Assembly: GCA_016931995.1 (NCBI GenBank)
Contig: JAFGDS010000008.1
Location: 1 to 64,000 of the forward strand
DNA: 64,000 nt
Source of the DNA: Pirellulales bacterium
GTDB lineage: Bacteria; Planctomycetota; Planctomycetia; Pirellulales; Thermoguttaceae
Reading direction: 5' to 3'
Below are positions 1 to 64,000 of the stretch, in pieces. Within the stretch, counting starts at the first letter, position 1. Every line of letters starts with the position of its first letter. Below the pieces are notes generated by a model, which made no database searches, was not told the DNA's origin, and saw nothing but the letters and a program-made list of their open reading frames with translations. The position numbers were made by a program, and so were the translations under genes.

Positions 1-80
1 GGGATTTAGGGATTTAGGGATTTAGGGATTTAGGGATTTAGGGATTTAGGGATTTAGGGATTTAGGGATTTAGGGATTTG
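1..80. repeat. Tandem octamer repeat (GGGATTTA)n, left arm of S23 cassette
   Basis: Ten consecutive copies of the 8-bp unit GGGATTTA fill the first 80 bases. The last copy ends in G, and the array may continue beyond the window. Related units in opposite orientation (AAATCCCC) lie at 492-516, so the S23-type gene between them is bracketed by inverted tandem arrays. A TTA inside the array, read on the minus strand, supplies the TAA stop of that gene. The unit resembles plant telomere repeats but is 8 rather than 7 bp. Confidence 0.9.
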
Positions 81-477
81 GAGGGTGTTGGTGTTGAGGT
101 GTCTTCTGGGAGCGGAGTTTCTTTGTGAGCGTGCGTCGCAAGGCGCCAAGCATCCTACCAGTGCTGTCGCAGAGGCGGATGACTTGATCGAAGTCCCCTT
201 CACCAATGTATTTGAGATCTCGCGCGACTTGAAACATGGTTTCGAGTTCTGCGAGAGACCCGTGCGCTATCGTGACGTAACGGAGGAATTCCTTTGTTGT
301 TCCCCGAGTATGACCTTCCGCGATGTTGGCCGGTATGGAAACGGCCGCCCGTTGCAACTGCGATGCCAGTCCGAACACCTCATGTCTTGGGAAGCCACGT
401 GTCAGACAATAGACCCGCCGCACCAATTCCATCCCGTTCTGCCAGACGCGAAGCTCCCTATAGTTGCTAGTGGCCAT
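70..477 (-). CDS. Four-helix bundle protein, S23/IVP family
   Basis: A small (135 aa) protein of the 23S rRNA intervening-sequence / four-helix-bundle family, a relative of DGR accessory Avd proteins. The family hallmarks are visible: an N-terminal YRELRVWQ segment, then GLASQLQRAAVSIPANIAEG, a TTKEFLRYVTIAHGSLAELET helix, and a basic C-terminus. An upstream ATG would add 16 residues encoded by the flanking repeat, so the start at MATSNYREL is preferred. The stop codon lies inside the left octamer array. The gene follows moxR on the same strand and starts about 38 bp past its stop. Biochemical function is unknown; family members occur in rRNA intervening sequences and as free-standing accessory genes. 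The family call is firm, the role is not. Confidence 0.88.
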   Translation of the reverse strand: MATSNYRELRVWQNGMELVRRVYCLTRGFPRHEVFGLASQLQRAAVSIPANIAEGHTRGTTKEFLRYVTIAHGSLAELETMFQVARDLKYIGEGDFDQVIRLCDSTGRMLGALRRTLTKKLRSQKTPQHQHPPNP

Positions 478-491
478 CTCGCCCCTCGCGC

Positions 492-514
492 CAAATCCCC
501 AAATCCCCAAATCC

Positions 515-517
<3 letters not shown>
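492..517. repeat. Inverted octamer repeats, right arm of S23 cassette
   Basis: Three units of AAATCCC(C) form the reverse complement of the left array's GGGATTT core. The last bases, CCCTA, overlap the TAG stop of moxR at 515-517, so the cassette boundary coincides with the end of the host gene. The unit here is mostly GGGATTTG, while the left array is GGGATTTA. Confidence 0.8.
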
Positions 518-1537
<1,020 letters not shown>

Positions 1538-1604
1538 GGCTGCGTCCTCGTTGGGGGTTTCGAGAATGAAGTAGTATGGGCTTCGGCGGGGAACTAGCGC
1601 GTAT

Positions 1605-1850
1605 GCTACTGGCTACGCCAGTGTGTGTGCTACTGGCTCCAGCGGTGCGCATGTGCCACCAGCTTCGCCAGTGTATGTGTGTGCCACCGGCTTTGCCAGT
1701 GTATGTGTGTGCCACCGGCTTTGCCAGTGCGCAAACCACCAGTCCACAAGGCACTGGCGGAGCCAGTGTCACTCAAAGTCCCCTGGGAACACGACTGCGT
1801 GCCGACGATTCTCCGCACTGGCGGAGCCAGTGGCAGTCGGCAGTGTGTCC
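1605..1850. repeat. Cluster of palindromic repeats (family A, CACTGGC/GCCAGTG)
   Basis: At least seven degenerate copies of an about 20-bp palindrome, CCACTGGCT-n-GCCAGTG, occur near 1605, 1628, 1653, 1681, 1709, 1750 and 1815. The copies near 1681 and 1709 form a nearly exact 28-bp tandem duplication separated by TGTATGTGTGT. The later copies are in the CACTGGCGGAGCCAGTG orientation. The cluster fills the region between divergent moxR and the DUF4159 gene, so promoters of both genes must lie in or beside it. The same family recurs near 39.4, 42.95 and 62.75 kb. Confidence 0.88.
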
Positions 1851-1948
1851 TCCCTGCCCGGGGTAGTCTTGCTCGTCTAACTTCTGAATTCTAAGATACT
1901 TGTGGCACAAGCGTCGTCCCCGTGCCTGGAGCGGTTGGGAGTCTTCGC

Positions 1949-4306
1949 ATGAAGCCCTTTTGGAGCTGGTTTGGCCTGGTGCTGGCGTGGATTGGGGCGT
2001 TTGCGCCGGATTTGCGGGCGGACGTGACCGCCGAGCAGGTCCGCCAGGCCATGGACCGGGGTATCGCCCACCTGAAGAGCAAGCAGGGCGCCGACGGATC
2101 CTGGTCTGAGCTAGACATGCCCTTGCGCCAGCCCGGCGGGGTCACCGCGCTTTGCACGTTGGCCCTGCTCAACGCGGGCGTCGAGCCGGAGGACGAGCAC
2201 GTCGCGCGGGCGCTCGGGTGGCTGCGGACCCACCGGTTGCCCACCACGTACGCGGTCTCGCTCCAGACGATGGTCTTCTGCAAGGCCGAGCCGGTCCGCG
2301 ACATGCTGCTCATCCAGCGGAACGTCGCGCAGCTCGAGGAGACGCAATGGGCCCGCGAGCCCGGCAAGGGCGGCTGGGCCTATCCCACGCCCGGCGTGGA
2401 CAACTCCAATTCCCAATTCGCCTTGTTGGCCCTGCACGAGGCCCGGCAAGCCGGCGCCAAGGTCAACTCGCGGACCTGGGCCCTGGCCAAAAAATACTGG
2501 GAGGACGGCCAAAACCCCAACGGCTCCTGGGGATATCATCAGCGGACCGGCGGCACGGGCAGCATGACCTGCGCGGGAATCGCCTCGCTCATCATCGCCA
2601 ACGAGGAGGTCCACGAGCCGGACGCCCGCGTCGTCGGCGAGCAGATTCAGTGTTGCGCCGGCGATCGCCGCGACGACGACCACGTCGAGCAAGGGTTCGG
2701 CTGGCTCGCGCGCAACTTCTCCGTCCGGCAGAATCCCGGACAAGCGAGCAATTGGGCGCTCTACTACCTCTACGGCGTCGAACGGGTCGGACGGCTCACC
2801 GCCCGGCGGTTCATCGGCAACCACGACTGGTATCGCGAGGGCGCGGACCACCTGGTGAATGAGGAGATCGCCGGGTCCGACTCCTGGTCGGGACAAGGCC
2901 TCGAACAGAACGAGCTGATCGCCACGAGCTTCGCCCTGCTGTTTCTCTCCAAGGGCCGCCGGCCCGTCCTGTTGGCGAAGGCCAAGCACGCGCCGGGCAA
3001 CGACTGGAACCTGCACCGCGGCGACGTGGCCAACCTGACGCGGTACGTCGAGTCGAAATGGAAGCGCGACATGACCTGGCAGGTGGTCGATCTGGCCGTG
3101 GCCGACGTGGACGACCTGGTGCAATCGCCCGTGCTCTACCTCAGCGGCAAGGCCAATCCCCTGCCGCCGCAGGAGGCTGCCCAGCAACAGCTTGCCCAAA
3201 ACATCCGCGACTATCTCGACCGCGGCGGGTTCCTGCTGGCCGAGGCGCAGTGCGGCGGCAAGGAATTCGACGAGGCGATCCGCAAGTTCCTCGAGCGGGT
3301 GTTCCCCGAGCCGGAGTATCGTCTGCGGCTTTTGGAACTCGGCCATCCCATTTGGCGCGCCGAGCAACCGATCCCGCCGGCGCAGGCGCGGCCGCTATTG
3401 GGTATCGAGTTCGGCTGCCGCACGAGCGTGGTGTATCTGCCGCCCGATCCGCCCGATAGCCCGCGGCCGTCGCTGTCGTGTCTCTGGGAATTGGCCCGCG
3501 GTTGGCGCGACGGAGAAACGAAGTACCCCGCCAAGGTTCAGGCCCAGATCGACGCGGGGCTGATCTTGGGGATCAACATTTTGGCCTATGCCACGAATCG
3601 CGAGCTTCGGGCGAAGGATGAGATCCCCGCCACGGTGAACCTCGACGCCGGCGACGCTTCGGCCGGACGAGGACGGCTGGCCGTCGCGAGTCTCCAGCAT
3701 CCCGGCGGGTGCAACGCGGCGCCGCGCGCGGTGGTGAACCTGCTCGAGACGGCCGGCCGGGAGATGAAGCTCCGCGTGGCCGCCGAACGCCGCGAGGTGG
3801 GCCTGACCGACGAGGCCCTGTTCGATTACCATCTCGTCTTCATGAGCGGGCGGACGGCGTTTCGCCTGACCGACCAGGAGCGCCGCCGGCTGCGGGAATT
3901 CGTCGAGCGGGGCGGCACGGTGTTTTCCGATTCCATCTGCGCCAGCGCCGCCTTCACCGAGTCGCTCCGCCGCGAGATGGCCGCCGCGTTTCCCGATCAC
4001 GCCCTGGAGCGCATCCCGGCGGACGATCCGCTCCTGACGCCGACCTACGGCGGCTACAACCTGGCGACGGTCACGCGGCTCGATCCGCAGCCAGCCGCCG
4101 CCGGCGGCCCGATGAAGCCGACCGCCCGAAAGGCCCCGCCGGTCCTCGAAGGCATCCGTCTTGCCGATCGCTGGGCCGTGATTTTCTCGCCCTATGACGT
4201 CAGTTGCGCCCTGGAGAAGCACAACTCCCTCGAGTGCCAAGGCTACCTCCGCGAGGACGCCCTGCGGATCGCGCTGAACGTGCTGTTGTATTCGGTGCAG
4301 CAGTAA
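1949..4306 (+). CDS. Secreted DUF4159 protein with terpene-cyclase-like repeat domain
   Basis: A 785-aa exported protein. A signal peptide covers about residues 1-27 (MKPFWSWFGLVLAWIG, cleavage near RADVT). Residues about 30-340 are alpha/alpha-barrel repeats of the prenyltransferase/squalene-cyclase type, with GIAHLKSKQGADGSWS, GGVTALCTLALLNAG and GSMTCAGIASLIIANEE. The remainder carries two DUF4159-like segments, one with ILYLSG/GGFLLAEAQCGGKEF-like sequence and one with FMSGRTAFRLTDQE and FVERGGTVFSDSICA, which resemble glutamine-amidotransferase-like folds. The start is placed at the signal peptide; an ATG 27 bp upstream lacks support. Function is unknown. Proteins of this architecture commonly neighbour MoxR genes in planctomycetes, as here. 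The domain calls are confident, the role is inferred only from context. Confidence 0.85.
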   Translation: MKPFWSWFGLVLAWIGAFAPDLRADVTAEQVRQAMDRGIAHLKSKQGADGSWSELDMPLRQPGGVTALCTLALLNAGVEPEDEHVARALGWLRTHRLPTTYAVSLQTMVFCKAEPVRDMLLIQRNVAQLEETQWAREPGKGGWAYPTPGVDNSNSQFALLALHEARQAGAKVNSRTWALAKKYWEDGQNPNGSWGYHQRTGGTGSMTCAGIASLIIANEEVHEPDARVVGEQIQCCAGDRRDDDHVEQGFGWLARNFSVRQNPGQASNWALYYLYGVERVGRLTARRFIGNHDWYREGADHLVNEEIAGSDSWSGQGLEQNELIATSFALLFLSKGRRPVLLAKAKHAPGNDWNLHRGDVANLTRYVESKWKRDMTWQVVDLAVADVDDLVQSPVLYLSGKANPLPPQEAAQQQLAQNIRDYLDRGGFLLAEAQCGGKEFDEAIRKFLERVFPEPEYRLRLLELGHPIWRAEQPIPPAQARPLLGIEFGCRTSVVYLPPDPPDSPRPSLSCLWELARGWRDGETKYPAKVQAQIDAGLILGINILAYATNRELRAKDEIPATVNLDAGDASAGRGRLAVASLQHPGGCNAAPRAVVNLLETAGREMKLRVAAERREVGLTDEALFDYHLVFMSGRTAFRLTDQERRRLREFVERGGTVFSDSICASAAFTESLRREMAAAFPDHALERIPADDPLLTPTYGGYNLATVTRLDPQPAAAGGPMKPTARKAPPVLEGIRLADRWAVIFSPYDVSCALEKHNSLECQGYLREDALRIALNVLLYSVQQ

Positions 4307-4316
4307 AAAAGTACTC

Positions 4317-4409
4317 CTCACGCTCCGCGTGAGTATCGTAGGGTCGCGGCACACTTGCCCCACCGCAATTTGTCGCAAAAGGTGGTGGGTCAAGTGTACC
4401 CCACCCTAC
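4317..4409. repeat. Hairpin plus inverted repeat (family F)
   Basis: A 7-bp hairpin (CTCACGC-TCC-GCGTGAG, 4317-4333) is followed by a larger imperfect inverted repeat. The left arm at 4338-4364 starts GTAGGGT and contains CACACTTG; the right arm at 4384-4409 contains CAAGTGTACCCCACCCTAC. It lies between the convergent ends of the DUF4159 gene and the nuclease-like gene, so it may also end transcription. There is no T-tract. Confidence 0.75.
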
Positions 4410-4418
4410 TTGTCTGCC

Positions 4419-5090
4419 CTAGGATATCTGCCGAATCGTCCGGTCGTAGATGTCCTGAATGTGACTCTCTTTTACCTTCCCCTTGCTCGCCTGGTGAAGG
4501 AACACCTTCATGTCTTTGTCCGTCAAGAGAATCACAACACCATCCTTATTGCTTGAAATCCGTTTGATGTGCTGGTAATAGTGATTCTTGATCTCGCCGC
4601 GAAAACAAAGAATGCCGAACCGTCCGACTTGCGGTGTCAGGTAGTAGTTCATCTGTTGAAAATCGTCCGACTGCAGTGAAGGCACGTTCTTGCATTCCCA
4701 AATGACCTGTGTGGCATTGTACCGAGCGCGCACCATCTCCCAGAAACCAGAGTTAGCTCGGTTCGACACTATCCAGTCGCGTCGCACTCGTCCGTCGGCA
4801 TCGCATGACTGTCGCTCCAAATTCGTCAGAGCGCGGAAAAAACAGAGCCGTATGACTTCTCCCACCCAATCCTCATACTGAGACTGCTCATCGTCGCCAG
4901 GCGAGATTTCATCAATCTCTTGGAGTAAGGCCGCCACGGCATCGTGGTATTCGGTCAAGTCAATCGCTTCCGGCAAATCGATAACAAGGCCATCCTTTTG
5001 AAGAGCGACGGCGTCATCAAGCGTGTCAATCACCTTGTCTTGAAGATCGAGAGCTTCTCGGTATGTTGGATGAATTACCAGATGTGTCAT
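4419..5090 (-). CDS. PD-(D/E)XK nuclease-like protein, accessory
   Basis: A 223-aa protein with the pattern of a restriction-endonuclease-like fold. RRDWIVSN (candidate first Asp) is followed about 25 residues later by VIWECKN (candidate E-x-K), then a helix-rich stretch ending in FGILCFRGEI. No helicase, methylase or partner gene is adjacent. Base composition is visibly lower in GC than in neighbouring genes, which suggests acquisition. The start MTHLVIHP is chosen because the upstream 46 residues look non-coding, although the open frame extends to 5228. It may be a degraded or solitary component of a restriction or defence locus, or an unrelated protein with a similar fold. The fold is inferred from motifs only. 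Confidence 0.6.
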   Translation of the reverse strand: MTHLVIHPTYREALDLQDKVIDTLDDAVALQKDGLVIDLPEAIDLTEYHDAVAALLQEIDEISPGDDEQSQYEDWVGEVIRLCFFRALTNLERQSCDADGRVRRDWIVSNRANSGFWEMVRARYNATQVIWECKNVPSLQSDDFQQMNYYLTPQVGRFGILCFRGEIKNHYYQHIKRISSNKDGVVILLTDKDMKVFLHQASKGKVKESHIQDIYDRTIRQIS

Positions 5091-5495
5091 CGCACCTATG
5101 GGCGGCAACGTAGACGAGCGTGCTCCCAAGGACCGATACTCGACCTCGTTCTGGTTCCTGATCCCCCAGAACCCAATGCCGTACAACAATGCGACGAATT
5201 GATGAGGCGCTGTATAGGAGAATAGCATAATGCATTTCCAAACACGTTCTCCGAGGTCTCCGCCGCGGCGCGCGGCGGATCGACCCGTCCCGTGGGCCCG
5301 GGGATACGGTGCGGGTCATAGCGATTGGATCGAACACATCGGCAAGCGGAAAGAAAATTCGTTGCGGCGGGCGGCTTGAGGCAATTCCGTAACCCATATC
5401 ATTCTGAGGGTCCCCCGGCGGCGCTGCGACGGGCAAACCGTCTTCCCGCGGAGGTGGGGACGCGATTGGAGATACCACGACCAGGAGGCAATGCA
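5091..5495. other. Intergenic region without recognised gene
   Basis: About 400 bp separate the nuclease-like gene from cheX. The first 140 bp could encode an N-terminal extension of the nuclease-like gene, since that frame stays open to 5228. The rest is GC-rich and must carry the cheX promoter; no recognisable consensus, repeat or RNA was found. Confidence 0.5.
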
Positions 5496-6020
5496 ATGGC
5501 GACGGCCTCGGTAACCTGCCCCGCGAATCTCGGAACCGACTCGGAGCTATTCAAGGCGATTGCCGGCGCCGTGGAGAGTTGCCTGACCATGTGCGACACG
5601 CGCGCCCGGTGCGTGGGCATGTCGACGGTTCCCACGCGCGATCCAGGCGTTGTCACCGGCCTGATCGGCGTGCACGGCGACGTGTCGGGCTTCATCACCG
5701 TCAACATGGCCGAGCACGTCGCCCGATCGGCCGTCGGCGGCCTGTTGCAGGACCGCTTCGACACGCTCACGTCCCAGGTGATCGACGGCGTCGGCGAGAT
5801 GACCAACATCATCTCGGGCGGCATCAAGAACGGCCTGAGCGGCACCCCCTGGGGCTTCAAGTTCGTCACGGTTCCGTCGGTGATCGTGGGCAACAACTAC
5901 CAGATCGCCTACGCCTCGGGGCTGGAGTACCTCTGCGTGACCTTCGAGCACCAGAACGAGGATGCGCTCCTCCTGGATCAACGGATCCTCCAAGTGGCCG
6001 TCTCTCTCATCCGGCTGTAG
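5496..6020 (+). CDS. cheX: CheX-like chemotaxis phosphatase
   Basis: A 174-aa CheC/CheX-family protein. These enzymes dephosphorylate CheY-P, and the catalytic signature is E-x-x-N on a helix. Here it is seen in GVGEMTNIISGGIKNGL at about residues 106-122, together with the GVHGDVSGFITVNM strand typical of CheX. There is one E-x-x-N motif, which fits CheX rather than two-motif CheC. The start is set by CAGGAGG 7 bp upstream. An open frame runs 57 codons further upstream without domain content. It is followed by a substrate-binding protein and an MCP on the same strand, forming a plausible chemosensory group. CheX-domain proteins outside chemotaxis also exist in planctomycetes, so CheY is the likely but unproven substrate. 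Confidence 0.82.
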   Translation: MATASVTCPANLGTDSELFKAIAGAVESCLTMCDTRARCVGMSTVPTRDPGVVTGLIGVHGDVSGFITVNMAEHVARSAVGGLLQDRFDTLTSQVIDGVGEMTNIISGGIKNGLSGTPWGFKFVTVPSVIVGNNYQIAYASGLEYLCVTFEHQNEDALLLDQRILQVAVSLIRL

Positions 6021-6301
6021 ACGCCAGCCGAGGCGTCGCCTCGCCCCGTGGGGGGGGCCGGTCGTGACGATCGGGATACGCTCCCGTCGGCGTTTCTCCC
6101 GCCTTTTTTCCACTTTTTCTCCTTTCGTCGCGTGGACCGACAACCTACTTTTCCTCGGGTACTTGCCCCCGGCCGTCTGCGGGCCCCATGTCGCGTTGCT
6201 GACCCGCATGCGGCGGAAGCGTGGTAAGGCGGAAGGGAACCCATAGCCCCCGTCCGCCGCCGAAACCGGTTTGGGTTTTCTTGTGTCCTATTGGAGGAAC
6301 C

Positions 6302-7570
6302 ATGATGAAACGGTGTCTTGTTTTTTTACTGGGGTTTTGCTTCATGCTCTCGACCGTCGCGTTGGGCGAGACGGTTAAGGTGGGGCTGAACTACCCGAAG
6401 ACGGGTCCCTATGCCGTGCAGGGGCTGGACCAGTGGCGGGCCGCCAATCTGGCGGTGGAAGAGATCAACGCCGCGGGCGGCATCCTCGGCAAGCAGGTGG
6501 AGATCGTCTGGCGCGACTCCCAGTCCAAGCCGGACGTGGCCACCACGAACGTCATCGAGCTGATCGACCAGGAAGGCGTCAAGATGGTTTTCGGCGGCTC
6601 GTCCAGCGCCGTGGCCATCGCCGCGGGCAAGGTCTGTCAAGAGAAAGGCGTCCCGTTCTTCGGCACGCTCACCTATTCGACCGAGACGACGGGCGTTGAC
6701 GGCCATCGCCACACGTTCCGCGAGTGCTACGACTCGTGGATGGCGGCCAAGGCCATCGGCTCGTATCTGAAAACCAACTTCCCCAACAAGAAGTATCTGT
6801 ACATCACGTCGGACTACACGTGGGGACACACCACGGAAGCGTCCATGCGCAAGTTCACGGACACGGAAGACAAGAACACCCACAAGTCGATGACGACGCC
6901 GTTCCCCGGCGCGAAGGAAGAGGATTTCAAAAAGGCCGTGGCCTTCGCCAAGATGGTCAAGCCCGACGTCTTGGTGCTCGTTCTGTTCGGCGACGACATG
7001 GTCAACTGCATTCGCCAGGCCACGGCGGCCGGGCTGAAGTCGCAGATGCAGATCGTCGTGCCCAACCTGACGCTGGGTATGGCCGAGGGCGGCGGACCGA
7101 AGGTCATGGAAGGCGTCATCGGCGCCCTGCCCTGGGACTGGAGCATCCCCTACAAGTACGATTACGCTCGCGGCAAGTCCTTCGTCGAGGCGTTTTCCGC
7201 CAAGTTCGGCCGCTATCCCTCCACTTCGGGCGGCTCGGCCTACACGATCCTCTTCGAGTTCAAGGACGCGGTCGAGCGGGCCAATTCGTTCGACGGGGAC
7301 CAGATCGTCACGGCGCTCGAGGGCCACGAGTACCAGTCGCTCAAGGACAAGCAGCAGTGGCGCGACTTCGACCACCAGTCGGTGCAAACGGTGTACGCCG
7401 TCAAGTGCAAGCCGGAAGCCGAGGTGCTCAAGGATAAGTTCAAGCTGGACTACTTCGAGGTCCTCAGCGCGATGCCCGGCGACGAGGCCGTGTGCACGCG
7501 GGCGGAATGGGACGCGGCCCGCAAGGCCGCCGGCAAGCCCACCGAGCTCGAACCGTTGGCCACCAAGTGA
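6302..7570 (+). CDS. Type I periplasmic substrate-binding protein (UrtA/LivJ-like)
   Basis: A 422-aa exported receptor of the Peripla_BP_6 family, which binds urea, short-chain amides or branched-chain amino acids. The signal peptide MMKRCLVFLLGFCFMLSTVALG ends near residue 22. Typical motifs follow: KVGLNYPKTGPYAVQG, AVEEINAAGGILGKQVE, and FGGSSSAVAIAAGKVCQEKGVPF. Two adjacent ATGs (6302 and 6305) sit 5-8 bp after GGAGG. No ABC permease or ATPase gene is nearby; instead an MCP follows on the same strand, which suggests the protein presents its ligand to a chemoreceptor or serves a distant transporter. Ligand identity cannot be read from the sequence. Confidence 0.86.
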   Translation: MMKRCLVFLLGFCFMLSTVALGETVKVGLNYPKTGPYAVQGLDQWRAANLAVEEINAAGGILGKQVEIVWRDSQSKPDVATTNVIELIDQEGVKMVFGGSSSAVAIAAGKVCQEKGVPFFGTLTYSTETTGVDGHRHTFRECYDSWMAAKAIGSYLKTNFPNKKYLYITSDYTWGHTTEASMRKFTDTEDKNTHKSMTTPFPGAKEEDFKKAVAFAKMVKPDVLVLVLFGDDMVNCIRQATAAGLKSQMQIVVPNLTLGMAEGGGPKVMEGVIGALPWDWSIPYKYDYARGKSFVEAFSAKFGRYPSTSGGSAYTILFEFKDAVERANSFDGDQIVTALEGHEYQSLKDKQQWRDFDHQSVQTVYAVKCKPEAEVLKDKFKLDYFEVLSAMPGDEAVCTRAEWDAARKAAGKPTELEPLATK

Positions 7571-7614
7571 TCGCCCGGCGCCTCCGCGCCAAGTGATGAC
7601 CAACCTAGCGGCGT

Positions 7615-7638
7615 CTCCGCCCGCGCGAGCGGGCGGAG
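7615..7638. terminator. GC-rich hairpin after the binding-protein gene
   Basis: A perfect 10-bp stem (CTCCGCCCGC / GCGGGCGGAG) with loop GCGA lies 45 bp past the stop codon. A second small palindrome, GGCGGAGGCTCCGCC, overlaps its right arm. There is no T-tract, so a factor-dependent terminator or mRNA-stabilising hairpin is more likely than an intrinsic terminator. Confidence 0.5.
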
Positions 7639-7752
7639 GCTCCGCCCCCGCGCCCTCGCCCGATCCGAGGGGACGGCGGCGGAGCGAGGTCGCGACGACG
7701 TGACCGAGCTCCTTGGCTATTCGATGAGTCTAGACAGGGGAGGGGTGTGTCC

Positions 7753-9825
7753 ATGTTCCGGAACTTATTTTCCAAATGGAGTCACTGGACGATCCGCGCC
7801 AAGCTGAACGCCATCATCGTTCCGGCGGCGTTGCCGATGATCGCCGTGGCCCTGATCACGTACTACTCGCATTCCAGCACGGCCGTCAACACGAGCGACC
7901 GCATCGCGCAGCTCGTGGGCGCCGGCAATGCACGGGAGGTCAACGCCTTCCTCGTCGACCACGCCAAGGTCTTTGGCAAATGGACGGCCGAGGACGTGTA
8001 CGGCCTGGGTATCGAGTTCAATACGCTTGACGAACTGGACAAGCGTCTCGGCGACATGGCCTCGGCGGCGCCCGACTTCAACCTGCTCCTTCTGGCCAAC
8101 ACCGAAGGCAAGGTTCTCCTGGCGGCCGGCTCGGGCGCGAAGGACGCGGCGTCGCTCAAGGGGAGCGTCGTCGGGGACGCGCAGCGCCTGGCCCAAACTG
8201 CCGCGCGCGGCGTGCAACTCGTCCGCTCGGGCGTCTCGCAAGAGGAGAAATCGGATACCCCGACGACGTACTTGTTCAGCTTCCCCTGCAAGGACTCCTC
8301 GGGCAAAGGCAACGGCGTGTTCCTGGCCTATTTGGATCCCGCGTCGCTTCAAACCCGGATGGACAACGCGCGGACGCAGCTCGTCGACAACGGATTTCCC
8401 GAGGCGCAGGCGTTCTTTTTCAACACGGAGACCGGCGAGACCCTGACCCAATCGACGGCCGACAAGCGCGAGAGTCCCGTCCAGTTCGACGCGGACACGG
8501 CCGCGTGGTTGGCCGATGCCAAGACCGCGGGACGGACGATGGAACGGAACGTGGACGACGCGTCGCGGTTCGTCACCTTCAACGTCCTGGACGGCCCCGC
8601 GCAGCTCAGCCAGGCGACCGACGACGCTGCCCAGACCGGGGACGTCTCGACCTCGCCGCTGCGATTGGTCGTGACGGTGCCGACGGCGAACGTCTTGTCG
8701 CAGGTGCGGACCGTGCTGTGGTCCAACATGGGCATCGTGCTGGTCGGCACGGCCTTCCTGCTGGTCGTGTTCTGGTGGGTTGCCCGCTCGATCACGCGGC
8801 CGCTGGATCGCACGATCGCCTTGCTCAAGGACATTGCCCAGGGCGAGGGCGACCTGACGCGCCGCCTGGACGCCTCGGGCAAGGATGAGCTGAGCCGTCT
8901 GGGCAAGTGGTTCAACACGTTCGTCGATAAGCTGCAAGGCATCATCCGCGACGTGGCCGGCGACGCGGCGAACGTGTCCACCTCGTCCGGCAAGCTCGCC
9001 TCCACGGCGGCCGACATGGCCCAGGGCGCCGACCAGATGTCGCGCCAGTCGGCCACGGTCGCCAGCGCCGCCGAGGAGATGTCGATCAACATGGTGAACA
9101 TGTCGGCCTCGACCGAAGAGATGACGGCCAACGTCAAGACCGTGGCCGACGCCGTGAAGGAGATGACCGCGAGCATCGCCGAAATCGCCAAAAACGCCGA
9201 GCAGGCGTCTTCGGTCGCCGGCAACGCCGCGCGGCTGGCCGAATCGAGCAACGAAAACATCGGCCAGCTCGGCGTGGCCGCCGTCGAGATCGGCAAGGTG
9301 ATCGAGACGATTCAGGACATCGCCGAGCAGACCAATCTGCTGGCGCTCAACGCCACGATCGAAGCCGCCCGGGCGGGAGACGCCGGCAAGGGCTTCGCCG
9401 TGGTCGCCACGGAAGTCAAGGAGTTGGCCAAGCAAACCGCCGAGGCCACCGAGGACATCCGCGCCCGAATCGAGGGCATCCAAAGCTCGGCCGACGGGGC
9501 CGTCAAGTCGATCAACGAAATCAGCTTGGTGATCCAAGAGGTCAACGGCGTGTCGAAGACGATCGCCTCGGCCGTCGAGGAGCAAAGCGCCACGACGAAT
9601 GAGATCGCCCGAAACATCTCGGAGACCTCCGACGCGGCGCAAATCGTCGCCACGGGCGTGGCCGAGTCCGCCTCCGCCACGCAGGAGATCGCCAAGAACG
9701 TTGGGCAGATGGATCACGCCGTCAAACAAACCGCCCAAGGCGCCGGCCTCACTCAAGAGGCCAGCGGCGAGCTGACCGAAGTCGCCGGGCGACTCCAGAC
9801 GCTCGTGGGACAGTTCAAAACCTGA
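7753..9825 (+). CDS. Methyl-accepting chemotaxis protein
   Basis: A 690-aa transmembrane chemoreceptor. TM1 is near residues 20-40 ([21 protein letters not shown]). A periplasmic ligand domain of about 280 residues follows, TM2 is near residues 325-345 ([19 protein letters not shown]), and a HAMP domain begins [16 protein letters not shown]. The cytoplasmic signalling domain contains the conserved hairpin tip [20 protein letters not shown]. It relays ligand state to a CheA/CheW complex; no cheA or cheW gene is in the window. GTG at 7747 is an alternative start, but AGGGGAGGGG is better spaced for ATG 7753. The group with cheX and a binding protein suggests indirect sensing through the binding protein. 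Confidence 0.93.
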
Positions 9826-9833
9826 GTTCGCCG

Positions 9834-11297
9834 TCAGACCTCTTCCGGCACGACGAAGCCTTCGCGGTACGCACGCGTCAACAGCGCGTTCGCCGAGTCG
9901 TTGGCGACGAATTTCTCGGTCTTCGGATCGAACTCGAGCGCCGGACCGAGCTGGTAGGTCGTCTCGGATAGCTTGACGCCGACCCCGTCGAGGTTTTCCT
10001 CGAGCGATCGGAAGCTCTCGACCACGCGGGGATTGTCGCCGAGTTGGTCGGGCGTCTTGCCGAAGGCCGCGCTCTGGCCCAGCCGGTAGGAAATGTTGCC
10101 CAAGTGGCACGGCGCGCACGAGTAATGCGCGTCGAGAATGTCGCCGTTAACGTCCTCGACCCGGCCGCCGCGCAGCGCGGCGATGAAGCTGCCGAACGGG
10201 CCGCCCGGCGTCACGCGGACGCCCTGATCGGGGATCCGCTCGGGGTCTCCGCCGCCGTTGGGATAGAACTTCTCGCCGGCAACGCGGCCTTCGGTCGTGT
10301 AAAATTCGTTGTCCACCCGATCGGGAAACTGCCTTTTGGCCCCCTGGGGCTTGCGGCGGACCAGACCGTGCGACTCGAACACCAAAAGCACGTCGCCGTA
10401 CTCGAACACGGAAAGGAGCATGTTGGGCGTTTCGGCCTGGTCCTTGTGGTCGGGCGTTTCCACCCAGCGTCCGCCCAGGCTCCAGACGCGGTTGGGTAGC
10501 GTCGCGTCCTTGATGGCCCAGCGGGCGACGTCCATCTGGTGCACGCCCTGGTTGCCGATCTCGCCGTTGCCAAAGTCCCAGAACCAGTGCCAGTTGTAGT
10601 GCACCAGGTTTTCGTTGTAGGGTCGCTTCTGGGCGGGGCCAAGCCAGATGTCGTAGTCGAGTTCCGTCGGCGGGGCGACGTCCGGCTTGAATCCAATGCT
10701 CCAGCGCGGCTTCGAGGCGTAGGCCTTCGACACGAGCAGCTTACCGTACTTGCCCGAGTGGATCGCCGCCATTTCGTTGGCGCGTCCTCGGTCGCTGCGC
10801 TGCTGGGTGCCGTGCTGAACGATTCGGCTGTACTTCCGCGCGGCTTCGACGGCCTTGCGGCCCTCGAACACGTTGTGGCAGCACGGTTTCTCGACGTAGA
10901 CGTGCTTTCCGGCCTGACATGCCCAAATCGTCATCAGGGCGTGCCAATGATTCGGCGTGGCGATCGAGACCGCGTCGATCGTGTCGTCCTCCAGCAACTT
11001 GCGAATGTCCTGGTAGCACTTGGGCGTATTGCCGGCCTTTTCCTTCACGTAGGCTGCTTTCTTGGCAAATAGGCGGCTATCGACGTCCACCAGAGCGGCC
11101 ACCTCGACGTTTTTGGCGTCGAGGAATCCCTGGATGTGGGCTCCGCCCCGGCCGTTGATGCCGGCCACCGCAATGCGGATGCGATCATTGGCCCCGAGCA
11201 CTCTGCCCGACGCGGTGGCGCCGGCAAACGCCCACGTTGCCCCAAGACCCATCGCGGCCGTCTGTTTCAGAAAGGTGCGTCGTGTTGGCTGGGACAT
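9834..11297 (-). CDS. Gfo/Idh/MocA-family oxidoreductase, Tat-exported
   Basis: A 487-aa NAD(P)-dependent dehydrogenase-like protein acting on sugars or cyclitols, with a twin-arginine signal (RRTFLKQTAAMGLGATWAFAG). The Rossmann motif is AVAGINGRGGAHIQGF, and the conserved EKP motif appears in HVYVEKPCCHN. The C-terminal half matches the bacterial Gfo/Idh/MocA substrate domain, with WHWFWDFGNGEIGNQGVHQMDVARW. GAGGAGA precedes the ATG by about 5 bp. It is convergent with the MCP gene, with only 8 bp between stops. Planctomycetes encode dozens of such exported paralogues, so the substrate cannot be assigned. Confidence 0.92.
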   Translation of the reverse strand: MSQPTRRTFLKQTAAMGLGATWAFAGATASGRVLGANDRIRIAVAGINGRGGAHIQGFLDAKNVEVAALVDVDSRLFAKKAAYVKEKAGNTPKCYQDIRKLLEDDTIDAVSIATPNHWHALMTIWACQAGKHVYVEKPCCHNVFEGRKAVEAARKYSRIVQHGTQQRSDRGRANEMAAIHSGKYGKLLVSKAYASKPRWSIGFKPDVAPPTELDYDIWLGPAQKRPYNENLVHYNWHWFWDFGNGEIGNQGVHQMDVARWAIKDATLPNRVWSLGGRWVETPDHKDQAETPNMLLSVFEYGDVLLVFESHGLVRRKPQGAKRQFPDRVDNEFYTTEGRVAGEKFYPNGGGDPERIPDQGVRVTPGGPFGSFIAALRGGRVEDVNGDILDAHYSCAPCHLGNISYRLGQSAAFGKTPDQLGDNPRVVESFRSLEENLDGVGVKLSETTYQLGPALEFDPKTEKFVANDSANALLTRAYREGFVVPEEV

Positions 11298-11680
11298 GAT
11301 CTCTCCTCATGTTGGATTGAAGGATGGCGGGAGGCGCCCTGAGAGCCGAAGCCAAAGCGGCGTGTCCGGAAGGGCTCCTGGGCGCGTCGCGCGCGGGCTC
11401 CACGGCCACCGTAGGATGGTCCCGTGGAGGCGCAGGGCACACGCCGCGCGATTCATCGCGGGGGCGCGGATGGCCGGCCCCCGGCAGGTACATCCCCTAT
11501 TGGACCACCGCCGCGAGGCGTTGTCCAGTGGCTGGGTGACGGACCATGTTCGGCAGCGAGGGGTCCTTCTAGGGGGTGGTAACTATATCCACCGAAGCGG
11601 TTATCCACGCGGGGCAGTGTAGTGAGCTAGGTTTGTGATGGTGGGTTCTTTTTTCGGCAGGTGTGGGTTCCGAGAAGACC
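11298..11680. other. Divergent intergenic region without recognised gene
   Basis: About 380 bp between the divergent oxidoreductase and FliL-like genes. It must contain both promoters. It holds short GC-rich palindromes only, and none of the dispersed repeat families. No small ORF with a convincing ribosome-binding site was found. Confidence 0.45.
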
Positions 11681-12379
11681 ATGTCCGCGGATCGGCCACA
11701 AGAGCGTTCTTCCGGCGGGCGGAAACCGGCCCGCGGTGGCACCGGCCGCCGCGGTGATCCGGCGGACGGGACCGCACCGGAGAAGAACCCCGCAAAGCTT
11801 CGAAAGGTCGCCGCGGCCGACCACGTCAGTTGGCGGCGCACGGCCGTCCTGTTCTCCGTGTTCGTCATTCTGCTCGTCCTGATCGGTCTGACCGGAAGTC
11901 GAGCCACCAGCAGCATCAGCCGATGGGTCGGACGGTCGGTCTTCTTCCGCTCGGGTGGTTCCGGCTGGGGAGTCCATCCCAACGCGGAGGTCAGCGATCT
12001 GGCTTTCGAGGACGGCTGGGCCGAACTGGGGCAATTCAACGTGAAGGTCTTCGAACCGGCCTCGCGGCGCCGGTTTCGGGCTGAGTTCAAGCTGGAAGGG
12101 GCAATCGACTGCAAGGACGAGGCGTCGTTCCAGGACTTCATGCAGCGAAACCACCGCTTTTTTCGCGAGCAGGTCACCATCGCCATCCGCACCTCGCCCA
12201 CGGCGGACCTCAACGACCCGGAGCATCGCATCCTCCGCAAGCGGATTCTCGCCCGGGTCAATCGCGCGTTGGGGCGTCCCTTTTTGACGTCGGTGGAACT
12301 GCCCGGCTTCACGCTCTACGAATCGATTGCCGAGAGCGGCCTGCAACGCGTTCAGCCGGAAGCCGGCGCGGCGCCGTAG
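11681..12379 (+). CDS. Single-span membrane protein with FliL-like C-terminal domain
   Basis: A 232-aa protein. Residues 1-50 are polar and basic, one TM segment follows at about 55-75 (TAVLFSVFVILLVLIGLTG), and the rest is a soluble domain. The last 90 residues, with FFREQVTIAIRTSPTADL, DPEHRILRKRILARVNRALG and SVELPGFTLYES, resemble the FliL / stomatin-like fold of flagellar stator-associated FliL. No flagellar genes are adjacent. A GTG at 11663 is an alternative start with a weak ribosome-binding site; ATG 11681 has GAGAAG nearby. FliL-like proteins without flagella are frequent in planctomycetes and their role is unclear. The similarity is judged by eye and is moderate. Confidence 0.6.
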   Translation: MSADRPQERSSGGRKPARGGTGRRGDPADGTAPEKNPAKLRKVAAADHVSWRRTAVLFSVFVILLVLIGLTGSRATSSISRWVGRSVFFRSGGSGWGVHPNAEVSDLAFEDGWAELGQFNVKVFEPASRRRFRAEFKLEGAIDCKDEASFQDFMQRNHRFFREQVTIAIRTSPTADLNDPEHRILRKRILARVNRALGRPFLTSVELPGFTLYESIAESGLQRVQPEAGAAP

Positions 12380-12503
12380 CGCCGCCGACGTTCAGCGCGA
12401 CTTGGGCTTGAATGCCACTTCCAGCAAATCGTTGCCGGAAGGCCGAGATGCCGCTTGCGGCTTCGCAATCCAGTATGCAGACACGCACTTCCTGGAAGTC
12501 GCG

Positions 12504-15050
<2,547 letters not shown>

Positions 15051-15087
15051 GCCTTGCTGTTCCGTTGGATTGCGTGGTTGACTTCGT

Positions 15088-15678
15088 TCAGGCTGCCCTT
15101 CTCGTTTGGACCGGAACCGCATCCGGCTCGAGGGAGGCACGGCGGCTTTCCGCTCGGGCCTCGGCCAGGCATTCGCGCTCCCGGCCGATCTCCAACTCCC
15201 ATTTCCGCGACTCTTCCATCCGCTCCAGCCGATCCAGTTCCTCGTCGGCTTCGTCCCACTGGCCCGTGCGCCTCAGCACGGAGGCCAGCATCAGCCGAAC
15301 GTCCACGTCCCGCGGATTCGCCCGGAGCATCCGACCCAGAAGCCGTTGGGTTTCGTACCAATCCTGTTGCAGGTAATGCTCCACGGCCTGGTCGAAGGCA
15401 TCCGGCTGGACCGCCGACCGAACCCCGCCCGGCTCGCGCCGGATTCGGCTGACGCTGTACACGGCCGATACGAGCCAGACCAGCGCCAACCCCATCCACA
15501 CAATACTACGCACCGGGGGGGTAAACGGTTCCATTTCGTTCCAGACGAGGCTGGTGGCCAAGGCAAGGTTCACCAAAGCGGCAAACCCCACGGCCACAAC
15601 CATCCCCCCCCACGCTCCCCGCTGCCAAACGTGTGGAAGGCCCGGCCACAAAAAAACACCCCACGGTATCCTGCCCAT
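15088..15678 (-). CDS. Membrane protein with C-terminal tetratricopeptide segment
   Basis: A 196-aa protein with two predicted TM helices (GMVVAVGFAALVNLALATSLV and SIVWMGLALVWLVSAVYSV) followed by a TPR-like region (AVEHYLQQDWYETQRLLGRM, then ANPRDVDVRLMLASVLRRTG) and a charged coiled coil. It lies 37 bp upstream of clpC on the same strand, so the two may be co-transcribed. The start is uncertain: ATG 15702 and ATG 15678 are both possible, and CGGAG upstream slightly favours 15678. No function is assigned. A membrane anchor or adaptor for the adjacent ClpC is conceivable but only inferred from position. Confidence 0.68.
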   Translation of the reverse strand: MGRIPWGVFLWPGLPHVWQRGAWGGMVVAVGFAALVNLALATSLVWNEMEPFTPPVRSIVWMGLALVWLVSAVYSVSRIRREPGGVRSAVQPDAFDQAVEHYLQQDWYETQRLLGRMLRANPRDVDVRLMLASVLRRTGQWDEADEELDRLERMEESRKWELEIGRERECLAEARAESRRASLEPDAVPVQTRRAA

Positions 15679-15923
15679 GGCAACGTGCTCCGTATGGACC
15701 ATCCCTGCGGATCGGCCGGTAGTCGGCCGCCAAATTGTAACTCGCGGAAATAGGTGAATCAAGGCAACAAATATAAGGGGTTTAGGAGGTTTGCGTTGCG
15801 CAAGAATGACGGGAAATGCACGAAGAATGGATACCCAAAGCCGGGCGGGCACAGAGGAAACTGATACCCGCCACCAAGCGTCTGAAGGTTGCGACGAACC
15901 AGAAAATACCACTTGAGAGGGGC

Positions 15924-17624
15924 ATGTCTATTGCCAGTACTGCCCATTTGTGGCACATTGATACCATGAATAATGGTTACCCTCCAGGGCCCGCGTTCAC
16001 GGCGGGGGCACAGCGAGCACTGGGACTGGCCGCGGGGTGCGGCGCCGGGCGCGAGCCGGACTGGCTGGACGGGCCCGCGGTGCTGCTGGGCCTCTTGGGC
16101 GAGTCGGAATGCCGCGCCGCGGCCATGCTCGCGCGCCGCGGAATCGACGTCGCGGCTGTCCACCGTCGCTGGCCCGAGCTGACCGATCCGGCCAACCGGA
16201 CACCTTCGCCGCCGGTCCCCGATCCGTCGTGCCCGCCGCCGTGGCGGTTCACTCCCGACGTGGAAGCCTCGCTGCACCTGGCGACCGTTTGGCTGACCGA
16301 TCGCTGTTTTCCGGTCGAGTTGGCCACCGAGCACGTGCTCTTGGGACTCGTCCTGGGCGATCACGCGACGGGTGCATGGCTGAAGGCCCAAGGGTTCACG
16401 CCCGAGGTGATGGACGAGGAGCTCCGCCGTCTTTACGGCGAGCGCGCCGCGCCGCCGTGCGCCGATGGCATCGAATCGATCGAGGAGGATTTCGCCGGAC
16501 GGGAATCGGCCGCGGCGCCGTTTCAACCGGTTGCGCCGGAACCGAACGCCGCCGACGCGGCGCGCAACGCGGATTGGATGGGCGTTCTTCGGGTAATCGA
16601 CGCGGAGGCCAATCGGGCGAGCGAGGGGCTCCGCGTCGTGGAGGACTACGTTCGCTTCGTGCTGGACGACCGCCATCTGACCGAGCGGCTGAAACGACTT
16701 CGCCACGCCCTGAGCGAAGCCCTGACGCACGTGCCCATGGTCCATCGCTTGGCCGCCCGCGACACGCTTGCCGACGTGGGAACAAACGTATCGACGGGCC
16801 GCGAACGGCCGCGGACCGGTTGCCAAGACGTTGTGGCGGCTAATTTCGCCCGGGTGCAGGAGTCGCTGCGGAGCCTCGAGGAGTACGGCAAACTCTTTCC
16901 CGTCGGGGCAACACTGGATCTGGCGGCGCGGATGGAGCAGCTTCGCTACGAGAGCTACACGTTGCACCGCGCCGTCGAGACAATGCGCGCAAACCTGACG
17001 CGGCTGGCCGGGGCGCGGCTCTACGTTCTGATCGAAGGACAAGAGTCGCCCGAGGATTTCGACATCCTGGCGCGAGATCTGGTTCTTGCGGGCGTCGACG
17101 TCCTCCAATTGCGCGACAAGCGGCTGGCCGACCGCGAATTGCTAAGTCGCGCGAGGCTGCTGCGGCAGTTGACCCAGGGCAGCCAGACGCTCTTCGTGAT
17201 GAACGACCGGCCGGATCTGGCCGCGTTGGCCCGGGCCGACGGCGTCCACGTGGGTCAGGAGGAGCTATCGATCAAAGACGTCCGAGCGATCGTCGGGCCG
17301 GAGAGCCTCGTTGGCGTGTCCGTTCACGGCGTCGAGCAGGCCCGCGAGGCCGTGCTCGAAGGGGCGGACTACCTGGGCGTGGGGCCCACGTTCCCGTCGA
17401 AAACCAAGCCGTTCGAGACGTACCCGGGGCCGGACCTGCTCCGCGCGGTGGCCGCCGAGATCCGCTTGCCGGCGTTTGCCGTGGGCGGCATCGACGGCGA
17501 CAATGTTTCGGACGTTTTGGCGACGGGCTTCCGCCGAGTGGCCGTCGGCCGCAGTGTCACCGGCGCCGACAACCCCGCAACCGCCGTCGCCCGATTGCTC
17601 GAACTGCTCGGCCCGCGACCGTAG
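15924..17624 (+). CDS. thiE: Clp_N-like / ThiD2 / thiamine-phosphate synthase fusion
   Basis: A 566-aa fusion. Residues about 25-85 and 108-172 are two Clp_N-like repeats; the second has FTPDVEASLHLA and ATEHVLLGLVLGDHATGAWL, close to the ClpC pattern TEHILLGL. Residues about 219-359 are the ThiD2 domain (VLRVIDAEANRASEGLRVVE, NFARVQESLRSLEEYGKL), a family shown to act as HMP-phosphate kinase. Residues about 362-566 are ThiE, which joins HMP-PP and thiazole-P to thiamine phosphate: LQLRDKRLAD, FVMNDRPDLAALARADGVH, GVGPTFPSKTKPF and FAVGGID are intact. GAGAGGGG precedes ATG 15924; ATG 15966 is the alternative and still keeps both Clp_N-like repeats. No TPP riboswitch was recognised upstream. 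Confidence 0.88.
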   Translation: MSIASTAHLWHIDTMNNGYPPGPAFTAGAQRALGLAAGCGAGREPDWLDGPAVLLGLLGESECRAAAMLARRGIDVAAVHRRWPELTDPANRTPSPPVPDPSCPPPWRFTPDVEASLHLATVWLTDRCFPVELATEHVLLGLVLGDHATGAWLKAQGFTPEVMDEELRRLYGERAAPPCADGIESIEEDFAGRESAAAPFQPVAPEPNAADAARNADWMGVLRVIDAEANRASEGLRVVEDYVRFVLDDRHLTERLKRLRHALSEALTHVPMVHRLAARDTLADVGTNVSTGRERPRTGCQDVVAANFARVQESLRSLEEYGKLFPVGATLDLAARMEQLRYESYTLHRAVETMRANLTRLAGARLYVLIEGQESPEDFDILARDLVLAGVDVLQLRDKRLADRELLSRARLLRQLTQGSQTLFVMNDRPDLAALARADGVHVGQEELSIKDVRAIVGPESLVGVSVHGVEQAREAVLEGADYLGVGPTFPSKTKPFETYPGPDLLRAVAAEIRLPAFAVGGIDGDNVSDVLATGFRRVAVGRSVTGADNPATAVARLLELLGPRP

Positions 17625-17628
17625 AGCG

Positions 17629-18240
17629 TCACAGATCGAATCGGATCGCGCCTTCGTCCATTCCCTTGGCGTCGTTGGCGACCTCGATGCCGAGGATCGT
17701 CTCGTCGTTGAAGCGGGCAGGCACCTTCATCTTGTCGCTGGTGATCTTGACCTTGTACAGCCCGGGGGCCATGCCCGGGGGCGACCCGCCGGGGATCGTC
17801 ATGGACACGTTGCCCCGCTGGTCAGTCGTGCCCTCGGCGGCTTTGACGTTGGGACCGAGGAACGCTTCCGGCTCGAAGACCACCTTCGCGCCAGACAGGG
17901 GTCGGCCCTGATAATTGAACACGCAACTGACCAACATCAAGCCGAGCCTCGAATCCTGCCATTGTTTGATGCGGGCGGTCACCTCCTCGGCGCTGACGCC
18001 CTTGTCGCCGTTCGCGTCGAGCTTGTCGATCGCGGCCTTCAGCGACGGCGCCTTGGCCAGCTCGTCGCCGGCCACCTTGCCGTCCTTGTTCGTGTCGTAC
18101 TGCGCCATCGCCGCTTCTCCGGCCGCGGACGCGTCGATGCTGGGCGGATAGACACGGGAGGGGCGCCGCGAGCATCCGCCGACAGCGGCCAACGTCACCA
18201 CCGCCAGGAGCACAACCGGTATCTTCATGCGAGCGATCAT
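17629..18240 (-). CDS. EF-hand lipoprotein with carboxypeptidase-regulatory-like domain
   Basis: A 203-aa secreted lipoprotein with lipobox LAAVGGC near residue 23. Two EF-hand loops follow, DTNKDGKVAGDE (complete) and DANGDKGVSAEE (slightly irregular), so calcium binding is plausible. The C-terminal half (LVSCVFNYQGRPLSGAKVVF, then TTDQRGNVSMTIPGG and GLYKVKITSD) resembles transthyretin/CarboxypepD_reg beta-sandwich domains common in planctomycete lipoproteins. GGTGG sits 7 bp before the ATG. It converges with the thiE fusion, with 4 bp between stop codons. Specific function is unknown. Confidence 0.8.
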   Translation of the reverse strand: MIARMKIPVVLLAVVTLAAVGGCSRRPSRVYPPSIDASAAGEAAMAQYDTNKDGKVAGDELAKAPSLKAAIDKLDANGDKGVSAEEVTARIKQWQDSRLGLMLVSCVFNYQGRPLSGAKVVFEPEAFLGPNVKAAEGTTDQRGNVSMTIPGGSPPGMAPGLYKVKITSDKMKVPARFNDETILGIEVANDAKGMDEGAIRFDL

Positions 18241-18501
18241 GGTTCAACCACCTTCTTGGAAACGGGGCAGAAGAAACCCTATCCAGGACAAGAAGTACAG
18301 GCTAGCAGACGGGCCCGAGGCTGTCAAAGGGCACGACGCCGTCAAACGGTGCCCCGCGCGCCCCGTCCACGCTTGCATGAGGGTGTCCGGTGAATGGGGA
18401 GGGCGAGCCTCCCGCCGAGCCGTGTTCTCGATAGATCCTCAGCCCGACGGGAGCCTCGCCCCAGCCGAAAACCCCGCATTGTCGCGAAGGTGGCTTGGCG
18501 G

Positions 18502-18930
18502 CTACTTGACGGCATCCGCCTTGGCCGCTTGTGGCTCCGCGCCATCTTTCTTCGTGGCGACGGCCTTCTTTCGCTTGGCCTTGGCTGCCTCCTTGATGGT
18601 GGCCAGTTCTTTGCGTTGCTCCGGCGTGAGCACGGCCTCGATCTTTTGATCGCGCTGGTCCATGAGGACCTGAAGCTGGGCCTTGAGTTCTTGGATTTTC
18701 GGGCCGTACTCCTTTTGGATGGCGTAAATCCGCTCCCGCTGCTTCTCGTCGACGATCTTGCCGTAGTGGGCGGGCAGACGGAGCTGCACTGGTTTTTTCG
18801 CCGCGGCCTTCTCGGCCGCCGGTTCCGCATTGCCCTTTGTCGTATCCGCCGTCAAGGCCGGTTGAACCGCCATCAAACCGAGGACGATCACCGCGCAGCC
18901 CAAACCGCCCAGAAGTCGTTGTTTCGCCAT
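18502..18930 (-). CDS. Small secreted helical protein with LTxxQ motif (Spy/CpxP-like)
   Basis: A 142-aa exported protein. Its signal peptide is RLLGGLGCAVIVLGLMAVQP with cleavage near ALTAD. A predominantly helical charged body carries LTPEQRKELATIKEAAK, which matches the LTxxQ motif of Spy/CpxP periplasmic chaperones, and a Lys/Ala-rich C-terminus. The region KIVDEKQRERIYAIQKEYGP likely forms an antiparallel helix. In Spy-type proteins such helices bind unfolded clients or metals; here only the motif and composition support the call. It is probably monocistronic and is separated by 260 bp from the EF-hand lipoprotein gene. Confidence 0.72.
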   Translation of the reverse strand: MAKQRLLGGLGCAVIVLGLMAVQPALTADTTKGNAEPAAEKAAAKKPVQLRLPAHYGKIVDEKQRERIYAIQKEYGPKIQELKAQLQVLMDQRDQKIEAVLTPEQRKELATIKEAAKAKRKKAVATKKDGAEPQAAKADAVK

Positions 18931-19528
18931 GCCAGTCTCCTTTCGCTGAATTGAACACTAGTCATACCGGGGGAGAACTAGTGTATCGTAACAGGTAGCC
19001 ATTGGGCACGGAAGATACCCCCACCAAAATCCGTATCTTCCATGGGGCACCACTGTCCGCTGGTCGGCGATCATCCACGGCGGCGATTGGGGCGGGCGCG
19101 GCGACAAGAAAGAGAAAACGGTCCCCCCCTTTGTCCCGCGGGATGTTGCGCCCGCTGCCCCGTTCAAAGGAAGGAACCGTTGGTGGTTTGGCCCTGGCGG
19201 TTTTTGAATCCGCTATGTCAGCCGATCCCAAAATCGGCCGTTCAGCACGACGATCTTCATGCGGTTTCCCGCAAATCGGGGGTCCGCTCATGACTGAGCC
19301 GACTGCCCCTTTCCGTCGGCCGCGTCGTGGCTTACAGTCGGAGTCCCATCAAGCGGCAGCTCCGGCCGCCCTCGGCTGTGCAAATAGCCCAGCACAGCCG
19401 AGGGCGGCCGTGCCACAGGGCGGATCGCAACTGATGGTCGGGGCTCGCGGCGCGGCACGGCCACGGCTACAATGATGGTCCGGACCCGCCGCCCCGCATC
19501 TCCCCTCATACCCCCCTGGAGGTCTGCC
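18931..19528. other. Long divergent intergenic region with a family B repeat
   Basis: About 600 bp lie between divergent genes. The only structured element seen is the family B inverted repeat at 19364-19417. The sequence around 18960 has a weak CACTAG/CTAGTG inverted pair. Open frames here lack ribosome-binding sites and known domains and are probably not coding. Confidence 0.5.
19364..19417. repeat. Inverted repeat, family B (GGCCGCCCTCGGCTGTG)
   Basis: The left arm GGCCGCCCTCGGCTGTG pairs with the right arm CACAGCCGAGGGCGGCC, which continues GTGCCAC. The loop contains CAAATAGCCCAG. The copies at 22426-22489 and 42871-42934 share arms and, in the third copy, a near-identical loop in reverse orientation (CTGGGCAATTTG). 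This shows that the unit is an about 60-bp element rather than just a palindrome. Confidence 0.85.
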
Positions 19529-20791
19529 ATGTCCGCCACGAACAACATTCCCGATTCCGATAACCCCACCCGGCGTGGCTTCCTGAAGACGGCGGCGGTT
19601 GCCGGGGCGGCGGTCCTGGCCCCGGCGGTTTCGCGCGGGGCGCCGGGGGCGAACGACCGGCTCGGCGTCGGGTTCATCGGCACGGGCGGACGCTGCGGCG
19701 CCCACATGGAGATCGTCAACAACCTGAAGAAGGATGGGCTGGTCGAGCCCGTGGCCGTGTGCGACGTGTACGAGCCGCGCCTGCGCGAGGCCGCCCGGAT
19801 CACCGGCGGAAAGCCCTATCGCCACCACGAGGACCTGCTGGCCGATCCGAACGTGGATATCGTTTGCATCGCCACGCCCGACCGGCTTCACGCCCCGCAG
19901 GCAATCGACGCGGTTCGGGCGGGCAAGGACGTCTACGTCGAGAAGCCGCTGACCCACTGGGCCCAGTTCGACCTGGCCAGGAAGCTCGGCGAGGAGGCCG
20001 CCAAGCACGGGCGGATCGTTCAGGTGGGCACGCAATACGTCGCCGACGACAACTACGCCAAAGTCCGCCAGATGATCCAAGAGGGCATCATCGGCAAGCC
20101 GGTCCACGTCGAGTTGGGCTACTACCGCCGTGGCGATTGGGGCGAGCGGATGCCCATTCCGGACCCCGTCGCCCAGCCCGGGCCAGACCTGGATTGGGAG
20201 CGGTTCCTCGGCGACGCCCCGAAGGTGCCCTTTAGCGTGTCGCGGTTTTTCCAGTGGCGTCTGTACTGGGACTACGCCGGCGGGCCGGCCACCGATCTGT
20301 TGGTGCACATGTTCACGCCCGTGTTTTGCCTGCTGGGACTCAGTTTTCCCCAGCGGGTGATGGGCGGCGGCGGCACGTTCCAATACAACCGCGAGGTGCC
20401 CGACCAGTGCAACATCATCGCCGACTACGCCGACGGGCCGAGCGTCGTGATGATGAACACGCTCTCGAATCACGTGCCCAGCGACACGAAGATCCGCGGC
20501 ACGGACGGCCTTATCACGTGGAAGGCCCTGGGCACGCCCGAGTGTAAGGGCATCCGCATCGTGCCCTTTGCCGAGGGGAAGAAGGAGATATTCCTGCCGT
20601 GGCAAGGCATGGGCGACACCGCGCGGCTGTGGACGAACCTGATCGAGTGCGTCAAGTCGCGCAAGGCGCCCTACAGCTCGATCGAGACTGCCGTGCGCGT
20701 GCAAGCGCCCCTGTCGATGGCCATTCTCGCCCATCGCGAGAACAAGGTGGCTTTGTTCGATCGCGAGGCGCAGGCGATCAAGCTGGTGTGA
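19529..20791 (+). CDS. Gfo/Idh/MocA-family oxidoreductase, Tat-exported
   Basis: A 420-aa dehydrogenase-like protein with twin-arginine leader TRRGFLKTAAVAGAAVLAP. The NAD-binding glycine motif is GVGFIGTGGRCGAHMEI, and DVYVEKPLTHW holds the conserved EKP lysine. The C-terminal domain includes YWDYAGGPATDLLVHM, as in exported planctomycete paralogues. GGAGG lies 7 bp before the ATG; an upstream frame extension is not supported. It differs clearly from the paralogue at 9.8-11.3 kb. Its 3' end overlaps the convergent GH172 gene by 14 bp. The substrate, probably a sugar or cyclitol, is unknown; a neighbouring glycosidase-like protein fits carbohydrate use. Confidence 0.92.
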   Translation: MSATNNIPDSDNPTRRGFLKTAAVAGAAVLAPAVSRGAPGANDRLGVGFIGTGGRCGAHMEIVNNLKKDGLVEPVAVCDVYEPRLREAARITGGKPYRHHEDLLADPNVDIVCIATPDRLHAPQAIDAVRAGKDVYVEKPLTHWAQFDLARKLGEEAAKHGRIVQVGTQYVADDNYAKVRQMIQEGIIGKPVHVELGYYRRGDWGERMPIPDPVAQPGPDLDWERFLGDAPKVPFSVSRFFQWRLYWDYAGGPATDLLVHMFTPVFCLLGLSFPQRVMGGGGTFQYNREVPDQCNIIADYADGPSVVMMNTLSNHVPSDTKIRGTDGLITWKALGTPECKGIRIVPFAEGKKEIFLPWQGMGDTARLWTNLIECVKSRKAPYSSIETAVRVQAPLSMAILAHRENKVALFDREAQAIKLV

Positions 20792-22265
20792 CTTTGATCC
20801 AATCGACGGCGAAGACGGCAGGGGATCGGGCCTCAATCGTGATGGTCCGGTCTTCGCCGATCTCGATTGTGCCGAGATCAACGGCCGGCTGCCGCGGGGC
20901 GATCTTGTCGAGCTTCTTGGCGGGTTGACCCGCCAGGCCGACCGTGACTGGGACGTCCTGGCCGACGTCGAGCAGCCGGACGACGACGCGGTACTTGCCG
21001 GGGGCGGCCACGTTGACAGGGATCTTCACCGGCTTGCCCGGTGCATCGATCTGGAGGTACCCGCCGCCGAGTCCCTCGCCGTGCCCAACCGTCATCGCGC
21101 GGGCGGCCACGCCCGCGGCGCGAAGCGGCGCCTCGACCTGGGTGGCGGACATCCTGAACGAGGTTGGCTTGGGTGGCTCCTTTGGTGGCGCGGCGTGCGT
21201 GCGGGGGTAGTTCGCCGGTCCAAGCGGCAAGGGCTCGCGCCGCGCGACCGGCGTCAACTGATACCAATAGGCGACGCTCGAGTAGTCGTTGATCACCTTG
21301 CCCGGCCAGCCGTGCTCGATCGTCACGCGGATGCTCTTCTTGAACCGCACTGGATCGGCCACGTGCAGACGGTAGACCGTCGTCTGAAGCCAGCCGTCGG
21401 GCTGTTTCTCCAGCAGGGGGATGCCGTAGAAGGGGAAGTTCGCCGTTTCGCGGAAGCCCCAGGCGTTGCAGAAGTAGTCCTCCGTGCCCGTGCCGATGAT
21501 CGAAGGCGTCTCTTCCCCGTCGAGGTAGATCATCTCGTCGCCTTCTCCCCACCATCCGCCGGGCGCGGAATCGACGAAGAGGAAACAGCCGACGTATTGG
21601 CCCTGGCCCTGCGTGTCGAGAATCACGTAGTTGTCCTTGCCCGACGTGTTGCCCACCAGATTCTGCGGCTGGAGTTCCTTCACCCGGCGGAACGCGGCGT
21701 GGAAGAGCCCTTGGTTGGCGGGCACGAGGCCCAGCTCGTAATCCACGTTGTAGTAAATACGGCGGATGCTCCGCGCGCCTTCGTTGGTCACTTCGATGCG
21801 GGCGTGCTTGGCGAAGGGCATGGGCCAGTAGCAGTTCAGCGCGCGGGGATTCGCGCCGACGTTGATCGCCGCCGAATGGACGCAATACGCCTTGCCGTGC
21901 CCCAGGCCGAAGAAGTCGCCCAGCGGGACTTCGATGGAGGGTACCTTGGCGTTTTCCCAGTAGATCCGCAGCACGAGGTCGCGCAGGAGGAGGTCGTGTC
22001 CGGGAAAGCCGCTGACGGTCATCCACACGTGCGTGATGACGCCGGGCCCGTCGGTGTCCAAGAGCACGTGCGTCGTGCCCGGCTCGAAGCTCCTCACGTT
22101 GTCGTTGTTGCCGCCGGTGCGATCGAACGACGACGCCCGATGCGACGAGCGATCGACGACCGTCGGCAGGTCGGCCAGGTCGGCGGCGACGTGCCGATTG
22201 GACGTCCAGACGCCGAGGAGAACGATGGCGAAAACGATGGTGGACCGGCCGAGTGTGCGTGGCAT
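20778..22265 (-). CDS. Secreted DUF2961 / GH172-family protein
   Basis: A 495-aa exported protein. The signal peptide is near residues 7-28 (RSTIVFAIVLLGVWTSNRHV). Residues about 30-370 match DUF2961, now glycoside hydrolase family 172, whose characterised members act on fructose anhydrides and D-arabinofuranosides. Visible family segments include TTHVLLDTDGPGVITHVWMT, VPLGDFFGLGHG and IGTGTEDYFCNAWGF. The C-terminal 120 residues form a separate beta-rich domain (YRVVVRLLDVGQDVPVTVGL), possibly carbohydrate-binding. AGGAG precedes the ATG. It converges with an exported oxidoreductase gene. The natural glycan is not predictable. Confidence 0.87.
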   Translation of the reverse strand: MPRTLGRSTIVFAIVLLGVWTSNRHVAADLADLPTVVDRSSHRASSFDRTGGNNDNVRSFEPGTTHVLLDTDGPGVITHVWMTVSGFPGHDLLLRDLVLRIYWENAKVPSIEVPLGDFFGLGHGKAYCVHSAAINVGANPRALNCYWPMPFAKHARIEVTNEGARSIRRIYYNVDYELGLVPANQGLFHAAFRRVKELQPQNLVGNTSGKDNYVILDTQGQGQYVGCFLFVDSAPGGWWGEGDEMIYLDGEETPSIIGTGTEDYFCNAWGFRETANFPFYGIPLLEKQPDGWLQTTVYRLHVADPVRFKKSIRVTIEHGWPGKVINDYSSVAYWYQLTPVARREPLPLGPANYPRTHAAPPKEPPKPTSFRMSATQVEAPLRAAGVAARAMTVGHGEGLGGGYLQIDAPGKPVKIPVNVAAPGKYRVVVRLLDVGQDVPVTVGLAGQPAKKLDKIAPRQPAVDLGTIEIGEDRTITIEARSPAVFAVDWIKVTPA

Positions 22266-22425
22266 GGGGTCGCTCCTGTTGGCTGAATCAGCAATGCCCG
22301 TTGCGGGACGCGATTATCAGTCTAAACGGGCGACGAGCCGGTCGCAACATGGGGCAGATGCGGCGCCAGGGCTATCGCACGCGTGCTTCATCACGCCCGG
22401 TTGAGCGGATAAGGTGACAATACTC

Positions 22426-22489
22426 CTGTGGCACAGCCGCCCTCCGCCGTGGGAATCGCCCAACACAGCCGAGGGCGGCCGTGCCACAG
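22426..22489. repeat. Inverted repeat, family B
   Basis: Left arm CTGTGGCACAGCCGCCCTCC (22426-22445), continuing to 22451, and right arm CACAGCCGAGGGCGGCCGTG (22464-22483), continuing to 22489. The left arm has diverged more than in the other two copies. The element ends just downstream of the stop of the thioredoxin-like gene. Confidence 0.82.
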
Positions 22490-22518
22490 CGTGCTACCTC
22501 AATCCGTTCGCGCTCGCG

Positions 22519-23124
22519 CTACTCCTCCGCCGGCTTATCCCATTTGATCGAGCAGCCGCGGGCGTCGGTCTTCGTCGTCTCGGGAGTTTTGCCGTCCAGC
22601 ACCGCGTCGATCGCCTCGCGAAGGTGGTGCTTCTTCGCCTGATCGAGCTTGTTGGCGTCGTCCACCGCGCCTTCGTAGGCCAACCGGCGCTCCCGGTCCA
22701 ACACGAACACGTGCGGCGTGCAGGTCGCGCCGTAATCGCGGGCAACCTTCTGACTCGAATCGTACAGATACGGGAAATTGAACTTTTCGGCCTTCGCCCG
22801 CTCGATCATCTTGTCGAGCCGGTCCTCCGGAAAGTTGTTCACGTTGATGGCGACCACCTGGACGCCCTTCTTGCCGTATTCCTTTTGGATCGCCTTGACG
22901 CGGCCCTCGTACATCCGCGAGATGGGGCAGTGGTTGCACATGAACGCGACGACCAGGATCTTGGCGTCCTTGTAGTCGTCCAGACCATGCGTCTTGCCGT
23001 CCGCGCCGGGCAAATCGGCCCAAGCCGGAATCGGCTTGCCGATTTCGGCCGCCTGCGCCCCGGATGCCCACGCTAGTGTTGCGGGCGCCACGCAGCCAAC
23101 CAGGAGAATCTTTGAAAGGGTCAT
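22519..23124 (-). CDS. Exported thioredoxin-fold protein (peroxiredoxin/TlpA-like)
   Basis: A 201-aa protein with a signal peptide (MTLSKILLVGCVAPATLAWA, cleavage after AQA). The domain has redox motif CNHC in VVAFMCNHCPISRMYEGRV, then VQVVAINVNNFPEDRLDKM and the cis-Pro-containing GATCTPHVFVLDRERRLAYE. It belongs to the AhpC-TSA/redoxin group widespread in planctomycetes. A third cysteine pair, in DARGCSIKW near the C-terminus, is typical of that subgroup. GGAGG is spaced 6 bp from the ATG; the 14 upstream codons of open frame are not needed. A likely role is a periplasmic thiol-disulfide or peroxide-related activity; the substrate is unknown. Confidence 0.86.
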   Translation of the reverse strand: MTLSKILLVGCVAPATLAWASGAQAAEIGKPIPAWADLPGADGKTHGLDDYKDAKILVVAFMCNHCPISRMYEGRVKAIQKEYGKKGVQVVAINVNNFPEDRLDKMIERAKAEKFNFPYLYDSSQKVARDYGATCTPHVFVLDRERRLAYEGAVDDANKLDQAKKHHLREAIDAVLDGKTPETTKTDARGCSIKWDKPAEE

Positions 23125-23279
23125 CACGACACCTCCTTCGCAAACGAAATGCGAGAAACTTGCCAACTCGTTGAGACATTATTGACGCAAGGATCGTGAA
23201 GACAAGATGCCTACAGAAGGTGGCACGTATCCCTCTGAATGAGCGTTATCGGGATACCAGTTTGGTCGTAACCGTTCGC

Positions 23280-23361
23280 GGGGGACGGTCCCGATTTTCG
23301 TTGCGGAGGGACTTTGTTTTTTGGAGAAGGATAAAATAGCCGCGAAAATGGGACTGTCCCC
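23280..23361. repeat. Inverted repeat, family C (GGGGACAGTCCCATTTTCG-like)
   Basis: The left arm GGGGACGGTCCCGATTTTCG and right arm CGCGAAAATGGGACTGTCCC are separated by about 40 bp. Copies occur at 46381-46424, inside a gene, and at 58079-58126, just after the ftsK stop. The arms are themselves partly palindromic (GGGAC-n-GTCCC). Such elements in other genomes are mobilised by REP-associated transposases; none is present in the window. Confidence 0.85.
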
Positions 23362-23559
23362 CTCTAGCCACGGGGGGGCAGGCGCCTTTTCGGCCGTCAG
23401 GTGTGTTCGGCACGGAACGTCAACCGGGCCGAAAAACGAGCCAGTCCCCGGGCTGGACAAGTCGCGAATCGAGGTAGATTTTTGCCGCGGATCTGCCATA
23501 CTGAAGGCTGCGTGGGCGTATCCAGAGAGGTGGCTTCTGGTCGAACGGGAGACGGAGCC

Positions 23560-26217
23560 GTGAACGGAACCGCGAGCAAGGGCTGTTGTTGGGCGCGCGC
23601 GTGGCGGCAGGGGGGCCGTCGGATCGGTCGATGGGGGATCGGTTTGGTCGCCCTCGGCGCGGTGGTCGTCATCGCCGGCTGTGAAGGCGGGTCGCCGAAG
23701 CCGATAAACCCCGTCAAACGCGAGCGACTCGTCGGGCAGCCGGAGGTGTTGGATCCCGGACTCCAACAACCGGGCCAGGTGGCGCCGCCGCCCGAGCCGA
23801 CGGCGCCCGCCCCGGGGCCCGAGGCGTCGCCGACGGATGCTCCGCCAACCGCACAGCAGCCGGCGCCCGTGCCCGACGACGTCACGAAGTGGAAGAAGGA
23901 CGACTTCATCCGCGCGAAGAAGACCAGCAACCAGCGCCTTTTGGAGGCCATCCAGTATCTTGCGGTAACGCACGTCGGCAAGCCCGAGGCGGCGGAGATC
24001 CTCCGCGAGTTGCTCAAACCGGTCGAGCCGGAGCAAGCGCCGCCGGCGGGCGAGTCCGTGCCCGCGCCGCCCGCGGCCGCGCCGGCGCCGGCGTTGACGG
24101 GTTCGGGCACAAGCAGAATGAGTATGGGCGGTCCGGCCCAAGAGATCCCGGAGATGCCGAGCATGGGCCCTTCGGCGCCGGGGATGATGGGCCCGAGCGG
24201 GTTCGGATCGCCCCAGGCGGGCCAACTCGGCCCTCAGGGCGTCCAGGCCGTGATTTCCGCCCTTTTGGCCAACAAAACGGACCCGGCTCGCCAAACGCTG
24301 CGCGACGTGGTTACCGGCGGGCTCAAGACCGAAGACGATCGCACCGCCGCGACGTCCGCGATTGCGGCGCTTTGCGTCGAGCAGTCGCCGGCCAACGACG
24401 CCGTGTTGCTGGTTGCCCTCACCGAGCCGGAGAAGTACCGCAAGTCGAGCGGCGCGGGGGGCTCGGGCGGTTCGCACGACGTTCCCTTGGGGGCCGGGAT
24501 GGCGGTGGGGCCTCCGCCGGGCGGACTCGGCGCGTCGGGCCCGCCCGAACTGTCGGCCGAAGATCTCCAGCGCGAGACGCAGCGGCTCGTCGAGCAGACG
24601 GCGGGCGACGCCCTGCGGGAGCGGATTGCCAGGTATTTGGTCCAACCCAGCACGTCGATGGCGACGCGGGCGCGGCTTCGCTCGATGATGGAACAAGCCA
24701 TTCCCCAGAACGTCGCGGCACAACTGGTGATTTACCAGGACCGGCAGAGCAATCCCGAACCGCAGATGAAGGAACGGTTCGAGACGTATTTCGCGAAGTA
24801 TAGCGCAACGGCCCTGGCCTACGTCCTGGGCGTGTTGGCCGACGTGGAGACCCCGGCCGCGCCGACGCCCGGTCCGCAGACTCCGGCGTCGGGCTGGGGC
24901 TCGGGCGCGAGCCAACCGGCCGGCTCGGGTTGGGGCGGGACCGGCGGTTCGGTCGGCACCATGTCGGGGACTGTTGGAGGCGGGCGCGGGACCGGCGGCG
25001 CCATGGGCATGGCGGTCGGCCTGCCGTCTGGCGGCGCCGCCGCGCCGGGTGGCCTTGACCCTCTGGGCGGACCGTCTTCTCCCATCGGCGCGACCCCGAC
25101 GGCCGACCCGGCGCTGATCTACCGCGTGGCGAAGCGGTTATGGGAACCCGCCTTCTGCGGCGCGGTGGACACGCGTCTTGCGCAGGCGCCAAATCTCGCG
25201 CAACCCAACAACCTTGTGCCGCTGGCTCGGACCATGCCCGTCGACGTCGTCCGCGCCGGGCTCTTCGCTCTGCTGAAGCGACGAGTCGCCGATGGTCCGG
25301 CCAACGTGATCTCGGCGGCCCCGCGCGGCGCGATGGGCGGAGGGCCGGCGATAGGCGGAATGGCGTTTGGCGCGGGCGGTGGGGGGATGGGCGTCAGTGG
25401 AATAGGCGCCAGCCCGATGGGCATGGGCGGGATCGGAGCCGGCCCCATGGGAATGCCCTCGGGGATGGATGCCCCCGTCGAGGAGATGTACGATCCGGGC
25501 TTTTTGATCGTCGTCAAGCTTCTGCCGCGCGAGCCGACGCCCGCTCCTCGCGCGAGATCGCTCCGCGGGCCCACCGGCGACGGCCAAACCGGTGCGCCGG
25601 ATAGTGCGGCGACCGGCATGGGCGTGGGGCTGGGCGTGGGGGGTAATGTGGGCGGCAATACGGGAGCGGGCGGCGACGTGGTCGAACAATGGAACGGGGC
25701 GACCGAGGCCCTGGTGAAGAGGATCTGCCAGCAGTGCGCCGTTGCGGCCAGTCGGCCAGGCGCTCCGGTCGGCGGCGCCTCGACGCCCATCGAACCGCAC
25801 CCCGGCGCGCAGGTGACCACCCGGTTCGACCTGAAATGGCCCGCCAACATGCCGGCCAAGCTCGCCGGCTTTGCGTTGGATCCCCTCGAGGTGCACTACG
25901 TCCGGATCGAGGAGAACGCCGATCCCGTGCGGCTGTTGAACTATTATAAGCGGGTGATGAAGCGAAAGCACCGCGAGGTGGGCCACAACGAGGGGGCCTG
26001 GTACGATTTGATCCAGGACGCGCAAACCGCTGGGCGCAAGCAGTCGATCGACGTGCTCATCACGCGGCCCTCGGGCGCGACGCCCGGCGCGGCGCCGCCC
26101 CAGCCGGGGGCGAAGGCGAACGCCGAGCCGTTGGTGATCGAGATTCTCTCGGTCGAGATGAACGACCCGGGCAAGGCGGAGGCCGCGCCGGTTCCCCGGG
26201 CCGCGACGACCCAGTGA
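23560..26217 (+). CDS. Large Gly/Pro/Met-rich lipoprotein, unknown function
   Basis: An 885-aa putative lipoprotein with a basic N-region, hydrophobic stretch GLVALGAVVVIAGC and lipobox cysteine near residue 41. It then alternates low-complexity Pro/Ala- and Gly/Met-rich linkers (for example GGMGVSGIGASPMGMGGIGA) with helical segments such as ISALLANKTDPARQTLRDVV and EQTAGDALRERIARYLVQP. The last about 120 residues look globular (PLEVHYVRIEENADPVRLLN). GTG 23560 is preferred, with GGGAG 8 bp upstream; the open frame reaches back to 23401 through a repeat-derived region. No known family was recognised. It may be a cell-envelope structural protein; this is inference from export and composition. 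Confidence 0.72.
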   Translation: MNGTASKGCCWARAWRQGGRRIGRWGIGLVALGAVVVIAGCEGGSPKPINPVKRERLVGQPEVLDPGLQQPGQVAPPPEPTAPAPGPEASPTDAPPTAQQPAPVPDDVTKWKKDDFIRAKKTSNQRLLEAIQYLAVTHVGKPEAAEILRELLKPVEPEQAPPAGESVPAPPAAAPAPALTGSGTSRMSMGGPAQEIPEMPSMGPSAPGMMGPSGFGSPQAGQLGPQGVQAVISALLANKTDPARQTLRDVVTGGLKTEDDRTAATSAIAALCVEQSPANDAVLLVALTEPEKYRKSSGAGGSGGSHDVPLGAGMAVGPPPGGLGASGPPELSAEDLQRETQRLVEQTAGDALRERIARYLVQPSTSMATRARLRSMMEQAIPQNVAAQLVIYQDRQSNPEPQMKERFETYFAKYSATALAYVLGVLADVETPAAPTPGPQTPASGWGSGASQPAGSGWGGTGGSVGTMSGTVGGGRGTGGAMGMAVGLPSGGAAAPGGLDPLGGPSSPIGATPTADPALIYRVAKRLWEPAFCGAVDTRLAQAPNLAQPNNLVPLARTMPVDVVRAGLFALLKRRVADGPANVISAAPRGAMGGGPAIGGMAFGAGGGGMGVSGIGASPMGMGGIGAGPMGMPSGMDAPVEEMYDPGFLIVVKLLPREPTPAPRARSLRGPTGDGQTGAPDSAATGMGVGLGVGGNVGGNTGAGGDVVEQWNGATEALVKRICQQCAVAASRPGAPVGGASTPIEPHPGAQVTTRFDLKWPANMPAKLAGFALDPLEVHYVRIEENADPVRLLNYYKRVMKRKHREVGHNEGAWYDLIQDAQTAGRKQSIDVLITRPSGATPGAAPPQPGAKANAEPLVIEILSVEMNDPGKAEAAPVPRAATTQ

Positions 26218-26281
26218 CGCGGTTGTATCGGTGGCTCGAACGAGGCGACGGCGCCTTCCGCTCCCTTCGAGGGAACGGCGT

Positions 26282-26821
26282 CTACGGCAGCGCGAAGAGC
26301 GACTGGCTTCGGACGACGGCGCAGTCGTCGGGAAAGGTGTGGAACGCGCGCACCAGGAGGCTGCGGTTTCGGATCTGAAGGTTGATGTAGCTCATCGCTC
26401 CCAGGGCCATGCGGCCGCTGGAATCGAACCGATGGAGCATGCCCTGGCATTCTCCATCGCGCGACATCTCGTTCTGATACGTCCAGAACACCTCCGGGTC
26501 GACGGGCTCCAACTGGAAGCTCACCTGATACGTGACGCCGCCGCGGCATTCGATCCGATCGTTGCGCAGCCCGCGCAAACGGGCGTTCAGGAGCCGGCGG
26601 CGCTCCGGCAGCGGGTGCTGGGCCGAGGTGGCCACCTCGGTCAACGTCAAGCCGCCGTATCGCCACCGGACGACGTGGCCGGCGCTGGTGATGTCGATCT
26701 TCGCTTCATACGGCCCCCGCTGAATCGTCCGCGAGGCATGGACCTCGAAGAGCTCTGGGTGTAGAGCCCTTCCGTAAAGCTGAAAGACGAGTTCCGCAAC
26801 TCTCGGCCGGGCGGCAATCAC
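26282..26821 (-). CDS. DUF2617 family protein
   Basis: A 179-aa cytoplasmic protein resembling DUF2617, an uncharacterised family found in planctomycetes and actinobacteria. Visible features are the N-terminal PRVAELVFQLYGRALHPELF, a beta-rich middle (YEAKIDITSAGHVVRWRYGG) and C-terminal FHTFPDDCAVVRSQSLF. GTG is the start, with AGGAA about 6 bp upstream. There is no signal peptide or TM segment. The gene converges with the preceding lipoprotein gene. Function is unknown, and the family call is by resemblance of the opening and closing motifs. Confidence 0.72.
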   Translation of the reverse strand: MIAARPRVAELVFQLYGRALHPELFEVHASRTIQRGPYEAKIDITSAGHVVRWRYGGLTLTEVATSAQHPLPERRRLLNARLRGLRNDRIECRGGVTYQVSFQLEPVDPEVFWTYQNEMSRDGECQGMLHRFDSSGRMALGAMSYINLQIRNRSLLVRAFHTFPDDCAVVRSQSLFALP

Positions 26822-27024
26822 GGCGCGCGTTCCTGAATCTCAGGCCGAGCCACCCCGAACGGGAAGGCTCACGACGGTCAAGACGCCTCGATTATACCTC
26901 GCCGACCCGACGCGGACCAAGGGCGGTTTTCCGCATTCCGGCGAGACATGCATTCAGGTCTTGACAAGAGCGCGGGGTGACGTTCCATGTGGACGACGCG
27001 CGCTTGCGACAAGGCGCAATCCGA

Positions 27025-30000
27025 TCAGAGATCCATCGCGATCAAAAGGCGATCGACAATCGCTCGATGGAGGAAAACGGGCCGGAGACGACGCGGCGCG
27101 GATTCGGCCGCGACATGCGCCAGGGCCATCCTCCGCAGCGCCTCGTCCCGTTCCGGAGCCGGCCCCATTCGACGGGAGACTGCCGCGGCGGGCGTCGCGT
27201 CGACGGCAGCCGACGCGGAAGCCGCGTCCGACGCAACGGAAGCCGCGTTTGACGCAGCGGACGACGCGTCCGACGCCGCGGGCGCTGCGGCCGTCGCCGG
27301 CGGCGCCGGCGGCGCCGGTTGGGCGACAAGCGGCGTCGGCTCTTCGCCCGACGCCTGCTCGACGCTCGCCGGAGGACAGGCCGCGTCGGGAGGGACCATG
27401 GGCGTGATCAACTTCAGCGCCGTCAGCGGCGACGTGACGTTCGTCCGCGTTAGGACGAAGTCGGTCGCGTCGACGACGCGGTCGCGGTTGACGTCGTGGG
27501 GGCTGGCGATCGCGACGTACTCCAAGGAGCCGGTGTAATGGCCGCGCAAGGCCACAAGGTCGGTCGCGTTGACCAGGGCGTGGGTTGCGCTGTCGCCGGT
27601 TTCGCCCGGGGCATTGCCCCAGTAGAACACGCTGTCCTCGCCCAACCCCAACCCCGCGCCGAGCACGGTGACCTGGAGCCACGTGTTGCGGATGGCGCCT
27701 TCCGGCCAGGTGACGACGATCCGGTCCGCTCCCGAATCGCCCTCGCCGCGGCGCAGCGCAACCGACTGCGGCGCCGGCGCCGCGGTCCAAACGCTCGTGT
27801 CGTCCTCGTTTCCCACGCGGAAGACGAAATCGGCCGCCGAGGGCACGGCGTCGTCGGGCAGATTGCCCACGTCGATCATGATGCCCGTGATGCCGCCGCT
27901 GAAATTCGAATAGTTCTCGTACGACGCCTGCTGGCCCGTTGCAAGCGGCACTTTGCCGGCGGCAATCGCCAGGTCGTCGGTCCGCGGGACGGCGGGGTCG
28001 TCCAGACCGGAGCCATCGTAAAAGAGGTGGCGTCCCAGCAGGCTGGTCGTCATCGACACGACGCCGGGGCTCGGAGTGGCGACGGTCCATCCGCTCTCGT
28101 CCATGCCCGACGCCCGGAACGTCGCGCGGTGCAGGGTCGCGCCGCCGCCGTCCGGCTCGGTGGGCCAGGGCGATTCGTCGTCGTAGGACGCCTGGTCGAC
28201 GAGGAAATAGGGCGTGGTGTCGGGCTCTTCCGGGGAGGGCGTGCCGGGACGCAACAAACGGACCGATTCGCCGCCGTTATCCAAAACACCTTCAAACGGA
28301 CCGGCCATCGTCACCGCGACGCCCGGATTGTAGAAGGTGTGGAAGCCCACGTAGTCGCTGGAATTGGTCGGGTCGATCCTGGTGAGCACCAGAATGCCGC
28401 CGGCCGGGATCACCGTATCGGCCGCGAAATCGAAATCCACGCCGCCGCGAATCCGCCACCCGGTCAGGTCCACCTCGTCGTCGGTCGTGTTGAAAAGCTC
28501 GATGTATTCCCACTTCGCCGCGTCGGCGCCGCCGGCCGGGTGGTATTGGATCTCGGTAATGAGGATCGGCCCGATGGCCACGGCGCTGTTGGGCCCGCCG
28601 AAGGTCTGCTCGGTCATGGGCTGCATCGCGCCCGTTCCGTTGGGCCGGCGCCCCAGCGACTGGCCCACGTCCGTCGCGCCGAACTCGACGACGTCGCCAA
28701 ACCGCCCGAGACGCCCCTGGCTGTCGGCCTCCATGAGCCAGACCTGCTCGCCCAGACTGCTCAGGCCGAAGTCGTCGGGATCGACGCCGCCCGAGGCGTT
28801 GAACTGCGTGGCGTCGAACACGACGCAATCGCCGGGCGCGAGGATCGTGCCCGCGGGGATCGGAAACTTGTGGAAGCTATTGCTCGAATCGCTCAGGTAC
28901 CAGCCGCTGATATCGACCGCGTAATCCGCCGTGTTCACCAGCTCGATCTTATCGACGCCGCCGGTCGCGGGATTGGCGAGGATTTCGTTGACGACCACGT
29001 CGCGGACGAGCGGCGTCGGCGCCGCGCCCGGCGTGCCGCCCCAGACGTTGCTGGCGATCCAATTGTTCGGGTCGCTCGACGACGCGCCGGGATCGATCAG
29101 CTCGAGCGAGCTGCCGCGGCCTTCGGCCCGCCAGGGCCAGTCGCCGGTGTCGTCGTACTCGAGGTCGAGAATCGGGATGCCGATGTTCGCTTCGATGGCC
29201 ACCCGCTCTCCCGCGTTGTTCAGCGCGCCGGTGAAAACGCCCGCGATGGCCGAGGTCGGCACGTCGGGATAACGAAACTGGAACGCCTCGATATCCCGCA
29301 CAACGACCGCGTACTCGCCCGGATTCAGCGTCGAAACACTGCCCGCCGAAAAGTCAAACGTGACGCCATCCACAAGAAGCAACCGCGACAGATCGATCGG
29401 CGTGTCGCCGGTGTTCGTCAGCTCGATGAACTCGAACAGATCGTTCTCGTCGTAGCCTTCGAGCCGTTCGGCGGGCGTGGGGGCCGGCGGATTGATCATC
29501 AGCTCGCTGACGCGGAGCTTCGACTCGATCAGGTATACGCCCTTGGTCAGCCCGCTCCAGCTCCCGCCTGAATAGGACCGGGCCTTGACCATCGTGCTCT
29601 CCTCGAAGCCACCGATGGTCTCCACGCGGCCCGCGCTCAGACCGAGATTGAAACTCAGATCGGTGCTGTTCGCGGTGCGTTGATGCACCTCGACGGCGAT
29701 GAGGTTGACGCCGTTCTGGAGCACGCCGACGTTGAGGGCGAAGGTCGTGTAGGTGTATTCCGCGGCGCCGGAAACGGCGCTGGACGCCGGCGTCGTGTAG
29801 GTGATCGTGCCGGCGGGCATATTGGCGCGGACCACCTCCTGCCCGTTGATGTACACGACTGCCCCGTCGTCGTAGATCAGATCCAGCGAGAGTGAGCTGT
29901 ACAGCGACGCGTCGTCCACCTGGAAGGTGGTGACGAAGTACGTCGTCCAATACTTCTGGCTCGGATTGGGACCGTAACTAACGATGGTGGTTTCGTCCCC

Positions 30001-33000
30001 GTCGCCGTAGCCCAGCTCGGCATTCCCGCTACCCCATCCGTCGTAGCTCGCGCCCGGCTCGCGCCAGGCCGTGCCCAGGTTCGCGCCCGTGTCGTTGTAG
30101 AGCCACAGGCTGCCGGTGGGCAACAGCGTATCGAGCGTCGCGCCGCCGGCGATCATGGCGGTGGGCGAGATGGCCCCGCCGGGCAGACGCGGATCGGAGC
30201 CGTCGAGCGTGTAGTAGACGGTTCCCGCGCCACCGGTGATCTCCAGCTCGAAGTCGGGTCCGATGGGACCGCTGGGCTCGCTGAACTCGGGCGCGGCGAG
30301 GTACAGGCTGTCCCACCACGCGAGCCGGTCCTCGAGCCAGTCCTTCATGAAGTCGATCTCTTCCTGATACGTGTCGGCGATGAACCAGTTTGGCCAGACG
30401 TACGTGCCCAGGATGGGCCAGCGTTGGAAATTGCGCGCGGCCGACTCGCCCAAGAGCGCCGCCAGCGTGTCGATATCGCCCAGCAGCCGCTCGTTCGAGA
30501 ACAGATCTTGCCGCAGTTCGGTCCAGCGGTCGATGTAGCGCTGGACGAAGTCGGGATCCTGGAACAGCCGGCCAAAGTAGGGATACTCGCCGCTGCTGAT
30601 GAGCGGATAGTAGAAGCCCTCGGCGAGCCAGCCATCGAGGTAGTTGGCGTTGCCCAGCGACAGGTTGTAGTCCCACAGCGGCCCCATCTTGAGCTTGCCG
30701 TCGCGATCCTTGTAGTAGAAGCTGCTCAAGCGGTAGCCGTCGATGTTCTTGGTCAGCTCGACCAGGATGTGGGCGTCGATGAACGAGTCGACGTCGATGT
30801 AGGCGGCGTAGCCCACCTCGGGATCGCGGTAGTTGGCCCCATACAGGGCCGTCTCGAAGGCGTTGATGTAGTTGGTCAGCCAGGCGGTCTGTTCCGCCGA
30901 GATTTCGTCCTCCTTGGGTTCCACGTAGCCGAAGACCTGCCCTCGGCTCGTGGTGAAGCCGGTGTCGCCCGGATCGAGCCGGTCCTTTTTGAAGATGTAG
31001 CCGCCGGAGATCTCCGGCTCGCTGTTTTGTCCGGCCGAGAGTTTCTCGATGTCCACCCGGTTTTCGTCGAGCTTGATCTTCTCGACGAGCACGTACACGC
31101 CCACGTAGTCGCCCGAGGTGACCTTCCCGCCGTTCAGGTCCAGGTACATCTCGCAGAGCACGGTCCGCGGGGCGTATTGGCCGATGCGGTTCGACCACAT
31201 GTAGGACAAGACGTTGCGGATCAACGACTTGTCGGAGTACGGACCGTAGAGCACCCAGTCGGACTCCTCGGGCAGCCCCAAGAGCGAGGCGGCCATGTCG
31301 TCGCGCTCCTCGTCCCAGAGTTCAAACGCGTATTGTTTCTTGGGGAAGCTGGTCGAGCTGGACCCGCGGATCTTGAGGCCGGCCTGGCCGGAGAAGTCGG
31401 CCGCGGAGGAAAGCCACGCTCGGCCGTCCGCGCCCACTTCCATGAAGGCCGAGGCCGTCAGGGTCAGCGAGTTTTCATTCACTCCCTGGCCAAAGGTGCT
31501 GACGACCACCAGGGGGATATTCGAGTTGAACTGGGCCACGGACGTGTCCAGCGCGAAGTACGTGTGGCTCACCACGATGCCGGGCGACTGACCCGGCACG
31601 ATCACCCGCGCGCGGACCATGGTCGTCGTCGTGATCGAGATCGGACCGGTGTACAGGGTCGAGGTCTCGGTGGGCACGGTGCGGTCGAACGTGTAGCGGA
31701 TTTCCGCGCCAGGTATGTCGGTATGAAGCGTGAGGGCGAACGAGGTCGTGAACGTGCCGCCCAGGCGCGAGAACGTCAGGTCGTCCCCAAGGCTCAGCGA
31801 ACCCACTCCGTTGGGATCGCCGGGCGTGGGCTCGGAAAAGTACCGGTAGCCCGTGGCCGCCGGGTCGCCGTACAACTGCGCCTCGATAAGGAACGTCGGA
31901 TCCCCGTCGGCAACGTTGAGCCCCTGGATCGCCAGGACGTTCTTTCCCTCCAGGAGCAGCGACCGGAAGGCCGTCACGTCGATCACCGAGAATTCAACCG
32001 ACTCGGCCGCGGAACGGCCGGCCGTCGCCGTCGAGTTCCACGCGAGAGTCTCGGGAGCGTTCGCCGAGGCGATGACCTGCCCGTTCAGAAACGCCACGAA
32101 TCCGTCGTTGTACCGCAGCCGCAGCGAAAGCGCGTCGATCAGCGACGGGTCGTCGAGCTGAAACGTATAGCGGGTCCAGAGCGAGGCGTTCTGGTCGCGC
32201 ATGTCCGGGCCGACGTCCGTCTGGATGCAGATGTCCAGGCCGTCCGTGTAGCTGGAGAATCCGATCGTGGCCTCTTCCAAGAAAGGTCGCACCAGGCCGA
32301 TGTTGTTCGACCCCTTGCTGCTGGTCGAACGCCACCGGAAGTCGGCGGCGGTGTTCGTGTCGGCCTGGCCGTATCGCTGCAACGACGTGATGGTTCCGCC
32401 CGTGTCGACCGCTGGACCGATCCACGCTCCGCCGGCGGTGATGTGAAAGCCTTCAATCGTGACGTCGAACGAGGCGAGTTCCGCTTCGGTGTAGTTCCAG
32501 GCGGCGAAATCGACCACGTGGCCCTCGTCGTCGAGGATCATGGCCCAACCCGGTCCGTCCTGTTGCCACCAAAGGTTGCCGCCGATGTAGTATTCGTCGG
32601 TGGGATCCGCGTCGTCGCGCCAGAGGACCGCGCCGGCCGCGATGGAGTCGGGCAGATACCACCGCAGCGCATGCACGTCGTTGATGTGCGTGCGGTAATC
32701 CGCATTGACGACGACCATCCAGCCGGACGTGTCCACCTCTTGACTCGAGACGTTCTGGATCTCCAGATAATCGATCGAGCCCATGCCCATCTCGGCGATC
32801 CGCACCGACGTGGGCTGTTTGCCGGACCAGTTGACGTCGCCGAAGGTGGTGGCGGTCCAGCCCGTGCCCAGCGTGGCGTCCGAGGAACTGGGCACCCACC
32901 AGACCGGCTCTGTCTCGTCGTCGACCATCGTGACGCGACCGGGTATTCCGTACGACACGTCGCTCACCTGCGGCGGGAAACTCGGGTCGTAGTCGAACGC

Positions 33001-33459
33001 CACGGTCACGCCGCCCGCCCCGTCCGGCTTCACCAGCGCCAGATACTCGCCTTCGTCGCCGTCGAGCTTGAAGTTCGTATGGAGCGGGGCGCTCGGGTCG
33101 CGCCGGTCCTTGTCCGACGCGAACACGACCATATACTCGTTGGCGTCCAACGTGATGGACGGAAACGCCCATTTCCGCAGATCGCCGTCATTGTCGGTCA
33201 GGTACCAGCCGGTCAGATCGACCGCCTCGTTGGTGGGATTGAAGATCTCGATCCAGTCGCGGTACTCGCCGTCGTCGTCCCGCAGCGTCGAATCGTTGAC
33301 CGCCATCAACTCCGTGATCCACAGCGGACCGGCGTCCAACAACCAGCGGGTCTCCAACGGCTCGTGAATCAGCCGCCGACGTCCAAGCGGACCGCGGCAA
33401 CGGGACTTGGAATAGCGGCGGCTCCGGACGTCAGACGCCTTTCGGAATAGACGCGGCAC
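27025..33459 (-). CDS. Giant secreted CotH / lamin-tail-domain protein
   Basis: A 2144-aa protein. The N-terminus is very basic and then has EPLETRWLLDAG at about residues 32-44, a variant of the planctomycete LEPR-type motif. Lamin-tail-like domains (GWYLTDNDGD, GWYLSDSSNS, GWRIRGGVDF) lie near 45-160 and again after about 1320. A chitobiase-C/HexA-like sandwich lies near 560-620. A CotH kinase-like domain spans about 650-1050 (SSTSFPKKQYAFELWDEE, KNIDGYRLSSFYYKDRDGK, GPLWDYNLSLGN). One dockerin-like repeat, DVNRDRVVDATDFVLTRTN, is near 1990, followed by an Ala-rich tail. GTG 33459 has a strong AAGGAGGT 5 bp upstream; nearly 300 upstream codons of open frame are antisense to another gene. 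CotH proteins phosphorylate secreted proteins; here the partner is unknown. Confidence 0.87.
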   Translation of the reverse strand: MPRLFRKASDVRSRRYSKSRCRGPLGRRRLIHEPLETRWLLDAGPLWITELMAVNDSTLRDDDGEYRDWIEIFNPTNEAVDLTGWYLTDNDGDLRKWAFPSITLDANEYMVVFASDKDRRDPSAPLHTNFKLDGDEGEYLALVKPDGAGGVTVAFDYDPSFPPQVSDVSYGIPGRVTMVDDETEPVWWVPSSSDATLGTGWTATTFGDVNWSGKQPTSVRIAEMGMGSIDYLEIQNVSSQEVDTSGWMVVVNADYRTHINDVHALRWYLPDSIAAGAVLWRDDADPTDEYYIGGNLWWQQDGPGWAMILDDEGHVVDFAAWNYTEAELASFDVTIEGFHITAGGAWIGPAVDTGGTITSLQRYGQADTNTAADFRWRSTSSKGSNNIGLVRPFLEEATIGFSSYTDGLDICIQTDVGPDMRDQNASLWTRYTFQLDDPSLIDALSLRLRYNDGFVAFLNGQVIASANAPETLAWNSTATAGRSAAESVEFSVIDVTAFRSLLLEGKNVLAIQGLNVADGDPTFLIEAQLYGDPAATGYRYFSEPTPGDPNGVGSLSLGDDLTFSRLGGTFTTSFALTLHTDIPGAEIRYTFDRTVPTETSTLYTGPISITTTTMVRARVIVPGQSPGIVVSHTYFALDTSVAQFNSNIPLVVVSTFGQGVNENSLTLTASAFMEVGADGRAWLSSAADFSGQAGLKIRGSSSTSFPKKQYAFELWDEERDDMAASLLGLPEESDWVLYGPYSDKSLIRNVLSYMWSNRIGQYAPRTVLCEMYLDLNGGKVTSGDYVGVYVLVEKIKLDENRVDIEKLSAGQNSEPEISGGYIFKKDRLDPGDTGFTTSRGQVFGYVEPKEDEISAEQTAWLTNYINAFETALYGANYRDPEVGYAAYIDVDSFIDAHILVELTKNIDGYRLSSFYYKDRDGKLKMGPLWDYNLSLGNANYLDGWLAEGFYYPLISSGEYPYFGRLFQDPDFVQRYIDRWTELRQDLFSNERLLGDIDTLAALLGESAARNFQRWPILGTYVWPNWFIADTYQEEIDFMKDWLEDRLAWWDSLYLAAPEFSEPSGPIGPDFELEITGGAGTVYYTLDGSDPRLPGGAISPTAMIAGGATLDTLLPTGSLWLYNDTGANLGTAWREPGASYDGWGSGNAELGYGDGDETTIVSYGPNPSQKYWTTYFVTTFQVDDASLYSSLSLDLIYDDGAVVYINGQEVVRANMPAGTITYTTPASSAVSGAAEYTYTTFALNVGVLQNGVNLIAVEVHQRTANSTDLSFNLGLSAGRVETIGGFEESTMVKARSYSGGSWSGLTKGVYLIESKLRVSELMINPPAPTPAERLEGYDENDLFEFIELTNTGDTPIDLSRLLLVDGVTFDFSAGSVSTLNPGEYAVVVRDIEAFQFRYPDVPTSAIAGVFTGALNNAGERVAIEANIGIPILDLEYDDTGDWPWRAEGRGSSLELIDPGASSSDPNNWIASNVWGGTPGAAPTPLVRDVVVNEILANPATGGVDKIELVNTADYAVDISGWYLSDSSNSFHKFPIPAGTILAPGDCVVFDATQFNASGGVDPDDFGLSSLGEQVWLMEADSQGRLGRFGDVVEFGATDVGQSLGRRPNGTGAMQPMTEQTFGGPNSAVAIGPILITEIQYHPAGGADAAKWEYIELFNTTDDEVDLTGWRIRGGVDFDFAADTVIPAGGILVLTRIDPTNSSDYVGFHTFYNPGVAVTMAGPFEGVLDNGGESVRLLRPGTPSPEEPDTTPYFLVDQASYDDESPWPTEPDGGGATLHRATFRASGMDESGWTVATPSPGVVSMTTSLLGRHLFYDGSGLDDPAVPRTDDLAIAAGKVPLATGQQASYENYSNFSGGITGIMIDVGNLPDDAVPSAADFVFRVGNEDDTSVWTAAPAPQSVALRRGEGDSGADRIVVTWPEGAIRNTWLQVTVLGAGLGLGEDSVFYWGNAPGETGDSATHALVNATDLVALRGHYTGSLEYVAIASPHDVNRDRVVDATDFVLTRTNVTSPLTALKLITPMVPPDAACPPASVEQASGEEPTPLVAQPAPPAPPATAAAPAASDASSAASNAASVASDAASASAAVDATPAAAVSRRMGPAPERDEALRRMALAHVAAESAPRRLRPVFLHRAIVDRLLIAMDL

Positions 33460-33707
33460 GGCTACCTCCTTCTCTTCCGCAATCCCGCTCCCCCCGCGAG
33501 ACCGCACCACCCGCCAATACGGCAAACTCGACACAACCCGGCACCACTCTCCATGGTGACACCTCCTTACAACCATGTCAAGCTTCTTCGGGGGGCACGG
33601 CAGTATCCCCAAGCGAGGATGGACGTTTCCCCAACGGCGGGAAAAGCCGCGCCCCGCCACGACTCTCCGACGGCCCAGCCAGCCGGGGAGGCGGCCCCGC
33701 GGCCGAT

Positions 33708-35153
33708 TCAGGGCGGAACCAGCCGGTCCGCTGCCCGCCCGGCCTCCTCGGCCCACGCGGCGCCGTACTGGGTTAGCCGCCGGCGGGCAGCCGCCGGATC
33801 GGTCCGGAAGAGCTGCGCGACCTCGGCCTCGAACTCCCTCTGCCCGGACAGGGCGCGATCCTCCAGGGCTGCCCAAACCGACCGGACCGCGCCGATCCGC
33901 CCCGCGTAGTCGGCGTGAACCCAATCCACCACCCGCCGGAACCGCCACCAGGCCAGCGATCCGTCCGGCTCGAACGTCTCCTGGACCGGGTGAAGCTGGG
34001 CGTCGACCGATTGCCACTCGGCCAGGTTTTGCGGCCGGCGATACGCCGCCGGCACGTCGTCCACGCCCAGGTACCACGGAATCATCACGCCGCGGGACGG
34101 CTCGCACGAGACGCGCCACCAGACGCAGCCGATCTCCCGCGGCGGCTCGCGGCGCAACTGGAAGATGCTGGCCTCGAGCGTCGTGTCCGAGCTGATCGGC
34201 CGGGGCCCTGGGCCCTCGCGAGCCCGCAGCACGGCGGCCAGGGCCGCCACCGAAAGCTTCTCGCGCGGCCGGACGGCAAACGGCACGGGCCGACCCGCCG
34301 GCCACGCGACCGGCGCGCCCGTAAGCAGACAAAAAGCCGTCCACCGCCGCGGGTCGGGCTCATCCTCGGGCGGCTCCCGATACGCCAGGCCAAAGTCGAA
34401 CGGCCGGCCGGCGGCGGGATCGTACCAGCCCCGGGCGATCGCGTAATCCACTAGATCGGGCGAACCAAGGAAATTCCGCGCGTCTTTCAGGTCCATCTGG
34501 CCGATGATGTGCACGTTCGGCAGGATCACGACGGCGTCGTCGGGCACCCGCTGGGCGGCCCAGCGACGCCCGCGAACCGTCGAGAAGAGCCACGCTTCAT
34601 TCGGGTCGGCGATCGTGTACGTCCGGCCGGTGTCGACGTAGCCGAACCGCTCGACGAGCCGCCCGGCCAGCTCGACGCCCTCGCGCGCGGTCCTTGCCCG
34701 TTGGGCCACCAGCCGCCGGAGCCACAGCCCGATGCCGCCGTCGCGTATCTCGCCCCGCGCCGCCAGCGCGTCGTGGTCGTCCTCCCGCGTGGGACACCGG
34801 TTGCTCACCACGCAGACGCCGTGCTCGTTGAGATAGCTGTCGGAAAACTCCTCGGCGGGGCACTGCGACCAAAGGTATGCCGCCGTCTCCGACGCCTGCG
34901 GAACCGTCCCGCCGCGGATCAGTGAAACCGCGGCGCCCGACGCGAAGCGTTGTCGCGGCACGCGGCCAAAGTTCAGGATCCGAACGCCGCGGTCCTGCTC
35001 GTTGTGGCCCACCAACACGGACCCGTCCTCCGTGGCGTCGCGGCCGGCGATCACCGCGAAACACGCCAAGGCCGTCGACCCCCGAGGATCGTCGCTCGAC
35101 GAAATCATCAACAGAAACAGCGCGGCACAAAGCAAGCATCGGGGCATGGGCAT
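33708..35153 (-). CDS. Secreted C69-family peptidase (dipeptidase-like)
   Basis: A 481-aa exported member of peptidase family C69 (Ntn hydrolases). A signal sequence (CLLCAALFLLMISSS) is followed by Ala-Cys near residue 31. In this family the exposed N-terminal Cys is the nucleophile, which fits STALA|CFAVIAG. Conserved segments include AGRDATEDGSVLVGHNEQD, YLNEHGVCVVSNRC, YTIADPNEAWLFSTVRG and SSDTTLEASIFQLRR. Two ATGs (35153 and 35147) are equally possible starts. Likely role: hydrolysis of small peptides or amides outside the cytoplasm; bile-salt hydrolase-like relatives exist. It lies upstream of the CotH gene on the same strand, without evidence of shared function. Confidence 0.85.
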   Translation of the reverse strand: MPMPRCLLCAALFLLMISSSDDPRGSTALACFAVIAGRDATEDGSVLVGHNEQDRGVRILNFGRVPRQRFASGAAVSLIRGGTVPQASETAAYLWSQCPAEEFSDSYLNEHGVCVVSNRCPTREDDHDALAARGEIRDGGIGLWLRRLVAQRARTAREGVELAGRLVERFGYVDTGRTYTIADPNEAWLFSTVRGRRWAAQRVPDDAVVILPNVHIIGQMDLKDARNFLGSPDLVDYAIARGWYDPAAGRPFDFGLAYREPPEDEPDPRRWTAFCLLTGAPVAWPAGRPVPFAVRPREKLSVAALAAVLRAREGPGPRPISSDTTLEASIFQLRREPPREIGCVWWRVSCEPSRGVMIPWYLGVDDVPAAYRRPQNLAEWQSVDAQLHPVQETFEPDGSLAWWRFRRVVDWVHADYAGRIGAVRSVWAALEDRALSGQREFEAEVAQLFRTDPAAARRRLTQYGAAWAEEAGRAADRLVPP

Positions 35154-35272
35154 GGTGGCGTTCTCGGAGGGAAGGAGGCGGGAGACGGCAAGCGGCGGCG
35201 GGATCGTTCTCCACCGGATGGTCGCGGCGCACCGGGCCGGCCGCTCGCAATCCCGCATCCGCGCGAGGCCGC

Positions 35273-36061
35273 CTACCGCCTACTACCTAGCAGATCGTCC
35301 ACGGCGGCGCCAAGGTCCCCCGCCGCCATGAGGCTCTCGCCGACGAGCATCGCGGCCACGCCGGCACCTTCCAGCCGGACCGCGTCCGCCCGGCGGCGGA
35401 TGCCGCTCTCGCTCACGACGAGCCGATCGGGCGGGATCCGCTCGCGCAGGCGGATCGTGTGCCCGAGGTCCGTCGCGAACGTCCGCAAGTCGCGGTTGTT
35501 GATCCCGACGAGCCGCGCGCCGCAGGCGACGACGCGATCGACGTTCTCGGCCTCGTGCAGCTCCACCAGCGGCGTCATGCCCAGCTCCACCACCGCGTCG
35601 TGCAGCGCGACGAGGCTCGCGTCGTCCAGGCATTCGGCGATGAGGAGCACGGCGTCGGCCCCCGCCACCCGGGCTTGAACCACCTGGTACGGGTCCAGGA
35701 TGAAGTCCTTGCGCAAGACCGGCAGGTTCACCGTCCGGTGGATCGCGCACAGCGCGCTCAGGCTGCCCTGGAAATACGTGGCGTCGGTCAACACGCTCAA
35801 ACAGGCGGCACCGTGCCGTTGATACGTCGCGGCGATCTCCAGCGGGTCGAAGTCCTCGCGGATGACGCCCCGCGAAGGGCTGGCCTTCTTCACCTCGGCG
35901 ATGAGCCGGATGGGCCCTCCGCCGGACAGCGCCCCGAGGAAGTCGCGCGCCGGCGGCGCGTCCGCCAGACGCTCCCTCATCGCTTCGATTGGCGCGGCGG
36001 CCTTGGCCTCGGCGATCTCCACCCGCTTTGTCGCGACGATCTCGTCAAGAATGTTTCGCAT
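35273..36061 (-). CDS. trpC: Indole-3-glycerol phosphate synthase
   Basis: A 262-aa (beta/alpha)8 enzyme that closes the indole ring from CdRP in tryptophan synthesis. Hallmarks are LIAEVKKASPSRGVI (catalytic Lys, phosphate contact), LPVLRKDFILDPYQV (catalytic Lys), LVELHEAENVDRV, GINNRDLRTF and VVSESGIRRRADA. The length is normal. The start at MRNILDEIVATKR is typical; the 47 upstream codons come from a repeat-rich region. The gene stands alone, with no other trp genes in the window, as is common in planctomycetes where trp genes are scattered. Confidence 0.96.
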   Translation of the reverse strand: MRNILDEIVATKRVEIAEAKAAAPIEAMRERLADAPPARDFLGALSGGGPIRLIAEVKKASPSRGVIREDFDPLEIAATYQRHGAACLSVLTDATYFQGSLSALCAIHRTVNLPVLRKDFILDPYQVVQARVAGADAVLLIAECLDDASLVALHDAVVELGMTPLVELHEAENVDRVVACGARLVGINNRDLRTFATDLGHTIRLRERIPPDRLVVSESGIRRRADAVRLEGAGVAAMLVGESLMAAGDLGAAVDDLLGSRR

Positions 36062-36082
36062 CACATCAAGCCGCTTGGAGGT

Positions 36083-36262
36083 CCCCTTTTCTCTAGCCTG
36101 TGGTCGCGAATCAAAATACCGTCCTCCTTTTTTCACCAGCCCCTTCAGGGGCGATGGGTTGATTCCGAGATGATTTCGTCCCCTGAAGGGGACTTCAAAC
36201 AAAAGAGCTCTATCAAGGCCCCTTCGATCCGCAGGCGTAAACGCCTGGGCTAGAGAAAAGGC
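36083..36262. repeat. Nested inverted repeats (family G composite)
   Basis: An outer perfect 14-bp inverted pair (CCTTTTCTCTAGCC at 36085-36098 and GGCTAGAGAAAAGG near 36248-36261) encloses an inner 12-bp pair, CCCCTTCAGGGG (36140-36151) and CCCCTGAAGGGG (36180-36191). A separate hairpin AGGCGTAAACGCCT abuts the outer right arm. The whole is about 180 bp, lies directly upstream of trpC, and looks like a small non-autonomous element or a nested insertion. Confidence 0.82.
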
Positions 36263-36341
36263 ATGTGACTTAGCCGGCTAAGATCATGCCTACCGTTTCC
36301 ACTGAAGTCCTCGACACTAAACAAGAATTTCCGTCAGTAGC

Positions 36342-36932
36342 TTAGCTCACCGGCGAGGAAAACGTCTCCCGCGCCAGACGCCGGGCTTCATCGAGCCAGG
36401 CGCGGCGCTGGTCCGGCGTGCTGAGAACCATCGACTCGAAGTTCCGCCGGCGGAAGTCCGTCAGTCCGCAGAAGCCAAAAACGCAATTCTTCCACAAGTT
36501 CTCCAACGGGTCGCCGTAGAGCGCAAGCTCCATGTCGCGGGGCGTGTTCGACGTGGTGATCACCAGGGCCTTCTTGCCGGCCAGTTGGCCCTCGACCTTG
36601 CCCCCGGCGCCAAACCGGTACACCGGCCCCTTGCGGAACACGCGATCGATCCAGCCCTTGAGCACCGCCGGCGGCTGCGCCCACCAGTTGGGATGGACGA
36701 TCACGACGCCGTCGGCCGCCAGTAGCTGCTCGATGTGCCGGCGGACGACGGGGCACGCGGGCGCGTCGGCCTGGAGTTCGTCCTCGGTCAGGACGGGATC
36801 GAACTCCTCGGCGTACAGATCGTGGAAGACCACGTCGTGTCCGCCGGAGCGGAGCTCCTCGACGATCGCGCCGACGACGGCGTGGCAGAAGCTGCCGGGA
36901 TGTTGGTGGCCGATTACGGCGAGGATGTTCAT
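36342..36932 (-). CDS. NAD(P)H quinone reductase / flavodoxin-fold protein
   Basis: A 196-aa flavoprotein of the NQO1/MdaB/KefF superfamily that reduces quinones or acts as a KefC-type ancillary protein with FMN or FAD. The Rossmann-like opening MNILAVIGHQHPGSFCHAVV has the family pattern of His-Pro-Ser-type FMN contacts. The quinone-reductase motif VVIVHPNWWAQPPAVLKGWI is intact, and GPVYRFGAGGKVEGQLAGK precedes ALVITTSNTP. Length and domain order are standard. No kefC potassium transporter is adjacent, so a stand-alone oxidoreductase is more likely. It starts at an ATG near the edge of a family D repeat zone. Confidence 0.88.
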   Translation of the reverse strand: MNILAVIGHQHPGSFCHAVVGAIVEELRSGGHDVVFHDLYAEEFDPVLTEDELQADAPACPVVRRHIEQLLAADGVVIVHPNWWAQPPAVLKGWIDRVFRKGPVYRFGAGGKVEGQLAGKKALVITTSNTPRDMELALYGDPLENLWKNCVFGFCGLTDFRRRNFESMVLSTPDQRRAWLDEARRLARETFSSPVS

Positions 36933-36983
36933 CTGTCAGAGAGCTGTTGTATCGAAGGTCGATCCCCATGCCCTGCTTGGCCC

Positions 36984-37055
36984 GTCAGCCTGAGCGAAGC
37001 GAAGGATCTCAACGTGATGATGGCCAACGAGATCCTTCGCTTCGCTTGGGCTGAC
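36984..37055. repeat. Inverted repeat, family D (GAGCGAAGCGAAGGATC)
   Basis: Left arm GTCAGCCTGAGCGAAGCGAA and right arm TTCGCTTCGCTTGGGCTGAC form a 27-bp imperfect inverted repeat around an 18-bp loop. Copies occur at 41102-41163 and, as a degenerate left half, at 49984-50016. This GAGCGAAGCGAAG motif recurs across several bacterial phyla. Confidence 0.88.
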
Positions 37056-37102
37056 GCGCGCGGTCATCACCGGGGAGCGGTGCGCAATACCCTCCACCGC
37101 TG

Positions 37103-39301
37103 CTACCGGAAATCCATCTGGCAGCTCAGCCCGCCGGCGGCCGGAAGGTAGCCGTTGCGGACGTAGTCGGCCACCATGCGGTCGGCGCTGAACCGCCACG
37201 CGAGCGAGCTGATCGAGTTCATCATCCGCTTGATCCAGTGCTGGGGCAAGCCGTCGATGTCCCGGTCGTAGTAGAGCGGGATGACCTCTTCCTCGAGCGT
37301 CCGGTAGAGATTCTCCCCGTCGCGGGCGTCGGTCACCGCCTGGTCGACGTGCCGGGCGCCGTCGCCGATGGCGAAGCCGTTGGAGCCGTCGTAGGCCTCC
37401 GCCCACCAGCCATCCAGGATCGACAGGTTGAGCGCCCCGTTGAGCACGGCCTTTTGCCCGCTGGTGCCCGAGGCCTCCTGGGGACGCCTCGGGTTGTTCA
37501 GCCAGACGTCGACGCCCTGGACCAGATGGCGGCACACGTTGATCTCGTAGTCCTCCACGAAGGCGATGCGCCCCGCGAAACGCGGATCGTGCCGGAGATT
37601 GGCGATCCGTTTGATGAGCTGTTTGCCAGGCTCGTCGGCGGGATGGGCTTTTCCGGCGAAGATGATCTGGAGCGGGCGCTGCGGGTGGTTCACCATCCGC
37701 GCGAGCCGATCCATGTCCGCTAGGATGAGGTCCGCCCGCTTGTACGTCGCGAACCGCCGGCCGAAGCCGATGGTCAGGACGTTCGGATCGAGCATGTTTC
37801 GGGCCGCCTCGACGTCCTCGTCGCTTTCGCCGCGACGGCGGCATTGCCGGCTCACGCGGCGGCGGACGAAGGCCAGAAGTAGGTTCTTCAGCGAGTTGTG
37901 CGTCTCCCACAACTCGCCGGGATCGGTGCCGTGGATGGCCTGCCAGACCTCGGGCTCGCCGGTGCGGCGGATCCAGTTGATGGGGAATTCCCGGTCGTAG
38001 AGCTGCTGCATCTGCCAGGCGAGCCAGCTCTTGACATGCACGCCGTTGGTGATGTGCCCGATGGGAATCTCCTCCTCGACGCGCCACGGCCACAGATGCG
38101 CCCACATCCGGCGGCTGACGTGGCCGTGCAGGCTGCTCACCGCGTTGGCCCGGCGCGACAGCTTCAGCGCCAGCACGGTCATGCAGAAGGGCTCCTGCGC
38201 GTTCTGCGGCTCGACGCGGCCCAGGCCCATCAATTGCTCGAACGAAATCCCCAGCTCGTCGCGCAACGGACCCAAATGCTCCTCGATCAGCCCGCCGTCG
38301 AAGCGGTCGTGTCCGGCGGGCACGGGCGTGTGGGTGGTGAAGACGGTCCGCCCGGCCACCTCGCGCAGGGCGTCGTCGAAGCTCATCCCGTCGTTCTTCA
38401 TCCGCTCGCGGATGGCCTCGAGCGTGGCGAACGCGCTATGGCCTTCGTTGAGATGGAAAACGCCCGGCACGATCCCGAGCGCCGCCAGCGCGCGCACGCC
38501 GCCGACGCCGGCCACCAGCTCCTGGCGGATGCGCGTGCGCGTGTCGCCGCCGTAGAGCCGCGCGGTCAGCTCGCGGTCTTCCGGGCTGTTCTCCTTCACG
38601 TCGCAATCGAGTAGGTACAGGTTGACGCGGCCCACCCGCATCAGCCACACCTTCGCCTGCAACGGGCGGTTGCGCGTGGCGATGGTGATGGTGATGGGCT
38701 TGCCGTCGCGTCCGCGGGCGGGCTCCATCGGCAGGTTCTCGACCTTCGTGTCGAGGTACTCCTCCCGCTGATAGCCGTCCATGTCGAGATGCTGCTTGAA
38801 ATACCCTTGGTCGTAAAACAGCCCAATCGCCACCAGAGGCACGCCCAGCCCGCTGGCGCTCTTGATGTGGTCGCCCGACAAAACGCCCAGGCCGCCGGAG
38901 TAAATGGGCACCGACTCGTGGACGCCAAACTCCAGCGAGAAATACGCCACCGGCCTGGAGCCCAGCACGCCGGCATGGGTCCTCGCCCACGTGCCCGCCT
39001 CGGTCATGTATTCCTTCAGTCGCCGATACGCGTGATTGATCCGGCTGAAAAGAACAAGCTCGGACGCACGCATCTCCAAACGCTCGGGCGTGAACTCCGA
39101 CAGCAGCGCGATGGGGTTGTGGTCCAACTGCCGCCAACGGATGGGATCAAGATCCCGAAAGAGGTTAATGACCTCGGGCTGCCAGCTCCACCATAGGTTT
39201 CGGGCCAGCGCGTTGCACTTCTCGAATAGGGCCTCGGGCGAAAGACCGGACGGAGCCGGCGGCGGCGAGGCGTCGGATACCATTGTAGGCGTTTGGGTCA
39301 T
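37103..39301 (-). CDS. glgP: Alpha-glucan (glycogen/maltodextrin) phosphorylase
   Basis: A 732-aa GT35-family enzyme that releases glucose-1-phosphate from alpha-1,4-glucans using PLP. It belongs to the compact TIGR02094 group: an N-terminal DUF3417-like segment ([20 protein letters not shown]), then [51 protein letters not shown] and the PLP-lysine region [19 protein letters not shown]. The ATG at 39301 is preferred over an in-frame TTG because GGAG lies 10 bp upstream. Expected location is the cytoplasm. No other glycogen gene is adjacent. Confidence 0.94.
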
Positions 39302-39432
39302 GGCGACCGTTTGCTCCAAAAAAGGTGGCGGAACGTCGCAAACACGCGATTATAACGGGGCCCGCGCAATCAGGCGACCCCATTTGTGCGCCCGCGCGGG
39401 CGCCTGCCGCGACGACGCCCGGGGACCGCTGG

Positions 39433-39496
39433 GCGCCACTGGCTACGCCCGTGGCGCGAGATGCCGCACCTCACGCACTGGTCGAGCCAGTGGCAC
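39433..39496. repeat. Family A palindromes, two copies
   Basis: Copy 1 at 39433-39457 is CGCCACTGGCTACGCCCGTG followed by GCG. Copy 2 at 39474-39496 is CGCACTGGTCGAGCCAGTGG followed by CAC. They face opposite ways and lie between glgP and tsaE, just past the tsaE stop. Confidence 0.85.
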
Positions 39497-39516
39497 ACGT
39501 TCGAGGGGGGGCAACG

Positions 39517-40014
39517 TCACGCAAGCGCGGCGCGAAGCCGGGCGAGGATGTCGGGCGAAACGCCGCCCCGCGCCCGAATCCGAAAACAACGAGCCGTGGG
39601 GCCAACCACGTCGATCTCAATATCAACTCGATCGGGAGGAAGGCAGTTCTTCACCCTGTCCGCCCATTCCACCAAGGTTAATCCATTTTCTCCAAAATAC
39701 TCCTCTGCCCCCAATTCCAGGAACTCGTCCTCATCCCGAAGACGATAGGCATCCAGATGGTAGATCGGCTCGTCGGCGGGGTATTCGTGGATAAGGACGA
39801 ATGTGGGGCTCACCACGTCGCGGGGGTCCACGCCCCGGGCCTCGGCCACCGCTTGGACCAGCCGCGTCTTGCCCGCTCCCAGCGTCCCGCATAGCGCCAC
39901 CGTCGTTCCCCCCGGCAGCGCCGCCGCCAACGCCCGACCCAACCGGGTCGTGTCCGATTCGTCGCGGGCGTCGAAGACGAACGTGTCGGTGTTCACTGGC
40001 CGGTTCCAACCCAT
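39517..40014 (-). CDS. tsaE: tRNA threonylcarbamoyladenosine biosynthesis ATPase TsaE
   Basis: A 165-aa P-loop protein that energises the TsaBD complex making t6A37 in tRNA. Walker A is GTLGAGKT within VALCGTLGAGKTRLVQAVAE, and the switch/Walker B region is PTFVLIHEY and YHLDAYRLRDEDEFLELGAE. The closing pattern VEWADRVKNCLP is typical. ATG 40014 is used; GTG 40026 is an alternative. It follows thiL on the same strand with a short gap of about 40 bp, so the two are probably co-transcribed. Essential in most bacteria. Confidence 0.94.
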   Translation of the reverse strand: MGWNRPVNTDTFVFDARDESDTTRLGRALAAALPGGTTVALCGTLGAGKTRLVQAVAEARGVDPRDVVSPTFVLIHEYPADEPIYHLDAYRLRDEDEFLELGAEEYFGENGLTLVEWADRVKNCLPPDRVDIEIDVVGPTARCFRIRARGGVSPDILARLRAALA

Positions 40015-40054
40015 TTCCAAACACACCTGATGGGACGGATGAGGCGACGATCCC

Positions 40055-40978
40055 CTACAGGCCGTGTTCCCAGCCGCGCGGGGTCAGCGGGCGATGGCCG
40101 TGGCGCCGATCCGTCTGCCAAAGACCGGACTCCGCCACGAATTGCCCGATATCGGTCATTGGTATCTCCAGGGGTTGGTCGGCGATGATCCGCCGGGCCG
40201 TCTCCGGCGCGACCGCCAGGATCAGCTCGAAATCCTCGCCGTCGCCCAAGGCATGATCCACCGCGGTCGAGCCGTCGTCAAGCCGCCGGGCAAGCCGATG
40301 GGCGTCGTCGGCCACGGGCAGGGCATCCAGGTCGAGCACGGCGCCGCAGCGGCTCTCCTGGCACACTCGGGCCAGATCGAGCGACAGGCCGTCGCTGGCG
40401 TCGATGCCCGCGTCGAGCGCGTAGCGCTCGTTCAGAAGCAGGGCTTCATGGACGCGGGGCTCGAAGTCCAGATGCCGGCCCAGTAGACTGCCGCCAAACG
40501 CGCCGGTGACGAGGAGCCGGTCGCCCGGCCGGGCGCCGTCGCGCCGCAGCGGCCCGCGCGGGGTTACTTGGCCCAATAGCGTCACGCTAATCACCAGCGG
40601 CGCGTCCCAACTGTTCGTGTCGCCGCCGGCAATGGCCAGGTCGTACTTTTCGGCCAAGGGCAGCAAGCCGTCGTACAGGGCCAACGCCAGGTCGAGCCCG
40701 CCACGGCGGGGAAGGACCAGCCCCACGACCCCGGCCAACGGCCGGGCGGCCATCGCGGCCAGGTCGCTCAGGTTGACGGCCAACGCCTTGCGGCCCGCGC
40801 GCCGGGCGTCGATTTCGTCCAGCTTGAAGTCCACGCCGTCGGTCAGGACGTCGACCGTGACGACGCACTCGTCCACGTCGGCCATGGCCAGCACGGCGGC
40901 GTCGTCGCCGGGTCCCAGCCGAATCTGCGGATGGGGGCCGATCCGCCTGCGCAGCTCGGCGATCAACTCGAATTCCAC
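40055..40978 (-). CDS. thiL: Thiamine-monophosphate kinase
   Basis: A 307-aa AIR-synthase-fold enzyme that phosphorylates thiamine phosphate to thiamine diphosphate. Motifs seen are RLGPGDDAAVL (Mg/ATP-binding aspartates), VDVLTDGVDFKL, GRKALAVNLSDLAAM, IAGGDTNSWD, DASDGLSLDLARV and HALGDGEDFELILAV. The start is GTG 40978, with GAGGG 6 bp upstream; longer frames run into palindromic repeats and should not be translated. It completes the pathway of the distant thiE fusion. No TPP riboswitch was recognised in the repeat-filled upstream region. Confidence 0.93.
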   Translation of the reverse strand: MEFELIAELRRRIGPHPQIRLGPGDDAAVLAMADVDECVVTVDVLTDGVDFKLDEIDARRAGRKALAVNLSDLAAMAARPLAGVVGLVLPRRGGLDLALALYDGLLPLAEKYDLAIAGGDTNSWDAPLVISVTLLGQVTPRGPLRRDGARPGDRLLVTGAFGGSLLGRHLDFEPRVHEALLLNERYALDAGIDASDGLSLDLARVCQESRCGAVLDLDALPVADDAHRLARRLDDGSTAVDHALGDGEDFELILAVAPETARRIIADQPLEIPMTDIGQFVAESGLWQTDRRHGHRPLTPRGWEHGL

Positions 40979-41010
40979 GGCCAGCCCTCGAAGAAACGAA
41001 TGAAGCGCGG

Positions 41011-41094
41011 GCGCCATGGCCACGCTTGCGTGGCCATGCGGTGACTCAACGGCTGCAAATAAGGAACATGTCCACGCAAGCGTGGCCATGGCGC
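41011..41094. repeat. Perfect 23-bp inverted repeat (family E)
   Basis: The arms at 41011-41033 (GCGCCATGGCCACGCTTGCG plus TGG) and 41072-41094 (ending AAGCGTGGCCATGGCGC) are perfectly complementary around a 38-bp spacer. The element lies about 30 bp upstream of thiL, so its promoter must lie in it or beyond it. It abuts a family D copy. Confidence 0.9.
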
Positions 41095-41101
41095 CCTGCT
41101 C

Positions 41102-41163
41102 GTCATTCTGAGCGAAGCGAAGAATCCGGGCCCGACGAGACCCTTCGCTTCGCTCAGGGTGAC
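41102..41163. repeat. Inverted repeat, family D
   Basis: Left arm GTCATTCTGAGCGAAGCGAA and right arm TTCGCTTCGCTCAGGGTGAC surround a 12-bp centre. It is placed immediately beside the family E element and 70 bp downstream of the htrA stop, forming a two-element block between htrA and thiL. Confidence 0.88.
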
Positions 41164-41234
41164 GTGAGCGTGAGGGCTTGGCGCCCGATTCCGCGAGTCG
41201 GCCCGCCACCACAACTCCCCATTCTGCCGGACGG

Positions 41235-42626
41235 CTACCGCTGGGTCAACTTGCCGTCTTTCATCGAAAGGGGCAGGAAGCCGAAGAGGGTCTCGTTGCC
41301 GCGGAGGATGTAGAACTTCACCGGGCCGTTTTGGGCCAGATCGGGCCGGCTGAGGATGTAGCTGACGTTTTCCAACGAGACGGTCTCCCAGATGTGCATG
41401 CCCACCAGCACGTCCCCGCGATGGATGCCCTGCTCGGCGGCGGGGCTTTCGGGTCGGACCGAGGTTACCGCCAACCCGCCGCGGTAGCGGGTCTTGTACC
41501 GCTCGCGGAATTGCTCGGGCGCGATGCTCTCGAGTTCCATGCCGAGCGACTGCCAGGCGTCGGGCGATGCCGTGGGGCGTTTGGGCCGGGCGGCGGCCAA
41601 GGTCAAATCGAGCGAGAGCGACTCGTCGCCGCGCCGCACGCGGAGCATCACGCGGTCCCCGCCGCCGCGATCCAACATCGCTCTCTGGAAGTCGAAGGAG
41701 AGGGCCATCTCGATGTCGTCCACCTCGGTGAGCACGTCGCCCGACTTCAGTCCCGCCTCGGCGGCCGGGCTGTCCTCCTCCACGGCGGCGACGATCAGCC
41801 CCGGGCGGTCCTCGGCGCCGCGCGGCTTCAGCACCAGCCCGTGTCGGGTCGCCTCGGTGTTGCGCGCGGCCAGAAGCGAGTCGACCACGGCGACGACCTT
41901 GTCGATCGGGATGGCGAAACCGATGCCCTGGGCGCCCGCGCGGACGGCGACGTTGACGCCGATCATCTGGCCGTCGATGTTCAACAGCGGCCCGCCGGAA
42001 TTGCCCGGGTTGATGCTCGCGTCGGTCTGAATCAGATCGTCGTAGAACTGCGCGTCGCTCACCTGGACGGCGCGGTGCAGGGCGCTGATGATCCCGCGCG
42101 TGACCGTGTGTTCGTAGCCGTAGGCGTTGCCCACCGCGATCACGGGCTCGCCCGTCATCAGGTCGGACGACGTGCCGATCGGGATGATGGGCAGCCTGTC
42201 CACGGCGTCGATTTTGATGATGGCCAGGTCGGTTTCGGGGTCCCGCGCGACAAGCCGCGCGGTGCACTGCCGCTTGTCGGACAGCGTGACCTTGATCTCG
42301 CGGACCCCGTCCACGACGTGGAAGTTGGTGACCACGTAGCCGCGGGGGTCAATCACCACGCCCGTGCCCATCCCGTTGACCCGCTGGCCGATCTTGCCGG
42401 GATCGGCCGCGACGCTCTCGGCGCCGACGGTCTTCTCGCCGCGGATGTTGACGACGGAGGGCCGGGCCGTCTCCACCGCCCGGACGATGGCCGTCCGCCG
42501 CGCCGACGAGGGTTCCGCGGCGGCAGGGCGAGAGGCCAGCGCGGACCCCGCCAAACAGCAACCGCAGAAAACGGCCCAACACAAATACCTGGACACGCCG
42601 GCGGGCGAAACAGACATGGCAAGCAT
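41235..42626 (-). CDS. HtrA/DegP-type serine protease with two PDZ domains
   Basis: A 463-aa exported protease of family S1C. The signal segment is YLCWAVFCGCCLAGSALA. The catalytic triad is visible as His103 in TNFHVVDG, Asp133 in ARDPETDLAIIKI and Ser210 in NPGNSGGPL. Two PDZ domains follow, one with GLIVAAVEEDSPAAEAGLKS and one with GLAVTSVRPESPAAEQGIHR. Such enzymes degrade or refold damaged envelope proteins. ATGs at 42626 and 42617 are both possible starts. The length is slightly above that of E. coli DegP-type proteins. The gene precedes thiL across a repeat block, so co-transcription is uncertain. Confidence 0.93.
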   Translation of the reverse strand: MLAMSVSPAGVSRYLCWAVFCGCCLAGSALASRPAAAEPSSARRTAIVRAVETARPSVVNIRGEKTVGAESVAADPGKIGQRVNGMGTGVVIDPRGYVVTNFHVVDGVREIKVTLSDKRQCTARLVARDPETDLAIIKIDAVDRLPIIPIGTSSDLMTGEPVIAVGNAYGYEHTVTRGIISALHRAVQVSDAQFYDDLIQTDASINPGNSGGPLLNIDGQMIGVNVAVRAGAQGIGFAIPIDKVVAVVDSLLAARNTEATRHGLVLKPRGAEDRPGLIVAAVEEDSPAAEAGLKSGDVLTEVDDIEMALSFDFQRAMLDRGGGDRVMLRVRRGDESLSLDLTLAAARPKRPTASPDAWQSLGMELESIAPEQFRERYKTRYRGGLAVTSVRPESPAAEQGIHRGDVLVGMHIWETVSLENVSYILSRPDLAQNGPVKFYILRGNETLFGFLPLSMKDGKLTQR

Positions 42627-42870
42627 ATCGGCGCGGGTGGAGTGGATCGGTCGGGGAGCGGGACGATCGATGCGGGACTCTTGGGGCGCACCAGCGCCGT
42701 CGGGCCGCCAAGGCGACATTCGCCCTGTGATAGATCGACCCATCCAGACAAGGGGCTTGACCGGTCGGGTTGTGCGGCGTCAAAGACAACCCAAACTGCC
42801 ATCCGGCCGCCTCGTTGCCGTATGCAATGGCAGGCCAGGGCTATCGCGATCCGCACGTCGCCATCCGCCC

Positions 42871-42934
42871 CGTGGCACGGCCGCCCTCGGCTGTGTGCTG
42901 GGCAATTTGCACGGCCGAGGGCGGCCGTGCCACA
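42871..42934. repeat. Inverted repeat, family B
   Basis: Left arm GTGGCACGGCCGCCCTCGGC (42872-42891), continuing TGTG, and right arm GCACGGCCGAGGGCGGCCGT (42909-42928), continuing to 42934. The loop CTGGGCAATTTG is the reverse complement of the loop in the 19.4-kb copy apart from one base. A pair of family A palindromes follows 13 bp later. Confidence 0.87.
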
Positions 42935-42947
42935 ACGGGATCACGGA

Positions 42948-42997
42948 GTGCCACTGGCTCTGCCAGTGCGTGGAGTGCCACTGGCTCTGCCAGTGCG
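42948..42997. repeat. Family A palindromes, tandem exact pair
   Basis: Two identical 23-bp copies (GTGCCACTGGCTCTGCCAGT plus GCG) start at 42948 and 42975 and are separated by 4 bp. They lie just downstream of the lipoprotein gene that ends at 43033. The tandem exactness suggests recent duplication. Confidence 0.9.
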
Positions 42998-43032
42998 CAT
43001 ACCGTGGCATCCATGGGCGGGCACGTCGCGGG

Positions 43033-43680
43033 CTACCGGCGGAGCGACCAGCCGCCTTCGGCGGTTTCGTCGGGGTCGGACGACTCCGCCGGCGCCGGCG
43101 GCGAGAAGACCCAGGCCGGCACGGAAGACGCCGGCGGGCGCGCGGCCGAGCCGTCGTCCGACTTGGCCGAGGGCCGCAGGGCGGGTGGAGGTGGGATCAG
43201 CTCCGGCACGTCCGTACCTGGGCCCGGCTGGAGCGGCATCACGCACTCCGGCGAGGTGGCAAACGCCCTCGGAAGCGGCAAAGGACCCCGAGGAACCAAG
43301 TCCGACAGGTCGCCTCGCGGCGTGAAGACCGGGCGCGTGGGCACGGGGTGAAAACGCGGCTCGTTGTGGTAGCCGGTCTGCGCGACCTCGCCGCCGGAGC
43401 CCATCGCGTTACACCTCGGAACACAGGCAACCGGCGGGGCCATGAGGGCCGGGACCGGGCCGGCCGGCTGCGCCGAGCAGCTTTCGGGTCCGCACGAGAC
43501 CTCTTCGCTTCGGTATTCGCTGCCGCGACTCTTCAGCCAGGGAATCCGGTTCAATTCCAAGGCGAAATCGCCCCGGAGGATTACCCCGTGGCGGGGGCGA
43601 GGCCAACAGCCCGAGCACGCCAGCACCAGGCTGCTGCCGATCGCCAGATAGACAAATCGCCGGAATATCTCGATCCGCAC
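43033..43680 (-). CDS. Small proline-rich lipoprotein, unknown function
   Basis: A 215-aa putative lipoprotein with N-terminus RRFVYLAIGSSLVLACSGC, lipobox cysteine near residue 24. A short segment RPRHGVILRGDFALELNR follows, which recurs in planctomycete lipoproteins I have seen described only as hypothetical. The C-terminal half is rich in Pro, Ser and Ala, with little predicted structure. GTG 43680 has GGGGAAGGG immediately upstream. No enzymatic motif is visible. It lies upstream of htrA on the same strand, but the repeats between them argue against a tight operon. Confidence 0.66.
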   Translation of the reverse strand: MRIEIFRRFVYLAIGSSLVLACSGCWPRPRHGVILRGDFALELNRIPWLKSRGSEYRSEEVSCGPESCSAQPAGPVPALMAPPVACVPRCNAMGSGGEVAQTGYHNEPRFHPVPTRPVFTPRGDLSDLVPRGPLPLPRAFATSPECVMPLQPGPGTDVPELIPPPPALRPSAKSDDGSAARPPASSVPAWVFSPPAPAESSDPDETAEGGWSLRR

Positions 43681-43832
43681 GGCCCTTCCCCCAACATGCG
43701 TCCGATGAGTGACCCCAACCGATGCAGTCTCCTCCCTGACGCAGCGGGTGCGGCGTCCGGGTGGAAACACCGTCGGTAAGATCGGCACGACACAACCGGA
43801 AGATAAGGCATAACCGGCAAAGTCTGCCTATT

Positions 43833-45584
43833 TCACCGGCGTTTTCGGAGAAGAGCCCCCAGAAAGGTGAATAGGCACGCTAGGCCGGCCAGCGCCGAGG
43901 GTTCGGGCACGGAGGACGCGCCCTGGCCGGCGGCCGACCAGTTCGCGGACAGAATCGCCAGGTCCAGGTCATCCACCAGGCTGTCGCCGTTGAAGTCGCC
44001 CTCGCGCCAGCCGAAGCTCTCGCCGAGCCAATGGGCGGCCAGGATGGCGGCGTCCGCGGCGTCCACCGCGTGGTCGAGGTTGGCGTCGCCCGGCGACGTG
44101 GCGACCGAGTAGCCCAAGAGGGCGAAATTCCACGAGGCGTCGTCCCACTCCAGGCCGAGCCGCGCGGCGGCGTCGTCGAAATCCAACCAGTCGGCCCACG
44201 CCCCCCGCGGATCCCGCCAGAAGCTCTCGTTGGGCGCGGCCGACGAGTAAATGTCGTAGGGCGGATCGGTGACCGTGCCCATGGCCGTGTACACGCGGAA
44301 CGACGCGTCCACGGCGTAGCCCCCCTCCGTGAGCGAGAGGACGACGTAAAACGCCTCGTCCCGATCGAGCCAGACGGGCCGATCCAGATCGACGGTGTGG
44401 AATCCCGGCTGGGCGAAGCTGCCGTCCTGCTGGGCCAGCGCGACGGCGCTTTCGCCGAGGCTCGACGTGATCCGCACGGAGTAGCCGACGTCGGACGCGA
44501 GCGTGTACAAGCCGACGGAGGAGAGCAACTCGTCTCCAGCGGCGACGTAGCGGTTGGCCACCTCGACCACGTCGTTCACGCCGGCCGTGTCGTATTGCCA
44601 GCCGTGCAGGGCGTGGTTGTGGACCACGTCGTAGGGCTGCGACTCGACGTCGCGGAAGGCCGCCCCGCCCATCGTCGCGTGCCGCGCGGCGTGCTTGTCC
44701 TCGTACGAGATCCAGAAGTAGCCGTCGCCGTGCGCGCTGGGGCCCCAACTGTTTTTGCAGAGCCACGCGCCCGGCGTGGGGGCTTGCGTCACGCGGTTGT
44801 CGTCCCAGCCGCAGATCGTCACGGCGTGGTTGGGCTCGTTCGCGTCGCTGGGCGGCTGGTAGTGGTTCTCGCCGCTGATGAAGCCGCCTCCGTAGTACAT
44901 GCACGTGGCCACCGCCCCATTCTCAACCAGCGATTCCTTGATCCGCTGGCGTTTCTCCTCGTCCGTGCCCTGCCAGGTGAGGAATTCGACGTGCCGGGGC
45001 ACGAAGTAGGCGTAGTCGTCAACGAGTTTCACGCCTTCGTCGTCGAGATAGCCGAATTTCTGCCGGCGCTGGGCGTACGTGCCCGAAGTGATCCGGGTGG
45101 AGTCCGTTTCGTTCACCGCGCCGTGCGCGGTCAGATAGGCCGCGGCGATGCGGTAGTCGCCGCCGAGGTGGACGATCAGCCCGTGATCGCGCGTGGTCGC
45201 CGGCTCGTCCACGTTGCTCCCCGGATAAGGGTCCCTCTGGCCGGTGTACCAGGAATCGTTGGGCTCGTCGTCGGGCATGCCGCGTCGGGTGAAGCCGTTG
45301 AACTTGTCGAGGTGGTACTCGGCCAGGTCGGGCTCACCCAGCAGGCCGGCCGCGGTCCAATCGCCGGTGCGCACCAGATCGCTCTCCATGGCGGCCATCG
45401 TGGCGTGGATCCAGCAGGTGCCCCACGACTGATCCTTCACCGACGTGGTGTAGTTGGTCGAGCCGTCGCCCAGCACGTCGCGCAGGTCGAAGGCCGCGTC
45501 CGCGGCGGTCGGCGCCGCCTGGGCCGGAATCGAAAATCCCGCCAGAACAACGAAGACGATCCACGCCAGCCAAACACGTTTCAT
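43833..45584 (-). CDS. Papain-like (C1A) peptidase with dockerin and PEP-CTERM anchor
   Basis: A 583-aa exported cysteine peptidase. The signal peptide is LAWIVFVVLAGFSIPAQAAP. The catalytic Cys is near residue 57 (DQSWGTCWIHATMAAMES), His near 253 (NEPNHAVTICGWDD) and Asn near 276 (WLCKNSWG). The C1A domain is followed by a beta-rich region. Two dockerin-like repeats follow (GDANLDHAVDAADAAILAAH and GDFNGDSLVDDLDLAILSAN), then a PEP-CTERM signal (SVPEPSALAGLACLFTFLGA) with RKRR. PEP-CTERM proteins are processed by an exosortase; none lies in the window. GGAG lies about 10 bp before the chosen ATG. The substrate is unknown. Confidence 0.92.
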   Translation of the reverse strand: MKRVWLAWIVFVVLAGFSIPAQAAPTAADAAFDLRDVLGDGSTNYTTSVKDQSWGTCWIHATMAAMESDLVRTGDWTAAGLLGEPDLAEYHLDKFNGFTRRGMPDDEPNDSWYTGQRDPYPGSNVDEPATTRDHGLIVHLGGDYRIAAAYLTAHGAVNETDSTRITSGTYAQRRQKFGYLDDEGVKLVDDYAYFVPRHVEFLTWQGTDEEKRQRIKESLVENGAVATCMYYGGGFISGENHYQPPSDANEPNHAVTICGWDDNRVTQAPTPGAWLCKNSWGPSAHGDGYFWISYEDKHAARHATMGGAAFRDVESQPYDVVHNHALHGWQYDTAGVNDVVEVANRYVAAGDELLSSVGLYTLASDVGYSVRITSSLGESAVALAQQDGSFAQPGFHTVDLDRPVWLDRDEAFYVVLSLTEGGYAVDASFRVYTAMGTVTDPPYDIYSSAAPNESFWRDPRGAWADWLDFDDAAARLGLEWDDASWNFALLGYSVATSPGDANLDHAVDAADAAILAAHWLGESFGWREGDFNGDSLVDDLDLAILSANWSAAGQGASSVPEPSALAGLACLFTFLGALLRKRR

Positions 45585-45689
45585 GGTTGCGAACTCCGGT
45601 GTCCTCGGTTTCATGGCTCTATTCAATGTTGCATGGCCGCTCGCGGCTTCGCAATGGAAAACGCCGGCGCGAATCTCCCGAAGGAAGCG

Positions 45690-46577
45690 TCAGTCCGACT
45701 CCCTCACTTCCGCCGCCGCGGCCACTTCCTCCGGCGTGAGCCGGCGGAGGCGAAGATCGCGGACGGCCGATTTCGTGCACCACGAGGTGACGCCCAGCGG
45801 CTTGGACAGCTCGACCTCCATGCGGACGTCGAACTTGTGCTCCCCCCGGGGTAGATCGACCAGTTGCTCGTCGTTGATCCACGCCTCGATCCGGGCGTCG
45901 CTCACCTGGATACGGATGCGGTACCACCGCTTGTTCTCGAAGGAGCGGAACTTCGCCGTGTTGTTGTTGTAGGCATCGTAAAAATCGACGTTCGAGATGC
46001 CCACCACCGTGCCGCCCCAACCGCCGACCACGAGCGAGCAGCAGCGATCGCCCACGGGAAAGGTCGTGGTGGCGAAGAAATCGTTGCCGTCCAGTCGCAT
46101 CCCTTCGAGCGTCAATTCGTAGTTTGTCCGCGGCAGCTCGCCGGTCCACGTGATGCCGGTGAGATCAACGCCCATGCCCAGCTCGATCGCCCCGTCGCGG
46201 ACGCGGACCTCGCCGTCGCCGCCGTAGACGGGCACTTTCCACTGGCCAAGCGTTTTGCCGTCGAAAAGCAGTGTCCAGGCGAAGGGGTCGCTCTGGGCGG
46301 GGGCCGCTTCGGGGGCCGTCGCCGCGGGCCGCGCGGTTTCGTTCGTGCGGCACGCGCGCCGGCGCGAGGCGAGCCGTCTGGAGACGGTCCCGATTTTCGC
46401 GAAGCGAAAAGAGGACTGCCCCCCTTGCCTTAATGGCCCCGCGGCCGCCGGTTGCCCGTCGCTGATCGTCAGCGCGCCGAGCACCGTTGTGACGATCACC
46501 CAAGCACGCCCCGGGTGATGCCGTCGGATGGGGCCTTGGGTTCTCTCGCGGGTACGACGGGAGGCTTCTTGATGCAT
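45690..46577 (-). CDS. Exported DUF1080 (concanavalin-like) protein with repeat-derived linker
   Basis: A 295-aa protein. A hydrophobic signal (VIVTTVLGALTISDGQPAAA) lies at about residues 27-46, and a DUF1080/3-keto-disaccharide hydrolase-like domain starts near residue 93 (FAWTLLFDGKTLGQWKVP) and runs to VRDLRLRRLTPEE. Residues about 51-66 (GGQSSFRFAKIGTVS) are encoded by a family C inverted repeat, the same DNA element found at 23.3 and 58.1 kb, so a mobile palindrome appears to have been domesticated in frame. The ATG start used is the one at the signal peptide. DUF1080 members often bind or cleave carbohydrates; the substrate here is unknown. Confidence 0.82.
   Translation of the reverse strand: MHQEASRRTRERTQGPIRRHHPGRAWVIVTTVLGALTISDGQPAAAGPLRQGGQSSFRFAKIGTVSRRLASRRRACRTNETARPAATAPEAAPAQSDPFAWTLLFDGKTLGQWKVPVYGGDGEVRVRDGAIELGMGVDLTGITWTGELPRTNYELTLEGMRLDGNDFFATTTFPVGDRCCSLVVGGWGGTVVGISNVDFYDAYNNNTAKFRSFENKRWYRIRIQVSDARIEAWINDEQLVDLPRGEHKFDVRMEVELSKPLGVTSWCTKSAVRDLRLRRLTPEEVAAAAEVRESD
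46381..46424. repeat. Family C inverted repeat inside a coding sequence
   Basis: GAGACGGTCCCGATTTTCGC and GCGAAAAGAGGACTGCCCCC form the two arms around 3 bp. The unit interrupts no frame: it is translated as a linker after the signal peptide of the DUF1080 protein. Confidence 0.82.
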
Positions 46578-46869
46578 GGCTGACACCAGTGTGCTCGAAC
46601 CGAGGTGGACGCGCGGCATCGGGACTACTACCCCTGTTGTACCATGCGGCCGCCCGGGGGCCCAACACGCGTATGGATTTGCTGGAACGGCGCCTGCTAT
46701 CGCCCGGCTCGCGCCTCCCTTACCCTAGCCCTCTCCCAGGGGGGCGGAGACGGCCGGGGCTCCCGGCACGGCCGTGGGGGCCCCCCGCGAGATTGACACA
46801 GCTTGGCGAAAATGGGATGCTACGCGGACTTGATGTCCCGCCCGTCGCCCGCCCGCAGGAACCGACCGG
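46578..46869. other. Intergenic region with a CCCTAGCCCTCTCCC-type motif
   Basis: About 290 bp between divergent genes. It contains CTTACCCTAGCCCTCTCCCA (46718-46737), a sequence typical of a repeat widespread in bacterial genomes, here without a clear inverted partner. Promoters for both flanking genes should lie here; no consensus is recognisable. Confidence 0.45.
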
Positions 46870-48066
46870 ATGCCGCCCACGACGGAAGAGCTTTATCAGC
46901 AAAGACTTGCGCGTTACACGACGGCCCTGCGCAACGGCAAGCCGGACCGGGTACCCATCCGCCCGTTCGTGGCCGAGTTTGTTGCCCGCTACGCCGGCTA
47001 CACCTGCCAGGAAGTGACGCACGACTTCCAAAAAGCGTTTGATGCCACGCTCCGCTGCGCGGCGGATTTCGACTGGGACGCGACCGTGCCAAACATGGTT
47101 TGGGTGTGGACCGGCCTGGTCAAGGCGATTGGGCTGAAATATTACGCCGTGCCGGGCATCGAGACGCCGCCGGACGCGTGCTTCCAATACCTCGAGCCGT
47201 CCGACGACGACGCCCACATGCGGCCCGACGAGTACGACGCCCTGATCGAGGACCCGACTGGCTTCCTCTACAACGTCTGGCTGCCGCGCGTCGCCCGGCC
47301 GATCCAGAAGCCGGGCGAGCCGGTCACCCTGGCGCACAACCTGGCCCTGGTCCGCGGTGGCATGTCGATGATGCACTACTTCCAGGGCCTGGGCGACCAG
47401 GTCCAGGCGATGCGCGAGCGGACGGGCACGGTGTCGGCCATCGCCGGTATCCTGAAAGCGCCGTTCGACATCATCGCCGACAAGCTCCGCGGCTATCGGG
47501 GTCTATGCATGGACCTGTTCCGCCAGCCGGATAAGGTGCTGGCCGCCTGCGAGGCCCTCACGCCCCATCTGCTGCACGTGGCCAAGGCCACGTCCGACCC
47601 GGCCAAGCAGGCGCCGGTGGGGCTTTGGATGCACCGCGGTTGCTCGCCCTTCCTTTCGCCGGACCAGTTTGAACGGTTCTACTGGCCGACGTTGCGACAA
47701 ATCATCGAGGGCCTTTGGGCCGACGGGATCCAGACGCTGTTCTACGCCGAGGGCGAGTGGAACCCCCATCTGAAGTACATCGCCCAGTTGCCCGAGCGGA
47801 GCATCGTCTACCACGTCGATCGCGGCGACATTTTCGAGGTCCACCGCGCCGTGGGGCATATGTTCTGCATTAGCGGTGGCATTCCGAACGACGTACTGGC
47901 CCTGGGCACGCCCCGGGACGTTCGCGACTGGTGCAAAAAGGTGATCGACGGCGTCGCCCGCGACGGCGGCTACGTCATGGACGCCAGCGCCATCATGCAG
48001 AACGACACGAAGGTCGAAAACGTTCTCGCGATGACGGAGTTCACCCGCGAGTACGGAGTGTATTAG
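46870..48066 (+). CDS. Uroporphyrinogen decarboxylase-family (MtaA-like) protein
   Basis: A 398-aa TIM-barrel protein of the UROD superfamily, probably a methylcobalamin-linked methyltransferase rather than true HemE, because its neighbour is a corrinoid protein and it lacks HemE's N-terminal RQAGRY pattern. Segments seen are LRNGKPDRVPIRPFVAEFV, GFLYNVWLPRVARPI, WMHRGCSPFLSPDQFERFYW and CISGGIPNDVLALGTPRDV. In MtaA/MtbA proteins a His-x-Cys motif holds zinc. Here the corresponding place reads FYAEGEWNPHLKYI, so that ligand pair is missing or moved. The substrate is unknown. Co-orientation with a 56-aa gene and the corrinoid gene supports an operon. Confidence 0.84.
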   Translation: MPPTTEELYQQRLARYTTALRNGKPDRVPIRPFVAEFVARYAGYTCQEVTHDFQKAFDATLRCAADFDWDATVPNMVWVWTGLVKAIGLKYYAVPGIETPPDACFQYLEPSDDDAHMRPDEYDALIEDPTGFLYNVWLPRVARPIQKPGEPVTLAHNLALVRGGMSMMHYFQGLGDQVQAMRERTGTVSAIAGILKAPFDIIADKLRGYRGLCMDLFRQPDKVLAACEALTPHLLHVAKATSDPAKQAPVGLWMHRGCSPFLSPDQFERFYWPTLRQIIEGLWADGIQTLFYAEGEWNPHLKYIAQLPERSIVYHVDRGDIFEVHRAVGHMFCISGGIPNDVLALGTPRDVRDWCKKVIDGVARDGGYVMDASAIMQNDTKVENVLAMTEFTREYGVY

Positions 48067-48086
48067 GTAGACCAACGGAGACGCCC

Positions 48087-48257
48087 ATGTCCGAGCAAGA
48101 GCGAACCGTCCGACCGCCGGGCACGTGCGTGCCCTGGGAGGAGCAGGTCAAGGAATTCCCGCCCATCACCGGCGACGCCGAACTCGTGCGCCGGATCTGG
48201 CAAGAGACCGACGGCTTTGGGTACGTGTTCATCTGGCAATGTCTGCTGTCGTTCTGA
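48087..48257 (+). CDS. Small protein in corrinoid methyltransfer cassette, unknown
   Basis: A 56-aa acidic protein with a Trp-rich middle (CVPWEEQVKEFPPITGDAEL) and C-terminal RIWQETDGFGYVFIWQCLL. It is located 20 bp after the UROD-like gene and 24 bp before the corrinoid gene, with AACGGAG upstream of its ATG and close spacing typical of a translated operon member. No known family was recognised. There is no membrane segment or metal motif beyond two separated cysteines. It may be a subunit or regulator of the methyltransferase, or a remnant. Coding is supported by spacing and codon bias, not by homology. Confidence 0.6.
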   Translation: MSEQERTVRPPGTCVPWEEQVKEFPPITGDAELVRRIWQETDGFGYVFIWQCLLSF

Positions 48258-48281
48258 CGCATTCCACGAGGAGCAGCAACC

Positions 48282-48920
48282 GTGAGCGAACTGAGCCCTT
48301 TGGCGGCCGCGCTGGCCGAGTGCCGCGAAAAAGACGTCCAACGCCTCATCCAGGAGCGGATCGACGCCGGCGCGCCGGCCGCCGAGATCGTCGGCGAGTG
48401 CAACCAGGGCATGATCGAACTGGGTAACCGCTTCGCCTCGGGAAAGTGCTTCATCCCCGAGCTCATGTTCGGCGGGATGGTGATGAAAGCCGTCACCGAG
48501 AAGCTCGCCCCGATGATCGAGACGGACGCGGCGGGCAAGACCGTCGGCCGGGTGGTGATGGGCTCCGTCCGCCACGACGTGCACGACATCGGCAAGGACA
48601 TCGTCATCATGATGCTCCGCGGCGTCGGATTCGAGGTGATCGACCTGGGCGTGAACGTGCCGCCGGAGAGGTTCGTCGAGGCGATTGCCAGGCATCGGCC
48701 CAACGTCGTCGGCATGAGCGTGCTTCTGACCACGTGCTACGAGTCGGTCGTGGCCACGGTCGAGGCGATCCGCCAGGCCGGGCTTCGCGAGGGCGTGTCC
48801 ATCATGGTCGGCGGCGCGGCGGCCAGTCCGCTGCTATCGGAAAACGCCGGCTGCGATTTCTACGGCAAAACCGCCGTCGACGGCATGAAGCACGCTTGCG
48901 CGGTCGTCGGCGTCGCGTGA
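48282..48920 (+). CDS. Corrinoid (B12-binding) methyltransfer protein, MtaC/MtbC-like
   Basis: A 212-aa two-domain protein. Residues 1-85 form a helical B12-binding-2 cap (QGMIELGNRFASGKCFIPEL). The Rossmann B12 domain has the base-off ligand motif D-x-H-x-x-G at about residues 99-104 (HDVHDIGKD; His101 coordinates cobalt), with GVGFEVIDLGVNVPPERFVE and IMVGGAAASP. It carries a methyl group between a substrate-specific methyltransferase and the UROD-like protein. GTG start, preceded by GAGGAGC. No MtaB-, MtbB- or MttB-type partner is encoded here. The conserved pattern is intact, so it should be functional. Confidence 0.93.
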   Translation: MSELSPLAAALAECREKDVQRLIQERIDAGAPAAEIVGECNQGMIELGNRFASGKCFIPELMFGGMVMKAVTEKLAPMIETDAAGKTVGRVVMGSVRHDVHDIGKDIVIMMLRGVGFEVIDLGVNVPPERFVEAIARHRPNVVGMSVLLTTCYESVVATVEAIRQAGLREGVSIMVGGAAASPLLSENAGCDFYGKTAVDGMKHACAVVGVA

Positions 48921-48956
48921 ACCATTTTGGCAAGGAAAGCACGAGGGTGCACGGAA

Positions 48957-49994
48957 GTGTCCAAACGCATCGGTTTCGCGGCAATCGTTCTCTGGCTGTG
49001 CGTGGGAACGGCCGGCTCGGCCCAGCAGTGGGCCAGGAACATGTTCCAGACGACCACCCACGACTTCGGCGCCCTGGCCCGTGGAGCCAAGGCCGAATTC
49101 GCTTTTACGTTCGAGAACATCTATCTCGAGGACGCGCACGTCTCGCACGTGCGGACCAGTTGCGGTTGCACCTTGGTAAAGCATCCCACCGAGATCATCA
49201 AGACCTATCAGAAGGGCCAGATCATCGCGTCGGTCGATACCCGGGGCTTCCTGGGCCGCAAGGACGCGACGATCACGGTTGTCTTCGATAAACCCTATGC
49301 CGCCGAGGTCCAACTGCACGTCCACTCGTACATCCGCAGCGACATCGTCTTCCAGCCCGGCGCGATCGACTTCGGCTCGATCCGCCAGGGCCAGGGCGGT
49401 CAGCACAAGACGGTGATCAGCTACGCCGGCCGCGACGACTGGGCCATCACCGCCGTCGAAAGCCCCCGGCCCTACCTGAGCACGAAGCTCGTCGAGCTGG
49501 ACCGGAACCTGGGCCGCGTGACGTACGAGCTATCGGTCGAACTCAAGCCCGACGCCCCCAAGGGCTATCTGGGCGAATACCTCACCGTTCGCACGAACGA
49601 CGCCGACGCGACGAAGTCGCGGGTGCCGCTGGCGGTCGAGGGCGTGGTGGTTCCCCCGCTTGCCGTGCGCCCCGCCGCGCTGGCGCTGGACGCCAAGGTC
49701 GGCGCGCCGCCCGTCACGCGCAATCTCGTCGTCCAGGGTTTCGCGCCGTTCCGCGTGATCGAAGTAACCTGCCCCGACCCGCGGATCACCTGCCAAGTGC
49801 CCACGGAGGTCAAGAAATTCCACGTGATTCCCGTCACGTTCGCGCCGGGGACCGTGCCGGGTAAAACGGACGTCGCCATCGAGATCAAAACCGATCTGGA
49901 CGGCGCCTCCGTGAGCCTGCAAATCCACCTCGAGGTCGTTCCCGACCCGCCCCCGCCCGCCGCGCCGGCAACGGCCGATGCGCCGTCATCTTGA
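48957..49994 (+). CDS. Exported DUF1573 protein
   Basis: A 345-aa secreted protein. The signal peptide is FAAIVLWLCVGTAGSAQQ. The DUF1573 domain (THDFGALARGAKAEFAFTFE, TSCGCTLVKHPTE) is followed by two more beta-sandwich repeats of similar type. DUF1573 is abundant in planctomycetes and Bacteroidetes, and its role is unknown. GTG 48957 is preferred; a TTG 30 bp upstream is possible. Its stop codon lies at the start of a degenerate family D repeat, indicating that the repeat sits exactly at the end of the gene. Confidence 0.84.
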   Translation: MSKRIGFAAIVLWLCVGTAGSAQQWARNMFQTTTHDFGALARGAKAEFAFTFENIYLEDAHVSHVRTSCGCTLVKHPTEIIKTYQKGQIIASVDTRGFLGRKDATITVVFDKPYAAEVQLHVHSYIRSDIVFQPGAIDFGSIRQGQGGQHKTVISYAGRDDWAITAVESPRPYLSTKLVELDRNLGRVTYELSVELKPDAPKGYLGEYLTVRTNDADATKSRVPLAVEGVVVPPLAVRPAALALDAKVGAPPVTRNLVVQGFAPFRVIEVTCPDPRITCQVPTEVKKFHVIPVTFAPGTVPGKTDVAIEIKTDLDGASVSLQIHLEVVPDPPPPAAPATADAPSS

Positions 49995-50016
49995 GCGCGG
50001 CGAGGAATCTCGTCCC
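49984..50016. repeat. Degenerate family D repeat
   Basis: CGTCATCTTGAGCGCGGCGA is a diverged left arm of the GAGCGAAGCGAAG family. Its expected partner is only faintly visible as GAGCGAGGCGAAGAA at 50037-50051. It supplies the stop codon of the DUF1573 gene. Confidence 0.65.
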
Positions 50017-50218
50017 GCGTTGGGTGGCGCGTTCCGAGCGAGGCGAAGAACGTGGTCCCTCCATCCAGCCGCCCCGCCTTTCGTTGCGTTGGCAAAGGCG
50101 CCCCGATCCGCCGGTTTTTTTGGCTGGACGCGATGATCGCGCTGCTTGCCGGCTCCCGCGATCAAGGGTATCCTCAGGGGGTATCGTGCAGGTCTTCCGC
50201 CGGACGGAGCGCCCCGCC

Positions 50219-51568
50219 ATGGAGTTCGACGAAAAGTCTCTCGACGCGTTGCGCGCGGCGTTGGCCGTCTCGCCCGATAATATCCCCCTGCGCCAGCATC
50301 TGGCGGAGACGCTCTTGCGTTGGGGGCGTCCCGACGAGGCCGAGAAGGAGTATCGCGAAGCGCTTGCGCGAGCGCCCCGCAACGTGGCGCTGAAGCTGGG
50401 TCTGGCGCGCGCCTTCGCGGACCAGGCCAAGGACTCGCACGCGATGGTGATCATCGAGGAGTTGGTCAAGGGGAGCGATACCCCCGCCGAGGCGTTTTTG
50501 TTGCACGCTCGGCTCCTGTTTCGATCGGGCGACGTGTCGTTTGCCGTGACGGAGTATCGCGCCGCCGTGGCCGCGGATGGGGGACTGCGCGATCGCGAGT
50601 TCGAGGAGAGGCTCGGGCTCGACCGGGAGGAGACGGACTCGGAGGTGGTGGACGGGCGCGTCCGCGCGGCGAGGGAGGACGGCCGCGGCGGCCCGTCGGG
50701 CATCCCCCTGGAGCGGCCATCGCTCCGGTTCGACGACGTCGGCGGCATGGCGGATCTCAAGGAAGAGATCCGCATGAAGATCATCTACCCAATCGAACAC
50801 GAGGCCATGTTCCGCGCGTACGGCAAGGCGATCGGCGGGGGCGTGCTCATGTACGGTCCGCCGGGCTGCGGAAAGACCCATCTCGCCCGCGCCACGGCCG
50901 GCGAGATCCGCGCCGGCTTCCTCGCGGTCGGGATCAACGACGTGCTGGATATGTGGCTGGGCAACAGCGAACGCAACCTGCACGAACTGTTCGAGAGCGC
51001 GCGACGCAATCGGCCGTGCGTGCTCTTCTTCGACGAGGTGGACGCCTTGGGCGCAAGCCGCTGCGACATGAAGGCCAGCGCTGGCCGGCACCTCATTAAC
51101 CAGTTTCTGGCGGAGCTGGACGGAGTGAAGAGTTCCAACGACGGCGTGTTGATCCTGGCGGCCACGAATGCCCCGTGGCACATGGATTCGGCGTTCCGCC
51201 GGCCGAGTCGGTTCGACCGCATCCTTTTCGTTCCTCCGCCGGACGAGCCCGCTCGCGCGGAGATCCTCCGCATTCTCTGTCGCGGCAAGCCCTCGGCCGA
51301 TCTCGACTGGGTCCACGTGGCCCGCAAGGCGAAGGACTTCTCCGGCGCGGATTTGAAGGCCGTCGTGGACCTAGCGATCGAGGCGAAGCTGACCGAGGCC
51401 ATGAAGACCGGCGTTCCCAAGCCGCTGGCGACGCGCGACTTGGTCGAGGCGGTGAAGCGGATCCGCCCCAGCACGTCGGAATGGTTCGCCACGGCCCGCA
51501 ATTACGCCCTTTACTCGAATCAGGGCGGCACCTACGACGACATCCTCCGGTACCTGAAGCTCTCGTGA
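50219..51568 (+). CDS. TPR-containing Cdc48-like AAA ATPase
   Basis: A 449-aa cytoplasmic protein. Residues about 1-120 contain TPR-like helices (PDNIPLRQHLAETLLRWGRP, DEAEKEYREALARAPRNVA). A single AAA domain follows: Walker A GPPGCGKT near 214-221, Walker B VLFFDEVDA near 267-275, sensor 1 in ILAATNAP, and arginine finger-like RRPSRFDR. The last 80 residues have the AAA lid SGADLKAVVDLAIEAK. The ATG is chosen because upstream codons are non-domain. It resembles FtsH/Cdc48-type ATPases without a protease domain. It lies 92 bp upstream of a TPR membrane protein, a likely partner. Confidence 0.87.
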   Translation: MEFDEKSLDALRAALAVSPDNIPLRQHLAETLLRWGRPDEAEKEYREALARAPRNVALKLGLARAFADQAKDSHAMVIIEELVKGSDTPAEAFLLHARLLFRSGDVSFAVTEYRAAVAADGGLRDREFEERLGLDREETDSEVVDGRVRAAREDGRGGPSGIPLERPSLRFDDVGGMADLKEEIRMKIIYPIEHEAMFRAYGKAIGGGVLMYGPPGCGKTHLARATAGEIRAGFLAVGINDVLDMWLGNSERNLHELFESARRNRPCVLFFDEVDALGASRCDMKASAGRHLINQFLAELDGVKSSNDGVLILAATNAPWHMDSAFRRPSRFDRILFVPPPDEPARAEILRILCRGKPSADLDWVHVARKAKDFSGADLKAVVDLAIEAKLTEAMKTGVPKPLATRDLVEAVKRIRPSTSEWFATARNYALYSNQGGTYDDILRYLKLS

Positions 51569-51660
51569 CCGATCGCTAATCGCCGCCCGACCGAAGCGTT
51601 AGACGACGACAAAAAGGTCCAGAAATCAAGCCCCCCGGAATTCGCTCACGCGAGAACCCC

Positions 51661-52917
51661 ATGACGCACCACGTGCAGCGCGCCCGACTGCTCATGGATC
51701 AGTCCCGATGGGACCTGGCCGAGAAGGAGTTGCGTCAGGCCCTTTCGCTCGACGCCCAGGATGCCCAAGCGCACGCGCTGTTGGCGCTGTGCCAAAGCGC
51801 GCGGAACAAACACGGCGAGGCGCGGCGGGAAGCCCAGGCGGCCATCCACGCGGCGCCGGACCACTGGTTCACGCATTACGCGCAGGCGCACGTGCTTTGG
51901 CACGCCAATCGCGCCGCGGAGGCCCGCCGCGCCGTGGCCGAGGCAATTCGGCTCGAACCGCGCGTGGCGGAACTCTGGGGCCTGCTGGCCATGATCGAGC
52001 ACAATCTGAAGCAATGGGACCGATCGCTGGCCGCGGCGCGCCGGGGTTTGGCCATCGACCCCGAGGACGCGATGTGCGTCAACGCCGAGTCGATGGCGTT
52101 GGTGAAGCTGGGTCGCGCCGGCGAAGCCCACGCGCGGTTGGACGACGCCTTGGCCCGCGATCCGGAAAACGCCTGGAGCCACGCCAATCAGGGCTGGACG
52201 CTCTTGGAGAAGGGCGAGGTCCGCCGGGCGCAGGAACGATTCCGCGAAGCCCTGCGGCTTGAGCCCGAGCTGGATTGGGCTCGCCACGGCATGGTCACGG
52301 CCCTCAAGGCCCGCAATCCCGTCTACCGGGTCCTATTGACCTATTTCCTATGGACGAGCAGGCTGGGCTCGGGGGCGCAGTGGGCGTTAGTGATCGGGCT
52401 GGTGATCGGCTACAACGTCGTCCGGAATCTGGCCGACGCGCAGCCCGCGTTGCGCCCGCTGCTCGTGCCCCTGATGGTTGGCTATATCATGTTTGTCTTC
52501 ACGTCCTGGTTGGCCGACCCACTCTCCCACCTCGTGCTGCGATTGAGTCGTTTCGGCCGGTACGTCCTTTCCAAGGACGAACGAATGGACGCCAACCTCG
52601 TCGCCGCATGCGTGGCAGGCGCCCTGGCGGCCTTCGTCGCATCGCTCGTGTGGAACAGCGGAAACCTGTTGTTTGCCGCGATCGCGTGTCTGATGCTGGC
52701 GATCCCCTGCTCGGCGATCATGCGCTGCGACCGGGGTTGGCCGCGTCACGCCATGATCCTCTACACGGTCGTGCTGGCGGCCGTTGGCCTAACCGCGCTG
52801 TTCGGCTCGCTGCTGGGCGTCGATTCACTCGAGACCCTGGGGGTGTTGTTCCTGCTGGGCGCAATCGCGTCAAGCTACGTGGGAAGCGCTCTGATGTCCG
52901 CCACGCCCAAGCGATGA
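51661..52917 (+). CDS. TPR protein with six-helix membrane domain
   Basis: A 418-aa protein. The first 220 residues are five or six TPRs (DQSRWDLAEKELRQALSLDA, NKHGEARREAQAAIHAAPDH, RSLAAARRGLAIDPEDAM). The C-terminal 190 residues are strongly hydrophobic with about six TM spans (LVIGLVIGYNVV, PLMVGYIMFVFTSW, CVAGALAAFVASLVW, AIACLMLAIPCSAIM, YTVVLAAVGLTALFG, FLLGAIASSYVG). TPRs probably face the cytoplasm. The adjacent TPR-AAA ATPase could form a membrane-associated assembly with it; this is inferred from co-orientation only. Similar planctomycete proteins are annotated simply as TPR proteins. Confidence 0.82.
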   Translation: MTHHVQRARLLMDQSRWDLAEKELRQALSLDAQDAQAHALLALCQSARNKHGEARREAQAAIHAAPDHWFTHYAQAHVLWHANRAAEARRAVAEAIRLEPRVAELWGLLAMIEHNLKQWDRSLAAARRGLAIDPEDAMCVNAESMALVKLGRAGEAHARLDDALARDPENAWSHANQGWTLLEKGEVRRAQERFREALRLEPELDWARHGMVTALKARNPVYRVLLTYFLWTSRLGSGAQWALVIGLVIGYNVVRNLADAQPALRPLLVPLMVGYIMFVFTSWLADPLSHLVLRLSRFGRYVLSKDERMDANLVAACVAGALAAFVASLVWNSGNLLFAAIACLMLAIPCSAIMRCDRGWPRHAMILYTVVLAAVGLTALFGSLLGVDSLETLGVLFLLGAIASSYVGSALMSATPKR

Positions 52918-53019
52918 CGCAACGACGCCCGCTCACCCCGGGCCGGGTTCGCCCGATTGCGCCGGGGCACGGTCCGGGCGAAGCGAAGGCCGTGGGGACG
53001 CGACAACCGCGGGCCCCGA

Positions 53020-56000
53020 TCAGCCGGCGAGCCGCTCCAAGGCGGCCTGGGCGGAATCGCGGCGGGCCTTAAGCTCGGCAAGGCCTTCCCGCTCCTTCTG
53101 AACCACGGCCTCGGGCGCCCGGCCGACGAATTTTTCATCCGCCAGCTTCTTCCGCTTCGCCTCGATGAGCGAGTCGAGCTTCGCGATTTCCTGCCGTTTC
53201 TTCGAAGCCTCGGCCTCGACGTCGATCAGCCCGGCCAGATTGACGAAGATTTCGCCCGCCGTCGTGGTCGTGTTGGCCGATAGGGGCGGCGGCTGGACCT
53301 CCGGGCCCCAGGCAATGGCCCTCGCGCCCGCCATGCTCGCGAAGTAGGGCCCCATCGCGGAGAGCTTCGCGGCCGTGTCTTCGTTGCAGCGTCCCAGGAT
53401 CTCCACCATCGTCTTCGGAGGCACGTTCTGCCTCGCGCGGATCTCCCGCACGCCGCCCAGCGCGTTCTGGAACAAGGCGAATTGCGCCTCGATGGCCGGA
53501 TCCTCCATCGCCGCGTCGGCCGTCGGCCACGGGGCAATCATGATGCTCGCGGCCGCCGGCGCGGGCGCGGGATACCCGCGCGACGGGGCGTACTCGCCGA
53601 GCAACTGCCAGACCTCCTCGGTCACGAATGGAATCATCGGGTGCAGCAGGCGCAAGAGCGTATCGAGCGTGTGCGTCAACACCCGCTGGGCCAGCGGCCG
53701 GCCCTTCGGATCCTGCAAGCGGCCTTTGACCATCTCGACGAAGAAGCTGCAAAACTCGTCCCACGCGAAGCCGTAGAGCGTCCGCGCCGCGTCGGCGAAG
53801 CGGAACTGATCCAGCGCCTCGCTCACCTGCCGGGTCACCGTGGACAGCCGGCTCAGAATCCACCGATCCTCGACGAGAAGCTCTTCCCTCGAAATCGGAC
53901 CGGCCGTGTAGCCTTCCAGGTTCAGCAAGGCAAAACGCGAGGCGTTCCACAGTTTGTTGCAAAAGTTGCGGGCGTCCTCGAAACGATCGCTCACCACGAG
54001 TCCCTTGGGCAGGACCTTGTCCTCGGGTTTCTCGGCCCATTGCGTGGAAAACGCCTTCTTGCACTCGGGACACGGCACGCGCGGCAGCACGCGGTTCTTG
54101 CGCGTCTGCTCGATCAGCTTGCCGCAATGAGGGCACTCGAACTCGACCGGCATCCGGACGTCCTGCGTCTCGGTCGTCAGATGGGCCAAGCCGAAGCGGA
54201 GGGCATCGGCGCCGAACTTGTCCATCACGTCGACCGGATCGACCCCGTTGCCCTTGGTCTTGGACATGCCCTCGCCGTAGCCGTCGAGGATCTTGGGGTG
54301 GATATAAACCTGATGGAACGGCACGTCGCCCACGTTGAACAACCCGGCCAGCACCATCCGGGCGACCCAAAGCGTGATGATGTCGCGGCTGGTGATGAGC
54401 ACGCTCGTGGGATAGTAGTATTTCAGTTCCTCGGTCTGCTCGGGCCAGCCGAGCGTCGAGTGCGGCCACAGGGCCGAGCTGAACCAGGTGTCCAGCACGT
54501 CCTGCTCGCGCACGAGCGTGTGACCGGGCACCGCGTCCTCGGCCAGGTCTTCTTCCTCCGCGCATATGAGCCACTGCTCGTATTGGTCGTCCCACTGCCA
54601 AGTCACGTCGTCGCGCCCCACGAACGCCCGGGCAAGGTCGGCCTCGGTGGCGGTCTTGGCATACCAGATGGGGATCTGGTGTCCCCACCAAAGCTGCCGG
54701 CCAATGGGCCAGTCGCGCTTCTCGCCGAGCCAGTCGAGGTAGCCCTTGGCGTAGCGATCGGGCGTGATCTTCACCCGTCCGTCGCGCACGGCGTCCATGG
54801 CCGTTTGGGCCAGCTCGTCCATGCGGACGAACCACTGATCGGTCAGAAGCGGCTCGATGGGGGTCTTCGAGCGGTCGCTGTGCGCCAGGTCGATCTCGCG
54901 ATCCTCGACTTTGACCAGGAGGCCCTGCCGATCCAGGTCGGCCACGACCTTCTCGCGGGCGTCGAGCACGGTAGCGCCGGCATACGGTCCGGCGTTGTCG
55001 TTGAGCGTGCCGTCGAGGTTCAGGATGTTGACCATGGGCAGGTTTTGCCGCAGACCGACCTCGTAGTCGTTGGGATCGTGGGCGGGCGTGATCTTGACGC
55101 AGCCCGTGCCCATCTCGGGCTTCGCCCAGGGATCGGCCACCAGCGGGATCTCCCGCTCCAGAAGCGGCAAGAGCAACATCCGCCCGTCGGCGGCCATGTT
55201 CCGCAGCGCGACCAACTCCGGCAGGAGCGCGCGGCGGCGCTCGCGGAGGTCGGCCAGCTCGGCTTCGATCTCCGGGCGCTGTTTCTCGGGCGCGGCGGCC
55301 AGCCGGGCTTCGAGGTCGGCCTCGACGGCGGCCAGCGCGCCGGCCGGATCGGGGTGGACCGCCACGGCCGTGTCGCCCAGCATCGTCTCGGGCCGCGTGG
55401 TGGCGATCGTGACGTGTTTCGGCTCGCCCCGCTTCGGCTTGATGACCGGATAGTGGAAGTACCAGAAATGGCCGGCCACCGGCTCGTGAAACACCTCGTC
55501 GTCGCTTACCGCCGTCTGCAGCATCGTGTCCCAGTTGACCAGCCGCTTGCCGCGATAGATCAGGCCCTTCTTGAATAGGCGGAAGAACGTGTGCCGCACG
55601 GCGCGGGCGCAGACCGGATCGAGCGTGAATCGGGTCCGCTGCCAGTCGCAGCTACAGCCCATCTGCTTGAGTTGGCCGAGGATGCGGGCTTCGTAGGACT
55701 CTTTCCACTGCCAGATCCGATCGCGGAGTCCGTCAGGGCCGAGATTGTGACGCGAGAGTTTTTCTTCAGCGAGCAACCGCCGCTCGACGACCGCCTGGGT
55801 GGCGATGCCCGCGTGGTCCGTGCCCGGCACCCAGAGCGTTTCGAAGCCCTGCATCCGTTTCTGCCGGATGAGGATGTCCTGCAGCGTGTTGTTCAGGGCG
55901 TGGCCCAGGTGCAGCGCCCCGGTGACGTTGGGCGGCGGGATGACAATGGTGTACGGCTTGCGGTCGCCGCGCGGCTCGCTGTGGAAATAGCCCCGCTCCT

Positions 56001-56079
56001 GCCAGAAGGCGTACCATCGCTTCTGCGCGGGCGCGGGGTCGTATTGTTTTGGGAGATCGCGCGAAGGAATGTTGGACAT
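53020..56079 (-). CDS. valS: Valyl-tRNA synthetase
   Basis: A 1019-aa class I aminoacyl-tRNA synthetase charging tRNA-Val. The HIGH-type motif is HLGH at residues 57-60 in NVTGALHLGHAL. The KMSKS loop is MSKTKGN near residue 606. The editing (CP1) domain carries an Ala/Glu-rich insertion (DLEARLAAAPEKQRPEIEAE) of about 50 residues. Between the catalytic and anticodon domains lies a zinc-ribbon-like insert (CPHC near 647 and CPEC near 669). The C-terminal coiled-coil arm, including EKFVGRAPEAVVQKEREGL, is present. The ATG at MSNIPSRDLPKQYDP is the start; 22 upstream codons are repeat-derived. Confidence 0.95.
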   Translation of the reverse strand: MSNIPSRDLPKQYDPAPAQKRWYAFWQERGYFHSEPRGDRKPYTIVIPPPNVTGALHLGHALNNTLQDILIRQKRMQGFETLWVPGTDHAGIATQAVVERRLLAEEKLSRHNLGPDGLRDRIWQWKESYEARILGQLKQMGCSCDWQRTRFTLDPVCARAVRHTFFRLFKKGLIYRGKRLVNWDTMLQTAVSDDEVFHEPVAGHFWYFHYPVIKPKRGEPKHVTIATTRPETMLGDTAVAVHPDPAGALAAVEADLEARLAAAPEKQRPEIEAELADLRERRRALLPELVALRNMAADGRMLLLPLLEREIPLVADPWAKPEMGTGCVKITPAHDPNDYEVGLRQNLPMVNILNLDGTLNDNAGPYAGATVLDAREKVVADLDRQGLLVKVEDREIDLAHSDRSKTPIEPLLTDQWFVRMDELAQTAMDAVRDGRVKITPDRYAKGYLDWLGEKRDWPIGRQLWWGHQIPIWYAKTATEADLARAFVGRDDVTWQWDDQYEQWLICAEEEDLAEDAVPGHTLVREQDVLDTWFSSALWPHSTLGWPEQTEELKYYYPTSVLITSRDIITLWVARMVLAGLFNVGDVPFHQVYIHPKILDGYGEGMSKTKGNGVDPVDVMDKFGADALRFGLAHLTTETQDVRMPVEFECPHCGKLIEQTRKNRVLPRVPCPECKKAFSTQWAEKPEDKVLPKGLVVSDRFEDARNFCNKLWNASRFALLNLEGYTAGPISREELLVEDRWILSRLSTVTRQVSEALDQFRFADAARTLYGFAWDEFCSFFVEMVKGRLQDPKGRPLAQRVLTHTLDTLLRLLHPMIPFVTEEVWQLLGEYAPSRGYPAPAPAAASIMIAPWPTADAAMEDPAIEAQFALFQNALGGVREIRARQNVPPKTMVEILGRCNEDTAAKLSAMGPYFASMAGARAIAWGPEVQPPPLSANTTTTAGEIFVNLAGLIDVEAEASKKRQEIAKLDSLIEAKRKKLADEKFVGRAPEAVVQKEREGLAELKARRDSAQAALERLAG

Positions 56080-56111
56080 GAGGTTGGTCTTGAAGAAGGA
56101 GAGTAGGACAA

Positions 56112-56325
56112 TCACCACGGAGGCACGGAGACACAGAGAAGGCAAGAGGAGGGAACCGCGGATGAACGCGGATGAACGCGGATGAGAGACGTGGGGGGGA
56201 CGCCGGCGTCAGAGCGGGGTCATGCCGCGCCTAGGTGCTGTCATCTTCACGCCAACCACATCCGCGTTTATCCGCGTTCATCCGCGGTTTCTTCCCATTG
56301 TCTATTCTCCGTGCCTCCGTGGTGA
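56112..56325. repeat. Large two-part inverted repeat (family H)
   Basis: Outer arms TCACCACGGAGGCACGGAGA (56112-56131) and TCTCCGTGCCTCCGTGGTGA (56306-56325) are perfectly complementary over 20 bp. Inner arms are tandem GATGAACGCG units at 56154-56184 and their complement CATCCGCGTTTATCCGCGTT around 56258-56288. The element, about 215 bp, fills the gap between valS and cimA. Its right end touches the cimA stop codon. Confidence 0.9.
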
Positions 56326-56332
56326 AATCCCT

Positions 56333-57919
56333 TTATGAGTTCTTGGTTTCCGAAGGCGGCTCTTCGTCCTTGCACAATTTGTACTCGATGCTGTCCACCA
56401 GGGCAATCCAGCTTGCCTCGATGACGTTCTCGCTGACGCCGACGGTGCCCCAGACGTCGTGCTCGTCCTGGCTCTCGATCACCACGCGGACGCCCGCCGC
56501 CGTGGCCGCCTCGGAGTTGATCACGCGGACCTTGTAGTCCACCAGGTGCATCGTGCGGAGCGACGGGAAGGAACCGTTGAGGGCCTTGCGCATGGCGGCG
56601 TCCAGGGCGTTCACCGGGCCGTCGCCCTCGGCCACCTCGTGGTGGATCTCGTCGCCGACGCGAATTTTCACGGTCGCTTCGGTCCGCGTCTTGCTCTCGC
56701 CCCGGGTTTCCACGTTCACGTGGTACGCCAGCCGCTCGAAATGCGGGCGGTACGTCCCGGCGCACTTTTTGACCAACAGGTCGAACGAGCCTTCGGCCGC
56801 CTCGAACTGGTAGCCGGCGTTTTCCATCGACACCACGCGGGCGAGAATCTTTTCCATCAGCCGCGCGTCGTGCTGGATGTCGTATTTCGTGGTCAGTTCG
56901 ACGATGCTCGAACGGCCGGAGAGCTCGCTCACGAGGATCCGCCGTTCGTTGCCCACGCGCTCGGGCTCGATGTGTTCGTAGCTGGTCGCGTTTCGCGCGA
57001 CGCCGCTGACGTGCATCCCGCCCTTGTGCGCGAACGCGCTCTTGCCCACGAAGGGCTGGTTGGCGCGATAGCTCGTGTTGACCGTTTCGTAGACGAAGCG
57101 GGAGAGCTCGGTGAGCCGCTCGACGCCCGAGCGGCCCAGCACGTTGTAGCCGCCGTACTTCACCGCGAGGTTGGCGATCACGGCGATGAGGTCGGCGTTG
57201 CCACAGCGTTCGCCGAACCCGTTGATCGTCCCGTGAACGTGCGTGGCCCCCGCCCGCACGGCTGCAAGCGAATTGGCCACGGCCAGGTCGCAGTCGTTGT
57301 GGCAGTGGATTCCCACCGGCACGGAAAGCTCGGCGGCGGCGGCGTGGGTGATCTCGGAGATCTCCTCCGGCATGGTCCCGCCGTTGGTGTCGCAAAGGAC
57401 GATTCGGCTCGCGCCCGCGTCGGCCGCCGCGCGGACCGCGCGCAGGGCATAAGCGGGATCGGCCTTCCAGCCGTCGAAGAAGTGCTCCGCGTCGAAGATC
57501 ACCTCGCGGCCGGCGCCGGCGATCCGCTCGACGCTCTGGCCGATCATGGCCACATTTTCCGGCAGCGTGGTTTGCAGGACCTGCTCGACCTGAAACACGG
57601 AGGTCTTGCCCACCAGCGTGACGACCGCGGCGCCGGACTCCAGGAGCACGGTCAGGCCCGGGTCGTCCTCGGCCGGTATTCCCTTGCGCCGCGTCATGCC
57701 GAACGCCGCGACCTTGGCGTGCCGCAGGTCCATCTCGGCCACGCGGCGGAAGTATTGGAAGTCCTTCTCGTTCGAGCCGGGATAGCCGCCCTCGACGTAG
57801 TCGAAGCCCAGGCTGTCCAGCCGCTCGGTCAAAAGCAGCTTGTCCTGAAGCGAGAAGCTAATCCCCTCGCCCTGCGCGCCGTCGCGAAGCGTCGTGTCGT
57901 AGATTTCGATGCGAGACAT
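56333..57919 (-). CDS. cimA: (R)-citramalate synthase
   Basis: A 528-aa DRE-TIM metallolyase that condenses pyruvate and acetyl-CoA to citramalate, opening the threonine-independent route to isoleucine. Length and the C-terminal LeuA-dimer regulatory domain fit CimA (TIGR00977) rather than LeuA. Motifs are YDTTLRDGAQGEGISFS, GIHCHNDCDLAVANSLAAV, GTINGFGERCGNADL and AHKGGMHVSG. Metal-binding histidines of the HCHND motif are present. Standalone gene; leuC and leuD are not in the window. ATG start close to the end of the open frame. Confidence 0.93.
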   Translation of the reverse strand: MSRIEIYDTTLRDGAQGEGISFSLQDKLLLTERLDSLGFDYVEGGYPGSNEKDFQYFRRVAEMDLRHAKVAAFGMTRRKGIPAEDDPGLTVLLESGAAVVTLVGKTSVFQVEQVLQTTLPENVAMIGQSVERIAGAGREVIFDAEHFFDGWKADPAYALRAVRAAADAGASRIVLCDTNGGTMPEEISEITHAAAAELSVPVGIHCHNDCDLAVANSLAAVRAGATHVHGTINGFGERCGNADLIAVIANLAVKYGGYNVLGRSGVERLTELSRFVYETVNTSYRANQPFVGKSAFAHKGGMHVSGVARNATSYEHIEPERVGNERRILVSELSGRSSIVELTTKYDIQHDARLMEKILARVVSMENAGYQFEAAEGSFDLLVKKCAGTYRPHFERLAYHVNVETRGESKTRTEATVKIRVGDEIHHEVAEGDGPVNALDAAMRKALNGSFPSLRTMHLVDYKVRVINSEAATAAGVRVVIESQDEHDVWGTVGVSENVIEASWIALVDSIEYKLCKDEEPPSETKNS

Positions 57920-58078
57920 TATTCCAACAAAAACGCCCTGGAGACCGCGTCAGGCCTCAGGGCAGGTCGGATCGGTCGGCCTTCCTGTCGGCTTGCCCTC
58001 AAATACCCCAAACCCCCAACCATACAAGTCTGCCTTGCCCCTGTCAACGGGGATTGGTAATTGTGGGGGGCCTGCGGC

Positions 58079-58126
58079 AAAGGGGACAGTCCCATTTTCA
58101 CTGAGACGAAAATTGGGACAGTCCCC
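58079..58126. repeat. Family C inverted repeat after ftsK
   Basis: AAAGGGGACAGTCCCATTTT (58079-58098) and GAAAATTGGGACAGTCCCC near 58108-58126 form two arms separated by a few bases. The right arm ends 3 bp from the ftsK stop codon, so the element may also function as a transcript end. It is the best-preserved copy in the window. Confidence 0.9.
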
Positions 58127-58129
58127 GGT

Positions 58130-60841
58130 TCACGCCACCTCGTTGCCGCGCCGGTGGCCCACGGGCTCTCCCTCGGGTTCCTCCTCTTCCGCCTCTACCT
58201 CGTCGGTTTCTTCCTCTTCGTCGTCGTCGTCCTCCTCCTCCTCATACTCTTCTTCCGCCTCGTCGTCGTCCTCGGAAGGCTCCTCGTCTTCTTCGACGTC
58301 CTCCTCATACTCCTCGTCCAGACCTTCTTCCTCCAGTTCCTCCTCGTCTTCCGAGTCAGACAGATCGTCCTCCTCGTCGGTTCGTTCCCACGGCGGCGAC
58401 TCCTTCACCGCGCGGACCGGACGGTTGGCCGCGGCGGTGTCGAGCAAGATATTCCGCGGGTGTCGCGGGCTGGCGGTCGCCGGCGGCGGGGCCTGGCCGG
58501 TCATCGTTTCCCAATCCTCGACGGTGATGAGCACGTCGCGGGCTTGTGAACCATTGTACGCGCCGACGAATCCGTCTTCGGCCATGTAGTCGATCAACCG
58601 GGCGGCGCGGCCGTAGCCGATGCCCAGCGCCCGCTGCAAGAGCGATACGCTTCCACGACCCTCGCGAACCACGACGTCGATAGCCGCCTCGTAGAGTTCG
58701 TCGCGGTCGGTCCGCAGTCCGCCCTTCTGGCCGTCGGGTCCCACCGCCTGCAATTGAACCAGCTCCTTGACGTATTGCGGCTCGGTCGTGGCCACGGCGT
58801 CGATCACCGCGTTGATCTCGTCGTCGCTCAGATAGGTTCCCTGTCCGCGGATCAGCGTGCTCGTGCCCGGCCAAAGGAACAGCATGTCGCCGTTGCCCAA
58901 CAGGCGGTCGGCGCCCATCTCGTCGAGCACCACTCGGCTATCCACGCGGCTGGCCACCTGGAAGGACAGCCGGGCCGGCAGGTTCGACTTGATCAGACCG
59001 GTAATGACGTCCACGGTCGGCTTTTGCGTGGCCAACACAAGGTGGATGCCGACCGCCCGGCTCTTCTGCGCCAGCCGGATGATGTGGCCCTCGACCTCCT
59101 TGGCCGCCGTCATCATCAGGTCGGCGATCTCGTCGGCGATGATGACGATGAAGGGCATGTGCGAGGGGATCTGCGCGGCTTCCTCGTCCGTCTCGGGCTG
59201 GATCCGATCCAAAATCTCCTCGCGCCCGAGCTGGTTGTACGCGGTCACGTGGCGCACCCCCGCCCGGGCAAGCAATTGGTACCGCTCCTCCATCTTTTCC
59301 ACGGCCCAGCCGAGAATCGCCTCGGCCTTGCGCATGTCGGTCACCACGGGGTGCATCAGGTGCGGCAGGCTCTTGTAAGGGCTCAGCTCGACCATCTTCG
59401 GATCGATCAGCAACAGGCGCACCTCGTCGGGCCGCCGCGTCATGAGGATCGAGACGATCATCGAGTTCAGGCAGACGCTCTTGCCCGTCCCCGTTCGCCC
59501 CGCGATCAATAGATGCGGCATCTGCGACAGATCGACGACCATCGGATGACCGGCCACGTCCTTGCCCAGGAAGATCGGAATCCGCATCTTGGCCGTCTTC
59601 GCCGCGCCTTCCTCCATGACCTCGCGGAGCCGGACGAGCTGGCGGTCGGCGTTGGGCACCTCGATACCCACCGTGTTCTTGCCGGGGATGGGCGCGACGA
59701 TCCGCACGCTGGGCACCCTCAGCGCGATGGCCAGGTCGTCGGCCAGCGACGTGATTCGACTCAGACGCAGGCCCGCCTCCAATTCCACCTCGAACTGGGC
59801 GATCACCGGCCCCGTCTGGATCTCCACGACGCGGACGTTGAACCCGAAGTTGGCCAGCGTCTTTTCGATGACCTTGGCCTTGCGCCGCACGTCCTGCTCG
59901 TGCTCCTCGAAGCAAAACTCCTCGCTCGGGAGCAAAAGGTCCATCGACGGCAGTTCGTAGTCCTGCGCCGCGTCGTCGACGTCGGCGGATTCCAGGTCTT
60001 GGAGAACCTGCTCCCGTTGCGTCCGACGCGGTTTCCGGATCCGCAGCGGCGCCGCGGGCGCGTCCTCCTCCTCCTCCTCCGGCTCTTCCTCCTCATCGTA
60101 TTCCGTCTCGGCCGATTCCTCGTCGAAGTCCGCCTCGGCCGCCGGGCGGCGCACGGCGACGGGCGCGTTGGCCGCGGTCCGGACCGAACGCCGGCCGAGT
60201 CGCCCCACGCACGCGCGACCCACCTTCGCCGCGGTTCGCGACAATCCCCTCGCGGGCACGCCCACCGTCCATGCCATCACGCGGATAACAAAATAGTCGG
60301 TGCACAGTAGCAATCCGCAGAGGATTATGCTGAGCGTGAGGATGTACCCGCCGATGTTGGCGAAGTGCATTTCCAACAGCGCGCGGCCCGTCGCCCCCAG
60401 ATAGCCGCCCGAGCCGATCACCGGTCCGGGTGACCAGTCGGGCAGGGCCATGGCGACGAAGGTGGTCGCGCCCGCCAATGACATTAGCCAGCCCGCCAGA
60501 CGCAGCCGCGGTTCGCTGATTTCGCGTCGGGCCAGGAGAAACGAGTCGAGCACGGCCAGCGAGAACAGCAGGTAGAAGGCCCCCAGGCCCAGCCCCTCGA
60601 ACAGCAACCGGCTCACCCACGCCCCCGACCGCCCGCACACGTTGAGCGTCTGATTCTGCTCGGGGTAAACCAAGGCGCTGGGGGGATCGCCCGGCTGGTA
60701 GCTCAACAGCGACGCCGCCAGAAAGACGGTCAGCGCCAGCAGGCCCAGGGCCAAGAGGTCGAATTTGAGATCGCGGTCTTCGGGCATCGACGCTTGTGAC
60801 CCCACCTGGCGGGGGATGTTCCCGCGCGTGGTGGCGTCCAA
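58130..60841 (-). CDS. ftsK: FtsK/SpoIIIE DNA translocase with very acidic C-terminal tail
   Basis: A 903-aa translocase that pumps chromosome DNA at the septum. Four TM helices lie in residues 25-190, an acidic linker (DEEEEPEEEEEDAP) near 225-250, then the motor: Walker A GRTGTGKS near 450, Walker B in VIIADEIADLMM, and the gamma winged-helix domain (ALGIGYGRAARLIDYMAEDG) near 745. After about residue 820 there is a tail of about 75 residues that is almost entirely Glu and Asp; the usual FtsK ends at the gamma domain. AGGAGG lies 5 bp before a TTG at 60841, the chosen start; ATG 60787 is the alternative. Confidence 0.94.
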   Translation of the reverse strand: MDATTRGNIPRQVGSQASMPEDRDLKFDLLALGLLALTVFLAASLLSYQPGDPPSALVYPEQNQTLNVCGRSGAWVSRLLFEGLGLGAFYLLFSLAVLDSFLLARREISEPRLRLAGWLMSLAGATTFVAMALPDWSPGPVIGSGGYLGATGRALLEMHFANIGGYILTLSIILCGLLLCTDYFVIRVMAWTVGVPARGLSRTAAKVGRACVGRLGRRSVRTAANAPVAVRRPAAEADFDEESAETEYDEEEEPEEEEEDAPAAPLRIRKPRRTQREQVLQDLESADVDDAAQDYELPSMDLLLPSEEFCFEEHEQDVRRKAKVIEKTLANFGFNVRVVEIQTGPVIAQFEVELEAGLRLSRITSLADDLAIALRVPSVRIVAPIPGKNTVGIEVPNADRQLVRLREVMEEGAAKTAKMRIPIFLGKDVAGHPMVVDLSQMPHLLIAGRTGTGKSVCLNSMIVSILMTRRPDEVRLLLIDPKMVELSPYKSLPHLMHPVVTDMRKAEAILGWAVEKMEERYQLLARAGVRHVTAYNQLGREEILDRIQPETDEEAAQIPSHMPFIVIIADEIADLMMTAAKEVEGHIIRLAQKSRAVGIHLVLATQKPTVDVITGLIKSNLPARLSFQVASRVDSRVVLDEMGADRLLGNGDMLFLWPGTSTLIRGQGTYLSDDEINAVIDAVATTEPQYVKELVQLQAVGPDGQKGGLRTDRDELYEAAIDVVVREGRGSVSLLQRALGIGYGRAARLIDYMAEDGFVGAYNGSQARDVLITVEDWETMTGQAPPPATASPRHPRNILLDTAAANRPVRAVKESPPWERTDEEDDLSDSEDEEELEEEGLDEEYEEDVEEDEEPSEDDDEAEEEYEEEEDDDDEEEETDEVEAEEEEPEGEPVGHRRGNEVA

Positions 60842-61662
60842 AAAGCCTCCTCGTGCCGGGGCGCGTCCATGCCCAACAGGCTCCTGCGTGTCTTTATCCC
60901 CATCGACCGCCGGACTTGAGCGGAACCAACCTTGGGCGGCCGCGCGGTGCCGTTTTCCCGTTGGTTCCGATGGGAAGAACCCGACGTTTGGGGATATCCG
61001 TCACGACCCGCCCCCCCAATGTTATCGTGGTACGCCTTGAAATGAAGGGTCCCATGACGCAACGGGTAAGCGTGGGAAAGGCGTGACTCTGTCGAGACGG
61101 ATTGGTTGGGGGGCGGACGAGAACATAAGCCCAGTAACCGCGGAAGCGTAGGGGAAAGGCACACGGCAGCAGTACGGGTTCCGCTGCGCTGTTGCAAACG
61201 GTCGCAACCCCAGCCAGGTTAAGTACTTTGGTGTGCTGTGAGCAGAGAAGAGGAACCCGCGCCCGCGCTGGAGATACCCACCTACGCTTTCGCCAAAGGA
61301 ACCCAAAAAAAGTCCATGGCTGTTCTGGTCTCTCGCGGTTTTTCATCCGGCGGATCTCATTCTTTAGACGGGAATTCCCCCAGAAAGTGGTGGTTTCCCA
61401 GTCGGCAAAGATTTCCTGGATTTTCCCGCGTTTAGAGACGTTAAAACCTTGATTTGGCGGCGGATCCCTTTTATCATCAACGTAACCGTCCATAGGTGGC
61501 GGCGCATTGGCGTTGCGCGCTGGGACGGGAGGCAGACAGCACTGACAGCAGAGACACGTGTCGCGTCGGCAGTATTCCGGTGTTTGGGAGACGTTGCGGA
61601 CCCTGCCGCGCGATCGCCTAGGATGAGAGACAGGTCATCGCATTTTTATTGGGAGACGAGCA
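60842..61662. other. Long intergenic region with candidate structured RNA
   Basis: More than 800 bp without a convincing protein-coding gene. A minus-strand open frame of about 200 codons (60894-61493) has no ribosome-binding site, known domain or plausible start. The only structured stretch found is the candidate RNA at 61140-61293. The last 60 bp must hold the promoter of the PEP-CTERM gene. Confidence 0.6.
61140..61293. ncRNA. Candidate structured, pseudoknotted RNA
   Basis: A 154-bp segment is closed by a 13-bp stem pairing GCGGAAGCGTAGG (61140-61152) with CCTACGCTTTCGC (61281-61293); one pair is a G-U. Inside, GCAGC (61166-61170) pairs GCTGC (61183-61187), leaving a loop whose CGGGTTCC (61175-61182) pairs the downstream GGAACCCG (61252-61259), a pseudoknot topology. 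GCACAC (61159-61164) can also pair GTGTGC (61231-61236), an alternative or additional helix. Because stems are symmetrical, the strand cannot be chosen. No RNase P, tmRNA, SRP or 6S signature was recognised. It may instead be an inverted-repeat element; no other copy is visible here. Confidence 0.4.
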
Positions 61663-62550
61663 ATGAGAAGCTGGATTGTTTTGAGTGCCGCGGCGTTGTT
61701 GTGTGTTTTCGCCCTGTCGGCCCAGGCGGAGCCCCTGGCGACGAGCCTTCTTTATCTCGATGGCCAGACCATCACGCAGTTGGAGGATAACGACTGGGAG
61801 TCGTTTCTTGACGGGAACGCCAACTGGGTCGTCGAGCAGGGCGAGTATTTCTACGGCATGTTCGACATCACCGACGTCCGCGACGCCAGCCCCCAGTTAC
61901 AGCCGGATCGTCAGCGGCAGGCCAACATGTTTGCCGGCGTGTTTGTCGCCGAGGTGAAGTCGGTGACCCCCAGCGCGTTGTTCACCGGTGGGGCGACCGT
62001 CCAACTGCAGCCTGCTCCCGCGGCCGTGTGGACCCAGTTGGGCCTGGCCGCGCCCGTGTCGGCCAACACGATAGCCGTCGTCTACTCGGATCCCGATGGC
62101 CCGCAAGGCATGGTCGACCCCAATGCCCCGGGAGCGAATCCGCTTGCCCGAGTGATTGCCTCGTTGGCCACGGCGACCAACGGCACCAAGATTTGGGAAG
62201 TCGGCTTCGCCGGTGGCGGCGCCGACCCGACCGAGTTCTGGACCGGCGAGGTGAACAACGCCAATATGCTGGCCCTGCAGGTGTTGCTCTACAACGCCTC
62301 GCTTAACGTGACGGCTCTCGGCCCCGGCGCCGCGGGCGTTACCCTGCTCGATCACGATTTCCTGTTCGGCCCGAACATCCTTTCCGAGGTGCAGCTCAGT
62401 GGCAGGATGGAAAGCCTCTCCGCCGGCAACTTCATGATCCGCACGGACACGGATTTCTACCTCAAGGCCATTCCGGAGCCGAGCACCATCGGGCTCTTGC
62501 TGGCCGGCCTGGCCTGCCTGGTCGGCGCCCGTCGGTTGCGCCGCGGCTGA
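61663..62550 (+). CDS. Secreted PEP-CTERM protein, unknown function
   Basis: A 295-aa protein with signal peptide RSWIVLSAAALLCVFALSAQ, a beta-rich body (LLYLDGQTITQLEDNDWESF, FAGVFVAEVKSVTPSALFTG) and C-terminal PEP-CTERM sorting signal: PEPSTIGLLLAGLACLVGARRL. The signal is followed by RRG. The exosortase that would process it is not in the window. GGGAGACGAGCA precedes the ATG. No enzymatic motif was recognised. It is followed by a strong intrinsic terminator and stands alone as a transcription unit. Confidence 0.86.
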   Translation: MRSWIVLSAAALLCVFALSAQAEPLATSLLYLDGQTITQLEDNDWESFLDGNANWVVEQGEYFYGMFDITDVRDASPQLQPDRQRQANMFAGVFVAEVKSVTPSALFTGGATVQLQPAPAAVWTQLGLAAPVSANTIAVVYSDPDGPQGMVDPNAPGANPLARVIASLATATNGTKIWEVGFAGGGADPTEFWTGEVNNANMLALQVLLYNASLNVTALGPGAAGVTLLDHDFLFGPNILSEVQLSGRMESLSAGNFMIRTDTDFYLKAIPEPSTIGLLLAGLACLVGARRLRRG

Positions 62551-62583
62551 TCGTCTCCCGTTCTCCCAAGCGATGACCTTTTC

Positions 62584-62621
62584 CAGCCGTCCGCTCCTCC
62601 CAAGCGGACGGCTGTTTTTTT
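62584..62621 (+). terminator. Strong intrinsic terminator
   Basis: A perfect 12-bp GC-rich stem (CAGCCGTCCGCT / AGCGGACGGCTG) with a 7-base loop is followed directly by at least seven T residues. It lies about 35 bp past the PEP-CTERM gene stop and is the clearest Rho-independent terminator in the window. Confidence 0.95.
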
Positions 62622-62737
62622 CGTCTCGTCCCACGGCCCTCGCCGTCTTACCGCGTCATCCCGAGCGAATTCGGTGGAAAAACCCGTCCGTGTAGCGCGT
62701 CAGAATTGAGGGATCGTGTTGAAAGCCGTCTTTTGGG

Positions 62738-62800
62738 TACCACTGGCTCTGCCAGTGCTCGGAAACACAGGCGATTCAGCACTGGCGGAGCCAGTGGCAC
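62738..62800. repeat. Family A palindromes, two copies
   Basis: Copy 1 at 62738-62760 is TACCACTGGCTCTGCCAGTG plus CTC. Copy 2 at 62778-62800 is AGCACTGGCGGAGCCAGTGG plus CAC, facing the other way. The second copy overlaps the 3' end of the secretin-N-like gene and encodes its last residues and stop. Confidence 0.9.
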
Positions 62801-63993
62801 ACGCTGGATAAGGTCACATCTGCATGATGCCCCGCGGCCGGTTGGATCTCGACCGTCCTGCCGTGGCGCGTGAAACGCAGTCCGACGGGCGCGAGGATCG
62901 CCGCCAGAAGCTCGTCGACCGTTGCGTTGTCGAGCTTCACGGAGATGAGCCTCTCCCGCGAGACGCCCGCTTGACGCAAGGTGTTCTCGTCGAGCGTTAT
63001 TTCCAAGCCCAACTGCTTGGCGACGTGCCCGAGCACCTCGCCCAACGGACGATTCTCCGCCGCGAACCGCGCGATCCGGATGTGGTCCAGATCGGCGTCG
63101 GTCGCGCCGAGCGTTTTCGACGTCTCGCCCGGCGCGGCGGACGCCGACCGCCCGATTTGCTCGACGTCCTCGAGCAACCCCCGGACCGTCACGCGCTCCC
63201 CCTCGACCGAAACACGGCACCGCGGCGCCCGCGCGGCGAGACGCCGGGCCAGCGCCTCGGGATCGCTCCCCCCTGGGTACGTTTTTGTGATGGAGACCTC
63301 CTCCGGCAAGGGCACAAGCTCAATCGCGCGACCCGTGGGATCGATCCGGTACGTCAGGTCGAAGGGAACCAGAAGCAGCGTGAGCCGGTCGGCCAGGGAC
63401 ATGGCGGGCCAGTCGGCGGCGGGCCAAAGGTCGTGCGGCACGCGTTCCAACCCCCGGATTTCGATTCCCGCCGTTCGGCCCAGCTCGGCCAGCAGGGCGC
63501 GGGGCTCGGCCAGATCGTCCCATCGGCTGGGCGCGGATCGGTGAAACGCGCCGGCGGCGGCAAGGCCCAACTGCCGAACCTCCTCGCGGCGCGACTCGGC
63601 CACGGTCCGAAGCCGCGCGGCGGCCGCCGATGGGCCGAAGTAGACGACCGGCTCGAAGAGGCTCCATCCTAGATGGTGCGCCTTGGCGATCTCGGCCAGG
63701 ACGTCCCGCAGCGGCCGTCCGCCCACGTCCAGATCGACACCTTGGCCGGGATCGACGCGTCGATCGAGCCAAATGGCCACGCGTTGCGCCCGCGAGAGCC
63801 CCTCGATCGCCTCGCGCAGCGGTTTCTGGGCCCAAAGCCCCTGGACGGGCGCCGCAAGCCGCCGGTGCCACGCGGCGCCGGTTCTCCAATCGGTTGTATC
63901 GGTTGTATCGTCCGCGCCACCCGACCGGCCAAGCAGCAGGACGGCGCCCATCGCCCACGCGACGAAGACGGCCAACCGCGCGGGTCGGTTCAT
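62776..63993 (-). CDS. Exported protein with STN/secretin-N-like repeats
   Basis: A 405-aa exported protein with N-terminal hydrophobic signal (LAVFVAWAMGAVLLLG). Repeated short domains of the STN/secretin-N type follow: PLREAIEGLSRAQRVAIWLD, LRDVLAEIAKAHHLGWSLFE, and near the end NRPLGEVLGHVAKQLGLEIT with VDELLAAILAPVGLRFTRHG. Such repeats bind in secretins and TonB receptors, but no secretin pore domain is present. The last nine residues, SVCHWLRQC, and the TGA come from a family A palindrome, so the original C-terminus has been replaced. The start ATG lies 7 bp from the window edge. Function is unknown. Confidence 0.78.
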   Translation of the reverse strand: MNRPARLAVFVAWAMGAVLLLGRSGGADDTTDTTDWRTGAAWHRRLAAPVQGLWAQKPLREAIEGLSRAQRVAIWLDRRVDPGQGVDLDVGGRPLRDVLAEIAKAHHLGWSLFEPVVYFGPSAAAARLRTVAESRREEVRQLGLAAAGAFHRSAPSRWDDLAEPRALLAELGRTAGIEIRGLERVPHDLWPAADWPAMSLADRLTLLLVPFDLTYRIDPTGRAIELVPLPEEVSITKTYPGGSDPEALARRLAARAPRCRVSVEGERVTVRGLLEDVEQIGRSASAAPGETSKTLGATDADLDHIRIARFAAENRPLGEVLGHVAKQLGLEITLDENTLRQAGVSRERLISVKLDNATVDELLAAILAPVGLRFTRHGRTVEIQPAAGHHADVTLSSVCHWLRQC

Positions 63994-64000
63994 CGCTTCA

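Follow-up and report, generated by a model that had tools for sequence, protein, structure and literature searches.

Two described protein families meet in the gene analyzed here. The ThiD2-ThiE family (NCBIfam NF002727) joins an HMP-phosphate kinase domain to a thiamine phosphate synthase domain. ClpC carries an N-domain of two Clp_N repeats followed by AAA+ domains, and according to passages of PMC12583610 this N-domain is the place at which adaptors and marked substrates bind. Proteins that have the Clp N-fold but no ATPase of their own also exist, namely plastid ClpT1 and ClpT2 and mycobacterial ClpC2 (for ClpC2, passages of PMC10030653). ClpC2 is not fused to a metabolic enzyme. We know of no such fusion for ClpT1 or ClpT2. 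As a rare variant, ClpN repeats fused to vWA proteins are described for FtsH ternary conflict systems in passages of PMC7159879, which assign these proteins a conflict-system role.

The gene described here, thiDE, lies in a window of 64,000 nucleotides from a Pirellulales bacterium. It has the same enzyme domains as NF002727, in the same order and above curated cut-offs, but the double Clp_N in front of them lies outside that family. With the ClpC N-domain (6pbs, 2y1r, and 5hbn) it shares the two repeats and the fold over about 140 residues, yet it lacks the AAA+ part. It thus resembles ClpT1, ClpT2, and ClpC2 in having the fold without an ATPase but, unlike ClpC2, has it on a metabolic enzyme. 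Like the vWA proteins it carries Clp_N outside the Clp chaperones, although their partner domains are unrelated to those of thiDE. We found no description of a Clp_N-ThiD2-ThiE fusion in the open-access literature, in agreement with a preliminary description of the locus, made from the sequence, which knew of no such addition.

The double Clp_N domain of thiDE

The features of the locus are collected in Table 1. The open reading frame spans positions 15816-17624 of the forward strand (602 aa). Judged from the sequence, translation is likelier to begin at the ATG at 15966, since most relatives start about four residues ahead of the first FT motif, and a start at 15924 is possible. In the 566-aa protein, Pfam profiles recover Clp_N (24.1 bits), ThiD2 (136.8 bits), and TMP-TENI (170 bits) in that order, so that the one-frame fusion of the preliminary description stands. 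The NF002727 profile covers residues 219-562 of the same protein with 350.6 bits (cut-off, 335). Behind the N-domain, ThiD2 and TMP-TENI are the only Pfam domains above cut-off, and AAA+ domains are absent. No ThiD2 match other than the thiDE product was found in the window's genome. Nor did a search of this genome find a full-length canonical ThiD; it yielded only a kinase match that is partial (44.5 bits). Within the window, no TPP riboswitch or other RNA reached its gathering score. A small convergent protein is encoded 3' of thiDE (17632-18240, reverse strand), with a single EF-hand at 26.7 bits (cut-off, 25.4).

Table 1. Positions of thiDE, its predicted domains, and neighboring genes in the window
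Feature	Position	Strand	Details
clpC, AAA+ chaperone with two canonical Clp_N repeats	12504..15050	-	ORF, Pfam, profile
TPR-like gene between clpC and thiDE	15088..15837	-	uncertain upstream start; recurs in relatives
thiDE, alternative start	15924	+	566 aa
thiDE with Clp N-domain	15966..17624	+	552 aa; ORF and Pfam; start set by relatives' lengths
Clp_N repeat 1, degenerate	15993..16172	+	approximate bounds from model; helices 13-25, 36-45, 50-57, 62-68
Clp_N repeat 2, ATEHVLLGL motif	16239..16439	+	approximate bounds from model; helices 97-112, 121-130, 134-141, 146-157
Linker, mostly disordered by prediction	16440..16589	+	residues 159-200 at pLDDT < 50
ThiD2, HMP-phosphate kinase domain	16590..16970	+	Pfam; sole ThiD2 match found in genome
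ThiE, thiamine phosphate synthase domain	17019..17555	+	residues 352-530; also NF002727

Searched alone, the N-terminal part matches Clp_N (PF02861) at 27.1 bits in two stretches (Pfam cut-off, 20.7). Tested singly, the repeats reach 16.9 and 14.1 bits, both below this cut-off, and are therefore degenerate. Pfam also recovers Clp_N in 15 of the 17 fused members of set A2 at E ≤ 0.01. We built a fused-domain profile from 24 fused N-terminal parts, including that of the window and excluding the ClpC-like row L051. With this profile, both repeats of the window's ClpC are recovered at 55.4 bits (domain E = 2.1e-16), and both repeats of ClpB at 40.1 bits (E = 1.1e-11). The window's N-domain scores 58 against its own ClpC in a pairwise alignment (mean of 25.5 and maximum of 41 over 200 shuffles) and 54 against ClpB (shuffle maximum, 49), so that one pairwise comparison scarcely separates ClpC from ClpB.

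An AlphaFold2 model of the N-domain, with the window and seven relatives as input, contains eight helices (pLDDT, 85; pTM, 0.82). A Foldseek search of the PDB with this model returned 51 matches at E ≤ 0.001, the best 50 of which are Clp/Hsp100 or ClpT chains. The top matches are ClpC N-domains (E = 3.7e-6), and VIA-align superimposes 143 residues of the model on these with a Z as high as 15.4. The full-length model has a pTM of 0.58, which together with the low linker pLDDT is the pattern expected of a tethered domain; the median linker length is 28 aa in 107 fused rows. Pfam, the profile, and the predicted fold agree on the Clp_N domain that the preliminary description had read from motifs, including its two repeats and its ClpC type, and together they show a complete double Clp_N module, as far as sequence and model predict it. 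GC-rich DNA does yield long spurious frames, and other frames are open here too, but a read-through frame upstream of an ordinary ThiD2-ThiE gene is refuted by the homology, the predicted fold, and, as described below, conservation across the class, clean shuffles, and dN/dS below 1. We consider the probability of such an artifact negligible.

Distribution, neighborhood, and natural variants

The thiDE protein was matched in 57 of 60 near-relative genomes, the window's own included. These contain 57 ThiD2 loci, one per genome, and three more loci with ThiE alone. An N-terminal extension of at least 150 aa is present at 34 of the 57 ThiD2 loci, and the other 23 are short. The fused-domain profile recovers every one of these 34 extensions at E < 1e-5, although 23 of the 24 profile rows were drawn from among them, the remaining row being the window.

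We also surveyed 148 genomes of the class as assigned by the search tool, presumably Planctomycetia with Pirellulales as the window's order, many of them drafts, and scored the loci of 134, with genome G181 among the 14 left out of the count. Clp_N is clear (E < 1e-5 against the fused-domain profile) at 97 loci and weak at 6, while 28 loci are short and 3 are extended without a match. The clear matches have a median of 53 bits, and 9 of the 97 fall below 25 bits. Shuffling 125 extensions over 20 rounds produced no match at E < 1e-5 and at most two per round at E < 0.1. Five families outside the window's order account for 89 clear and 6 weak matches among 99 loci: f87 (26/26), f91 (4/4), f88 (27 clear and 3 weak of 31), f21 (30 and 2 of 35), and f89 (2 and 1 of 3). 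Within the window's order presence varies, and the domain is absent from families f16 (0/16) and f7 (0/6). The planctomycete comparison that the preliminary description had proposed thus finds the fusion class-wide, with a 5' part conserved in relatives and a likely translation start well ahead of ThiD2. The domain is nonetheless dispensable for thiamine synthesis, since 31 of the 134 class loci lack it, including all 16 of f16.

A phylum sample comprised 119 genomes, 113 of them outside the class, from which the best 29 loci besides the window were fetched. The five class loci among them have Clp_N (three clear and two weak), and all 24 non-class loci among these best 29 lack it. Long open reading frames occur in several other non-class genomes among the matches listed (e.g., G068, G077, G156, and G172). 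Outside the class, locus L099 of genome G119 has 408 open codons ahead of its ThiD2-ThiE core without a Clp_N match; this stretch is either spurious or an extension of another kind. A tree of ThiD2-ThiE with 90 rows implies at least 15 changes between presence and absence, and its well-supported branches require only two. The distribution suggests, as the simplest history, a single early gain, close to the root of the class, and repeated losses thereafter.

The clpC gene lies 0.9 kb upstream of thiDE in divergent orientation, within the 1 kb given by the preliminary description, and the order clpC, TPR-like gene, thiDE is common to many relatives. Short flanks contain clpC at 29 of the 57 near-relative ThiD2 loci, 16 fused and 13 without the fusion, and clpC also stands beside thiDE in two genomes of a different family, G107 and G128. 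By position, the two genes are adjacent in 6 of 23 class genomes (G000, G051, G188, G181, G107, and G128); in drafts, adjacency can be judged only where both genes share a contig. The flanks of all 24 non-class loci lack clpC. In an N-domain tree with an assumed ClpB root and long branches, the fused clade (99/97) adjoins ClpC. The adjacency is compatible with capture of the domain from the neighboring gene, and clpC, which encodes a related domain, is a possible kind of donor. Separately, four frames consist mainly of Clp_N repeats without an AAA+ part: L284 (G107, 277 aa), L285 (G128, 149 aa), L286 (G183, 175 aa), and L287 (G187, 472 aa). Those placed in the tree cluster with ClpC N-domains.

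Three genomes carry informative variants. In G003 (locus L018), a ThiD2-ThiE gene without Clp_N is directly preceded by a 44-codon remnant of repeat 1, the stop codon of which overlaps the enzyme's own start. If the draft assembly is correct, the domain was lost here by deletion. A six-frame search of the 23 short loci with their short flanks recovered this remnant, the adjoining clpC in many, and two marginal matches (5.5 and 5.8 bits). Within these flanks, a fission into a standalone Clp_N gene was accordingly rejected. In G181 (family f90), Clp_N is joined straight to ThiE in a frame of 418 aa, and the genome has no ThiD2 match but a full-length canonical ThiD (277.8 bits) on another contig. 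As this lineage dropped ThiD2 and kept Clp_N on ThiE, the domain goes with ThiE. Here too clpC lies upstream and divergent, with a TPR-like gene (judged by eye) in between, and the N-domain scores 109 against ClpB and 74 against ClpC in pairwise alignment. In G044 (locus L051), the N-domain is 58-59% identical to ClpC, scores 92.7 bits with Clp_N, and groups with ClpC in the N-domain tree, while the enzyme core sits among ordinary fused relatives (SH-aLRT, 81-94 in a quick tree). The L051 domain is likely a fresh ClpC copy that replaced the older one; we grade this no higher because an AU test did not reject its placement with the fused clade (p = 0.143).

Selection, conserved residues, and the Clp/Mcs machinery

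The dN/dS of Clp_N (NG86, medians taken by hand) ranges from 0.03 to 0.57 with a median of about 0.17, being defined in 16 of 18 fused pairs, compared with about 0.08 for ThiD2 (17 pairs) and 0.10 for ThiE (16 pairs). By these sequence comparisons, the Clp_N part is under purifying selection. Three pairs reach 0.40-0.57; this part changes more quickly than the two enzyme domains and, by branch length, much more quickly than the N-domain of ClpC itself.

We compared residues across 124 fused, 31 ClpC, and 16 ClpB rows, the fused rows having been picked by profile match, which favors conservation. Passages of PMC12583610 assign E32 of ClpC to the pArg1 site and R9 and K85 to resting-state contacts, which serve self-inhibition. 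All three are mostly missing from the fused proteins. E32 is found in 100% of the ClpC rows and in at most 7% of the fused rows, where it falls outside the top five residues and A (19%), P (14%), and V (11%) are commonest; L051 retains it. R9 drops from 100% in ClpC to at most 1%, and K85 drops from 97% to 7% (R, 34%), while T7 is retained as T or S. The equivalent of E106 (pArg2) is E in 79% and D in 15% of the fused rows, but it is not diagnostic of the ClpC type, since ClpB shares this glutamate (16/16). The fused family has hallmarks of its own that are unlike ClpC, given here in alignment-column numbers: R12 (98%), E43 (91%), and R45 (77%). A docking domain whose specificity has shifted fits best with a retained fold and an altered surface.

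These data also bear on whether the domain is a passenger, that is, an old accident, perhaps from the adjacent clpC, which is harmless or aids solubility and is deleted at times. Its repeated absence inside the window's order, the G003 remnant, its fast evolution, and the presence of clpC at loci with and without the fusion would all be accommodated. Near-constant presence in the five other class families, purifying selection, family-specific conserved residues, and retention of the domain when ThiD2 was lost argue against it, and we judge a passenger somewhat unlikely.

These planctomycetes, too, seem to encode the phospho-arginine marking system known from Firmicutes. McsB scores 470 bits in the window's genome (cut-off, 385), ClpS is encoded there, and at L068:687-2421 a McsA-like gene (126 bits, below the cut-off of 210) adjoins McsB. 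PF00217 (McsB) occurs in 56 of the 60 near genomes, including all 44 with completeness of 90% or more and contamination of 5% or less, and its presence therefore does not track the fusion. Since McsB, a McsA-like protein, and ClpS are encoded, a link through a Clp adaptor or McsB docking is possible.

The preliminary description suggested that the enzyme is handed to the Clp protease in a regulated way or that it recruits adaptors. Such a link could serve regulated degradation, with the domain taking the enzyme to ClpC-ClpP via shared adaptors or McsB-marked proteins and proteolysis switching thiamine synthesis off. All the parts, ClpC included, are encoded, and Arabidopsis THIC, of the thiamin pathway, is enriched in a CLPC1 trap according to passages of PMC8889267. 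However, the fused rows have mostly lost E32, R9, and K85, the largely kept E106 equivalent is also found in ClpB, and near-universal McsB does not follow the fusion. We regard degradation by this route as unlikely.

A decoy function would have the domain soak up peptides or phage proteins that target the ClpC N-domain, in the manner of mycobacterial ClpC2 and cyclomarin. We take the cyclomarin contacts F2 and F80 to be columns 3 and 82 of our residue alignment. On this presumed mapping their equivalents are not conserved in the fused rows, and even the ClpC of these bacteria lacks F at the F80 position. Partial ClpC homologs can act as sponges (passages of PMC10030653), but it would be strange to find one on an enzyme, and we consider a decoy very improbable.

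A proposed docking domain for ThiE

We favor, with a probability of about one half, a predicted ThiD2-ThiE enzyme with a flexibly tethered, re-specialized docking domain that serves ThiE. A ClpC-related N-domain would precede ThiD2-ThiE on a flexible linker and act as a docking module in which the Clp N-fold is retained and the specificity altered. It may hold a partner protein beside ThiE, possibly a Clp/Mcs adaptor or else another regulator, and the docked partner would tune the amount, placement, or activity of the enzyme. Because the ClpC N-domain binds adaptors and substrates, we infer that the domain of thiDE is a receptor more than a degradation tag. It would be neither a catalytic part nor such a tag in itself, and it would serve ThiE rather than ThiD2, given the lineage that lost ThiD2 and kept Clp_N on ThiE. 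The 31 class loci without the domain, its evolution at a faster rate than the enzyme domains and ClpC's N-domain, and the closer pairwise match of the G181 domain to ClpB speak against this model. A broader version of this docking model is possible but tentative: a fixed connection, throughout the class, between the Clp/Mcs protein-quality-control network and vitamin B1 synthesis, in which a ClpC N-domain was captured, possibly from the neighboring clpC, re-specialized to dock a regulator on ThiE, and replaced by a newer ClpC copy in at least one lineage (G044, locus L051).

Clp N-domains are known as a protease intake and an antibiotic target, and here one is found, class-wide, on a housekeeping enzyme. 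This makes thiDE a test bed for Clp N-domain function without an ATPase, and naturally occurring forms that carry the domain, lack it, have it on ThiE alone, or bear a ClpC-like copy open the question to comparative testing. The fusion may couple protein quality control directly to cofactor supply.
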